DNA of 64,000 nt from Panorpa germanica (taxonomy: Eukaryota; Arthropoda; Insecta; Mecoptera; Panorpidae): assembly GCA_963678705.1 (NCBI GenBank), contig OY783217.1, positions 2,108,001 through 2,172,000 of the forward strand. Reading direction: 5' to 3'. Below, piece after piece: positions 1-64,000 of this stretch. Position numbers and translations under genes: made by a program. Under the pieces are notes generated by a model, which saw nothing but the letters and a program-made list of their open reading frames with translations, did not search any database and had not been told where the DNA came from. Position 1 is the stretch's first letter. Each line of letters opens with the position of its first letter.

Positions 1-1099
1 TTCCCTTTTTTCAATGTTACAGAATTGTACGTCTGTTACACGTCAAATAAACGCGGGCAATCCGCATGACAATGTCAAAACATTTCCGTTTCATGGTTTT
101 TGACAACTCACATACACACTATACTATACAATACAACAGACTATACGCATACACTTCTCTATTTTTTATATTTTCAACCGACTAATGAGTTAAAACTACC
201 CAATGGTAATTATCATTATTACTCCCATATGACTACAATAATTAAATAAAAACCCAGACTAGTGTATGGTATAATAAAAAAGCTATTTTGATATTTATCA
301 AAAACTACAGGCAGCTATAAGAATCATTTTATAGCATACGTAATTATAGCAAATTATTTATAAAATATTGCACCCATTTATCTGCAATCTGACGGTTTAA
401 TAATGCTAAGGGTTGCTTTTGAATGTAAGTAGTATAGTGCAACATGGCATGATTTGCATATCGGTGAAACTAGGGCATGATGAGGAACGTCTCGACTAAT
501 GTCGTTGGACGCTTGATGGTTGGACGCATCGTGTAGTCGATGCTGGAACTAAGTGTGTCCAATGTCATGTTGGAAGAAATTCGGGCTGTTGTCGGTCGTG
601 CCAGAGCGACATTTGTTGGATGAGATTGCACAAGACGTCCAAATCGAAGTAACATGTGACTTAATACATTGACACATGTGACTTAAAATGGACTTAAAAG
701 GTTCAAATGTGATAACTGCCTTAACGCCATGAATGTCAGAAAACATAAATACCTAACCTAAAAAGTAAAACAAGAATATTTTTCTCTCAAAGCTAAATAA
801 ATTTATCTTCAATATATTTAATTAATAAAATCAGTATCTGGTGCTTTGTAGATAAAATATTATTTCCCGCTCCCTCGCTATCACCACCACCAGTACCCCC
901 TCCTCCTACGCATCTGGTTACAAATTATTTTATGTATGAAATAACTGTTGACGCCACTATAGAATAAGCCGCCCGCCCGTCAGTCCGTCACTTTAAAATA
1001 GTTTCATGTAACTAAATTACTGAAAACAACCCTCTATATTTAAATACATGTCAATCCTAATTTTTTATATCTACATCAAAAAAACACATAGACAAGAGA
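1..1099. other. AT-rich noncoding stretch
   Basis: No coding region is visible. The segment at about 470-650 is richer in G+C than its surroundings and holds several short GTTGGACG-like words on both strands, but I found no terminal inverted repeats or readable protein in it. A C-rich simple stretch (CACCACCACCAG and CCCCCTCCTCC words) lies near 880-910. Confidence 0.5.
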
Positions 1100-1486
1100 A
1101 CGTCGAGAGCAGAAACTTCGGTTCCTATACTCTACGCGATACAACGGCAAGCGTCATCAGAATCGATCCATCTTATCGGGCAGGCGTCGCTATGACTCGG
1201 TCCGTTATATCAAACCGACGCATGCCCACGGAAAAGCTTTTATCCTATTGGTTGAATCTGACATCATCCCGAAATGCACCGCTGGGGATGTCTATGACAT
1301 CATCGGGTATGTTTCCCGCAGTTGACTCGCGTTTTCTGAGGCATTTAGACGTGCATTCCAATATTTACACTGTTTATTTTGAGCACGATTTCATACATAA
1401 ACCATTGTTACATTTAACAATACTATTGTATTTTTCTGTGATTGTTGCTGGAGTACTGTGCATTCCTGACACCATCTTCAATAAAG
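1100..1486 (+). promoter_or_regulatory. Candidate promoter / first-exon block ending in a splice donor
   Basis: This block is clearly richer in G+C and CpG than the flanking DNA, notably at 1125-1345, and ends in a good 5' splice site, AATAAAG|GTAAGC (junction 1486/1487). An open frame runs through it (1048-1539), but the translation has no domain I recognise and continues past the donor, so the frame alone is not evidence of coding. An inverted CCAAT word (ATTGG) and two identical TGACATCATC words sit inside it. My inference is a promoter with a mostly noncoding first exon of a + strand gene whose intron extends rightwards. An isolated conserved noncoding element is the alternative. Confidence 0.3.
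1259..1304 (+). promoter_or_regulatory. Paired TGACATCATC (CRE/AP-1-like) words
   Basis: Two exact copies of the 10-mer TGACATCATC lie at 1259-1268 and 1295-1304, a 36-bp centre-to-centre spacing, just downstream of an inverted CCAAT word. The core TGACATCA differs by one base from the CRE TGACGTCA bound by bZIP factors of the ATF/CREB class. The repeat and spacing are seen directly. Factor binding is inference. Confidence 0.3.
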
Positions 1487-3395
1487 GTAAGCTTGATTTT
1501 AATTCATTTTTTTATTATTCATTGACACGATTTTTGTGATGTCACAATATTATGACATTGTATTTACAAAACTTGATTTTAATCTGTCAATGAATAATAA
1601 TTATTAATATATAACGAAAATCTTTAAGTAATATTTCTGTGTGTTTTATATTTAGTTGTCGATGACAAAATATTAATATTTGTTAAGAAAACCGTTGACA
1701 CTTTCTTTGATTGACATTTACAAATAGATCTTTAATAACAGTGTTCACTTAATGTGCTTTTATTAGTTAAACTAGTTTTGAAAGGCTGTTATTATGTAAT
1801 TTGATTGGTCATGACGATTTATTGTTGTTTTGCTTGACATGTGCTCGAACGTTTGCTCGAATGTGTCAAGAACTTTGATTTATTTAATTATCTTTATTTT
1901 TCTTACAATTCCATTCAACAGTTACTATTAACAAAGTTTATACAAACAGTAATTAATTAATTGATGTTATTATCAATACAAATAATAATTAACCTATTTT
2001 GTCATTATATCCGTCGGTAGCTTTCAAGTTTTGTTAAGTTTATATGCGTCATAAGGTTTTCCAAAGCACACCAAATGTCAATTTTTTTTCTATGACAAAA
2101 CAAATTATTCCTCAATATATTTATATGGTGAACCAATTTGTTTTTCATTATCATAACTTTAAAAGAATTTAAAATTGAGTTTTAACAAAAGAAAAAAAAA
2201 CACAATAACTTACTCAAAATATTTTAATAATAAAAAAGTTTTATATGAAATATTTTAACAATTCTTTTCTGTGTACAACCTGTTATTTATGTTCTTCTAA
2301 TAATATTAACATCTTTTATTTTTAAAACTTATTATTTCATAATTAGTAATGACTAAAAACATTATTATAATGCTTCCTAACTTATATATCTGCGTTGTAG
2401 TGTCCATCATAATTTAGGATTAGAAAATTTGATATAAGTCCAAAGAAAAATATTTTGAAGTGTATTCATTATGTTTCTATCGAAAAGAAATATTTCTGAG
2501 GAAACTATTTTTTCACATTCCGTACAAAGTTCGACATATGAATTGGGCGGCACAAGAACTGAGTGAAAATGTGCGATAATCCAATACTGTACATTTCTTT
2601 TCTCCAACATATGTATTAGAGAATAGAAATACACATATACAGAGAGATTCAAGCTCACTCTTCAGACTAGATATGATCTTACGTATGTTGAGATATTATT
2701 TTATATCTCCTTTTACAGATATTGCGTTAGGTCGCGTACTATTGCTGGTACCCCACTGTATATTCCAGAATTTGTATGTATAATTTTGACAATAACTAGT
2801 AATTTATCTACACAATTTACCATTTTCTATTTTGACATCTAAATTAGTCACACGTTCATATCCCCCATTTCTTGTCATTTCGCGTGAATCGTCGTGTGTC
2901 GCTCCACATAACCATTTGTTCGTGTTTTACTAATTGATGATAACTTCAGATTGCTTCTCACATCACTTCATATCTGGCAACACATCTGTAATGTATTCGT
3001 ATCACAGCACGTTCATTTTCTATCTGTGTATTTGGCTTTGTTCATATTTATTACTTCAACTTTGACCTATATCGAGGTCCTCTGGTAAACCACGGTTCGG
3101 TTCGGGTATTACGTTCTGTGATTACAGTTCGTGCGTGCTTTTAATTATTCATGCAATACGCATTAAAAATATTAACTAGTTTATGTTATTCCGTGAAGTA
3201 CAAGGACGAATATAAATCTGATTCATAGGATTTACAACTAAATATACTTTATTAGCTCAGTAAAAATTATTTTTGACAGAAAAAGGAAGTTTCTCTTGTT
3301 GATAACATCTATCGGATCAGGATATTAAAGTCTGTGCAAATTAAAATCATAATTTACATTTATATATCTTAAATTTTTAAAAATACACCGATGTC
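1487..3395. other. AT-rich stretch, probable intron
   Basis: Follows the donor at 1487. It holds homopolymer-rich A/T sequence with stops in every frame and no transposon termini I could pair. A slightly GC-richer patch lies at about 2870-3130 without a readable protein. Confidence 0.45.
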
Positions 3396-3398
3396 TAA

Positions 3399-3739
3399 TG
3401 CTGTTTTCACACCAGAGAGACAGTTCAATAAAACACGAACAAAAACACCAATGTTTACGGTTTAGTAAACACAACACATTCGCGTCTGATTTTAGTCTGC
3501 TTGGTTTGAACACGTAGTTTTGTTTTTTGTGTACATTTGCGCTTGTCAGTTGTTGTTTATCATATTTATAAGTTTTATGGGACACACAAAGAAACACTAA
3601 CAACAAAACCAGTCTGTTCAGTGTGAACAGTCTGTTTTCGAAAAACAGAACTGTTTTAAAACAAAACAAAACATGTTTTTATTTTGTTTTTTGATAACTA
3701 AACTTTTTTCAAAACTGTTTCTCTGGTGTGAAACCTGCA
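3399..3739. mobile_element. TE-A copy 1, nonautonomous TIR element
   Basis: The left end TGCTGTTTTCACACCAGAGA and the inverted right end (read on the minus strand TGCAGGTTTCACACCAGAGA) form terminal inverted repeats of about 27 bp that continue into GACAGTT or AACAGTT. The element is flanked by TAA on both sides (3396-3398 and 3740-3742). A 3-bp TWA target duplication is the hallmark of PIF/Harbinger-type elements; that assignment rests on the duplication only. There is no transposase. The internal sequence is closely similar to copy 2 at 6.7 kb in the same orientation, and to copy 3 at 41.1 kb inverted. Open frames inside are fortuitous. Confidence 0.7.
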
Positions 3740-3740
3740 T

Positions 3741-3800
3741 AAAGCCCCATTCCCACTCAATGTTTTTAGTTTTAATTTAAGGTTTTATCTTAAATTGATG
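3741..3800 (+). repeat. Lone terminus of the TE-C family
   Basis: Starts AAAGCCCCATTCCCACTCAA immediately after TE-A copy 1. It matches, over about 60 bp, the right end of the TE-C element at 7.5-7.8 kb read on the minus strand (AAAGCCTCATTCCCACTCAC). I did not find a partner end within several hundred bases, so this is a truncated copy, or the far end of a larger structure closing at 7838. Confidence 0.4.
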
Positions 3801-6356
3801 TCATAAATACTACCAATATTGTAGGTCATCATCATTGGTAAGACTGTACGCGGAAATAAGCCAATGTTAATTAAAAAAAACAACAAGTTTTTTTTTTAAT
3901 TTTGCTGCTACTTTTCCGTCATTAATAATTTTCATTGTTTCCATATCCTGTCACAAGTGGTTACTGTTTAATAACATAACGCACTGGTACATTTGATGGC
4001 TATTTCCGTTTTACATTAGTCCTCCTATCAGTCGACGTTCGAGTACATTTGAACTACTCATGCCAGCCAGTACTACGGTTTGTTTGAACGCAGAACACAT
4101 AAAACTCAAGTACAACTTGTCAGTGTCAATCACATGCTGGTGAAGACAGATAAAAATCTACTTGAGAGTCATCAAGTCATTATTAACATTGTTACAGTCG
4201 TAAATAAATATTCACTATTTAATAATTAAATAAATAATCATTGGATTATTAATAAAAATGGACATATGACCGAATGCATGTATTTATTTATTTCAAAACT
4301 AAAATTTATTCGGTAGAATTTTAGTACACTAAAAAACACTAACTGTAGGCATTGTCCTAAACAGTTCATTTGTTGCATAACATTTTTTAGTTTAATATAA
4401 TATAAGGTTATTCAGCAGAAGTTGACATTAAATTTAAAGCAGCCAAAGAATCGTAAATTGTCCATATCCTACTCGCTGTTGTTAAGTATTCACTCCGCCT
4501 AGATATACGTACTGACTAGCGAGTCCTAAAAACAATTACTGATCCATAATTTTGTATTTTATATCGTGATATACTTTTTCCTATGATTACTATTCCACCG
4601 TGAAACGTTAAAGTGTAAATAAACTTACATATAGTTCGGTTGTATTGAGTTCAGTCCTTAACTGAAGGTGAAATATGACAAATTGTCACAGTAGACCTTG
4701 AAATAACAAGTTATAATTTGTTAAAATTGTATCTCATAGCGCTAAAATAATTTGCTAAGCGTTCTTCATTTCATTTCATTAATCTTACTTACAAATATTA
4801 TTGATAGAACTTATTTTGATGATTGCCATTTATAGTTTAATAGTCGACGATACAAATTTGTTTGTAAATACGAGTAAAAACAATGTTTTGTGAGATTCAT
4901 TTTTATGATTTACAATTTTGATTTAATGTTCATGATTTTCATGAATTTTATTGAAGCATAAAATATTTAAAATAAAACTTTGTTCATTCTCATATACTCG
5001 TATTGTAAAAGTTTGTCTTTTTGTTTATCGATGCGACTCACAATCCCTAGATTATGTATATTTACTATTCATTGTTATTGCGATCGTAGAAAATTATATT
5101 TTATGATTTTCCATACATATATTTAAATTATTTCAAATATTTTGGGATATTGTATAAATAGATGTTAACTCATTATTCTGAAATATACTTCTTATTATAC
5201 AGGCATTGAAATAGTGATAAATAAATACCACAGGTACATATTTGCAAAGTTGTAGACCACAGTATATCTGCATTATAATTATCTTTGGTTGCATTTAAGA
5301 ACTATCTTAGTATTGAATTAGGTAAAGCGGGTACAATTTTACATATCACGCCCAAGTTTATTACAAAAGCAGTCAACATGGCATTGACTTTAATGAATGA
5401 AACGTGCAAGAGAAGAGAAGTGGGTGGAATGCCTATTTATCGGCATTCTATATAAATGAGTTTATTTATGGCGCCAACACAAGAGTTGCTTTTGAATCAA
5501 TCCGCACTAAAATGCTGCTTGTAGCTAGCTGAACGTATATATACTCATTCATTAAGTCTTTCGCGTTGACTGCTTTCCGCGCTGAGCTGTGGACGCTTAC
5601 CATTAATACACAGTTGCGGTAATTTGCGCATATTAATATTATTTAACACTAAGTTATTTATAAATGTATTAGTAGGTCATATATTGAACGAATCTCTAAT
5701 AGATCCACAACTGCGCCATTAAGCACCTGATAAACAATTAAAAATAGAAAAAAAACGGTCATAAATAATGAAAACTCAGCTGGAGGCAAAGAAATCATCC
5801 AAAATGTGTAGTAGTTATTTCTTTCGTAAATATTATTATGGGAATAATGGATTAAGTTTATATACTGTGATGAAATAATTACTCAAAAACATTAATTTAT
5901 TAACAAAACTCAAAATTATATAAGTTAAATAATAGTAATTATAGTAATAATGTATTTTAAAAACCTTTTAATTGAATTTGATTGAAATATTTAGGATATG
6001 TGCTCTCTACACACAGGCACGTATATATTAATTAGTAGCTATTAATTTGTTAGACAATACCATAAAACAAATTGATGAAAAAGCTAATACAGAATTCTAT
6101 ATATTATTTAATATGTCTGTAAGAATATCAGTTTTATTATACAACATAGTTTGAATAAAATGTTAGCAACAATGCAATCATGTTTTAAAAAACGCCAACA
6201 ATTTAAACTATTGAACCCAATTAACATTTTTAAATTAATTTGAAAATAATTAGTAAATAATGTAAAGATCGTGAGATCAAAATGATCTTCGAGTATAATT
6301 AGACAAAGTACTATTAAATTACAAAACTAATTTGGTTTAATTTAATAATGTATTGC
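3801..6356. other. AT-rich noncoding stretch
   Basis: No coding frame, tRNA or paired transposon ends recognised. All frames are broken by frequent stops. Short GC-richer words near 5400-5600 do not form a readable exon. Confidence 0.45.
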
Positions 6357-6405
6357 TGTGTTATAGTGTTATGTGTTAGTGTTATGGTGTTATATGGTGT
6401 TAACA
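6357..6405 (+). repeat. Degenerate GTGTTAT minisatellite
   Basis: Six or so imperfect units of a 6-9-bp GTGTTAT-type motif (GTGTTATA, GTGTTATGT, GTTAGTGTTATG and so on) run in tandem, ending in GGTGTTAACACC, a 12-bp perfect palindrome. This looks like a small replication-slippage tract. Confidence 0.6.
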
Positions 6406-6675
6406 CCTGTGGAGGTTGGAGGTTCACCTGTACGCATTGACTGATGAGCGGTGAGATGACCTAAGCCCTGGGACATTCTAGGTCGTTATTACGCTTCGAT
6501 ATATTTTAATACTATGTCTAAATAAGGAATCGAACTATACTTCGATTAAGTAATTATTCATATTTTAATAACACTTATAAAGTTGGTTGTATTCACGAAA
6601 AAATGGAGACCACAGTGTAATTCACACAGAAGAGGCTTTGACACCATACCTTCTAAGCATAAAACATAAAATTAA

Positions 6676-6915
6676 TGCCAGTTTCACACCAGCGAGACAG
6701 TTCAATAAAACACGAACAAAAACCTGTTTTTCTAAACGAAAACGCCAATGATTATAATTTTTATGGGACACACAGAAAAATACTAAAAACAAAACCAGTA
6801 TGTTCAGTATGAACAGTGTGTTTTCGAAAAACAGAACTGTTTTAAAATAAAACAAAACATGATTTTGTTTTGTGTTTTGACAACAAAACTGTGTCTCTGG
6901 TCTGTGTAACTGGCA
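6676..6915. mobile_element. TE-A copy 2, nonautonomous TIR element
   Basis: The left end TGCCAGTTTCACACCAGCGA pairs with a right end whose minus-strand reading begins TGCCAGTTACACAGACCAGA. Flanks are TAA (left, 6673-6675) and TTA (right, 6916-6918), so the duplication is either decayed or shifted by one base. The interior matches copy 1 at about 85-90% over the segment beginning TGGGACACACA, but it is about 100 bp shorter, lacking the central part of copy 1. No transposase. Confidence 0.65.
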
Positions 6916-7134
6916 TTATACTATTTAATGTTTTTTTTTTACCTATAGTTGCGTAAGTCATCCGCTAGACAATCAGAAATGATTTGAGCATAAATTTCTA
7001 TTAAAAATGGCTCAATAAATCAAATCAAATACGTGGTGATAAGAAAACAACAACGAAACTTGATCGCATTGAATTGGAAATTCGTTTAAACATATATCAG
7101 ACAGAAAACTTTTATCCAGCACGTCCGAGCTTAC

Positions 7135-7175
7135 CTCGCTCCAGGAAAACCAGATACAAAAGTACAACGGTGCAA
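7135..7175 (-). other. Candidate 41-nt exon (minus strand)
   Basis: Read on the minus strand, a pyrimidine-rich run ending CTCCAG (with two more CAG sites just upstream) precedes 41 nt that end GAGCGAG|GTAAGC, a good 5' splice site (GT at 7134-7133). The segment is GC-richer than its neighbours and open in all three frames. Size and signals suit a small exon, but nothing in the 13-14 encoded residues is recognisable, and GC-rich words can mimic splice sites by chance. Confidence 0.22.
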
Positions 7176-7513
7176 CTGGAGCTGAAGCTGGAGTAGAAGA
7201 GGCATTAGTTGGCTACAGTCGAACAAATACATATAGAATCCTTGAACAGTATAATTTATCATACATATAAATATTATATCCTGGCGTCCCGGTGTGCGGT
7301 TGCTATCGTGTATTTATATGAATTATGTCCACGGTAGAAAGCAAAGACTAAAGCTAACAGAAATTTCTAAACAATGCAAATCAGGTGATAAATTAAATGT
7401 TGATTTCGTAAAGTAATAAAAGTAAATCTTGTAATAAGTATTCACTACTCGGTAAACACAGTTACTTGTATTTAAAGTTCATCTAACATAAATTTAAAAA
7501 CGATTTTACTTAA

Positions 7514-7838
7514 CTATCATTCCCACTTCCAAAATGTGACAATCTGTCAAAATGCAGTAAGATTTATATTTAAAAGAATTTTAATGTCAGTTTGTCAAAA
7601 ATAAAGAATTAAAAATAATTTCTATTACTAATTGTTATTAAAAATAGCAATTTTAATTATTTCACCTTCAATTTTGTCCGACCAATCATAAGACGCATGC
7701 GCATCAACTAAATTAACTAAACTCAAATTAAAACACGAATGTGACTAGGAATGCCTATTCTGAAAACCTGAAATCTAGATTAAAATATTAGATAAAAACA
7801 GTAAATTAAATATTAAAACAGTGAGTGGGAATGAGGCT
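7514..7838. mobile_element. TE-C, TTAA-flanked TIR element (325 bp)
   Basis: The left end CTATCATTCCCACTTCC and the inverted right end AGCCTCATTCCCACTCAC share the core TCATTCCCACT. TTAA lies immediately outside both ends (7510-7513 and 7839-7842), a perfect 4-bp duplication of the kind made by piggyBac-type transposases. There is no coding capacity. The inverted repeat is short and imperfect, so family assignment is tentative. Confidence 0.5.
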
Positions 7839-7842
7839 TTAA

Positions 7843-9440
7843 TATACAACGTTTTGTAACCTATTTTACTGCTTTTTGATAACTAATAAAACCTATTAGA
7901 ATAGATATAAAGTAATAAAGTTGGACCTTTTTAGATTAAATATCATTAGGCTTTGCCTAAGTAAAATATTAATCTTAATTGTTAATCCAACTTTGCCAAA
8001 ATTGATCCAATATAGCTCCTATTACAAACAATACATTTTAACAGACAGTAGACTTAATTGAAAACAATAATAAATTTAAATAATTATTATCTATATTATG
8101 CAACTAATAACAATAGTGAACAATGGCTATTCTTGTTATATCATCTCATCACGTGTGGTACTAAACAAACTTTTTTTAATAATCTGTTATCTCCCGAGGC
8201 AAATACTTTCATCTAGGTTGTTACTAACAATACTCTCTTGTTTAAAATAGTTTTGCATCTGGTGTATTGTTCAACTGACAAGTTAAGACTCGTTAGACTT
8301 TGTTGCCACCATCTCACATCGCTATCGCCTGCTCGATCGTACGCGGCGAGTACCCAGGTAGACCAGACCTGTGTCTGATGTTCGTTATTGTGTTACTGTG
8401 TTCTGTTTTGACAGTAGATGGATGAATTTCGTTCTCTTTTGCTTTATATTAACTGAGAAGCTAGTAGAAAGGCTTCTGTATTACCTTCATGTCTTATATC
8501 AATTGGTATTTAAGGCTGGAAGCCTTAAGAGTTCAAGTTCTTTAATTATGTAATTTTAGTTATGAAATGTTCTTGTTGTAATTTCTTAATACAGACTTTT
8601 TTTTAAACGCTAGGCATATAATTGAGTCGCTAATGGAATAATTAATATTACTTTTAGTTATTAAAGTGTTTGTCGTTGTTTTTACATGCTTAAAAGGATT
8701 TATAACTTCTGAATACAATTTTGCTCTTCAGTGTATTACAATAACTTTATCGATTTTTATTTTATTTAATTCCGTTGGCTGAGTCACTCAAAAAAGACTA
8801 TTTGTAAGTATTTTTATTATTATATATTCTATTTAAGTACTGATTATGTATATCTGCAGAGTTGTTTTTTGTTTTACGTTTATCAGGTTCCAATCGTAAA
8901 CATAATATCTTATTCAAAACAATCAAGAAAATGTGATTAGTTCATGGTTCAAAGTAAATTTTTATGCATTTTGCTGATCCCTTTTGATTCGGCGCTTATA
9001 GCGATCACTCCATTCCTTCTTTTCTTGAAGGAGCGCAAGTTCTTTATGATAATCTTACTAACAAAACCGAGTTAGTAACCTGTGTAAATAAAATATTGAA
9101 AAACATTACTACTCATTTGTTTTACTATTAATTTCTACCAATATTAAATTAAAATATCTGAAAGTCTGAATGCGTTTAAATCACTACCTGCAGGACTTGC
9201 ACCGTTGATGGTTCGAAGCATTCACAATTAGAACCTTCTTAGAACACTATTAGAAATTCTCAGACTATAAAATAATCATAACAAGATTGCTCGTTCGAAA
9301 CAACATTGTGAACCTGCATAAATGAATAATTTTTCATATGAAAAAGTAAACTGAACTAGAACGAGTATACATATCCTTTCTACACTCGAATGCGTTCTCA
9401 ATTGGCACATTGATAAACAACCTAACTTTATAATATTTAA
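7843..9440. other. AT-rich noncoding stretch with a small hairpin
   Basis: No gene seen. A perfect short palindrome TTAAGGCT-GGA-AGCCTTAA lies at 8510-8528. A GC-richer patch at about 8290-8380 precedes a 60-codon open frame (8371-8553) that resembles nothing I know and is probably chance. Confidence 0.4.
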
Positions 9441-9457
9441 ACTATTTCTATTTATAC

Positions 9458-9600
9458 CATACGAGCATATTCGGTCATATCAGGTGTGAGGCGGTGCGGT
9501 GGTGCACTGATGCTGTGGGAGAGAGATGTGTGTGGGGAGGAGTATCCCGGATGAAAGCTTTGTGTGTGGAATCTTGTTCCATCATCTTCTTGTTCTTCTT
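9458..9600 (-). other. Candidate coding-like segment (minus strand)
   Basis: On the minus strand an open frame encodes a polar, proline/serine/histidine-rich stretch (from about DDGTRFHTQSFHPGYSSP to APPHRLTPDMTEYARM) in DNA markedly GC-richer than its flanks. It runs into CGTATG|GTATAA, a modest splice donor, at 9458/9457. The upstream acceptor is not convincing. I do not recognise the protein. Exon, pseudo-exon or chance are all possible. Confidence 0.22.
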
Positions 9601-9658
9601 CATACATATAATTAATATATAACGTCATCCATCTATCATAATTTGTCTTATACATCAA

Positions 9659-10774
9659 AGAATTCCGTAACTATTTTAAAACTTAGTTATTTACGTAATT
9701 GAAGTGACAGCGTTATTTTGTAATCCGAACCAAACTTATAATAACGCTGTTATGTAATGTAAATCACAATACAAATATGAGTGTACTCATAGTATCATTA
9801 AATTTATATGTAAGTTAATTATTATTATGTACAAGTATGTCTACCACATACTGGCGAAGCTAAAGTTTACTTTAAACTTATAAATTTGTTAATTAAAATT
9901 AATTTATTAGTGTCAGCAATTTAACTAAAATATAACGATACTGAAATTTGTTGTGTAACTATTTTTTATGTCATAAAATATTCACATCAGTTTGAAATAG
10001 TTTTATACACATCCCGCATAACTCAGTTCCGTGTGTGTAAGAATTATTATACATAAAAAGTATCATTAACGTAAATAACATTATTTGCATAATATTCTGC
10101 TAAGGTACGCGTCCACTAATCAGCATAGAAGTCATGCCGTGCATCGTATTAAATAGTCCTTGTATGACTACTCGTACAAATGTGTTCACTGTTCAGTATT
10201 GCACGCTATTCGCAGTATCGCATTCTATTTTTAGAATTATAAAAAGAGACATTTCTATTCATATTTATTAGGTTTCGTTTAATTATTGGAATTACATAGA
10301 ACTTTATATTTATTCCACAAAACTGACTATTATACTTAAAAGCATTTAACATTTCTCCAAAACTTTTAGAGATGAAAGCATTTAGATTCACATTATATTT
10401 ACCTTAACAAAGAAACTACTCATAAAATAAAAATTTAATTAAAAACTACCGCAGTTTGTAAAGCTGTGTTGTTGTTATCACAGAAAACATTCTATTCTGT
10501 AGCTCGAACACCACCCAAACCCCACCCCAAACCTAAAAGTAAGTGTATAACGCATCATAATCATAATTTCTTACATTATATAAAAAACAGGAAGTTTCTA
10601 AACGGAAGGGGTAAATTACAGCTTCCTGTGTAAGTTTATTTATAGATATTGCAGCCTACGGAATAAGGGATGGTCAACCTATATCATAACAAAGAGATAG
10701 TTTCTAGGAGAAACATATTTAGCTTCAATCGAAATTGTTAAACGATTGGGAACTGTTATCTATTTATAGTTATA
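9659..10774. other. AT-rich noncoding stretch
   Basis: No gene, repeat array or paired transposon termini recognised. The GC-richer words near 10105-10160 resemble TIR sequences seen elsewhere in the window (GCGTCCACTAATCAG), but no inverted partner was found. Confidence 0.4.
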
Positions 10775-10889
10775 CCGCCTTACAAATAAACCTGTTATAA
10801 AATTTATACCAGATATAAACTGATAATAACTTGTCCGGACGGGCTTTACACCTGGTATAAATTTTATAACAGGTTTATTTGTAAGGCGG
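10775..10889. repeat. 115-bp near-perfect foldback element
   Basis: The left arm beginning CCGCCTTACAAATAAACC and the right arm are exact reverse complements for 38 bp (to ATTTATACCAG), then imperfect for about 8 more, around a loop of roughly 25 nt containing TCCGGA. ATA lies directly outside each end (10772-10774 and 10890-10892), a possible 3-bp duplication. Perfect arms imply recent insertion or gene conversion. RNA from either strand would fold into a long hairpin. It is best read as a foldback MITE; a hairpin small-RNA precursor is an alternative. Confidence 0.75.
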
Positions 10890-10892
10890 ATA

Positions 10893-11714
10893 GACTATTA
10901 TCTTATATAAAATCATCATTACTTGAAACCTACCCCGGAGCCAGCTTTGATTCCCCACGTATAATTACGCGTATGATTTTTTTGAAATGAAAAAGTTCAG
11001 TTTCTCACTCTCCTTCATATGAAATGTCTATTCTATCGGCTACCAATGGCTAAACCACTCCACCTGCCGAAATACAAATGAAGATAAGATTGATGCAAAC
11101 TATAATTGAAGTACAATAGTGATAGAAACGTCACAAAACAGGACACTTCACCAAATTGTTTACTGGGTTAACTCTTTTCTAATATTGTGTCAGCATTTTG
11201 AACACGAGAAAGAAACTAACAAGAATTTGCAACCCCTGTGCTATGACGTACAAAGTTGAAGATATATAACGCTTACCCCAACCAAGTACTTGAAGAAAAG
11301 CATTAAGGATAATTCTAACAAACAATTTTATCACACATACATATTCACTAATACATGTACCATCAGACTCACACGCACACACACATAGTTAACGGATGTC
11401 GAGTACGAATATCATGATCACCCAACGCGTCGCTAGATTTATTAAGATTGATGGCTCAATCTCATCCTCTAATTAGACGACAGTTATTAGTTTGGAAACT
11501 CTTAACAAATTAGAAAAGCAAACAAGAATCTCTTATATGATGATGTTACATGGATAGAAAAATTTATTGGGGTTTAGTGATATTGTTTTTGTGATGACAG
11601 GAAAATGTTAAGGAAATTAGGGTTACTATTAGAAGTGTAGAGGGTCTTACGCGTCGTCCAAACCAGTGTGGCACCAACTTCTATATTTTCATTCATAAGT
11701 TGTCCTTTTTTAGA
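10893..11714. other. AT-rich noncoding stretch
   Basis: No coding region recognised. Frames are short and the minus-strand 67-codon frame at 11179-11382 shows no family features. Confidence 0.4.
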
Positions 11715-12085
11715 CTTGAGTGTACTACACTTGTTATTCACATAGATATATACAATCTTTAAAACTCTGCGAAGGAGTATTTTTTATTATAGTCTGCATA
11801 ACCGACTGTCTTTTTTCTGCTTGACAACGTGCAGCTACTTGCAACAGCTTTAACTAGTGATAAACTCATTAAATTACATTGGCAACCTATTCAACATCCA
11901 CCTGACAGTCCAGACTTACCTTCATATGACTTTTATATATTTGGTTCACTAAAGAAAGGATTAGGAACGGAAAGCAACCATCTTTTATTTCCATGAAGTC
12001 ATCAAAAAGCTTCCTATCCAATGTAGAAAATGTCCTATGTAGAAAAATAAAGCATCCCATTTGTATTAGTAAAAATCTACATTAA
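11715..12085 (+). pseudogene. Mariner-type transposase remnant, D(34)D
   Basis: From about 11803 a frame reads TVFFLLDNVQLLATALTSD, then HWQPIQHPPDSPDLPSYDF and YIFGSLKKGLG, ending at a stop near 11996. These are the second and third catalytic-Asp regions of mariner transposases, whose family form is approximately HDNARPH...HPPYSPDLAPSDYHLF. Counting from the Asp of LLDN to the Asp of PSYD gives 34 intervening residues, the mariner spacing. Upstream, in a shifted frame, IYTIFKTLRR fits the region before the second Asp. Downstream, KLPIQCRKC fits the C-terminal LPxRWxKC region with a following stop. Several stops and frame changes show it is dead. TIRs were not found. The conserved histidine and arginine after DN are replaced. 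Confidence 0.8.
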
Positions 12086-13853
12086 AATATTATGGTTTAT
12101 ATATAATTGACCCTCGTAGCTGTAATGTAACATTGCTTTGACAGGGATACCTAAATTAAAGACTATACAAATTTTTAAAGGGCGGATAGTGGTCAGCGTA
12201 GCAAACTAAGTGCCTGCCTTTGAAGAGTCTTGGTCTTTGAAGAGAATTTGTCTTCCAAATTTAAAATTACTTGCTCCCAAATCAAAATACGTTCATTTGT
12301 GACAGTTCGTCATTCATAATTATTATACTAATGAGTATTTTAATTGTAATTTATGATTACGTCGTATGGTAAATATTATTTCACCGTCAAATAACATTTG
12401 CTCATATTTCCTTGCATCAGACTATACCATCCTTTGATGCTTAATACAGAGAATATCCTTTTGGCATTCAACTGTCCTTTAGCTTTTTATCCTTTCGTTT
12501 TACATTTTGTTGTTACACTCGGAGAAGCTTCAAGTCACATGACCGTGATTAATATGACTTTATGGTGAAGTGACTTCATGAAATTCAACTCAGTTGTTGA
12601 CTGTATACAGGGTATTAGGAATGAGAGAAGGGGGAGTAGAGTAAGGGGGTTGAGGCATCCACATATCCCTTTCAAATACTGCATACCGTTTGTTGGTTTC
12701 GTTTCAACTGTTTGATGCAAATGTAACTCTCTTGATTCTCATGAACTTGATAAATTAAGTTTTGAACTTAGAAATGTAACTTTAGAGTAGAATTGTTTAT
12801 AAACATTAGTCTTAGCGCACACTGGAGATACAACTATCTTAAGAAAATTTCTAGTAAGAAGAAAGTTGACCAATAATAATTTTGTTAAATTTTTAACCGT
12901 GTCAATTTTAATTTTCTTTGCTCACAATGTTCATAGTATAAAATATTATGGGTTGTACGACCAACTTGTAAGTAATAACTGATATATTACTTGCACTTGA
13001 ATGTATCTCTTTTTACGCACTATTGCAGAAAAGAGCTTTCATTTCATAGAATCGAGCGTGACGTATTTGATCCCTGTAGCTGATTAGTTGCTCAAAAATG
13101 AATTGTTAATATTTCCTGTAATATTAGGACTTTAAAAAATAGACAATTTTATCAATGAATAGTACTTGCAACCTCTTTAACGCAAGATTTCACCTAATAA
13201 TTGAAATATCAGTTAATACAATTAAAAATAAGAAAAGCAATTATCTGACTTATTTTATCTCTTTAACACAGTGATTTTCTTAACAGACATTATTTGTTCA
13301 ATATTCAATATAACATCACCATACTTGCCCAACGACTTATAGATCTACCTCGGCTATTTCCGTAAGAAGATGAAGGAGAACATCAAGATTATATTTGCAC
13401 AATCTCTGCTTGAATCAGCTCAGACTGTTAAAGCCTTCACAAGATATCTGTTACTTCACTTTGTAGAATGTAAATGTACACAGAGACAGTCAATTGCGAA
13501 TATAACGCAAGAGGAAAATGAAAAACGAAAAACTTAGCATCACTTTTATGTCATTGAATGTAACTCCGCTGTGTGGCATTGTCAGTCGAACAGACACAAG
13601 TGGTGAGAGGCTAATGAAAAGTAATTGAAAATTAATATGACATAACCTTCAAATTCCGTTGTAAATCCAATCGCTTAATACACTGTTAAAGACACTAATA
13701 CATGTTTAAGGATGTGTAATTAAACCACTGTAAGAATTTAATCAGTACCCCTCGCACCTCGCAGTGAACCTTTAAATTTCAATATGAACCTAGCAGCAAC
13801 CTACAGTAACCCCTGCTAACAAGTCAATAACCAGCAAACATTACCGTTTAAAG
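12086..13853. other. AT-rich noncoding stretch
   Basis: Nothing identifiable beyond the mariner remnant. A purine-rich run lies at about 12610-12650. Frames are short and broken. Confidence 0.4.
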
Positions 13854-13903
13854 CTCTAGTAACGAAAGCTCTAGTGTAGAGTATAGAGCTTTCGTTACTA
13901 GAG
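13854..13903. repeat. Perfect 20-bp inverted repeat hairpin
   Basis: CTCTAGTAACGAAAGCTCTA at 13854-13873 is exactly inverted at 13884-13903, separated by a 10-nt loop. The arm itself contains a partial direct repeat (AAGCTCTAGT appears twice, offset by 18 bp). This is too short for a MITE with obvious ends. It could be a foldback remnant or a cruciform-forming site. Confidence 0.75.
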
Positions 13904-14920
13904 TAGATACTATAGAGTTGAGTCTATTTACTGTAAACTAATTACTACTGAATTATTAATTAAATTGTAATGATGCTTGTAAATTACATTTGCCGTTTCG
14001 TAGTTATTTAACTAGAGTAGTATGTGTGCGAATAGTGAAACAAAAATTGAAAATGCCAAGTACATAAAAATACATTTAAATCGATATTTATTATGATGCT
14101 TAAAAATACCCACATGGTTATAAATGCGCACATGAAAAAATGCAATGCATTTAAATAGTAAAAAACATTTCCATGTGACACTATTTTCATCTTACTCAGA
14201 GAGCATTCGCCTTTAAAAATTTAATTGATATGGTTTTTAGATAGTACCAGCCTCCAAGTGATATGTGTTAAAATTTTATGACATTCCGTCCTGTAGTTTA
14301 GGAGTTACAGTAGTTTTTGTAATGGTTAGTTACACTACTTTTATAATTTTCAAATCAATAGAATAACTTGAATTTCGTGTTTTGATAAAGTATTCTTTTT
14401 TAATAGAAAACAATAACGAGTCGAATAACATTTGTCAAGCCATTGCTTTGCTTGAACGGTTTTGTTGCTGATATGTCATCCTACGGACTTATTGAGTGAT
14501 TCGTTACGTATTAGGTCTTTCAGTCACTCAGCGATTTTTTCAGTATTTCATATGTTCGTATTTATAATATGATTCATATATGTAAGCATCAAAACGCGAT
14601 CTAAATCATTTATTATGGGTTTGTTAACTTTTATGATTACAATATTAAACGGAAGCCATATTTTCTGAATCAAGGCATTACAAGTGTAAATCTGGTTTCC
14701 GGTGTACTCAAATTGATTAAAGTGTGACGTCAGCATTTAGTTTCCAGTATATTTACCCTGGAAATCAACCTGTATCATAAATTGTAGCCGGGTCATCAGT
14801 TTAGTTTTCCACCATTCCATTTTATAATGGACCTTTCACGTGACTATTTTTAACTGTGTAATCATGCGTCAGATTCTTGGGTTTTCGACATTCAGCGTCT
14901 GTTTTCCGTTTTACGCACCG
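13904..14920. other. AT-rich noncoding stretch
   Basis: No gene or repeat recognised. Base composition rises in G+C only as the coding-like island at 14.9 kb is approached. Confidence 0.4.
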
Positions 14921-14945
14921 TCCAGAATGCGTGACCGTCCTACAG

Positions 14946-15129
14946 AACAGCACCTAATGACGCTAAGCTTGCTGGTCCACGTCTTGAGGATGCTGAATCC
15001 GATGGCCGTGTGGACAAACATTCTCTCCCTAATGTAAACATTGAAAAACGAGAAAAAATGAGAGTTTGGGGAAACGGTGGCGCTGTAGATGTCGGTGACA
15101 GTTTACGGTTTACACTGACTGCGGTCAAA
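14946..15129 (+). other. Candidate internal exon, coding-like island
   Basis: A + strand frame (open 14935-15138, no ATG) encodes a hydrophilic, protein-like sequence including APNDAKLAGPRLEDAESD, then HSLPNVNIEKREKMRVWG and AVDVGDSLRFTLTAVK. The DNA is near 50% G+C, well above its flanks. It begins after a pyrimidine-rich tract ending CTACAG (14945) and ends TCAAA|GTAAAT (15129/15130), so acceptor and donor bracket the frame. I cannot assign a family. The antisense strand also has a 74-codon frame (14940-15164), so the coding strand is not settled. A decayed processed copy is the main alternative. Confidence 0.35.
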
Positions 15130-15138
15130 GTAAATTGA

Positions 15139-18100
15139 AAATGTTTTATTGAAAAAGGTGGCATGCTTGGTAGTAATCATGAAAAATGCTGTGCTGGTGA
15201 GTTTGTCGTCTGTGTTTGTATTTACTTCCGCTTCTATTTTATCAACGTTTTAAAAGTTGACTTATTCATCGTTTTATAAAATAACAATGAAGTTATTAGT
15301 TAACTAATATTCAGAAATAAATTAAATTGAGGAAGGGGGTGCGTAACAAAGAAGAGTAGTGAACAAGAAGAGATAGGGCACGAGAAGAAGAGTAAAAGAA
15401 AAAATTCTTTTTTTTTTTAATTTAGAACTCAGGTGAAGCGTAATTTAATTAAACTGTAGAATGCAATGGCTATTCAGCTAAAATATTAAATACTGTTATC
15501 TAAGAAATTGAAATAAAATGCTTTTATATTGATTAAAAATAAAATGTGCAATTAAAAATTACTGATTCATAATTCTTTATTTTCTTTGGTAAAATTATAA
15601 TCTACTTTAATTCTATCTTGTACATTTGTATGCTAAAGAGTTGTAAACAGTAATAAAAGGTATTTAATAATTGAAATCAACGCCAGCTTAAATAAGGAGA
15701 TCTTCAGGGAGACTTGTATTTGTAAAAAGATTATGACAACAGACAAACTGAAGACAAGACAACTCACTAAACAACTTTTTCGTCGACAAGATTCTGAAAA
15801 GTGAAGTGGCTTCTTCATTCGTAGTTCCTTGGGGACGATACTTTATTTTTATCATTAAAACAATAAAATAAAAACATTTTTTAACAACAGATTTTATTTG
15901 TAGAAGTATTAGTCAGATATGTGAACTTACATTATGAATTGTCAACTAAACGAGATAACATCTAAACCCTCATCTTTCGTTTAGTTTCTTAATGTAATCT
16001 AATTAAATAATTATCTTATTAACAAAATTAAAATGTGACCTTTTGCGATCCATTATAAATAAATTTACCATTGGTTCATATTTAATTCTCACTCACTATC
16101 ACGAGTATCAGTTACATGAACATACAAGTACACGTATACACACGCATACAAACACAATGAAATGCACATAATTTTATATAGATCATCGTAAATACATTGT
16201 GATTAATGATGCTTGTAATATGTGCTTACAAAATCCAAATAATGTACAGTACAATATGTTGTGAATAACTAAGCAGGACATTAAATGTTTTATGAGACAT
16301 TAATTCTTAACTACGTGTCGCGGCTGCGGATGCGGACGCGGCTGTGTGAACCGTATTGACCTTTGGAACATTGAATGGTTTTAATAAACTCATTTTGATT
16401 TAATGATTTTATAATATCTATATAAAATTTTACTTAATTATAGTTAATTTGGTTTGAATCTTAAATGAATTGTACAGGAATCTAAGTGAGATCGTCACCC
16501 TTGAATCCATGTTATTATAAGTTTTGTTTTTTTAACTTCAGACGGTTTCACAAAGGCTTCTTTTTTAAACTAAACTACTTAAGTCCGATGCGGTCAAGCT
16601 ATTATACAACCAACGGTCGTTTATTCAGGCTCAGTTACATTTCTGTTATGGCATAATTGTAGTTTAACCTAAAAACTTGGTTCTTCAAATCCAGTTATTA
16701 CAGTTAAAACTAAGAATGTAAACGAGATAATTTGTTCAACTGCGTCAAAAATAAGAGCTGAGTAACAAAAGTTAATAATAAACCTCAGTTAACTGATTAT
16801 TAATGTATTTTCAGTATTGTAAAGTGGATATTCCGATATTGCATCTGCATCTAGACAACTGCTAGGATATTTTATACAGTCTCTAATTCTAAAAATATTC
16901 CGATTTGTTTTTTTAATTAGTACTACATTCATGTCATTCATTATTTGGAAAACCTATAAATTTTTAAATAATACGGTATATGTTGCACCCTTCTAGATTA
17001 ATTATACATATCTCAAGTTTCATTCAAAGGGTGTTCCACCCCATTCAATACCATGTACTGCTATTTGTTGTATACCTCATGTAGTCCTCGTATTGTATTG
17101 TGGTGTACACATTGTACCACAGAGAACTACTCAAGCTTGTGCTAGCACGCGTTACAACCGCTGAATGAGAATAGATCCTGCATTATTAACTAGAGAAGGG
17201 CCAGGGCTGGGCAGTTGGATTACGAAATCCGTACGACTGTGTTCAGAACTGTACCACTTGTATTTTTAGGTTATTTAATAATTTATGTGTCTTGTTATAG
17301 TACTATTGCAGACTACAATCTCTTCTCGGAATAGAATTGTTGTTAAAATTATATAAATAGCCGAATGTTGTTAACAGGACCAAACCGAGAGATGCGGTTA
17401 CACAGGGTAATCGCAAAGCTGCAAAAAGGGGCGCCTAATATAATTGAATTTCATGATAAACTATTTTATCATAGAAAAAGTGCGCCAAACTATCATGTTG
17501 CATCTGCTATAAATACAGCATTATTTTAGTTTTAGTTTCAATTTTAATTCTTAGTTGCAAGAACAGTATAGCATATGGAAATTTGCGTTAAGTATTATAA
17601 CATTTAAAAATAACAGTGCTGTGCTTTTGATAGACCGAGTTTATAACCTATAATCTGTCAAACTATAATTACTTTTCGACTTGTGAAAGAAACAAGAATA
17701 ATTTAATTAAACAGGTAGATAATGTAAGGCAGTTTAACATTTTGCTTGTAGTAAACTAGCAGGTGTGTAACTCCACTTCAAGACAATTTTGTACTTGATT
17801 ATTCATGTTAATTAAAGATAATAATTAATAGTAAACAAAGTATATTATTGTAGCATGATGCATGCAAATTAAAAACTAAAGCATTGCGAGAAACATATAC
17901 TCTCTGCTGTAACTAAAACATACAATTGAGAATGGAATCCTTAATATTTGTTAATAAAACTTCAAAAAGGTTTTCATTCATGGACTAAGTTTTTCACCAT
18001 TTAATAACCGTCATAAATACCCAGTTTTTTCAAATTCCCAAAGCTCCTAAAGTTATGTTTATGATTATACAAAATCCAGCTTCATCCTAAAACGAGAGAT

Positions 18101-18185
18101 GAATGTACTGTATCTTGATGTTGAAGACTCGGTGGACCATTTATCATTTTTGGTTTCCTTTCTATGGACACCATTAGTTATTAGT
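15139..18185. other. AT-rich noncoding stretch
   Basis: No gene seen. A short GC-rich run of GCGGMTGCGGA-type words at about 16318-16350 stands out in otherwise AT-rich DNA. A second less AT-rich patch at 17040-17230 has no readable frame. Confidence 0.4.
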
Positions 18186-18189
18186 TTGT

Positions 18190-18390
18190 ATGCTGATCAC
18201 GTGCTGTAAGTCCGATCCCCAGCCTGTTCTACATAAAGGGGATGTTACAAAGCTACCACTACTATCAATGACACGTGACCATGTGGGACGTAACACATAC
18301 ACCCTGTGTGCAGCTGAGGTACATCAACATATGTACCATGTTCGTAGGAGCAAATGTCATTACACGAGTACACGTGGGGGAGGTGGCTAG
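18190..18390 (+). other. Weak coding-like island
   Basis: A 66-codon ATG frame in DNA that is GC-richer than its surroundings encodes a polar sequence (for example KSDPQPVLHKGDVTKLPLL and MTRDHVGRNTYTLCAAEVHQ), ending in four glycines and a stop. Two CACGTG-containing words (ACACGTGACC and ACACGTGGGG) lie in it. No known domain. The minus strand is open over the same segment, which weakens the case. It may be a conserved noncoding block. Confidence 0.18.
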
Positions 18391-20041
18391 TTAAATATGA
18401 TTTAATTTTACAGTTACAATAAGTGTAATTCACTGCTAGCATTGATATCTGAAGGTAAATGCAAAGTAGCCTTCTCTATCAGATTCAGTTTTGATTTTAG
18501 TTGTAGTTCATTACTCCTTAGATTTTCAAAGTTCGGTCGTTTACACGATTGGATTCGATTTCAAAGTGTACTGGTGTTCCGCAAAGTGTATAGCGCATTA
18601 TACAAACATGGTTGAAAACTGTCCCATTGCAGTAGCCTTGGCTTAACAATTGCACATGTATGTAGAAGCATAGTCAACAAAAGTAACATATCGCATCAGA
18701 TATTTTATTACCGGTACGATATTTAAGATCTAATTGAAAACAAAAATCTTTCAGAATGGTCTTCCTGTACCTATACATTAGCTCAGATTTCCGCTTCTTT
18801 TACGTCCGCCGTTCAGATTTCAGTGCCCTCTGATCTGATTAAAAATATGATCTGATCATACAACAAGGTCTTACAATCGATTTCTTCTATCACACATTTG
18901 GTACACAGCACACAGTATTATAATTTTTGTCACTAATACATTTACGTATACATAATTAAATGCCATTTTCTAGATGAATTACTAAACAGACTTATCAAAA
19001 GAATTTCCTACAGCTCGAAATGAACATCCTTACAACGTTTAATATGTCTACTAATGACGTAATTTCTATATTAAATTTTTTAATAAAAACTTATTTTCTA
19101 TATAACTTTATATTTAAATATTTCGTGTTATATATAAAAATCCATTGACATTTTTTGTCGCTGTTTTTTTCATTTATGAACATTAGGGGTGGATTTATAT
19201 TCAGAGCAGCGTTTTAGGGACATCAGTCATGCAGATGTGAGTTTCTTGAAGCATCGTACGTAGTATACGCATGGCGATCTGACATTCAAAAAGTCAACCA
19301 TCCCTTACTTTCAACAATGAATAAAGTATAAAGAAACAAGACAGATATATATTAAAAAGTCTTTTTCACATGCGTGTTGGGAATACTGGTATAACGCGTT
19401 GGGTACGATACCTCATGTACTTTATTGACTTTATAAGTTTTGAAAACGCTTTTTTCTGTAATACCTTCAATAAAAAAAGACTCTTTGAAGTTGACGAGAG
19501 ATGTTTCTCTTTTTTTAGTGTCATTTTATTATCATATAATATGTAATAACGTTTGGACTTGATTTAAATGGAAATAAAGCTTAAATACAGCGTTGTAAAA
19601 AGCTTAGTAAGCTTCAGATACTTTAAAGAAATTCAACAAGTTTATTATAATACTTTAACAAGTTTTTTTTAAGTTTCAATTTTTATAATTAGTTTATATG
19701 TAACCATTTATATAAATTACACTATGTGGCAACACCAATAAGGTGAAAATGAAGAGGTCACACTAATTACTTACTAAGGAACAACTATAAACAGTGTTCC
19801 AATTAGAATCTGTAAACCCTTATACTGAACCAGTGTTCTTGGCCCTATTTGGAACGCATGGGAAATTTAAGAAATTTAGAAGTTAATGATTACTGTTGAC
19901 CTGAATTTAATATTTTTAGAATCTCTGCCGAATTAGCCCATACAAAATAAATTCGTTGACGTCTTTTATGATTGTGAAAGGACATCACAGTATTAAAACA
20001 AAGAATAGTTTTATTATAGTCTATTCAAACCTAATTAAATA
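18391..20041. other. AT-rich noncoding stretch
   Basis: Nothing identifiable. Long A/T runs and no paired transposon ends. Confidence 0.4.
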
Positions 20042-20110
20042 ATTAATTATTAAACTTTTTCTTGTGGTGCGGCCGACATAACCTTCGGCCTATGTAGCTT
20101 ATACTTCAAA
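20042..20110 (-). repeat. Probable LINE/SINE 3' tail with hairpin (minus strand)
   Basis: Read on the minus strand, GGCCGAAGGTTATGTCGGCC forms a GC-rich hairpin, followed within about 25 nt by TAATAATTAATTATTTAATTA. The same order, a hairpin with a GCCGAA-type loop then an A/T-rich tail, ends the intact LINE at 53.7 kb and the LINE tail at 24.8 kb. No coding sequence could be read upstream. Confidence 0.3.
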
Positions 20111-22374
20111 CCAGCTCTAATTACAGTGTAAAAAATATCATTCTGTTACTACAATAGTTTGCTAATTTTGTATCTTAGATCATAAAGAAAATTCCCCATT
20201 AGCAAACTTGAGAAATTTCAACGAATTTAATAGAATAATTACTGCTAAGTGCTGGCAATAAAACTGTACGCAAAAGTCAATTTAATTTACGGTTGACATT
20301 ATTTTACTAACTTGAACAAAAACCACGAAGCAGTTGCTTGTAGAACATACCAGAAACTTTGTAAATATGTGTTCCTTTGTCTTTGAGAAACACCAGACGT
20401 GGAAACTGACACTACGCCGATGTTTACTGTCAGTTTACGGTCGTTTAATGTCATCAACAGAGACACAGAATCGTTGCTATCTTCATAGAGATGTTTACTT
20501 TAAATGTAGACTATATATTTTATGGCGGATAACCTTTAAATAATTATAAAATACATTTTCTTATAATTCAAATACCAAATTCCAAAACCAATACCTTTTA
20601 AAGACAATATCTTTAAACACCTTCTGTTCTATCCAACTTTTCAACCACTCCTTCATAGTCGTTTCCTCTTAATTCGAAGCATGGAGCCGCTGTACCCTCA
20701 GGTTGGCACTATGCGGCTGCATTAATCATAGATACTTTCTCTTTCATAATGAAAACTTCTACCCGCATAGTTTTCATTACTTACCACTCCATTTTCTCAT
20801 CAAGTCACTACAAACAAATAAATGGCAGTCTAAAAAGTGCACTACGAATTTCTTTAAAGGTTTTTTTTTAGTTTTAATTTCAACAGTGACACAAAGTAAG
20901 GTTCATACATCGTGTCAGAGAGACAACACAACAAAACAAAACAACTCTAAAAAACACAAAGACATAAAGATACTTTTACAGCCCCACATATGCAATCTAT
21001 GTAAAGGCAAGAAGTACTGCAACGCTTCAGTGATTTTCATCCTTGGAGAACCCGCAACCCACATCGCTTAGCTGCACCAGTCAACCACCCCCATTACTCA
21101 TCCCTTCGTTTTTATGTACCCCTTGCATTCCACCCACATTTCTCCATATTTATATCAGTGGTTACCAACAACACAGCTCAGTAACTGTTTGGTAAAAATT
21201 TATTTCATGAAATTTGTTCGAAACAGTGCTATATTTTCTGGACTTGATGCCTTTTCATTTAATTTATATGTTGGCAAACATAAACCTACATCGATTAGGT
21301 AGCGATGTTATATACCATGATGCGCGGAACTTTCCTGCTGGACATCATGTCTATCAACAATATTTTCCATTGGAAACCACTGATTTATCTATGAACACCA
21401 CCATCTTTAAACCATCAGTACTGTTCATACGATAAGTATCAACCCTCCTCCCCTAGATGACGGGTAGACGGGTTCTTTTCCCAACCTGCTACACCATCCA
21501 CATACCCCAATGACCTCGGCATGACGTTCACCATATATGAGTCTGTCTTATTCGGTTATTCCGCATCGATACTCCCTCACCTTTCTGTAATACTGCAGGA
21601 GGAGTGAGAGGGAGGTTAGGGTAACAGGATCGGGATTAAAGGAAATCCTAAAAATATAAGGGTTGGGGTTGAAACGATGCGTCATACTTTAAATTGTAAA
21701 TGATATAATGAGGTTTTAGTATATCTAAAATTTTATATCTTATATTTATTACAACTGACAGTTGTGGAGTTATTTTAATAACCTTTTTGAATTGGAATTA
21801 CCTAGCGTTTACATCGCAGTTACGTTTAAATGTATATTGTACATAAAAGTTGCTAAACTGTGTTTCAACGTAGGGCTTCAAACAAATATATTTGAAAATA
21901 ATTACGCACCAAAGTAGGGGACTATGATTATTTTTCCATGATCTAGAAATTCCGAGGGGTCTTTCTGACCAACCGCTGGTTTATTGCCTCTTAAGCGAAC
22001 GCCATCAAATCTTGAGCGAAACAGGAAATCCAAAGTGCTGGGATTAAAGGTACATTTCCTCCCTTAGATTCTATACCAGAATAAAATTCTTCAGAGAAGA
22101 TCGTTTCTGACACTTGTCTATACACAAAAAAATACACGTAATGTGATTTCCCCCAGGGGATTGCAAATATCAGTGTCCAGCGTTGTGCAAGCATTGTGCG
22201 GATGGAAAAAGACCGTGAAATGCAGTTATTACAAGAAAATTGAAGTAGTTATGTAAAGCGCAAATCTAATAGTGCTCGTATTTTATTTTGAGGGGCTGGG
22301 AGAATCAGGGGTGAGTTATCACATATCGAATATTGATGCCGGTAAAACGGCTTTCGTTCACATGTCAAACTTTT
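20111..22374. other. C-richer noncoding stretch, unassigned
   Basis: From about 20640 to 21640 the + strand is unusually C-rich and G-poor, and it has several 60-120-codon frames (for example 20703-21071 and 21214-21435), none with recognisable domains. This could be an old minus-strand retroelement, purine-rich on its sense strand, but I could not read a family motif. The rest is plain AT-rich DNA. Confidence 0.3.
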
Positions 22375-22600
22375 ATTTATTTATAATAATTTGACTGGTT
22401 TCTTAGGGCCACAGTATGTTTTTCGCCACAGAATATACATTCTCACTCTCTTATCACTTATTCTACAAATATGATATACACATCTTTGTAGACTGCCACG
22501 TGTCATGCCTTATCAATGGCAAACTTCAGATGTGTAAGTAAGTCTTTTCGTGAAATAGTCTTACCACTAACAGCCAGATGGTCAGTTAAGGCAATGTTTG
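22375..22600 (-). mobile_element. 5'-truncated LINE tail (minus strand), same family as 42.5 kb
   Basis: Read on the minus strand, ACTGTGGCCCTAAGAAACC followed by AAATTATTATAAATAAATAAAA closely matches the tail of the 42.5-kb remnant (CCGTGGTCCTAGGAAGCC then AATTATTAATAAAA). Upstream, a 32-codon open stretch reads AANIALTDHLAVSGKTISRK then DLLTHLKFAIDKA before a stop. That resembles an ORF2 C-terminus in position, about 100 nt before the tail, but not in any motif I can name. The tail homology is the solid part. Confidence 0.45.
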
Positions 22601-22839
22601 CAGCCTAAAGAATATATATTTTAATTTTTAAGATAACTTTTAGCAGCGTTGAAACCTATGGTGCGTTTTAAAAAGTAAAGCGAATTGGAGAAGAATACTT
22701 CTTTGAATTGATATCTATATAATACAAATTTATATAACTTTATACAATTAGTTTAGCGTCGATCTATTTCTGATGCTGGGTTCTATCATCAGTCTATTAT
22801 TTTGTGAATTTAACTTTTCTGATATTTCACCTATATTTT

Positions 22840-22976
22840 CATAGCAATAATTAATTTATTTCTTCCTTTTGTTTCAGGTGAGTCAAATTGTTCGATTGAC
22901 CAGATTTTACTAACTTGAACTCTGCGGCTAAACGTGTAGCAGCTTTATTAATTGGCTTATGAAATTGTAAGTATAA
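22840..22976 (+). other. Candidate recursive splice site (ratchet point) with 99-nt RS-exon
   Basis: The sequence TTTCTTCCTTTTGTTTCAG|GTGAGT puts a strong 3' splice site (uninterrupted pyrimidine tract, CAG) directly against a 5' splice site (GTGAGT), junction 22877/22878. This is the textbook zero-length-exon ratchet point found in very long insect introns. At 22977 a second strong donor, AAATT|GTAAGTA, would define a 99-nt exon that is closed in all three frames, as ratchet-associated exons often are. The juxtaposed sites are seen directly; use in recursive splicing is inference. An alternative reading is an ordinary noncoding 5' UTR exon. Confidence 0.45.
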
Positions 22977-22979
22977 TTA

Positions 22980-24840
22980 TTATAAGACACATCGAAAAAT
23001 AATGAGATATTTTCATGAAGAAAACCTATTAAAACCACTTAAATGACAATCAAAAATCTAGGTGTAGAAACCCAGGCGTGGGAATACTAATTCTAATAAA
23101 TATCTTATTTATATTCCATGTAACAGAAAATGAAACGGAAATTCCGCTTTTAAATTTAAAACAGTAACTCAACAAGTCCATTTATTTCAAATCATATTGT
23201 AAAGAGTGACGTTTATTTTAAAAGTAAAAATATGATAAAATAGTAATTTTGTAGACGCCAAATAGCTCATTGAATGACGTACGGAGATTGAATGCTAAGA
23301 GGATGAAAGCAGCAGGATGAAAGATGAAAAGGGGGCAAACATTGAACTTTTTTCTATGCACAAATGCATCCCTGCATTTTTTTTTAATACACACTGTTGT
23401 AACTATACATATCTCCCCTTTCACATCGGCTTGTGATTTGTGTATTATGATATCAAAGTATTTTGTAAATATGAAAAGAAGTCAACACTGGAGTACACAT
23501 CTAAAAATAGGTATGGAAATTTTAATACTTTGATCATTTAAAATGGAAATATGGTGACTAACCTTAGTGGATCGCTTGCAAAAATTGAACAGACTTAAAG
23601 TAGCGCCCATTTAGTTTTTAAAGAAAAAAATGTACAAATATTAACTTGTAACAAAGATTATCTAAAATCCTTATCTAAAATATAAATATTTTTAAATACC
23701 AACCAACCTGAAATTCAAATATTAATTCATATATCATTGCCTCATCATTTTCGAAGCAAACTACTCGCAACGCCGAGTATTATTATTTTTAGTAAGGATA
23801 TACTAGAGTTATTGTGCATTAGTACTCTTCATATTGAGAAATTATTTAAACTAATAAATAAAATTAAAACTAAAACAGGAGGGGAAAAAGATACTGAAGA
23901 CTATGACCTCAACGCTTTGTGTGAATAAAAAATGTAGTTAATTATGTTATTTATTCATTAGTTAGAATGAAAGTGCACGAGATAAGGTACCATTTGATTT
24001 TGATTTTTGTTGAAAACCACGTAGAGAGAATCGTATATAACCTTGATAAAATCATTGTACTATAAAGCAAGGTGTTCGGGGTGGGGGTAGGTGGATTTGA
24101 TAGTCACCCTTCTTTTGTTTCATAGTTGAAGTAATATACTTTTGTCCTTAGCGGAGATTAAACGTAAAGCTTAAAATCATTATTCACTGTGACGTCATTT
24201 CTCTCAATTAATCATAACAACTCAAGGCAGGTCCTCGTTCGGAGACAGTATTTCAAGCATATAACTCCAAGTATAAATAATTTTACACGCGATTCAAGAT
24301 TTTGAAGCGAGTGAAGGTACAGCAAATTCGACACCACTGTAAAATCAATTCGTAATGCGTCACCTTATGGCGAAGTGAAACTTCTTTACCATAAACTTCA
24401 CCATGCTGTAATATCAATGTATAAAACATTACCGGTTATTTTTAAATATTTCTTACTCGCCAATAGCAGTCCGTGTACGTTTAATATGATAATAATAATA
24501 AAGTTTAACAATTTTCCTCAGCTAATGCTTGCGTATAGTTTTTTCGTCTTTATAACACAACTATTTTAACTGATGTAATCCACTTAACTCTGAAAGCAAC
24601 AGCTTTAATAGTGTTTTTAACTTTGCCGTAATGTACATAGTACGTAACTTTGTACGAGTACTTCAACGACAGCACTTGAACTAAAACATTTTATGTATTA
24701 CATTTACGGCGCACATTTAGAACTGGCGCAAGTTACTTTTTCTCTTTGTTAAATGAAAGGAAAAAATCTGAAAATAGCTAATCCAAACCCTCTAAACACA
24801 GTTACGTATATTGAACATAAAAAAACTTACCATTTACATT
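22980..24840. other. AT-rich noncoding stretch
   Basis: No gene or transposon end recognised. Open frames of 60-70 codons here are A/T-rich chance frames. Confidence 0.4.
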
Positions 24841-24844
24841 ACTA

Positions 24845-25145
24845 TTATTTATTTTTATTATATTATATTAATTGTGCCTTTCGGCTTTACAATCTACATT
24901 CTTAATACATTTCTTAGGAGAACTTCAACTTGAAATTAAACTTAAACTATTCTAGACCTTTCTATTTCCAAAAGTCCTTTCTGCTTCTTCTTCTTTTGAC
25001 ACTCTTCCTTCATTTTCCCTAGTCCTCCTTCATTCTCACCGTTTCCTCACCTCTTATTTTCTTTGTCTTCTCTCGACAAACCCTCTATTATATTTTCACT
25101 ATACTTCTTCCCTTCTGTCTTCATTTTCACTTCTCCCGCCCTTTA
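24845..25145 (-). mobile_element. 5'-truncated LINE 3' end (minus strand)
   Basis: On the minus strand a strongly purine-rich segment is followed by GTAAAGCCGAAAGGCACAAT and a TAATATAATATAATAAAAATA tail. GCC-GAAA-GGC is a compact tetraloop hairpin placed exactly as in the intact LINE, where GGCTGAATAAGCC precedes AAAGCC and the A tail. Upstream one frame reads GGLGKMKEECQKKKKQKGLL then EIERSRIV and a stop, about 110 nt before the hairpin, a plausible basic C-terminus. No RT motif remains, so the clade is inferred from the tail only. Confidence 0.5.
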
Positions 25146-26344
25146 CGTCTATCACTCTGTTTCTTTTGTCGATTTACATAAATTTGTTTAGATTAATTTA
25201 GATTAACAAAATTTTCTTTCGACATAAATTTACGTTTGCTCACTCAAGCTTTTTATGTAAAATTATATAATGTTACGTTAAATAACACATGAGCTTACGT
25301 CTAGTATCTAGTATTTGTGTTAAATTGGGTTTTTAATAAACAAATATTATGTCTTTACATAAATATAAGTAGGTACTACAGGTTATGAATAGTCAATTTA
25401 TTTTACTTTACTCAAACTTAGACAAATGTTAAATAACCCATCCCAATAAGACAGTAGAATGACGTCAGAATGCTTTTGCTGAGAAATAACAAACTCAATT
25501 TTTAAACAGTGTATTTATTTTTTTATGAAATTTTTAAATTAAAAAAAAATGGTGCACAACAAAACGTAATAAAATTTAGTTTAGTTAAAATTGAACTAAT
25601 CGTTCCAATAAAATAAACTAAATGTACTAAACTACTAAATATACTAAATAAATTTAGTAACATAAACAGCATGGACTAGATATGTTGTAAACTGAAAATA
25701 ACATGTTGAAGTACGAATTGAATTTTTACCACATTTTTACGAAGGTTGCAATAGGTTATTGGGCGATTACGAGGGTGAAACGTTGTTAAGACTTGGAAGA
25801 AAAATGTACGTGACGGCAGATGCGAAGCTCAGACGTTGTCTCATTAAACTCAGAACTTTTCAAAGCTGCAGACGATCCTAGAAAGCTTTTGAAGGAATGA
25901 GATCTTTCAAAAGAGCTATGACAATGAAGATAGTCTTAATATTAAACCACACGTTTTAAAACGGTTATAGCATCACATAAAAATACAACATAGTAATATT
26001 GAGAACGAAGAATGAATGAAGTTTACTTGAATTAAGATAATTCGTAATCTCTCTCAGATTACTGCTCTAGAAACTGAAAACAAAAGTGTTTTTAATTCGT
26101 TTGGTGTGTTTATCGATGTGGAATATCTGGGAAAGGAATTGTTGTTCAACTATAATCCTATTACGTGATTTCCTTAATAATTAATTTTTAAAAAAGTATA
26201 CCTATAAATCAACAGTGTGGTATCCTGTACTTTAGTGCTGCCATCTTCAAATTATAATTAAAAGTTTTTAGAAAATATATTTCTTTTACGTTTGATATCG
26301 CCAACCTGTTCATTTATGGCATGTACAAAAAGTTATTTTGATTC
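25146..26344. other. AT-rich noncoding stretch
   Basis: No coding frame. A repeated TTTAGTTTAGTTA/AAACTAAAT-like wordiness at 25570-25660 is low-complexity rather than a defined repeat. Confidence 0.4.
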
Positions 26345-26347
26345 TTA

Positions 26348-26740
26348 GTCCCTCCGCACATGAGGCGACTAATTGCAAACTAGTCGATCCGTGTATCGTG
26401 ACTCTATAGAATTTTTAACAATAGCATAATAGGGGAATTTATTGTGTCGTATTTGTATATATGTATGTATCCAAATACTTTTGAATAGTATTTGTGTACA
26501 TCTCTGTTCATGATGTCACCATCAAAAGCGTTCAACCACATGCAACCAAGCATTCCCTGCGACCGAGAAACATAATCCCTCAAAATATGCTCAAAACCAG
26601 TTTAGTTTCGTTCGTGCCGTGTGTGTTCTCCCACTCGTATACACGTTCGTTCTCTCACTAACAATACAGTTCCATTCTCATTCCGTTCGGGCAGATTCGG
26701 AGCTAAGGTTTGCAATCAGTCGCCTCATGTGCGGACGCCC
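26348..26740. mobile_element. TE-B copy 1, PIF/Harbinger-like MITE (393 bp)
   Basis: The left end GTCCCTCCGCACATGAGGCG and the inverted right end GGGCGTCCGCACATGAGGCG form TIRs that continue with GACTRATTGCAAAC. TTA flanks both ends (26345-26347 and 26741-26743). A 3-bp TTA duplication and GGGC-type termini fit PIF/Harbinger elements. No transposase is encoded; a 72-codon frame at 26621-26839 crosses the element end and is not a gene. The interior matches TE-B copy 2 in reverse orientation over about 300 bp, including TTTTTAACAATAGCATAATA on this strand. Confidence 0.8.
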
Positions 26741-26743
26741 TTA

Positions 26744-28495
26744 ATGAATTACGCGTTAAAACCTCACTTATTGAAAGCTGCTCCTACTATACATTTTATT
26801 TTTAAGAAATACAAAAGAAATTACACAGCTAAGATATGATGTAGTACTGAAACATCAATACATATCCACTAACATCATTAAAATGGATTATTAAAAACAA
26901 AAGCTCGTTCTATTTTTAGATTTTATTAAGCTCTTCAATATTACAAAGTAATGAACCTAATTTACGTAAGTCTCATCAACGTACTCGTAGCAGAAGTCCT
27001 CTCCTAATGTCATCCAAGGACATCATCAGTAGCACCGGTTGAGTTCATTTCCACAAGTGATGAATAAGCTTATTAGCTACGCTGTACCATAAAGCTTTAA
27101 GCTCTTTATAAGGCTGACCATCCCTTAATATACTCAGAGTCTCTTATTATCTTCAATGAAGAGAAGGGAATTGTTAGTTCCTGTTCGTAATTATCTTGAT
27201 TGGACTCCCTATTCTGATTTTGTGGTGATACAGTCATGGGGGTGGGTGTAAAGAGGGTGCAGACTATTATTTAAGGTTATAGAGAGATAATCAAATAAAG
27301 TTCAGTTTGGTTTGGTAACTAAGCAAAGCTCTAATATGTACGTCTAGAAATAGAAGAGTTTTGTTAAAACGAACAGCACTTCGATTATGTTTCGTTTGCG
27401 TAAGTGCTACAGAGTTTAACTTTAAGTTGAGTTCATATAGAGTTCAGACTAAAATCAACTAGTGAACTGCGAGACATTTGATTAAATGATTCGGTAAACA
27501 GTAAAAGAAGAGAAATGTATTTTCAACTAAAATTAATTTAGTTTTGAAAGTGTATAAAAAGATTTAAAATCAAAGTCAAAGTTTTTATTAAAGAAAAAAG
27601 CTTTCAACAAACTTAATTAATATTTCTCCTATAAATTTATTTTTAGTTTACTTTTTCTATCATCTTTAGTTATTTTTATCAGCGGTCAACTTCAGATTGT
27701 ACAAATAGGATTATTAACTTCGTAGATAAAATATCTCTTAGAAATTTCTTTTGGTTTTTAACTTTAAGGTTATCTTTAGAGAGCATCATTACAAAATAAA
27801 TAAAAGAAAAAGGAATGTTTTTAATAAGTTTGTAATGTAAGAAAACGTATAATCTACAAAACTTGGGGTTCTGTAAGATATTTATAACGTGTATACTTTT
27901 TAATGAAACTGAATTACGTTGTGGCAAAAAGCTAATTTAAATTACAGAGTTCGCTTTGAAGATGATATTCATGTTATTTTTATACGGAGTTTATTTTTTA
28001 TGTTTCCTGAATTTGTCCTTGACACGCGAGTTCTAACAAAATGAGTCATCGTGTAATTTAGTGGGAGGGGTGTGTTTTTTAATTCACTGTCTTTTACAGG
28101 GTGATCAAAATCCCACACAAATTATATTTAAAGCTTCATTGAAATATTCTTAAATTCGTGGAATGAAACAGTTTATTTTATGGAATTTATAATTCCATTT
28201 AAGGCGTGATTCTTTTTTGCAAATCAGAATAACTCCGTTAGGCTTTTATTCTGAATTATATTTAAGATTCAAAGTAAACCGCTCATGCTACGTGTTTGTG
28301 CTTTCGGATTCGATTCCAGACCATTATTATACTAAATACATGATGTATAATCATGAGATTTCGGGGTCTTATAACAGTACTAGGAGTATCGGAATCAGGT
28401 TGATAGGTTTGGCAGTTTTCGGCAGGAGATCATGATGATTTACCGATTTAGTTCCAATTACATTTCTGTATCGCAACTACAGCACTTTCGTATAG
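26744..28495. other. AT-rich spacer between inverted TE-B copies
   Basis: Holds no gene I can support. An acceptor-like run (CTTTTACAG) occurs at about 28090-28100 without a following open exon. TE-B copies 1 and 2 flank this 1.75-kb spacer in opposite orientations, making it the loop of a large inverted repeat. Confidence 0.4.
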
Positions 28496-28498
28496 TAA

Positions 28499-29001
28499 GG
28501 GCGACCGCACATGGGGCGACTGGTTGCAAACCTTAGCCTCGAATCTGCCCGAACCGAATGTGATTACAACTGTGTTGTTGGTAAAAGAACGAACGTGTTT
28601 ACGACTGAGATAAAACACACGGCACGAACGTAACTAAACTGATTTTAAACTGGTTTTGAGCATATATTCAGCGACTATATTTCTCGGTCTCAGGGCATTC
28701 TTGGTTTTATTAACAGAGATGTTTACGAATACTATTGAAAAATATTTAAATACATAAATACAATCAAATATAACATAATAGAATCCCCTGTTTTGCTATT
28801 GTTAAAAATTCTATAGAGTCACGATACACGGCTCGACATGGCTCGTGCTCGTTTTCGTTGAAAACTTCGTTTCGCGTTTAGTTTGCAATCGTGTGCCTTT
28901 CCTCGTGTTTTATCTCACTCGCATTCGCAGTTGTAATCACATTCGCTTCGGTTAGATGCGGGGCTAAGGTTTGCAACCAGTCGCGTCGTGTACGGAGGGC
29001 C
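28499..29001. mobile_element. TE-B copy 2, PIF/Harbinger-like MITE with long TIRs (503 bp)
   Basis: Flanked by TAA on both sides (28496-28498 and 29002-29004). The left end GGGCGACCGCACATGGGGCG and the right end (minus strand GGCCCTCCGTACACGACGCG) lead into near-identical inverted arms of about 85 bp, with shared words GGTTGCAAACCTTAGCC and GAATGTGATTACAACTG. It is the reverse-orientation homologue of copy 1, with roughly 110 bp more at its right end, which suggests that copy 1 lost one long subterminal arm. Noncoding. Confidence 0.8.
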
Positions 29002-29004
29002 TAA

Positions 29005-31599
29005 CCGTAGAAATGTAATAACTTTAAATAAATACCACATCGTAATATGCTCTTTTACACAATTCTTTTAAATTTCTTTTAAAATAATTTAAATCAATTA
29101 CCAACAAATTTAATTTTTAAATTAAATTAGTCATCCTTCAAAAATATATATCTAAAAGCTTTAAAGCTTCCGTCACTTCAATCAAATTATAATTTACTTT
29201 TAAAGTCTCATAGGTACAAATACTAGTAAGTAAAAGCCGACAAAATCTGAGCCGTCTAGCAATTAGTTTGAGAGCAAAATGACTGCACACTTTTTATTGT
29301 CAAGGGGGTCTTTCAATGGATCTCCTTGTTAGGGACACGAACTCGAACTCAAATGCGGACAAAGATCGCTGTGTGCTATGTTAAACGTCTGTTCGTGGCC
29401 CGTGGGGTGACTTAAGGGTGCACGCATCCCTCATGTCACATCTCCTACTTTTGACACATTCACAACGAAAACTTATTTCAAACTTTTTTACTTATAATAT
29501 TAAATTTCAAACACATTTACATCATGAATATATTTTGTTCGCTAAGTACATTAGTTATTTTGTCGTCATATTTAATAATACATAGAGTATATGGTATGTA
29601 CGCGTACACAATACTATTGAATACAGTGGCGTATCATTCATGAAGCGAGTGGAGCAACCGCTCCAGGAGAAAGGTAATTTAAATAGCCTTAGGTTCTTTC
29701 TAATAAAATAAATACACTTTTCTGGTTCTGTTCTTTTAAATTGAGAATACTAACTTAGAATTGTTAATTCAGAGAAAAAAATGTTGAATTTAGAATTGAT
29801 GTTGTCTATTCGAAATTGGAAATTGGAATGCAAGCTGTTTAGACTTAAACGTTAGAGTTTGTACTTTGAATAAAAATAAAAATATCACCACTTTTAATAA
29901 AAATATTGCGTTTTGCTGTCGATTTAAAATGACACCTCTTATTGAAACACCCTTAAAATGTTTTGCGGTAAAAATTACCTACTTACCGATGTAAATAAAG
30001 CTGAAATTTTGAGAATAAATAGTGTAATATGTAGTTAAAAATGCGTACGTACTAGCTAGTGTGAATGCGGGGCCGTCTTACAAGCAAAACGTACATAAAA
30101 ATCTTAATGACCTATGTGAAAGTATGATGGCTGCTTGTTTTACAGAATATTGTTAAACACCAACATTCACTATTGCCAGACCGCCGGACGATTCTTATAC
30201 GTATTTCTTAATGATAACAAAATTATATTAAACTTCGATAAATAATAGAACGTAGTGTTTATTATTTAAGTGTTTAGTTTTGATTGTATTTAATCCATGT
30301 TGTATCAAATACGGGACATGCCTATGCAAAGTAATCAAAAACGTTAGAAACGCGGGTCACAAAGGGCAGAGGTCAAACAAAGCGCATTGCGAAAATATAT
30401 AAAAAGAAGTTATAAATGCTAGTGATACATAAACACAACTCACACAAAGAAATAAAATTCAATATGTGACTATGAGAATGCGACCCTTGCATATGTAGTG
30501 TGGGACATGTGTGTGGAAGGAGGGGGAGTTAGTAGATACATGCATTTATATGGAGGATCTCTCAACATATTAAGAATATAACAATAACCCAAAAATATTA
30601 CAGAATATTTAACACTTTAGAGTGTTTATATATTTTTTTATATTTTCTATATTTTTGAGTATGATGAAAATTGCTGGTTGTAAAATATTTTATTAGTACT
30701 ATCTTTCTATCCAGTAAAAAATAGCGTTGCAAATATTCAGCCACTAGTTATTTGTATTACTGGCAACAATGGGATATTTTTTAATTATTTCTATACTGTT
30801 ATTTATGCAGCCAGTTGCAGGATGCAACAATTACCATTCATCATATATTTTTAATCTATTAGTTTTCTGCTATTTCAGTCTTCTGCACTAATTAAGAATT
30901 ACAGACAAAACATTTTTCTATTTAATTTTTTATTATTATGTAAACAATAGTTTTGAAAATATATTTTTAAGACAAAAAGATATTTTCCTTTGTTTCACTG
31001 CTTTTTTATAACCCATAACTTTTTATAATGGAAGTATAAATATGTTCAGTATAAAATTATTTATTTAAAGAAAAATATATTTTTATGAAATAAATGATAC
31101 AAGATGTACATTAATTACGAATGCATTTATTTAAAAGATTCGGGCAAGGTCGTATAAGTTCGGTTCAATGACATTCACCTTCAGTCATCCGGGGTTTGTC
31201 TAAGAGTGAGGTGTCATTAATTTTTTTGCACAAAAATATAATCCAAATAAATATTAAAACTGTGAAAATAATTAGTAAAACTGTTTTAAATTGTACATAA
31301 TAATCAACTAATTAACGTGTGAATGTTTTAATTGCAAATAATTGTCGCTAATTTAATAATTTTAATAAATCATTGTGCAATGTTAGGTTATTACGCAATA
31401 AATATTATGTAATGGAGACGTGCCTTGTTTTCATTCTCTTGCTGTGTAATTAAGGACCTGATTAATATTTATAAAATTAATCAAATTAAACATATCTGTA
31501 GTGCTGTGATGGTGTGTTTGTGATTTTTAATAATTTGTGTAATTGCAAATAGTGTTACATGCATGGAATTACATATATAACCCCACTCTTTAAATACAT
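29005..31599. other. AT-rich noncoding stretch
   Basis: No gene or paired repeat recognised. The segment 29270-29440 is less AT-rich and contains GAACTCGAACTC words, but no readable exon. Confidence 0.4.
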
Positions 31600-31665
31600 G
31601 CTAATAATAGACTTGTGATTAAATGAACTTTCTTCTGAAGAACCAATTGCCAATCAACATCAAAT
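31600..31665 (+). other. Candidate first coding exon ending at GTAAGT
   Basis: An ATG at 31623 opens MNFLLKNQLPINIK and runs into ATCAAAT|GTAAGTCG, a near-consensus 5' splice site (31665/31666). A TATATAA word lies about 45 nt upstream. The sequence is AT-rich like its surroundings and the peptide is unrecognised, so only the donor is strong. Confidence 0.22.
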
Positions 31666-32030
31666 GTAAGTCGTTATTTTAATAATTAATTAGTATGTTG
31701 TACTGGTTGTGGGGATTTTGTATTTGACATATGTATGCTTGAGTAGAATTTTTACAAGTTCTGACATGTCTAGTCGACTGTGTGACAGATGTTATTCTGT
31801 TTGCATACTCTCCCGGCGTTGTATTTGTAAATTTTCAAATAATTTTATATACTGATTAGCCTCATTTATTTAAAAACAATCAAACATTGTAAAACAATTT
31901 TATAGATCAAATATAAACTAATCTGTTCTTGACATTCGTGGTTTTTTCATCCTAGTTTAAATTGAATATTTTTTGTGCCATTCGTTCATATGAATTCGTT
32001 TCATTTATTCGTTTTTGACACTGCGGGACT
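31666..32030. other. AT-rich stretch after the 31.67-kb donor
   Basis: AT-rich with short frames only. G+C rises towards the island that starts at about 32030. Confidence 0.35.
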
Positions 32031-32174
32031 CCAATGTGTTTTCTATTGTAATGATGTCCAGCAGAAGCGGTCACCAAATGCCTCCCTTCTCGCCCTACGT
32101 CCGTTACAATGGATCATTATAATCCTAGGGAGTGCCCAAGGGTATCTGCAGAAGGTTATGGAAATATTAACTAG
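32031..32174 (+). other. Coding-like GC island, frame unresolved
   Basis: About 130 bp of GC-rich DNA is open in overlapping + strand frames. One (32055-32174) contains an ATG in good context (ACAATGG, 32109) and reads MDHYNPRECPRVSAEGYGNI. Another (from 32051) reads MMSSRSGHQMPPFSPYVRYN. The third is part of an 83-codon frame (31975-32226). All look more protein-like than the flanks, and none is recognisable. A 5' UTR with a start codon, or an exon bounded by GTCCAG and GAAG|GTTATG, are both possible. The donor is weak. Confidence 0.28.
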
Positions 32175-32226
32175 TTTTTCTTGGCAACGCAATTTCTATT
32201 TTGCTGTCAGTTATATTTCTGCTTAA

Positions 32227-35200
32227 ATGAAACGACGTATAGGAACTATATTAAAATCATTGTATGAATGAAATAGAAAAAAATGTTAGTCATTAGCAAT
32301 CACGGACTTTTATCTTGTTGCCTATCGAACTCTGCTTGTAAATGAGATACGTTCAAACGTAAATTAGACATAAATGCTATATAACTGGGTAGTTTATGTT
32401 ACTTACTTATGTTACTTAAAAATATGAAAGGAATTAGGTTATAATTAAGGTTCGTTCTCATTCTAAATTAGGTATTAAATAGTAGGTCAGACAAATCTTT
32501 AGCGTTCATTTGGTGACCCAGAAATATATGTAAATTCATATAATTTCCAAACAATTATTTCTATTTAAAAACGAAAACCGATTTTTATTTCTGATATGCA
32601 AATACAGCTTATACTAGAATCACGCTCAAAATATCAAATGTATTTTATATTGTTTTCTATAAACGTTATTGAAAATATTTCATACGTTCCAAAGCGCTAT
32701 ATTTCATACAGCTAAGCATTGTGCGTCTTTCGCTCCCTTTGTGTTGACAGCAGGAGCCCCCACGTTCTCTTTACCTTCGCCGCAGGCTCCGGGACAAAAG
32801 TCTTGGCGTTGATTCTTAATATTCCATTCAACAGTAGGAAAGAGGCAACATATAACAACGAGCATAAAAGAGACAGAATATAATATTATAACCCCACAAA
32901 CAAAATTGTTTCGCAGTTCAAGAAATTGCTACTACTCTCAAAAATACAGAGTATACAGAAAATCACAATACCACATATGACATATATAGTATAACTTTTT
33001 GGAAATTTTTTTCTTTATTGTTATATATTTCTTTTTATAAAGATGTCGTGTTCTAAGTCGACGGGAGATGGCGCTGAAAGTAAAGTTTCTCTCACTATTG
33101 TATAGATAGCTGGTTAACAGTTTTTAATGTGAAAACTTTTGTGGAGACATGTTGTTCCTATAATAAAGTACATTTACTTCAAACTGTTATTTATTTTATA
33201 GTGGGGTTTCTTTGGGGATGTCAAATATCCAAAATGTGTGTTATGCGGTAGCTGAGAAATTTATTTAGTTTAAAACAACCTGAGACCAATATTATAAATA
33301 ACTAGAGTTTATTTCTATCTTCTACGAATAAAAAGTTATACAGGAAAAAGAACTCACTTTATTTTCCAGTTTTTCCAAAATTGCGGGTTTTCAGGGAATT
33401 CAGGAAAAAATCTGGGAACGCCAAAAGTCTTAGAATTTTTTCTCTACGAAATAGGAAATTTTGAAAGACATTGACGCGCCGTTTTCGAGCTAGCATACAA
33501 AATTCAGAACCAAACATATATGAATAAAAATATACACCTGGATCATTATAATATAGGAGTATAAAATTCTCAATGGTCTATGCCATTTAAAAGTACAAAA
33601 ATTAAAGCCCGTAGTCAATTTAATAATAGCGAATAATGTTTAAAAAGTGACGCCAGATTTTAAAGAGAAAAAATTAAAGAAAATGCAAACATTAGGGCAG
33701 CTACAGTGGCTGTACTATAAGAACGTTGAAATAGCATTCATTTTTTTCAGTCGTATAATTAGTTATAATATATAAAATGATACTTACTTTTATATATTTT
33801 CTTTGGGGAACTTTTTATTAACTGTAAAGCGGATGTCCGTTGCTTAAGGTTATTCAGATTACAACAGTACCACTTCCGGTGTTGATTTTGTAACAATCGG
33901 ATTGTAGGACCGAAACGGACTACTAAGCTAATAACAAACAACAAAATAATGACCTAAGGTGTATTTGATCCTTCGTTTGTAAAGTGTGGTATATTGCGGT
34001 TCAAGTCCCCGTTTGTTTTTCCATATTTCCGCCCTTTTTCCTTTAGCTTTTATGTTTACTTTCGTTACGATATTGTTCAGAAACCATTTTATGTCCTGTA
34101 ACATAATAACAGAAGAATGTGAATAAAAACTTTGATCATAACAGAGAAGTGAGATTTCTACAAATGCCTTCCCATTTATAACAGGCTTATACAGTATGAT
34201 AACAAAGTCCAGGACCAAGTAATAATATTCTCGCATCTCTTTCATTCTCTATTCCCATTTAACGACCAACGAAGTCATCTGTAATACCGTTATCTACGCA
34301 AAACGTTTACTGGAATATATAAAATGACCGTTTCAGATAAATAATCATGTTTTATTATAAAAATAAGGGATGAAACCTAGATGTAACACATATTTTATGT
34401 AATAAAGTTACAAACAGGCTACAGGACATCCTGACAAATATTCTGTTCACCCTTTTATGCCACCCTTCTGATAATGTCTGGTAAATAATATTTATTTTTA
34501 ATGTATGTAAACCCTCTTTGGTGCGGTCTCGGCCACAAACCTGTGTGTACACAATGTTTTAATAATAAATTTGATTCATGATTCAACGGACGAATAGTAT
34601 TGAGGAGATGCGCACGCATCGATTGAAAAACTGATTATTTAGTGCAGGAAAAATATTCTAAAACTAAATTGAAACTTCACGTTTTTGTGATGGTGGAGCC
34701 ATCTAGATCTAGTATTCAACAACGTGCATGACCTAATTCTTCATTTTATAAGCTCCACGCTGGAGTGAATAATTTCACAATTGACAGCTCTTCCATTGTA
34801 GTGTACCATGCACTAAGATTTGCATTTTATAAAATATACATTTTATTTTTAACCTCAATATTTTCTAAATGCATTATACACGTATGCCACCTAGTCTAAC
34901 GTATTATTCTACTGTACTACTGCAGTAGTCATTTCTTAGAACGCTACTTCAGTATTTCTAGTACTTTGCAATAAAATGTTCCATTTAAAAGCCAAGAATT
35001 ATGTGACTTTACAGTTGATAGCTTGCGTGTTACTTGTTTCGCAATCCTGTAAAAGCTTTAAGCTCTTTTCAACGGATACGCTATTTATATATTATATATA
35101 CGAATATATAACATTATACATTTCATTTATTATAATTTTATACCAGTAAAGCTTTTAATATCTATGACTCATATAGTTAATTTAAGATCTATTGTTAGGC

Positions 35201-36620
35201 ATTAGTCATACTGGGTGGTGGACTGACTGGTTGTTTCAATAGACTAATTGCTCGATTGGTAATTAAACGTAATTCTTAATGGAGACTAATGAGAATAATT
35301 AGTAACGTTTTGTTAGAAAAAATATTCAATTAACGCTTTTTATATTTAGAATTCTGTTTGTCATTGTGATGTTAATTTCTATAATTAAACTGTTTTTTGT
35401 TTGAAACATTACCGGTTATGACGTCACGATTGTTGAAGCTTTTGCTAATGCGTAATGTATTAAGAAACAAGGTATTCATCAAACTACGCTTTTGTTATTA
35501 GTTATATTTTGTTAATATACACTTGCAGTAGTTTTTAATTAGGTTTTGTACATGTAAGAATAATAACAATTAACGAAGGCTCTTGTTTTGCACGTGTCAT
35601 GTTACTTCTTCTTCTACAATTGGCGAGCATTCTAATCTGAAATCAATAAAACCATTACCTTTTTTAGAGAAATGACGAGTAAGAAAAGCGTTAATGATTT
35701 AGCCCAGTCTGTGCCTTATGGTTTAGGCTACAAGAACAATTTCTCATATTACGGCTTTGATATATTTTTTTTTAAATGTAATATACAAAAATGTCAGCTA
35801 CAAAAGTGGACAGACAAATTCTAAGTTAATATTAGACAATATGCTTGTATCGTGTTCAAGCTTTAAACTTAAAAAGTTTCGGTGAATATGACAGTGAACA
35901 AAGCTCAACACATGGTCGCATGTTAACGTTGAAAGCTACGAAAGCTCGCGAAACTAGTAAACTATATATAGAAAGCTTTCTATGCCTGCTTCTAACCTAT
36001 ACCAGTATTTTGTCGCTTTATTGTATTTAGTTCCGGCTTCTACCGTTCAACTAAAACAAAAAAAAAACTTCAAAATAAAAGCTCTATCCTTTTTGTTATA
36101 TAGGGGCTTTAGAGATACAGTCACATTCAAAATAGTTCTCATACTTTTTTTAAAAATTATTCTGCAGAATAATGTACTATTTATTGGAGTTTTATTGTAA
36201 TGGCATTGATTCAGTGAACCGAAAAATATTTTCCCATAAATATGAATTTAATATTTATTTGATATTAAAATGAAAAGTAGATTTAAAAATGGTTTGAACA
36301 TGAAATATTTTGTTCAAAGAGATATCCCGGTAAAGCTGAACAAATTGCTTGAAAATAATTTAACCAAATGTTCTGTCTTATCTTCAAACAGTATAGCAAT
36401 AGGAACCGTATACATCTCTTACCATAAAAATAACAGACTAATTCTTTTAGAACATGAACGTGCTTTTGTAAATCTTGTGTGAGGTAAAGTGCTTTTATTT
36501 CTTGTATATTAGAATCAATGACCGAAAACGGTAAAGTTGCTGGCTGGCTGCACTGTAGTTTCTATGATTGGGTGTTGTTTAAGAGCTGTTTAAAATAACG
36601 TGTTTTTTAAATTAATTTTT
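32227..36620. other. AT-rich noncoding stretch
   Basis: No gene supported. The minus-strand 105-codon frame at 33928-34245 lacks any family feature. The word GGTTCAAGTCC near 34000 resembles a tRNA B box, but no matching stem or A box is present. Confidence 0.4.
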
Positions 36621-36723
36621 TATCTAGATATAAGTTAAGGATGTATGAGCGAGGGCGTGGTGTAATAGTAAATTTTGATGGGTGGGGATAGGCTTGAGCA
36701 TTATAGGTGAAGTGAAGAAAATT

Positions 36724-36738
36724 ATCACGTGACGTGAT
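36724..36738. promoter_or_regulatory. 15-bp palindrome with overlapping E-box and CRE-like sites
   Basis: ATCACGT-G-ACGTGAT is a perfect palindrome around one central base. It contains a CACGTG E-box (36726-36731) overlapping TGACGTGA, a CRE-like word. bHLH and bZIP factors bind such cores in animals generally. The site is seen directly and any function is inference. Such a word could occur by chance in 64 kb. Confidence 0.3.
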
Positions 36739-39700
36739 TTTACATTTGGCAACAGCTTTTTTTGGTTAGTTTTTTCCCGGTGATATTTGAATGTTTTGTA
36801 AAGATGGATACACCTCAAAAACGTAACAACCAAGGATTATTTTGTAAAAAACGACCACTACAAATAGATAATACTTTACATAGTAAAATAAAAAATCAAA
36901 TGCTTATAAGGTCATTAATTTAAAAAGTTACCTTCTTCTTTTAAAAATATCTTCATAAATTTTTATTACTACTATTATATTTTTTATATTATGTTATTAA
37001 ATTAGTAAAGTGTTTATAAATATTTTAATTCTATATACCATATGTGCTATTTTCTTAATTTTTGCTGTTACTATCACATAATATTTATTTTGACAGTTCT
37101 GAACGAGGTTATATTACACTTAAAAATTTTTTGAGTCGTACAGTATTCATTTTTTTATTGAAAACAGATTTCTTAGTAACAGAAACCTCGTTTTATTCTT
37201 GTTTATGTTACATCGAACGAGTGATGCAACTTAAATTTTCCACACTAATATAAAATTCTAATCTTAAACCTATCACAATAAGATAAGTCGTAGAATATTA
37301 CACAAACGTAATATAGACGGATTACTTTAAATCAAAACCAGTAATTCCAAATGTAATAATCGAACAGTCTTCATATCCTTCAATAAAATCTTCAATAAAT
37401 ATATAAATAAAAAATACATCATTATCCTCTGTAAGAGTGTGTCAGTGGCATCCTAGTTCGCAGCGCCCCAGAGTGCGGACCGGAACGTGATGGCGCTCTT
37501 CGATTCGGATTTAGAGGCTTGTTACGGGCTTTACGTGATCTGGTTTACTTACTAATAGATCAAGCAAAACCAAGACGCCTAAAGAGAACTTCCGGATGTT
37601 ACATTAAGTTCTTTGTTTTTCACATAAATACTTGTATAATTTCTATTACTAAATCTTTCTCGTTTCGATTTTGTTCTTCTTACCCTCTTCTTGGCGACAT
37701 GACTTTATCAACTTTGTTACTTTTGCTCTTATCATGTTTTATGACATAGCGTAATGGTTGTGTTGATATTAATAGCTGTTTCTTTGTTTGTTGTGGGTAG
37801 ATTTATTTATTATAGTTGGAGTAGTCAAGATTTTGCTTTGTAAATTAAATTTACTAGGTGTTATGAAATTAGTTACACGTTCTATTAAATAGAAACAGTG
37901 ACCATCATTCAGCAATACATTTTTTCCAAATAAACCTTTGTGGTAAATTATTTAAAACAAATTATTGATAATGTTTTAGTGTTAAATATTACTACTAAGA
38001 AAAATAGGTAATTCCGCAACAAATTTGTTTGTTTATGGTACGGACTCCAAGGCACGTGTCTACGTGACCTATGCTCAACAGCGGCTCTGAGTTAATGTAG
38101 TTATCAATGAAGTTAGGGAATCTAATTACAACATTTTTAACTATTGAATCATATTCCTCGACTTGTTATACGGTACTTTGCAATGGGAATTATCAAAGCT
38201 TTGCGTATGTATTTTAATGTATGTACTCGTACATGAAACATTGGAGCACATTAAGTTTTCATGTGAGAAAAAGGTAATAAGCGAAAAGAATATTGGGCAG
38301 TTATTAAAGGGAGCCTGTGAAGGGAAGAGGTGGATGACATAGATAGAGAAAAGGTACGAGGCAGAGTAGAAACAGGAGGAAGAGTAGCAGGAGGAGCGAT
38401 GCAGTAGCAGTAGCAGTTTTGTTTTTATTTTTATAAGGATAATTTTTTTTTTCTTTTGAAAGGAGTTGTGATGGAAGGAATGTTTAGATATAATAAAAAT
38501 CAAAATTGAATTAAGCACAATGATATGTAAATAAATGAGTTACGGCACAAGAATGTAGTGCCCAATGGCAAAAACATTATAAAATAAAATATAATGAAAT
38601 ACAATGTGGTCTAATAAATCTAATCAAAACATCTAATGGAATACTAAGCAATCAAACAAAATATAGCGTTGGTTCGGCAATTGAACCCAAAAACATAACA
38701 GCCTAGAGAAAATGCCGTCATCTGTGATATCAACATGTACGTCAACCATTTAAAAATTCAATAAGCAATCATAATTGAAAATAATATATCTTCTAAAATA
38801 GTTAATAAAATACTAAGTTGCGTGTCCAGTCAATTACTGACAGAATAGGTATAACTGTTTCTAAAAGAGATCATAATGTATTTTTCTTTATCTAGCTTTA
38901 TTATTTAACATTAAACATTGTTTTTATATAGTATACGTATAGTTAGTTAAATAATTATGTGTGTGTGTGTTTACTGCCCTAAATAAAAATATCAATACTC
39001 CATATCATTTACAAACAACATACTACCACTCTTAAAATATATACTTACAGTAAACTAACATTTATAAAAGCCATTAATACATTCAACGAATTCTTCTGTA
39101 AAGCAGTAAATAAAAAAATATTAGTATAGTACAAGTGTTAAATTGGGTTAAAATGAATATATATATATTTGGAGTTTACTATAGATATAGTTACTTGAAA
39201 CTATGAGTCATAGTTAAAGCTAGACAAACTTTGAACAAAGGTCGTAGACAGAGAAGTCAGAAACTGTAGCGATGGCAGATACAGAATGTCAGAGACGGAT
39301 GTTTCGTTTCCTATAGTTGTGTTGGAACAACTCCGCCGGCGACAGTAAACTTTTAAGAACAGTAGAAAACTGTTTTAAAATCACGAGTTTTATAGTTTTG
39401 TCTCGTACTAAACATTTAAGTCAATCTTTTATAATTTGATCGCGTAAGCGAAGTAAATAATCTTTGTAATACTGTGGTCATAAACAATATATGTATAACT
39501 AGTTAAAGCAAGCCACGCTTTAATGTGGCTTAGTCTTATGCAGTGTCGTATACAGCCGTATCAGCCATATCAATAACACTTAACACAATTTCACTTAAAC
39601 TTTTAGGCCGTACTTAACTTAGTTCCTAGGAGTATTAATTATAAGTAATAACGTTTAATCAATATGTAATTATTTTAATTCAATGAGAGTGTTTCTGTTC

Positions 39701-41115
39701 CTTTTGTAAAAAATCTGTACTCATCATTTGGGCCCCTCTCAGGCACGATACGTTACTGGTCTGATGTAAAATTAAAGGGAAAGTAAATAAAAGTCAACAG
39801 AGGACAATCAACTAGAAAGAAACGAAAGAATTGAATTCGATTTTCGAAAACACGTGTCAAAATTTCAAGTCATTCGATCGACTACTTTTCGGATTTTGCG
39901 AACACAAACATACGCAGGTTGACTTTTTATGTATATAGATTATCTAATAAGTAATTTGCTTGATTACAATTATTAACTGCGGTTATTATTTCAACATCTT
40001 ACCGATTAACGCTCTTGTACGATATTCAATCGAATATATTTTGCCAAACCTCTATTTAGTATTGCAGCAGCTTCATATTAAATAAAATATCTGAGTTTAC
40101 CTATTACTTTTCTAATAACAACAAATGCAAGTTTGATGCATTTTATCATTTGGAACAAATTGCTCTCGCGCAAACAAATCGTTCAAATAATCGCTTCGAC
40201 GTGTCATTATTAATTAATTGACTTTTATTCGCAATAAAATTAAACCCATTTATTTAAACGGAAGCAATTTCTTGAAATTGGAATGCCCTATAACTAATAG
40301 AACCTTTTAGGGTTTTTGAAGCTGATACAAATTGCTGTAAATCGCTTGCGTTTAATAAAAAATTCCTCTCACAAAATGACACCCCGCCTTGCCTTATTTT
40401 TGTATTTCTAGAGATGCAGGCATGAACGTGCCACCCTAATTTCACTCTGTCAGTTATTAAGAACGCTTCATTTATAAACTAGACAAGTCCTGACCTTAGG
40501 ACGTTCGCTCATTTATATGAGTGATGTGGAAAATCGCAGGATAAGTGCATCTATTAAATGGAAGAGGGCCACAAATAAAGACCTCTTGTAGAAATGAAGT
40601 GTTTAACAAAAACTCTGAACGAAATTACATTTTTGGTGACAACTAAAAGAAAAGATTACGATCCAACACAATATAATTGTTTTTATAATTATTATCATTT
40701 ATATTTATAAAAGATTCAATTTTATATTTTCTCATCTTTATTTTCTTGTGGTGGTACAAGAGCTTGTTATTCCCATTGTCCTAATATGGCTTCATGCTCC
40801 ATTTTGTTGTTGTTATTTTTCTTGTTATTCCTTTTACATTCAGTAACAACGGAGGTTATTTCTTCCAAGAAATAAAACATAAATTTATATTATATTTTTA
40901 TTTTCTTTATAAAGACAGCATTTTAAAGTTTTCTTCAATATTTATATTTGTATTTTTTTTTTTTATAAAGTTAGTAAAGAATTGAAATATGGTTTCTATG
41001 AATAAAACATTCAATAACTGACTAAAATTCAAATAATGTATGGATTATAAAATTAAATAAGAATTTTTAGCACATTTTTATCAGACAGGTATTTGAAGCA
41101 CATGTTAACAAAGAT
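36739..41115. other. AT-rich noncoding stretch with a GC patch at 37.44-37.56 kb
   Basis: The patch 37440-37560 is the only strongly GC/CpG-rich part. It holds GCGCC...GGCGC inverted words (37463-37495) and a 21-codon frame MALFDSDLEACYGLYVIWFT that stops at once. It could be a promoter or a conserved element. A (GT)6 tract lies at 38959-38971. The strand at 38280-38400 is purine-rich. No gene is supported. Confidence 0.35.
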
Positions 41116-41120
41116 TATAA

Positions 41121-41475
41121 TGCCGGTTTCACACCAGAGAGACAGTTTTGAAAACAGTTTTGTTGTAAAAAAACAAAAGAAAAACATATTTGTTTTATTT
41201 TGAAACAGTTCTCATTTTCGAAAACAGACATATAATAAACAACAACTGACAAGCGCATATGTTCACAAAAACTAACTGCGTGTTCAAACGTGTGCAGACT
41301 AAAAATTAACAACAAACGTGGTTTTTTTTTGATTTTACCGACTCCAGATTAGAATGTGTTTTGTTTACTAAAACAGTTTTTAAAGACAAAAATGTTTTAA
41401 GAACTGTCTCTTTGGTGTAAACATTGGTGTTTTTGTTCAGAAAGAACAATTTTTGTTCGTTTATAATAGCCGGCA
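41121..41475. mobile_element. TE-A copy 3, inverted relative to copies 1 and 2
   Basis: Flanked by TAA on both sides (41118-41120 and 41476-41478), with termini TGCCGG...CCGGCA. The left end TGCCGGTTTCACACCAGAGA is the family TIR. The right side carries the inverted AACTGTCTCTTTGGTGTAAA about 50 bp inside the terminal CCGGCA. The interior (AACAACTGACAAGCGCATAT) is the reverse complement of copy 1. The displaced right arm suggests an internal rearrangement or a longer ancestral terminus. No transposase. Confidence 0.65.
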
Positions 41476-41478
41476 TAA

Positions 41479-42455
41479 AACGTCGGCTACAACAATGAGT
41501 GTAGTAGATGGGTAGATGATCGTGAGACTGCCTGGAGCCGCCATCATTAGATTACAGTGTGTTGCAAAGTTTTGTTTGAATAGAACTTAGAATCCTCATT
41601 ACACTTCAGATCGACTTTATTTAGCATTAAAATAAAATTTGTTATGTTGTACCAATGAAAGACAACGATGAAAACCAGAGGCGTAGTTACTATTAAAAAT
41701 AGCGCTACGCTACTGTTTTCAAGATATGTTTTGTGCCAACTATTCATACAAACAAGTCAGCTACTGTGGTACCGACAAATAATAGGATTTAGGTCGATAT
41801 ACAGTCAGGATATCAATACACCCAATCAGTCTCCAGCGTCATAGAGACCCGCTTCCCCCTTTCCTCAATTCCCTCACCCACAGCTGTCTCAGCATCAACA
41901 TTTGGCAAAGTTAAAAAGAGTTTCATATCAGGCTTTAGGAGTTTAGGATGTAGAACTACACACACATACACAAATACATACATACACACAAAGTGAAGTT
42001 TTCACGGCACGACACCAAGTGTGACTGGAATATGTCAACTGCAAAACGTTGGAAGTGACGTAAAATAATGAATAAAGTACACACAAAGAATGGTAATAAA
42101 GAGAATAAATTGGCAAAGCCACATGAATCAACATTCATGGAAAAACGAGAGGAGGAAGGAATATTTGTTTTAAAGAACAGTTTCGTTGTGTTACTTTGTT
42201 ATTTTTAAAGTTACATACAGGGAAAGTCGTTGCATACGCCTTCCTATCTAGTTCCTTTTTTTCCACGATTTATTCAATAATATTGGTTGAAAACCAGCTT
42301 CTACCACGCATGATGTCGTAATCAAACAGTAGCGCCATCTATGATGCACATGTATTGGACAATTGCATAGATAAGTCTAATTTCAAATCATAGTTGTACC
42401 TGATATTTCCATATCCACCAATATTATCCTCATCTAAAGTCATTTCGGTTTTTTC
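41479..42455. other. AT-rich noncoding stretch with CA-rich and TTAA-rich tracts
   Basis: A (CA)n/(CATA)n tract lies at about 41959-41994. The LINE tail of the next entry ends in (TTAA)n near 42459-42480. The minus-strand 60-65-codon frames over the CA tract are compositional. Confidence 0.4.
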
Positions 42456-42458
42456 CTC

Positions 42459-42930
42459 ATTTAATTAATTAATTAATTTTTTTATTAATAATTCACGGGC
42501 TTCCTAGGACCACGGTCCTTTTTTCTTAATTCATTTTAATTACATTTTGCATTTTTACATTTTATTTATTATTACACCTACACTTTTAAACCCGCTATAT
42601 TCCATATCCTGTCTATCACTAAGCACACTGGCCACCTCGGATATCTTACTAGTTCCTGCATACTCGTTGACAACACCACTCCATTTTTCACCAAACTCTT
42701 TACAAATCATTTCTGCAGGCCTCTGTTTCTGTACATTGGAAGATAAAATGTTCTGGATCTGCTATCCCTTCTCCACAATTGCACATATCTTCTTGTACCA
42801 AGTGATTTCTTTTAAGATGTGCCAATGCCCTTTATGGTCTACCCTCAGTCTCGAGATAAGTGATAACACTCTTCTCGGACCTTGTGTTTCCACCACCAAC
42901 GACGTCTACACACCAAAGACTGTAAATTGA
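42459..42930 (-). pseudogene. RNase H-type LINE ORF2 C-terminus and 3' tail (minus strand)
   Basis: Read on the minus strand: RALAHLKRNHLVQED, then CNCGEGIADPEHFIFQC, a CxC...H...C cluster equivalent to CRCGEEGSLDHIILGC in the intact LINE at 53.4 kb. After one frame change the coding resumes as ICKEFGEKWSGVVNEYAGTS and ends IINKM with a stop at 42555. The short 3' UTR holds GGACC-GT-GGTCC, a hairpin, and a (TTAA)n tail. The order is that of I/R1/LOA-type LINEs. It is 5'-truncated and frameshifted, and from a different subfamily than the intact element. The + strand frame 42547-42930 is merely antisense to it. Confidence 0.75.
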
Positions 42931-43490
42931 AAAATTTTCTTCCTTTCTCTGAATCACCTTGTTTGTTAAACTAATTTTTATAGAATTAGATATAATTTAT
43001 TAAATGCTCTAAGTTACGAATGCTAAACGTTACACACACCTGTATTAAACAAATGAAGTGTTTATATTTGTCCTTTATTATGAAGAATTATATCAAGTTA
43101 ACTGTATACAATATCATTAAGCAAGTAATTTTTTATTTCTGTTATTTCTTTTATATCATAAGGGTCCTTTTTTGAGTTGTTGATAAACTCTTGATATATG
43201 TTCTACCGGTGACAGCAAGAATGTAAATATTTTTATTTTTTAATTCTTTTTATTTATATAAAATAGTGAAGCACAATACGGAAATAAACCATGACGAAGG
43301 GGAAATTACTTACCACCCTTCACTCCTCGTTTACCCTACTTTGTTTTTACGTGTGTTTTTGTATCATTTGTAAACACGTATTTGCATTTGTTTGTGGATA
43401 TTGCTAAAGAGTACACCCAGCACTTCGCAGTTGTGTAGGTGTAGGTGCCGTACCGGTGTAGAGGGTGAATATGTGAAGGTGTTTAGATAC
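42931..43490. other. AT-rich noncoding stretch
   Basis: No gene supported. The minus-strand donor-like GGTG|GTAAGT near 43313 has no open frame behind it. Confidence 0.4.
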
Positions 43491-44189
43491 AGGGTGTTCA
43501 GGAAGTGTTTTCTATATCTACACTGTAAAAAAATTGGTTGGCCAAATGGTTTAGACGACTCCTTCTTAAACTAAGGAAGCACTAGGAATAAGAACATTGA
43601 ATCATATAAATGAACACACACTGCTGATTTCACAGTGTGGGTCTAGTCTAAGAAACAGGCTAAAGCATTTTTTCGATCAATTTTCTTTTACAGTATATTT
43701 TTTTTTAAACAGTTATAGGACATTCGGCTTAGAGAACATTCAGTGATAAGTATGTCAAAATAAAGTGTCTTGCGCGGGATGTGCCCATGGATTCATCTCT
43801 CAATTTTAATAGATCCTAGATTCTGTTTAGTGGGCTAGTAGGTCCTGAGGTCCTTTTCTTTTTTAGTCTGCGTACTGCGGAATTATTGGACATTAGACAG
43901 CTGGCCAAATTATTTGGATGTTCATTTATTCTTTCTTTGTATGCTTTGGTTCTAAGCACTATTTCTTCATTAACTGTGTGCAATCGTGACAATCCTTAGC
44001 ATTTTGGGTCACTGTATATAACTCAAAAAAATCACTAAAAAAGGTTATTATTAATCAGGTTATTGATAATATATATTTTTCACTTTTATTTATAAGTTAT
44101 CCGGTATTTTTACGTTATTGTTCCGGTTTCTATTGAAAATGTATTAAATGTCATGTTATGTACTATTATTTATGAACAGTGAACACCCT
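43491..44189. mobile_element. Candidate TA-flanked TIR element (699 bp)
   Basis: AGGGTGTTCA at the left is exactly inverted at the right (TGAACACCCT), with TA just outside once the terminal base (C or T) is included. AGGGTGTTC-type ends with TA duplications fit the IS630-Tc1-mariner group, but a 10-11-bp TIR is short. A Jockey LINE fragment lies inside, which would make this a nested insertion. If the repeat is coincidental, only the LINE fragment is real. Confidence 0.35.
43697..44040 (-). pseudogene. Internally deleted Jockey-clade LINE 3' end (minus strand)
   Basis: On the minus strand a frame ending at 43816 reads VNEEIVLRTKAYKERINEHP, NNLASCLMSN, then VRRLKKKRTSGPT. This is the C-terminal signature of Jockey-clade RTs (EEI...YKERxxxHPNxLAxxL...RRLKRxxP). 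Just upstream in another frame is LRIVTIAH, matching the LRxIxxAPWYVRN region, so about 20-30 codons between the two are deleted. Downstream is a 100-nt 3' UTR ending CCTATAACTGTTTAAAAAAA. The same region of another Jockey copy is at 47.5-47.9 kb. Confidence 0.75.
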
Positions 44190-45755
44190 ATATTTATACC
44201 ATTCCAAACGTAATGTAGAGCACATCACCATTTTAGTACTAGTCGATTTATTCACCAATGCAGAGGTACATATTTAATGAGATATTTAAATTAAAATCCG
44301 TTTTGATTTATTTTAAAATTGTGTAAACGGTTAAACTTGTGAAACAGAACAGGAGCAGGGTTGTTTTTATGCTGTACCATTTAAATTGCACTGGGCTGGG
44401 TGGTTTTTAAATAATTTCCCTATAGTTAAGTACATTGAACATATACAATAGTGCTATTTTCACCGTCGTTCTCTAGAGAAAAGTTAAAATATACCAATAA
44501 TTAAAATAGTATATTTATTTTATTTTTTATCATAATTTCCTCAGGACACGTATCCTTTAACTAACAACATATATCCTTTCTGACACTAGACAGGACAAAA
44601 CAAATAGTTTCCTTGTGAAAATAATTTGTTCAAAACATGAGACAGACAAGAAAATATATGAGTGCGCAATTTAAGAAAACAGAAATAATAAAAATGTACG
44701 AACTTACACGCGCTAGAGCTACATAGGAGAACTAGAAACAGAACCATGTTGGGAAGCTCGTAGATCCTTCATGTTGTGGTGTCTTGTCTTGGAATGGAAG
44801 TGTCTTAGAACAATCGGCAACCGACGAGGGATTTACAACGTTGTAAATCATACGAAGAATAAGTTTTAGGTGCTGGGGTGCTTTTATAAATTATATTACA
44901 CTATGAAGTCTTCCATGTTTTTCAAGTTTTTGAGTTATCATCATGATCACTCTGAAACCAAGCGGAGTGAATGAATTTTAAATGTTTTGTCAGTCGTATT
45001 GTATGGTAAATGACATTATTCTACATCTTACGTTACATATATTTAAGGTTTATTTTACATAAAAACTTTAGCTGATAAGATTACATAACAAAAATTATAT
45101 TTGATATAAATTTACATTTTCTGACGTTAATATAGTTCTTATGCAATCTATTATATTAATCTATTAGTACAAGATTTTTAATGTCATTTGCATTTATTTC
45201 GGCAAATAGAGCTTAACTTTAGGCACAAAATATTTCGTTAAATTCATTATTACACAAAAAGATATTTAAACTATTATAGTTTAATTTTACTTTCATTTTA
45301 TATTTCTTAACATTTTTGTCAATAAAACAAGCAGTTTATTTGCAGCACTAGCAAGTACAAGAAATGAGCTTAATGGTGGCGGTTCTCTTTATTATGTTTT
45401 CAATAAAACTTATCAGTTTCTTTCGTGCTTAAGTGCGACTTTCAACTTTTTACTTAAAGAAAAGTTTTGTGGTGTGCTCATATTTAAATACACTGGAATT
45501 TATCGGTAATTGATTAAATTTCGTATTTTATTATATTGAATTAGAAATTTGTTGTTTAACCACCTCATAAGTATCTAAGAGAGGTCGGACACTAGAGATT
45601 TTTCTATCTTAAACCAATTTTGTCGTAGAAAAATAGATATAGCACATTGATCAAACTAATTTTCATATTAGCCCATCTACTTCCGATTTTCTAAAATAAA
45701 ACAAATTAAAATGGGGGTCAGTGTTTCTTCAGCTCAGACTCCCTTGTGCTGGGGT
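44190..45755. other. AT-rich noncoding stretch
   Basis: No gene or repeat recognised. Long A/T runs and stops in all frames. Confidence 0.4.
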
Positions 45756-45767
45756 TGCTCAACTTAC

Positions 45768-45995
45768 TTCACGAATAATACACCATTTCCTGGCAATACA
45801 TTTGATCCGATGCAACTTTGGCTGAGTAATTTTGCTTACATAGTCAGAATCACAAAGTAACTGCATAATTACAAAGTTCCGAGTAATTTCATCTGGTCCT
45901 AACGCAACATCTTCCTGGAAGCTAATCCTAATTGCATACATTTTACGCTGTATAATTATACTGTGGTTACTATCCACCTTTAATATAAATTCACC
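45768..45995 (-). other. Best candidate host exon (minus strand)
   Basis: The minus-strand frame is open for about 78 codons and reads, in part, IIIQRKMYAIRISFQEDVAL, GPDEITRNFVIMQLLCDSDY and ITQPKLHRIKCIARKWCIIR. It runs directly into CGTGAA|GTAAGT, a perfect-consensus 5' splice site (45768/45767), and stops 3 codons later if unspliced. There is no ATG at the left edge; the frame opens after a stop near 45998, and the first methionine follows QRK. The acceptor side is weak (possibly TATTAAAG or ATTATACAG). The peptide has mixed helix-like composition, not a compositional artefact. I do not recognise the family; a domesticated or decayed transposon fragment is possible. Confidence 0.4.
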
Positions 45996-45998
45996 TTA

Positions 45999-47479
45999 CC
46001 AACACTAGTACAAGTTTGTTTATGTTTTCATACAAATTAACATCTATCAATTTTCTGGTTGGTTGATTCTGCATTACTCACGTTGTTTAACACTTTATGG
46101 CTCCATGGACTTGTCGTAAGTAACTTTACTAACTTTAACTCCATCGTAAAGTTTTACACACACCTCTTGATGTACATAAAATCCTGTTTGCAGGACTTAA
46201 TCCTTTGTCATTGTTACTTATTGTCATTTGCTTACTTCAAACGGCTACTTAATGATAAGGATTTATCCTTTGATGGTAAATGAAGGATCGAAGAACGTCG
46301 TTAAATAATTTACATATGTGTAGGAGATAAGTTAGATAGTCAATTATTCGTACATCATGTATTGCACTGCTTCTGCGATGAACTACAATGCGAGAAACTA
46401 CTTATAGTACTTTAACACATCAGTCCGATCATATACCGAGTCCGAATAACACTTTTACTAAAAATCATGTGGATATGTTAACAGTGTCACAATTTATATA
46501 CCATCCTACGAGGTTATTGAGTGGTATGTTACAAACTAATGAGATGAAACTAATAACATCTTGTAAATAGAATTAATCAATCGAATACAATAAAAGTCAC
46601 TCGCGTCTAACAAATTTATATTCCGCAAACTGTTCCGCTATTAATCTCTTTGTAGTCTCGAATACCTTTAACTTTTTTTTAGATTATAAATGGTTTTTCT
46701 ACAAAACAACAATAAAAAAAAACTAAACGACTGGTGCCTTTTGTGTTGCAAATAGAACTGATTATATAGTGTCCTCCACGGTGCTCTGCAATGTGTTCTG
46801 TCGTTATATATTACTAGGAAATGTTTCCAGGGAATCCAATATTATTCCCGCTGTGATCCTGATACTGATACGTCGCTTCTCATCGCTAAAAATACGATTT
46901 CTTTACATCTGTATATATTTGAGACAATATTTCTTTATGTTCTGGGGTATCATATTTATATATATATACATATATATTGTGATCGATTTTGTATTGTATC
47001 GTTTTATATTTCATGTATTCTTTTCACACTCTGTGGACGTTGGGGGACCCAAGTTCGGAAAACCCAAGCTTTATATGCATGAAGCTATAATACAGGCCAC
47101 ATAAAATAACGTATGTTTTATTTATATAAAAATATGTCGTATTTATGTATATTTAAATAGAACAGAATATTTGATAAATTTTTAAAATGTAAATATAGCT
47201 TAAATAAATATTGTATATATTACACATCGTACAGCCTGACTTTGTACAGTATATTCACTAATAAACGTAACTGCTCCGTAAATATTATTTTTCTGGATTC
47301 AACAAATTCGTAAAATTTACGCATTCGTAGACCATCTGTAAAATTAAACCATATTAATCATAGTTAGTACTTGAAATAGATAATCAACTGAAAACATAGA
47401 TAAAACAGTGCTTTCTAAGCCTTTGTTTTTCTTGAACGGTATTTTTCCTCGTTTAAAAGTTGTGCTTTATCAACTGTAT
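45999..47479. other. AT-rich noncoding stretch
   Basis: No gene supported. An alternating TATATATACATATATA tract lies at about 46955-46978. The 111-codon + frame at 46769-47104 spans it and looks fortuitous. Confidence 0.4.
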
Positions 47480-47886
47480 TAAGAAATGTAACATCATATG
47501 CACTCAGATTTTCCAAAATAAAGTTCTGAGGAACATAGTGGCATAATGCACCATGGTATGTCCGCAATAGCGATATACATAGGGATCTCAAAGTAACTAC
47601 AGTAGCTGAAGAAATTACGAAAATAGCAGGAAAGCACGAGCAACTTCTCCAACACCATGTCAACGTGGAAGCGTTTCACCTGCTGTACACGGATGGACTG
47701 ACAAGAAGATTAAAGAGAACTAAGCCATTTGCGCTAGTATGATGACCGACAGAAAAAGAGTATCAACAATGGTTAATACTCTGACTTCAAAAATATTACC
47801 ATTATTAAAATTAACTAGAAAAAATGTTATTAGATAGTTTATATAAAGTAGTTATAACAATATAATAGGTTAAAAAAAAAAAAAAA
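47480..47886 (+). pseudogene. Jockey-clade LINE 3' end, frameshifted remnant
   Basis: Frame one (47502-47540) reads TQIFQNKVLRNIV. After a one-base frame change, frame two (47545-47742) reads NAPWYVRNSDIHRDLKVTTV, then AEEITKIAGKHEQLLQHHVN and TRRLKRTKPFALV with a stop. This is the canonical C-terminus of Jockey-clade reverse transcriptases (QNKxLRxIxxAPWYVRNxxIHRDL...RRLKRxxP). A 130-nt 3' UTR and a 15-A tail (47872-47886) follow. It is 5'-truncated, as most LINE insertions are. Nothing upstream of about 47480 could be read as RT. It is older than the intact LINE that begins 122 bp downstream. Confidence 0.85.
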
Positions 47887-47997
47887 TTAAAACTTAAACG
47901 TAAACAAATGTTTGGAATGTCATGAAATTTTGACACAAATCATCTGAAGGTTGTTACTATCTAGAAACCATACAGATGTTTCAATAGTGGCGCCTTT

Positions 47998-48008
47998 ATA
48001 TTTATTAA
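47998..48008 (+). repeat. 5' target-site duplication of the LINE
   Basis: ATATTTATTAA, identical to 53752-53762 immediately after the A tail. The match is exactly 11 bp; the next bases (C and T) differ. This fixes the element start at 48009. Confidence 0.92.
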
Positions 48009-48210
48009 CAGTTTACATCGAGTCTTCTTGGTGAGCGCACGTATTTACAATAAACAAAACAATAAAATAAATAGTGATCTTTTTTTTTGCAAATTATAAT
48101 ATTTTTTTTCGTGATTTATTTTTATTTAAATTATAATTTATATTATTATTAAGTGTTATTAATAAGAAGTGAAGTAACTTCTATTTAATTATCACTGGTT
48201 AATTAACAAT
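48009..48210 (+). promoter_or_regulatory. LINE 5' UTR with presumed internal promoter
   Basis: The leader starts CAGTTTACATCGAGTC at the insertion junction. I-factor and Jockey-type elements begin with CAGT, which acts as an initiator so that the RNA starts at base 1 and carries its own promoter. GGTGAGCGCACG at +22 to +33 occupies the place of a downstream promoter element but does not match its consensus. The rest is AT-rich and has no upstream ATG frame of note. Confidence 0.6.
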
Positions 48211-49638
48211 ATGGATATGGAGGTTGAACCTCCCGATAAAAATCCGAACAATAAAAACAACTCTGTGACTAACAAAGCATTTCCTACAGATAAAACATCC
48301 AGTGATATAACAGAAAACTTAAATAACAATAGTGACAATGTTAAAAAAATATTTAATAATTTATACAACACAGAAACAAAATATGACTCGTATAAAGTAA
48401 TGATAGTTAAAAATAATAGTGATGGAAATACATTTTTTAGTTCTCTTAAATTAGCAGAAATAATTTGTAAAATTAGCAATAAATCTAATATAATAGAAAT
48501 TAAAAAAGTGGGAAGAAATAGAGTAATCGTTCAATGTGCTAATGCAGTACTAGCTAACGAAATTACCAAATCAACATTGCTGAAAAACAATGGGTATGAA
48601 GCGTTTATCCCATTTTACTGGTGCACAAAAGTTGCTATTATAAAAGGTGTTGATATTGAATATTCGGAAGATACAATTTTAAATAATATAGAGTGTCCAC
48701 CTTTTAAAGTAACGAGAGTGCAAAGGTTAAATCGAAAACTAAGAGTTGACGGAGCTATTAAATATGAACCCAGTACAACAGTGAAATTATTCTTTGAAGG
48801 ACTTGCTATTCCTGCTTATGTTTACATGTGGAGACTGAGACGAGCATGTGAACCATTTGTACAACAGACGATACAATGTTATAATTGTTTTAAATTTGGA
48901 CATGCAGCCACAAAATGTAGAGCAAAAGTAGCAAAATGTAAATTCTGCGGAAGTGAAGATCATTTACGTACTGCATGCACATCTCCTAATCCGACATGCA
49001 TAAATTGTAAACTTAACCACGAGGCTACAGACAATGAATGTCCTGAAAAAAAAAGACAAATCAAGATAAAAGATCTCATGGCCCAACACAATCTCAGTTT
49101 TTATGAAGCAAAATTAGAATTAACAGAAAAAAATACAGACTATTTATACTCAGTAAGAACTCAAAACTCTTTTGAAGCTCTAAACTACAATGAGACTTTT
49201 CCCAATATCACTAATAAATACAATAGTATCAACATAATTCCAACATACAAACCAAACCCTTTAACCAGAAGAACCAATACCAGAGTGAATAAATCAAATA
49301 CAGGTAACTCATTACAAAGATCTTACAGTCAACCACAACCTACGACATCCACTAAACAACCACTTCCAAAAAGAAGAAGAGAAGAAAAGAAACCTAACAA
49401 TGAAGAAAGTGACACATTCCTTAAGAAAACTAATCAAGAAAAAAACAGAAAGCAAATCAACCAAGAGAAACCTGATATTACAATGGAAAATTATGATAAT
49501 GATACCTGCTATAAATCAATATATAATAAAAATAATGATGACAAAATTAAAGATACAAACAAAGACCCTAATATTACATCCCAATCTCTTAGAAGCTACA
49601 AGAAACAAATATCTAGTGTACAATGGCCAAACTCGTAA
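48211..49638 (+). CDS. LINE ORF1, gag-like nucleic-acid-binding protein (475 aa)
   Basis: RNA-binding protein expected to package the LINE transcript into the ribonucleoprotein. The ATG context is ACAATATGG. Residues 1-60 are acidic and asparagine-rich. About 65-220 form the folded region that precedes zinc knuckles in I/Jockey gag proteins, with FYWCTKVAIIKGVDIEY near 134-150. Three zinc knuckles follow: C223-x2-C226-x4-H231-x4-C236, C243-x2-C246-x4-H251-x4-C256, and a variant C263-x2-C266-x3-H270-x6-C277. The C-terminal 170 residues are polar and disordered-looking, with a basic cluster KRRRE near 387-391 that could be a nuclear localisation signal. Length and three knuckles are typical of the family. 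ORF1 ends 197 nt before ORF2 in a different frame. Confidence 0.93.
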   Translation: MDMEVEPPDKNPNNKNNSVTNKAFPTDKTSSDITENLNNNSDNVKKIFNNLYNTETKYDSYKVMIVKNNSDGNTFFSSLKLAEIICKISNKSNIIEIKKVGRNRVIVQCANAVLANEITKSTLLKNNGYEAFIPFYWCTKVAIIKGVDIEYSEDTILNNIECPPFKVTRVQRLNRKLRVDGAIKYEPSTTVKLFFEGLAIPAYVYMWRLRRACEPFVQQTIQCYNCFKFGHAATKCRAKVAKCKFCGSEDHLRTACTSPNPTCINCKLNHEATDNECPEKKRQIKIKDLMAQHNLSFYEAKLELTEKNTDYLYSVRTQNSFEALNYNETFPNITNKYNSINIIPTYKPNPLTRRTNTRVNKSNTGNSLQRSYSQPQPTTSTKQPLPKRRREEKKPNNEESDTFLKKTNQEKNRKQINQEKPDITMENYDNDTCYKSIYNKNNDDKIKDTNKDPNITSQSLRSYKKQISSVQWPNS

Positions 49639-49835
49639 GAAAACATCAATATATAAATTAAGTTTATTTTTTAATAAAAACTCTATTCACATCACTAAAC
49701 CAAATCGGTTAATAAATTTACTAAAATATTAAATCAACAACAATTATATAAACATAAAGAAAAAATAAAATATATAAATAAATCGAAAAACAAGACATCA
49801 GATATAAAAATTAATCATTAATTAAAACAGTTAAA

Positions 49836-52800
49836 ATGATAAATTTTATTCAATGGAATTGCAGAGGAGTCAGATATATTAAAGAGGAACTACAACATAT
49901 GTTACAGAAGCATAACATACATATATGCATACTATCAGAAACGTTTTTAACAAAAAATCTCAATTTCAACATCAAAAGTTATTTTATTGAAAGAGAAGAT
50001 AGGATACAGAATACAAACTATAATCCCCACGGGGGTGTTGCTATTTTGATTCATAAATCTATAAAATATAAACGAGTAATGCTAAATAACCCATTTAATT
50101 CGGTCGAAATAGCTGGAATAATTTTAACACATAACGAAACTGATGTAATATGTATTTTATCAATCTATGCTAAACCGAATCATAAACTATCTAATTCTAA
50201 TTGGTCACAGATAAAACAACAAATAGATGTTCCTGTTATACTTGCTGGAGATTTTAACGCGACTAATCTTGCTTGGGATATAAATTGTCCAGGTAGTCAG
50301 TATGAAGGTAACGAATTGTTAGATTTCATAGAAAACGAAAATCTAAATATTATCAACGATGATAAACCAACTAGAGTAAGCAATCTCAGTACAAGGGACA
50401 GTATATTGGATCTCACATTGGTATCAATGACGTTAACACAACAAATTACTTCGTGGCAAGTTCTTGCAGATAGCTTAGGTAGTGATCACTACCCAATTTT
50501 TTTCTGTTTGAATGACTATAATAAAGACCGTTACCGTACATCTGAATATTTAACGAGGAGAAATTTCCGAAAAGCAGATTGGGAGAAATATAGCCTTGAA
50601 ATAGAAAGCAGAATTTCAAACCTTAGCACAAATGGAATCACAAGTAATCCCCAAGATGTTGAAAACAAATACAACCAATTTAGAGATGTTATTAATAATT
50701 CGGCAGACATACATATCCCATCTACCAGATTGTATAATATAACTCCTAATAAAATAAAACCGTCTTGGTGGGACACAGAGTGCAATAAAATGATAGCTCA
50801 AAGAAAATTAGCACTAACTATTTTTAATAAAAACATGACAATGGCGAATTATTTAAATTATAAAAAACATCAAGCTAAAACCAGACGATATTTTAGAGCC
50901 AGAAAAAAAATAGAATGGCAAAATTTCTGCGAGAATTTAAACCCAAACACAACAACCAACATTGTCTGGAATAATATAAGAAAAATTAACAATAAAAGCT
51001 ATAGTACTAAAAGGATAAGTGATAATGAAAATTTAATAGAAGAATTCATTAAAAAAAAATTTCCACAGAACAACAATTTAAATATTACTACCACCACCAT
51101 CGTAAAAGATAATTTTCTAGATAATAACATAAATAAAAATGAAGTAAAACTCGCGTTAAATCATAATAAAAACAGTAGCACAGGATTTGATAGAATAAAT
51201 TACAAAATGATACAAAACTTACCTGACAATGCAATAAATCATCTTACACAAATATATAATCTGTCATTAAACACTGCTGATATACCATTAGACTGGAAAA
51301 AACATATCGTTGTTCCTATATTAAAAACAGGAAAAGATCCAAACAAAGAAGAATCATTCAGACCAATTACTTTACTATCATGTATGGGCAAAACTATGGA
51401 ATCCATCATCAAAAACAGACTGGAGTGGTATCTCGAACATCATAAAAGATTACCTGAGTTACAATTTGCGTTTAGAAAAACAAGAAGTACACAGCATAAC
51501 TTAAACATATTGAATATCGATATTCAAAGAACATACAGTAAAAATCATTATATGATAGCTGCTTTCATTGACATTGAAGCTGCTTATGACAATGTTAATT
51601 TAAAAATATTAAAAGAAAAAGTAGAAAACATAGGTATATCTTCCAAAATATCCAACTGGATTATAAACTACTTCCAAAATAGAGAAATAACAGTTAGATA
51701 CAATAATAAGTTAACTGGTCCTATACTATGTAATCACGGAATTCCACAAGGCTCAATATTATCTCCCTTATTATTCAACATATACACAGAAAAGTTAACA
51801 ACATTATCAGATAACAACACAACAGTACTGATGTATGCAGATGACATGGTTATTTATAGTATGGGCCATACACAAGATATAGCTCAAAACAGATTACAAT
51901 CGAAATTAAGAAAACTAGATATTTTACTAAAGGAAATCAAATTAAATATATCGTCAGAAAAAAGTAAAATAGTTATATTTACAAGGCATAGAATAAACTG
52001 CAGTCCAAAAATAACCATCAGAAATAAAAATATAACTGTTAGTTCAAATACCAAATTTCTGGGTATATTCTTTGATACGAAAAGCACTTGGGCGAAAGAA
52101 ATTGCACATATTATTAACAAATGTCAAAAAGGCTTAAATTTGATGCGATGTATAGCAGGATACAAATGGGGCGCACACCCAACAACCTTAATAAAAATAT
52201 ATAAAGCTATTGTTAGACCGCATATTGACTATTCTAGTACTATGATCTGCACCGCAAATAACTCAAGATTAAAAAAAATTGAAATTATACAAAACAAATG
52301 TTTAAGAATAATATTAGGTGCAATGGTTTCAACACCAATCCAAATCCTCAACTATCAAACTAATATTCCTCCGGTAAATATCAGAATACAACAAATATCA
52401 GACAGTTTCTTTTGTAAAAACAGACATAACTCATGTGGCCCCTTAAATACAAGATTATCTAAACTATATGTTCTTTATAATAAACCATATTGGACAACTC
52501 ATAAAAAACCGGCACTTTTAACTAGTTTTGATAGATATAATAACTTGAACTTAGAGGTACACAACATTATACCTTTTTTCAAATTTCCATTAGAAATAAG
52601 CATGACAACAATACATACAGAAATAAATTTGTTCAAGAAGAATGACAGTAAGGAAATAACTTATCAAAAATATATGGAATATATAACAAAAGATGATATA
52701 AACTGGAGTATATGGTTTACCGATGGTTCATTCGAAAAAAACTCTAAAACTGGAGGAATTGGCATTTTCAATTATAATACAGATCAACAGTATAAATACA

Positions 52801-53564
52801 AACTTAACAACATCACAAATTCTTATAATACAGAAATAACAGCAATTATGAAATTACTAGAAATAATACAAAAAACTGACAATAAAAATATATTAATCTT
52901 CACAGATTCTCGTAGTGTTTGTGTATCTTTAAATAACAATAAATTCAAAAACAATAATAATAACAAAATATGTTCAATTAAAGAATATTTTTTAAAAATG
53001 GAAAAAAATGATATCAATGTTAAACTTATTTGGATTCCTGGACATGTAGGCATAAAAGGAAACGAAATGGCTGACAAACTGGCCAAAGAAGCTTGTGTAG
53101 ATGGGGAAATAATCGAAATAAATTGGTCAATAAATGATTCCAAAAAAATAATTAAAGAAAATTGTATGGCAGAATGGCAGAATATATATAATGAGAAAAG
53201 TCAAAGTACTGGAAAATTTTTTTTTGCAGCGAATCAAAAAATTCCAACAACCACATGGTTTAATAAAAACCATTCACGAAGATATATTTCAACAAATTGT
53301 CGAATGAAATCTGGGCATTCTAGATGTCCAGCTCATCTATACAAAATAAATATAAAAGACACACCAAATTGTAGATGTGGAGAAGAAGGTTCTTTGGACC
53401 ATATAATTCTAGGGTGTCATCTTTTAGCATCAAAAATTGATAGACTTTTAAATGATTTATGTAATGTAGCACAGTTCCCAGTTAATATGTCCTGTTTAAT
53501 GACAAGTGAAGCAACGGCGGAAATAGTAACAAACTTTGTGATAGAAAATAATATAGAAGTGTAA
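49836..53564 (+). CDS. LINE ORF2: AP endonuclease, reverse transcriptase, RNase H (1242 aa)
   Basis: Replication protein for target-primed reverse transcription. Endonuclease, about 1-225: N8 in QWNCRG, E35 in SETFLT, D139 and N141 in AGDFNAT, and S216-D217-H218, so the catalytic set is complete. RT, about 440-760: SSTGFDRINYKMI, FRPITLLSCMGK, D579 in FIDIEAAYD, GIPQGSILSPLL at 635-646, and YADD at 667-670. RNase H, about 955-1085: D963 (WFTDGS), E1000, D1024 (FTDSRS), H1070 (PGHVGIKGNE) and D1080, all present. A C-terminal cluster C1179-x-C1181-x7-H1189-x4-C1194 follows. The length is usual for I-type ORF2. No ribosome-slippage overlap with ORF1; translation by reinitiation, as proposed for I factors, is inferred. 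Confidence 0.96.
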   Translation: MINFIQWNCRGVRYIKEELQHMLQKHNIHICILSETFLTKNLNFNIKSYFIEREDRIQNTNYNPHGGVAILIHKSIKYKRVMLNNPFNSVEIAGIILTHNETDVICILSIYAKPNHKLSNSNWSQIKQQIDVPVILAGDFNATNLAWDINCPGSQYEGNELLDFIENENLNIINDDKPTRVSNLSTRDSILDLTLVSMTLTQQITSWQVLADSLGSDHYPIFFCLNDYNKDRYRTSEYLTRRNFRKADWEKYSLEIESRISNLSTNGITSNPQDVENKYNQFRDVINNSADIHIPSTRLYNITPNKIKPSWWDTECNKMIAQRKLALTIFNKNMTMANYLNYKKHQAKTRRYFRARKKIEWQNFCENLNPNTTTNIVWNNIRKINNKSYSTKRISDNENLIEEFIKKKFPQNNNLNITTTTIVKDNFLDNNINKNEVKLALNHNKNSSTGFDRINYKMIQNLPDNAINHLTQIYNLSLNTADIPLDWKKHIVVPILKTGKDPNKEESFRPITLLSCMGKTMESIIKNRLEWYLEHHKRLPELQFAFRKTRSTQHNLNILNIDIQRTYSKNHYMIAAFIDIEAAYDNVNLKILKEKVENIGISSKISNWIINYFQNREITVRYNNKLTGPILCNHGIPQGSILSPLLFNIYTEKLTTLSDNNTTVLMYADDMVIYSMGHTQDIAQNRLQSKLRKLDILLKEIKLNISSEKSKIVIFTRHRINCSPKITIRNKNITVSSNTKFLGIFFDTKSTWAKEIAHIINKCQKGLNLMRCIAGYKWGAHPTTLIKIYKAIVRPHIDYSSTMICTANNSRLKKIEIIQNKCLRIILGAMVSTPIQILNYQTNIPPVNIRIQQISDSFFCKNRHNSCGPLNTRLSKLYVLYNKPYWTTHKKPALLTSFDRYNNLNLEVHNIIPFFKFPLEISMTTIHTEINLFKKNDSKEITYQKYMEYITKDDINWSIWFTDGSFEKNSKTGGIGIFNYNTDQQYKYKLNNITNSYNTEITAIMKLLEIIQKTDNKNILIFTDSRSVCVSLNNNKFKNNNNNKICSIKEYFLKMEKNDINVKLIWIPGHVGIKGNEMADKLAKEACVDGEIIEINWSINDSKKIIKENCMAEWQNIYNEKSQSTGKFFFAANQKIPTTTWFNKNHSRRYISTNCRMKSGHSRCPAHLYKINIKDTPNCRCGEEGSLDHIILGCHLLASKIDRLLNDLCNVAQFPVNMSCLMTSEATAEIVTNFVIENNIEV

Positions 53565-53751
53565 TTTAAGTTAGATTATTTTATTTAGTATGTATTTAAT
53601 TTTAAGTTTAATTTTTTAAAAGAATCAATTTGTTTGTATTTATTAGAATAATTATAATTTATATGTAAATTTTTATATAATTTTACAAATAAAACCAATG
53701 GCAAGAAGGCTGAATAAGCCAAAGCCTAAATTAAATAAAAAAAAAAAAAAA
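53565..53751 (+). other. LINE 3' UTR, terminal hairpin and A tail
   Basis: 171 nt of AT-rich UTR contain AATAAA at 53688-53693 and 53734-53739. GGCT-GAATA-AGCC at 53708-53720 can form a short hairpin, followed by AAAGCC and then 15-16 As (53737 on). The RT of I/R2-like elements recognises 3' UTR RNA structure, so the hairpin is a candidate priming signal. Similar GCC-rich hairpins end three or four other LINE fragments in this window. Confidence 0.75.
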
Positions 53752-53762
53752 ATATTTATTAA
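53752..53762 (+). repeat. 3' target-site duplication of the LINE
   Basis: ATATTTATTAA directly after the A tail, identical to 47998-48008. The first A may equally be counted in the tail. Confidence 0.92.
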
Positions 53763-56700
53763 TCTATTGACAAACTTACTTCCTAAAACTTCCAGTATTC
53801 CTTCTAATAATCAATAATCCCTAACATACGAGTGTAACAAACTTTTATTATTCCCAACTTGTTTTTGTAGATACGCCCTTATATTTTCTTTACAAGTTTT
53901 ATTTAGTTTTCGGATAAAAAGCTTACCGAATACTGTTACGCATAAAGAACATACTTAAGTCACACTTAAATCTCTCTTACTTGTGACATTGAATACTATT
54001 TTGCTTCAGCATTACATGTCGCTGTATCGTAGTTTAACTCGTTCCAGTTCCTGTTTATGAACTCTAAACTTCTGTTAGCCATAAATCCTATTATTAGATA
54101 ACTTTATGTTTGTTTTTACCGTGTAATCTTGTTTTACACTCTAAAACTGTTATTGTTATTTCAATTTATATAAATCTCCTGTACACACAAATAAAAGTGG
54201 ATAATTTTTCTAAATGAAAACATATTTTCTTATTTTTATTTCCGCTGAAACTGTTCTTGACAAATACACCAATGTTACCCCAATTTTCTGATACTTTACA
54301 AATGATCTGGTGATACTTTTATGTACTTTTTATCCCTTATAAATGTATTCAAAACTCTTAAAGAAATTCAATCGTTTAAAACAGATAGGGGCTCGAGGGT
54401 GGGGGGTTTGACAACTTTTAAAGTTTCGATTTTGCTGCTTACGACTGCACTTTTTTTACTTGGTTTAGTTTCAGTGTGACATCAACAGAATATAACTGTA
54501 AAATATACGTTGGATCTCAAATTTGTTATTTACTGCATATGGAAATAGTAAAGAAATGGCACAGGAAATATTTACTGGAAAATGCTAAAATGTAAGTTGG
54601 AAAATTGCCAAAGTTTGAGTAATTCTTCACCATGAAAGTTTAAGGCCTTTTGCCAATAGTACAAAAGCATAACGTGTTTCATACACCCCATATTATCCAA
54701 TTTTTAATATAAGATATTTCTACATCACAATAATTCTATCCTTATGTTGCTTCACTTCATATAAACGCTAGCTGTAATATTTTATCCCACAAGGTGTAAG
54801 ATACTTTGCATAGCACTTAGGATTAGCAATTCATAGTGTAACATGATCTTATGCACCTGCGGTTACATTGTATATTACATCCACATCTAAAACCTGTAGA
54901 CGTTTAAAAATATAAAAGTTTAAAGCTCAAAAAGCTCTGCAGCAAAAGTAGCTTTAGGGTTGTTCGCAATGTGCTGGTAATGGTTTCAGTGGAGGAATTT
55001 ATTTTTAATAAACACGATTTAGACTTATTAAGGGTCGTTATGTGAATATATATTAGTTTTAGGAACACAATTATTACTTAAACTTTGTTAAAATAAATAT
55101 GTACTATAAATTGTACAGTAAAAGTTTTTTGTATTCTTTAGGAATAAATATATTAGCTTTTAGATGTGTGTGTGTTTTTCTACAGGTAATATTTTTTTAA
55201 ATTGATACCCTGTTATGTATTTAATCAATCTTTTAATTAAATTTCTAACCTGACATGATTACTCAATATTTGCAAGGCGCCTTAGTGTTTACCAGCGCGG
55301 ATTGTATTTCTAGGGGAGTATCAAATTCTATCAAATATTCAGAATGTTATAAAGCGTTCTAAAACATTAAAGTACATACGTATATAAAACATGGGTGACT
55401 TTAAATATAACCCCTTTATTTTAAAGTAAAATTCAGTTGTACATAAATAGGGGTTGTGTCAAAATCAGTCGGAGGGATGCTGTAAACTTAAAACCAGAAA
55501 AAATGAAAAAGCGAACTGCAAAGTTGTAATTTGAGTAACAACCGATCCACTTATCTTTTTTAAAACTTTTCTACAAAAGTTTTTCTCTTTTTTTTCTATC
55601 ATCTAATAAAGTAAATCATAAATTTAAGATAGGTTTTCTTAATGTTTTAATTAAATTCATTATAGCTTTTGTATTCTGTGAGATATTTATTATTTATGCG
55701 GAGGTTTTCAAATATATTTACTTATAAGAAAGGGGAGATTATTATTATGGAAGACATTTTTATCTTAATATCATTATTATGGTGTTGAGATGTTTTTTTA
55801 TAGAAAAATTTATTAATTTAATTAATCATCCATTAAAGTTAAGTGCTAGTTAAATAACAGTGTTTGGATGGAACATCTAAAGAAATCCATTGCAGAGAAT
55901 TGAAATCTATGTTAAAAATATTGCAGCTCGAAGATGCAGAGTATGTTAGTATTCTTCAAACACCCCTTTGGGAGGTTTCCCCTTATCACATATTTTGAGA
56001 ACAAAGACAAAAAAATACTGATACAATTCTTTTGTTCAATAGATATCTTGAATCAGGCAGGGCTGGGGTTTCTAATATGCCTCAGGGCGAAGGTCACGCG
56101 CGATCTACTATATAGCGGCATAGGGGGTTGATAGGGCCTGGAGACTATTGAATCACGCTGAAATAAGCAAAAGGGTGTATTTGAAAGACTTTTACTTTAC
56201 TTATAGAAGGTTTTATAGTACACTAAATTAAAGAAAACCAAAGAAAAAGAAATCTGATACTTAAAGGCGGTAACCTGTGAGACAATTGTGTGATATATTC
56301 ATTTAGGCAATCATGTGCTTCACATAAAACGATTTTATTTGGTAAATTGATGGTTTCTTAAGGTCAAAGTCACCCACATTTTGTCTATAAGGTAAAATTT
56401 ACTGTCCCGGATTAAACCTTCACCGGGCACATTTATCTTGCTTGTTTATTAATTAATTCGGGCCTGTGTATGCGTGTTTGTTGATATTTATTGACTGAGA
56501 TATACAAAAACAGAAACAATCACTAGACCTCTTCTTTCGCACGCCCATAATTCTATTTCTCCTCTGTTTATCTCATCCTAATACAATTTGCAGCAGACAA
56601 TGGTCCTCTAGACCCCCTTGTTTGTTTTTATCACGGGATTATGTATAAATTATAATACTTCTTCTGTAATTAGCTGCACTGGAGTAGCGTACAAATGAAA

Positions 56701-57711
56701 TACAGTAGGATTATAGTATAATCCATATAACGGCGTCTCAGCTTGCAGGATACAGGATCTGTATCCTTTCCTTGCACTTTATATATCTTCCTTTATCCCT
56801 TAGAATATATTTCGCTAATTTATTTTGATGCTTCTTATGCACTGCAGGGTTTGGTAATGTAGTCAGTGGAATTTCTCGGAAACTGTGCATTGATTGTTGC
56901 AATACCCAGTTATCGTGAAGCAATTCATCATACAGGTCAAAATACGATAGTTCGGCGGGGATTTAAACTTAAAAGAGGTTATAAGAGCGGTATAAATCTA
57001 TAATACGATAATGAATTTTATCTTATTCGTTTCTAGACACATTATAGAAAAATAAGTGAGTCAGTGCTTTTTAGTTATATCGGCAGTTTATACCCCACAA
57101 CTTGTTTTAAGTATGAGTCGCTGCCGAACTCTTGTAATTTGAACTATATTATAGTTTATTGTATGAGAAGTTTCCTCCATCATAAGCAAAGTGGAGTCAA
57201 ATATTGGTTTTTCATAACTCTACTTCTTATAGTTCATTTTCTTTTAAAATCATTATTACGTAGGCTTCTGCTTTTGCCGGTTTAAAGAGTTACGATATAC
57301 TTGTATATAATAATTAGAAGACGGAATCAAGGTACAATGCGAGATATATACAGTTGTGGAGGAAAGAGCTAAGTACCTTATTACGCTGTTATTTAAAAAG
57401 TAGTTTGTGATACTGAAACTTCCAATTCGTAACTTTTCAAATTTTAGATTTTTGTTTATCCGAATTATAATGTATCTACTATAGACATCGCTGTACAGGA
57501 CATAATATTTTATAATAAAGCAAAGAATTCCTTTGACTACAAACTCCATCCGAAGCGTCGCTTTCAGTTAGCGCTAAGAAGTCATTTGGTGTGGTTCCCA
57601 GAACGACTGTAATAAAAATATCAAGAGAATTGTTTAACTCGTAAGTCGTAATGTATTGGTATTGCAGCATAAATAAGATTACGTTAAGGATTACGACTTG
57701 AGTCATTCAAG
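53763..57711. other. AT-rich noncoding stretch
   Basis: No gene supported. At 55185/55186 a run GTGTTTTTCTACAG abuts GTAATA, a weaker echo of the ratchet-type site at 22877. Chance frames only elsewhere. Confidence 0.4.
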
Positions 57712-57731
57712 ATTCTGTTTTTCTCTTGCAG
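57712..57731 (+). other. Strong 3' splice-site-like sequence
   Basis: ATTCTGTTTTTCTCTTGCAG is an excellent acceptor consensus with an unbroken pyrimidine tract, ending at 57731. No open frame or donor of similar quality follows within 150 bp, so an exon is not proposed. Confidence 0.2.
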
Positions 57732-60700
57732 TATTACGGAAATTGTTACTTTGCAATGCAATATTGCTTGCAGTTTCAAGAGTATCGCTATATTTGTAAT
57801 TCTCTTCGTTTTGTTGGATGTATTTCTAGAGGAATATAATGTTAATAAATTGTAAAGCATTTTAAGAGCATGAAGACATTACGGGAATCAATATTTATTG
57901 CAAAATTTAATAGTTCCTATATTGGCAGTCTTCTGCTAAACATAAAATATGAATTTAAGGTAACAATAACAAACAAATATTTTCTCTACTTTAAAGAAAT
58001 TCATTTTCTATCTGGGTAACATTTCAAATAAAGGACGATTTATGACTTCATTAATCTAAAAAGATCATTTTATGATTCTAATTTAAATAAATATTTTAAT
58101 AGGAATAAATATATATTTATTTCGCGATAGATTTTAGTTTAAATTATATTTCAAAACAATTACACATCTGATACATTTGACACAATCCGCCTCCACTAAC
58201 TCTATGTACAACGAGTATCTAAAAAAGCGCCCCCACCTATTCTTGGTATCATCTAATTTACGATTCAGCCTCGATTGTAATCGTTATGTTAAGTGAATGT
58301 TCAATTACGGAATCCAGATCACGTCTGTACGTCCCGTACGACGCTGCATAGTCTGGTGCATGAAGGGAGGGGGGACTTTAGGCTACAATACAACGCCAAA
58401 TGTTGCGATTCGTGAAATGTATTTTTTAAATGTACAATGAGTGTACCATTCCCCAAGTAGATTTATGTTTGCTTTAAACTCTGCATTCATTATTTGGTTT
58501 CTATGTATAGCCGTCTGCGTTCTTCCATTTATAGAAAGTCAATTAGTTTCGACTAATTAGTAGAATTTAAAATTGTTTATTTATAGTATTATGGTTTCAT
58601 ACTATAATACTATCAAAGAATTCTCGTATTGAAAATATTGTTCGCTATACAATACCTGTAGCTGAGGGTCCTACGTAATGTGTTTATGCCCCTTACAATT
58701 CTACCAGCTTTCTGTAATCAAAGCCACAAAAATTCGGACTTATCTATTGATAACCACATTCCCCAATTCATCATATCATTAAGCCGAAATTCGATAACGG
58801 CTCAAGCCTTAATCTCAGGAATTAGCCCGATGCAATTAAGTCACTATCCACCATTACTTTGTGTGCTTTCATTTCTTTTGTTTTATTTAATCTGCCGCTT
58901 TCTCTATGAGTCACGCCATCGCGTGTTGACAACTCCAGCAATTTACCCGCTTCCTGTGGATTTTTTTCGTACATTGTCACGCAGTCAGGATAAAATTCAC
59001 TTCTAATGTTAACAATTATTTCTTGATTTTCTCATCAATTTATCTTTTCAAATATTTTATTATATTAAATGAAAGTTAAGGTTTTTATTGAAATAAAAAT
59101 AATAAAGAAAGTATTGAAAATTTATTAGAAACATCACAAACTTTTTAACTCTTTAGAAATTCTAGTGAAGTTCCTTATTGATCAATAAAGAAAAGTCTGT
59201 AGAGTTGGGAATAGGATACGGAAAATAGGGAAAATAAATGTTATTGAAAAGTTTTATTGCAAATTGTACGAGTAGAAATATTGTATGATCGAACAAAATA
59301 TTTATTTAGATTTTTTATATATTTTGAATATACATATATGTACTTACATATCAGTGCGGGGAATCAATTTATGCGCAACGTTCTTCGGGAGAATAGTAAA
59401 GTTACTCGTGTTTGGGAAGTTTCTGCAGATAACAGGTGTAGACGCATTGAAGCTTGCAGTGAGATGTTAGGAAAAGCGCACACTACAGACTCAACTGTCT
59501 TCAACACAAAATTAATAGTAAAATATAATATTCTACTCTACAACAAAGATAAATTTATCTTAAAACAGTCGTGATTTCGGTGTACGGTTGTCTTTAATTT
59601 ATTTGAAGAACCCAGATAAAAATTGAACGTCTTAATTAGCTTGTAGCACACTAACAAGTTGAACATTGCACTCTGTGTTACAATTTCTATGTAAGAGATA
59701 GAAAGCAAAACTTGAAATTAGTTTACAAAAAGTTTGTGAGTTACATTTTAAAATAATTTTATACCAAGGAATGGTTACATATATTCTACATATAAAGGAT
59801 TCCATGGTAAAAAGGATAACTATTGACATCTACAGAAATATATTTAATTATTTATATGTTATAGAATGTATTAAAGTTAATATGATTAAACCTAGATCCA
59901 ATTTAAATTCGGTAATACTTTTTAAAAGTGTCTATAATTGAAATGTCAATGCTAAAGTAATATAAATGTAATAATAATAATAAAAAAAACACTTAGTAAT
60001 CTAAATAAAAAAATATAACACTTTTTTGTACCAATAATTAAGCTGCCAACTAAAGTTCAAACCAATTACTTTTAACAATATCAATAAACGTTAATTGGGT
60101 ATATGATGGTGGTGTTTCATTAAAGCAATTGTTTTAAATTACACAAAAAAAGGATCTCAGCTTAAGGGAGAAAGTCGTATTAAAAAAATAACATGGCTAA
60201 ATTGAATCCAATATAGCAAGAAAAATAAACCAATCAACCCAAACCAATTGATATTGGTGTTAATGCCAAGATCTGTGCCAACTAAGTAACACGGGAAACA
60301 GGGAGGATTCCGATGGGTAAGCTAGATTGAAATTAAATTCCGGGAAGAAGAAACAAGGCTACAGTCTACTGTAAATTATATTGTTTGTAAAATAATGTGG
60401 CGAACAGAGCGCCTGTTAATTGAAATAATACAATCGGTTTGATTAGAAGTTTTTTGTAAGTATAAACTTTTTTCCAATGTTATGTAGAAGCTTAAAAGGT
60501 GAACTCAGCGTAAACGTTAACAGCGACGACATTGTTCCGTTAATAGATTGTGATGTTTAATCAAGATTGTGTATAACGTCCGGCAAATAGCGTGAAAAGA
60601 TATCAGAGATAAAAGGATGAGTCATCAAAAATGTTAGATAAGAGTTTATTACATTAGATGATGGTTGAAATAACACTTTTGGAGACTATATCAAGTGACA

Positions 60701-61940
60701 GCTATGCGTGACGCTTTACTTTATTTATAATTAAAATATTTATGACAATTTATATATTTTGTAAGCTAGCGAATATGTATTTTCTATAGTTTTTAACAAA
60801 CATGGAGCATTATTTGTAGAGGGTTTTTAGTCTAGTTTCCGGGGAAATTAAGATAAGTCCGTGCGAAAATAATTAAAAAAACACACACTAAGTTGCTTAA
60901 TTAGCTCTAAATAAATAAAAATAATCAATCAACAACAACAGACAATAATAACAATTTTGCTTCAAAAATAATCCATTTGATGTACGCTATAAGTCAAATC
61001 GTAATCGATACAAAAAAGCATATATTCGGTAATGTTTTTTTGACGACACAGTTAATTTATAAGTATTTGCATAATTACTACATGATAAAATAACATTTAA
61101 AGAATACTTTGTAAAATTTTCATAAATAAATATCAAGAAATGAGCCATTGACAGCGAATTTCCGCAGACGTCACAAAAAAAAGTAACATTGCGATGCCAA
61201 TTATAACTCATCACTGGATTAATTGAATTCAAAAAATCAAAATGATTTCATTAGTTGATAAGTTTCTGCAGGTAACTCTGATGAGTTTTTTTTTATATAG
61301 ATTTTTCAATTTTTTACAGCACTTAGAAGTCAAAATACCGATTTTTTATGAAAAAAATCAGAAACTTTGTTATTTTAAAATACGTTAAAATAAAATTAAA
61401 AAAAAAAATCGACAGCGTTACCTTGCATTTATGTAAAGAAAGAGTGTACAACATTTTAACAAACAATTTCTACTCTTGATACATCATAATTTTTTGCAAA
61501 ATAAATTTATTTGGTAAATCCATGAAATTCTTGTCCCGTACAACGAATGACGTCGTTGTTGTACACAAAGTAAATATATAGCACAGACGGTAGACCTACT
61601 CCCAGCTATTTTATTTTTCATGCAACCGACACATGAGTGGGTTTTCAATGAAACGACCACATAAGGGAGGTAAAACATTGTAACATGTTTGAAATATTTA
61701 AAGCAGGGGTTGATTTTTAGTTTGCAGAAAGTACAAGTGGCTTTCAGTAAAACCGCTTTTGAAATTCTATGACACTGTTATAAATAATTTAACAATATAC
61801 ATATATAAATATTTTACATCTATAATCTTGGATATAAAATTATATTGTTGGTAAACATTTACGTAACTTTGAGGTTATAATCTTTTTGAATGGGAGTGTA
61901 CAATTAAGTAAGGGCGTCAAGCGTAAAACCACGAAGATTA
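57732..61940. other. AT-rich noncoding stretch
   Basis: A perfect 10-bp inverted repeat, ATAGTATTAT...ATAATACTAT, lies at 58583-58613. The + frames at 58680-59006 (108 codons) and 59257-59574 (105 codons) have no recognisable domain, no GC rise and no splice context, and are likely fortuitous. GC-richer words at 58310-58390 are not readable. Confidence 0.4.
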
Positions 61941-61951
61941 TGTAATAATTT

Positions 61952-62235
61952 ATGTATGACTATAAATGTGTAGAAGCTTTCAACTACTCTGGTTCAAGCT
62001 GCAACCCCATAGCGCTCTGTACAGACTCATGGTCCCCATTCATACATGATGTGCAAGTGAACGCACAGACGTGGTGTACGAGTACAACCCCCTGGAACAG
62101 AACGGCAAACACATTTACCTAAAGCGATTCCAACACAATATCGTCTTAACACTAAATAATACACTTAAAGTTATAAAGCGTCGTCAGATATGCAGAGGGT
62201 GGAGGGGATTAGTTTGTTGCTGTCAAACTTTTTAG
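61952..62235 (+). other. Coding-like GC island with two overlapping frames
   Basis: Two + strand frames overlap. Frame one, ATG at 61952 to a stop at 62122, reads YSGSSCNPIALCTDSWSPFI then HDVQVNAQTWCTSTTPWNRT. Frame two, open 62050-62235, reads CASERTDVVYEYNPLEQNGK then HIYLKRFQHNI. Between about 62068 and 62145 frame two uses codons ending mostly in C or G (GTG GTG TAC GAG TAC AAC CCC CTG), in sharp contrast to the AT-rich background, which favours it as real coding. AG sites that could act as acceptors exist at 62057 and 62068, but without a strong pyrimidine tract, and no good donor follows. Family unknown. Confidence 0.35.
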
Positions 62236-62476
62236 GTTATTGTTTTAGTATGTATTATTCAAACAGAGATGGCGTTGTTCGAATAAGCATAATCCAAAGA
62301 CACTGTAAGATTTTTAACTACAAAAACTATTAATCATGCTATTCATCAAGCTATTCATATTTGTAATGCATGTTGTTAGTCAGTGTGATACTTCATAATA
62401 TAGACAAAATATTGCAAGTCTGAATTTAGTAAGTTGCTTCACATCGCACACTGTACCAAGTACTCAAACTGCTTTA

Positions 62477-62867
62477 GGTCTTTCGCACACTGCAAGCTAA
62501 TTTAAGCGACGATGAATTCTTTGCATGTGTTGTGTCACAATACATACATACCATGTACCGGTACGCCTAGCCAAACTTGTGTACTGTAGGGTGTATTGGA
62601 GTTATGTTGCAATAACATAATTTATCATGAGAGCAAACTTTTACTTTAATTTTTAACGATACATCACTGTTATGAAAGAGACTATTACATTCCCTTTCAT
62701 ATCTCTTCCAGTCTGAGACGGTTGATTTGATTTACAAGGTTAGAATAGGTTTAGCGTTGTAGCATGTATTCACTTCGCGGTTTAAATTCGCTGACATATG
62801 CTTTCAGTAGGGAGTTACGTAACGCCCGTATTCGGACGGCTTTGTCGCTTGCAGTGTGCGAGGCTCA
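62477..62867. mobile_element. TE-D, TTA-flanked TIR element (391 bp)
   Basis: The left end GGTCTTTCGCACACTGCAAG and the inverted right end TGAGCCTCGCACACTGCAAG share CGCACACTGCAAGC, placed exactly 7 bp from each terminus. TTA lies just outside both ends (62474-62476 and 62868-62870). The layout and duplication match TE-B, whose ends contain CCGCACATGAGGCGACTGG, so this is probably a PIF/Harbinger-like MITE of a related family. No transposase; the antisense frame at 62804-63082 crosses the element boundary. Confidence 0.55.
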
Positions 62868-62870
62868 TTA

Positions 62871-64000
62871 CATTTACAGGGTTCGGATAGGAAAAGCGTA
62901 GTAGCGCGTATACATCCGTTCAAAATTCGCTTAAATATGCTTAAAACAGTCGTTTCTCTAGTGAGCGCCCGCCCTAAGACATAAAGCAAGTAACATACGA
63001 TATAACAAGTATAACATTTCCACAGGATGTTAACAATAAGCGTCAATATTACACATATAAATACAAACACTGACAAATGCAATAAAAGAAATATTTAATA
63101 AAATAAAGCAGTGCAATAAAACACAATATCTGCTAAACGACTACCGACTGCAATTCCATTTGTCCTCCTCTGAACAGTTAGAACACGAGCCTTTATTCAA
63201 CGCATAAACAAAATTCAACAAGGATAATTCTATTTATTTCTAGTCCTTTAATAAAGTGCTTCTTGAGGACTTTGCTATGGTGTGCTTTGTGGTGGCTTTC
63301 CAGACCATTGTCGCCTCGTGAGATGAATTATTGCATTCATTTTCTTAAAGCTGTGTTGGAGGCCTATAACACTTATAGTCGAGTCTATGGCGATGGGGAG
63401 CTCGCGGTGATGCTTGAATCTGAATGATATATTGTGTATAATCTGATTCAAATATTTATCTGAAATCTCTATTTCTTTATCTGAACAGTCAATATAACAG
63501 TACGTTATGAAGAGACTTGCTAGTTACAACAAAACTAATTTATTGTTATTTTTCTATAACTGATAAATGATAATGTAACGATTTAAATTATGTTAGAGAG
63601 AGAGACAGAAAGAGATTATGTCTGCGCCTAAAATGATGTGAGAGTATGCAACTAACACCGTAATATTTATTTGACAAATTGTTTTTAATATCGATTATTA
63701 CCCACCATCATCACCGATTGTGTCTAAAACTTCACAAAGTTTAGTTTCGATACATCGAAACGTAGGCGAAACTTATTTATACATATAGAACATTATAATA
63801 TGTCACATCACTTACATAAATGTTCAGAACGGTATATAAGTTAAGGGTATAAATTCACCTTCTACACCGACAATGTATACAATCAACCCTTCCGTGTCGA
63901 ACTACCCTTTGTCCAATAATAAAGCAATATAGAACGTGTAAGACGATAACCTCATTTCAGTTGTCAAACTACCATCATCCCTTCCGGCCCCTATAAACAC
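62871..64000. other. AT-rich noncoding stretch to the window end
   Basis: No gene or repeat recognised. A GA-rich simple tract (GAGAGAGAGACAGAAAGAG) lies at about 63595-63614. Confidence 0.4.

What the first reader, a model, noticed from the sequence alone, without database searches (positions are those of the whole stretch)
48009..53751. Intact, probably young I-type LINE with exact 11-bp target duplication
Both ORFs are open end to end, every catalytic residue of the endonuclease, RT and RNase H is present, the 5' end starts with CAGT and the target duplication is perfect. In a window where every other retroelement is a decayed 3' fragment, this one could be a live source copy. The pre-insertion site can be predicted from the flanks: CCTTTATATTTATTAATCTA.
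Basis: partly seen in the sequence, partly recalled or inferred. Interest (0 to 1): 0.7.

Follow-up and report, generated by a model that had tools for sequence, protein, structure and literature searches.

The report
Young burst of full-length LINE retrotransposons
The window holds one intact copy of a jumping gene of the LINE kind that has recently spread to hundreds of nearly identical copies in its host genome, a large share of them full length; it is a well-made example of a known kind rather than something new.

Summary
Window 48009-53751 is a complete LINE: 202-nt 5' UTR, ORF1 (475 aa, three CCHC knuckles), 197-nt ATG-free spacer, ORF2 (1,242 aa: APE endonuclease, RT, RNase H), 171-nt 3' UTR, poly(A) tail and a 10-11-bp target duplication. 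The host genome holds 453 near-exact 5' ends and 648 near-exact 3' ends. Of the 40 best matches, 37 are full length with their own duplications, differ by 0.50% on average, and 27 keep both ORFs. Two pairs at different sites are identical over 5.7 kb. Three paralogous empty sites confirm the insertion mode. A lone live source copy is not supported: the window copy is one leaf of a burst, with four private missense substitutions absent from the other 36 copies. Also seen: mosaic copies and a high full-length share. RNase H fits the I group but is not unique to it; clade membership was not testable. Verdict: new member of a known kind.

The parts
47998..48008 (.). 5' copy of the target-site duplication ATATTTATTAA
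   Evidence: sequence; TSD scan of 37 copies with cross-pair control
48009..48210 (+). 5' UTR of 202 nt, beginning CAGT, without any ATG; the 30-mer 48012-48041 is found at 453 sites genome-wide with up to 2 mismatches
48211..49638 (+). ORF1, 475 aa, with three CCHC zinc knuckles (aa 223-236, 243-256, 263-277); presumed RNA-binding gag-like protein
   Evidence: zf-CCHC is only a sub-threshold Pfam match
49639..49835 (+). 197-nt spacer between the ORFs, ATG-free in 37 of 37 full-length copies
49836..53564 (+). ORF2, 1,242 aa: APE-type endonuclease (aa 5-222), reverse transcriptase (aa 503-744), RNase H (aa 959-1087), C-terminal Cys/His motif read by eye
53565..53735 (+). 3' UTR of 171 nt; the 30-mer 53695-53724 is found at 648 sites genome-wide with up to 2 mismatches
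53736..53751 (+). poly(A) tail (end not separable from the first A of the duplication)
   Evidence: tails of 37 copies
53752..53762 (.). 3' copy of the target-site duplication

Best explanation
This is one recent insertion of a high-copy, currently or very recently active APE-type LINE that carries RNase H and fits the I group. The likely cycle is as follows. RNA polymerase II transcribes from an internal promoter at the CAGT start, giving a two-ORF polyadenylated RNA. ORF1 is translated first, and ORF2 by re-initiation at the first AUG after the ORF1 stop. ORF1 protein coats the RNA. ORF2 protein nicks an AT-rich target and primes reverse transcription on the poly(A). It often reaches the 5' end, and second-strand nicking leaves duplications mostly of 12-13 bp. 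During the burst, copies exchange segments, most simply by the reverse transcriptase switching between co-packaged RNAs, which gives mosaic copies. Shown: the anatomy, the counts of near-exact ends, the near-identity of the sampled copies, the duplications, the empty sites and the mosaic pattern. Inferred: promoter, re-initiation, RNA packaging, and template switching as the cause of the mosaics. The window copy is a leaf of this burst, not a demonstrated source.
For: Domains in order. 453 5' ends and 648 3' ends, with 0 matches of the reversed patterns. On C1 up to 6.83 Mb, 18 of 19 exact 5' ends have a 3' end (0-1 mismatch) on the same strand within 12 kb, 14 of them at 5,671-5,700 bp (from the lists). 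37 of 40 fetched copies are full length. Mean divergence 0.50%; two pairs identical over the body at different sites. 27 of 37 with both ORFs open. Coding variants shared by two or more copies are 35 synonymous to 28 non-synonymous, against about 0.22 to 0.73 expected for unselected change; singletons are 79 to 143 plus 3 stops, so coding function was kept in the lineages that copied. Paralogous empty sites: 311/318, 293/299 and 293/298 identities across the joined site. Mosaicism: 359 of 2,016 informative-site pairs incompatible, with neighbouring sites less incompatible than in any of 2,000 random orders; six separate intervals when each of the four combinations must occur in two or more copies.
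Against: No RNA, piRNA or population data, so present-day activity is not shown. The 37 copies are the best matches to the window copy over its first 2 kb, so they over-represent young, intact, full-length copies. The genome-wide counts do not have that bias, but the two patterns need not mutate alike and an isolated 5' end is not a full-length copy. Gene conversion or recurrent mutation could explain part of the mosaicism. A search for older, diverged relatives did not complete, so whether the family is an old resident or a newcomer is open.
Confidence: 0.9

Rival explanations
1. The window copy is itself a live source ('master') copy of the family.
For: Both ORFs are open and the catalytic residues are present; only four private substitutions, an ordinary number, since 32 of 37 copies have at least one private non-synonymous change.
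Against: All four private substitutions are missense and 36 of 36 other full-length copies have another residue at those codons, so none of these descends from it. At ORF2 codon 48 a second family with about 46% protein identity has the residue of the other 36 copies. Hundreds of other copies exist, most of which were not read.
Confidence: 0.08
2. The many near-identical copies are segmental duplications or assembly duplicates, not independent insertions.
For: One pair, L045/L046, is a duplicated stretch with the same flank.
Against: Each of the 37 full-length copies has its own target duplication. In the comparison of their flanks the pairs that matched did so as shared repeats, partial or offset. 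Three paralogous empty sites were found.
Confidence: 0.02
3. The mosaic copies arose by gene conversion between genomic copies or by recurrent mutation, not by template switching during reverse transcription.
For: Hundreds of near-identical templates are present. Some incompatible pairs involve very near sites, such as 48248 and 48277. With only the commoner variants (minor count at least 3 or 4) the rise with distance is uneven, dipping at 2-3.5 kb.
Against: With minor count at least 2, incompatibility rises with distance (0.12 under 300 bp to 0.33 over 3.5 kb). Neighbouring sites are less incompatible than in random orders: 0, 8 and 2 of 2,000 orders reach the observed value at minor counts of at least 2, 3 and 4. 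Recurrent mutation would not give this. Gene conversion is not excluded.
Confidence: 0.35

Closest known systems
Drosophila melanogaster I factor (I clade)
   Same: Two ORFs; three Cys/His motifs in ORF1; ORF2 with APE endonuclease, RT, RNase H and a C-terminal Cys/His motif (figure legend of PMC2881922, passages seen); 5' end CAGT and an internal promoter there (recalled).
Juan-A of Aedes aegypti (jockey clade, recalled)
   Same: Recent burst of a mosquito LINE with hundreds of full-length, highly similar copies: 663 full-length or nearly so, 378 of them in the 99% column of the paper's table (PMC1947958, passages).
   Different: A different LINE clade, published, in a named host.
[quoted passage not shown]
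   Same: The I group is listed as carrying RNase H, with conserved D-E-D-H/R-D (PMC4640811, passages); all five residues are present here.
   Different: R1 inserts into rDNA (recalled); the insertions here are at varied AT-rich sites. Which of these clades is closest could not be tested. [quoted passage not shown]
Mouse L1 mosaic families
   Same: Recombination between LINE lineages along the element, with strand switching by the reverse transcriptase one of three proposed mechanisms (PMC3600994, passages).
   Different: There between families over millions of years; here within one sampled set differing by about 0.5%.
Second LINE family in the same genome (L019:2793-6443)
   Same: ORF2 with the same domain order, about 46% protein identity, no stop over the 1,237 codons read.
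   Different: A separate family, here apparently lying inside a copy of the window's family.

Membership tests
APE-type non-LTR retrotransposon (LINE) | APE endonuclease plus RT in one ORF, no LTRs | tested here: met
   Pfam PF14529/PF03372 and PF00078 in ORF2; the longest direct repeat around the element is 37 nt (20 largest of 27 families shown)
APE-type non-LTR retrotransposon (LINE) | Insertion by target-primed reverse transcription: 3' tail, target duplication, variable sites | tested here: met
   A-tails and duplications in 37 of 37 full-length copies, 4 of them in TA repeats where the length is ambiguous; three empty sites
I group (Ingi, I, Nimb, Loa, R1, Tad1, Loner, Outcast) | RNase H with D-E-D-H-D (here downstream of RT); necessary-type feature, not unique: also reported in plant L1, Proto1, Dualen/RandI | tested here: met
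   PF00075 at aa 959-1087; D963, E1000, D1024, H1070, D1080 in 37 of 37 copies; list of clades from PMC4640811 (passages)
I group (Ingi, I, Nimb, Loa, R1, Tad1, Loner, Outcast) | RT-domain phylogeny within the group | not testable with these tools
   No named eukaryotic LINE references were at hand; the viral-contig scan returned no relative. The best solved-structure match of the endonuclease is TRAS1, weakly (E 0.011); that TRAS1 is of the R1 clade is recalled.
I clade (I factor) | ORF1 with three Cys/His motifs; ORF2 APE-RT-RNase H-Cys/His | tested here: met
   anatomy from PMC2881922 (passages). These features are not unique to the I clade.
I clade (I factor) | RT tree next to the I factor rather than Nimb, Loa, R1 or Outcast | not testable with these tools
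   no references available
I clade (I factor) | TAA-repeat 3' end as in the Drosophila I factor (recalled; not taken as defining for all members) | tested here: not met
   tails end in A-runs in 37 of 37 copies
Site-specific R1-like elements | insertion in rRNA genes or another fixed site | tested here: not met
   33 sites outside TA repeats show no shared motif beyond AT richness; no Rfam match in the 5 loci examined of the 48 held

The most novel reading that the evidence does not exclude
Within an ongoing burst, the RNase H-bearing reverse transcriptase of this family both reaches the 5' end in most insertions and often switches between co-packaged RNAs. The family then evolves as a recombining population of RNAs rather than as a tree from a few master copies, even over divergences of only 0.5%.
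Probability: 0.25. Interest if true: 0.5.

Novelty: new member of a known kind. Interest (0 to 1): 0.32.

Why it matters
A family with hundreds of young insertions, many full length and separately marked, is a good natural data set for measuring LINE processivity and recombination. It is also a likely source of recent insertion polymorphism in its host. As a kind of element it is ordinary; the useful parts are the high full-length share and the mosaicism within the burst.

Tried and rejected
A chimeric origin of L019 was considered, because its first 2,050 nt are ours and the rest is a second family. It is rejected as the likely reading because an exact copy of our 3'-end 30-mer lies on the same strand at C9:2223656-2223685, about 4.4 kb further than expected. 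That fits a second-family element inserted into a copy of ours. The junction itself was not read, and that 3' end could belong to another copy.

Target specificity was looked for and not found. The absence of A at position -1 of the duplication is produced by the poly(A) tail; position -1 is T or C in 30 of 33.

An AlphaFold model of ORF1 from a single sequence was useless (mean pLDDT 31.7) and was not searched further. A viral-contig scan returned no relative. A phage-collection search gave one weak RT match, 28% identity over 18% of the query, in a record named as an Enterococcus phage, not pursued. NCBIfam matches of ORF2 were all far below their cut-offs. Pfam scans of ten other open frames of the window gave one match, below its cut-off. 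Paper searches were seen as listings with the starts of abstracts. Passages were seen of PMC2881922, PMC11203168, PMC4640811, PMC2861651, PMC1947958 and PMC3600994; no paper was read whole.

In the empty-site script (37 joined sites) a fourth, more diverged case was L044 in L025 (86% over 281 positions with gaps). L018 in L034 was short (69 positions), L011 matched its own flank inverted, and L009, L026, L032 and L033 matched only their own 3' flank. None of these is counted.

Left undone: a search of the host genome with the RT protein and with the joined flanks of the window insertion. The server did not complete either.
Full report
What is there. Window 48009-53751 is a complete two-ORF LINE: 5' UTR of 202 nt, ORF1 of 475 aa, spacer of 197 nt, ORF2 of 1,242 aa, 3' UTR of 171 nt and a poly(A) tail. 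Pfam finds the APE endonuclease, the RT and RNase H in ORF2. ORF1 has no Pfam match at E 0.001; its three CCHC knuckles are read from the sequence. The best RT matches among solved structures are L1 and R2 proteins, and the best for the endonuclease is TRAS1, weakly (E 0.011). Neither the 5' UTR nor the spacer of the window copy holds an ATG. Among 37 full-length copies the spacer is ATG-free in 37 and the 5' UTR in 36. So the ORF2 start is the first ATG after the ORF1 stop, which fits re-initiation. This is suggestive only: the spacer holds 9 G in 197 nt and its own dinucleotides allow no ATG, a resampled 5' UTR lacks ATG in 7% of cases, and segments of spacer length across the element lack ATG in 1.8% of cases.

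The family. The window lies in a held genome of 464 Mb in 249 contigs. A search with the first 2 kb gave 717 first-look candidates, of which the 40 best were scored, all at 99% identity or more. A search with the last 1 kb gave 866 candidates, 40 scored, all at 99% or more. By my comparison of the two lists 26 of these 40 are loci already among the first 40. Of the other 14, two on C1 and C2 have an exact 5' end at the expected distance in the list; the rest could not be judged from that capped list. Counting 30-mers with up to 2 mismatches gives 453 sites for the 5' end and 648 for the 3' end, with 0 for the reversed patterns, a ratio of 0.70. On contig C1 up to 6.83 Mb, 18 of the 19 exact 5' ends have a 3' end (0-1 mismatch) on the same strand: 14 at 5,671-5,700 bp, one at 5.2 kb, and three at 7.5-9.5 kb that suggest later insertions; one has none. 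The 21 listed 3' ends of that stretch include 18 with an exact 5' end (from the lists). In this stretch most copies are therefore full length, against the usual picture of mainly 5'-truncated LINE copies (stated in PMC2861651 and PMC1947958, passages). Both of those papers themselves describe exceptions.

Age and integrity. I fetched all 40 copies scored, the window copy among them. 37 run from within 3 nt of the CAGT start to the tail. The other three are L019 (interrupted) and L045/L046 (a duplicated stretch whose match ends at element position 3918). These three were dropped before the counts below. The 37 differ by 0.50% on average and 1.12% at most, gaps ignored. L011 and L014 are identical over the whole body, as are L015 and L016, at different sites with different duplications. 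27 of 37 keep both ORFs; of the ten others, nine have a changed ORF2 and one a broken ORF1. The window copy is 0.14% from its nearest relatives. It has four private substitutions, one in ORF1 and three in ORF2, all missense, with another residue in 36 of 36 other copies. Private non-synonymous changes are ordinary here: 32 of 37 copies have at least one. With a recalled insect mutation rate of about 3e-9 per site per generation, four changes in 5.7 kb correspond to some 0.2 million generations at most, and an identical pair to less than about 0.1 million. These are hand calculations and rough.

Selection. Coding variants shared by two or more copies are 35 synonymous to 28 non-synonymous with no stops. 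Singletons are 79 to 143 with 3 stops. The expectation without selection is about 0.22 to 0.73 to 0.05. Coding function was thus kept in the copying lineages and is relaxed, not absent, among singletons.

Insertion. In the 33 copies outside TA microsatellites the duplication is 10-16 nt, mostly 12-13; in four of them the match runs 1-3 nt into the element, which lengthens it. All 33 have at least 10 nt exact, against 2 of 1,056 mismatched pairs. Three insertions lie in copies of one interspersed repeat, so each other's flanks show the empty site: L020 in L037 (311/318), L037 in L039 (293/299), L039 in L037 (293/298). Nine of 33 copies have 1-4 extra bases between duplication and element, four of them 'CA'. 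In L020 and L037 the extra CA is absent from the empty site, so it was added during insertion or belongs to the RNA. Sites are AT-rich with no fixed motif.

Mosaicism. Among 35 distinct copies, 359 of 2,016 pairs of informative sites (minor count at least 2) show all four combinations. Incompatibility rises from 0.12 for pairs under 300 bp apart to 0.33 for pairs over 3.5 kb. Neighbouring sites are less incompatible than in any of 2,000 random orders (0.118 against 0.179, sd 0.020). With minor count at least 3 or 4, 8 and 2 of 2,000 orders reach the observed value, and the rise with distance is uneven, with a dip at 2-3.5 kb and the highest values (0.74 and 0.87) over 3.5 kb. The minimum number of exchange intervals is 15, 9, 8 and 7 for minor counts of at least 2, 3, 4 and 5. 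With minor count at least 4 it is six if each combination must occur in two or more copies, and three if in three or more. One 3' block (53390-53649) occurs with three different 5' backgrounds and with different left and right ends. I read this as exchange between lineages copying at the same time. Template switching is the simplest mechanism, but gene conversion is not excluded. The sample was chosen by similarity over the first 2 kb, which favours seeing variety at the 3' end.

Filing. The element works like an I factor in anatomy and inferred cycle. [quoted passage not shown] Whether it belongs to the I clade itself, or to Nimb, Outcast or another RNase H-bearing clade, was not testable without named references. 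Bursts of this size and youth are known, for example Juan-A (PMC1947958, passages), and LINE mosaics are known from mouse L1 (PMC3600994, passages). I therefore score it as a new member of a known kind.

Limits. The RT-protein search for older relatives and the empty-site search for the window insertion did not complete. No expression, population or sister-species data were at hand.

Noticed in passing
L019:2352-6501 (G000:C9): A second LINE family with an ORF2 about 46% identical at protein level and without stops over the 1,237 codons read, apparently inserted into a copy of the window's family.
   Followed up: partly
L045 and L046 (G000:C6:22.738-22.752 Mb): Two copies in opposite orientation, their inner ends about 6 kb apart, with the same flank, 99.9% identical over 4.75 kb and both ending at element position 3918: an inverted segmental duplication of an interrupted copy.
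   Followed up: partly
G000:C1:6.27-6.98 Mb: Eleven exact 5' ends of the family lie within about 0.7 Mb (list), so insertions look clustered; not tested against chance, chromatin context unknown.
   Followed up: no
L020, L037, L039 flanks: Three insertions lie in copies (about 98% identical) of one interspersed repeat, at different points and in both orientations; the repeat was not identified and has no Rfam match.
   Followed up: partly
window 53695-53724 and genome-wide: 84 of 648 3'-end sites match the window's 30-mer exactly (counted in the list), so most copies carry at least one variant there; the window copy belongs to a minority 3' type.
   Followed up: partly
window 47380-47760: Decayed LINE-like 3' end of RT sequence just upstream of the insertion, in more than one frame (read by eye).
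   Followed up: no
window 42703-42879, - strand: Weak match (29% over 59 aa, E 0.017) to the C-terminal part of the second family's ORF2; may be chance or an old LINE remnant.
   Followed up: no
L010 flanks: Both flanks of the L010 insertion match the RT region of the second family's ORF2 at 28-32% (E 2e-6 and 9e-8), so this copy seems to sit inside another LINE.
   Followed up: no
phage record OR846638.1, 9238-9912: A record named as an Enterococcus phage holds an RT-like stretch 28% identical to part of ORF2.
   Followed up: no
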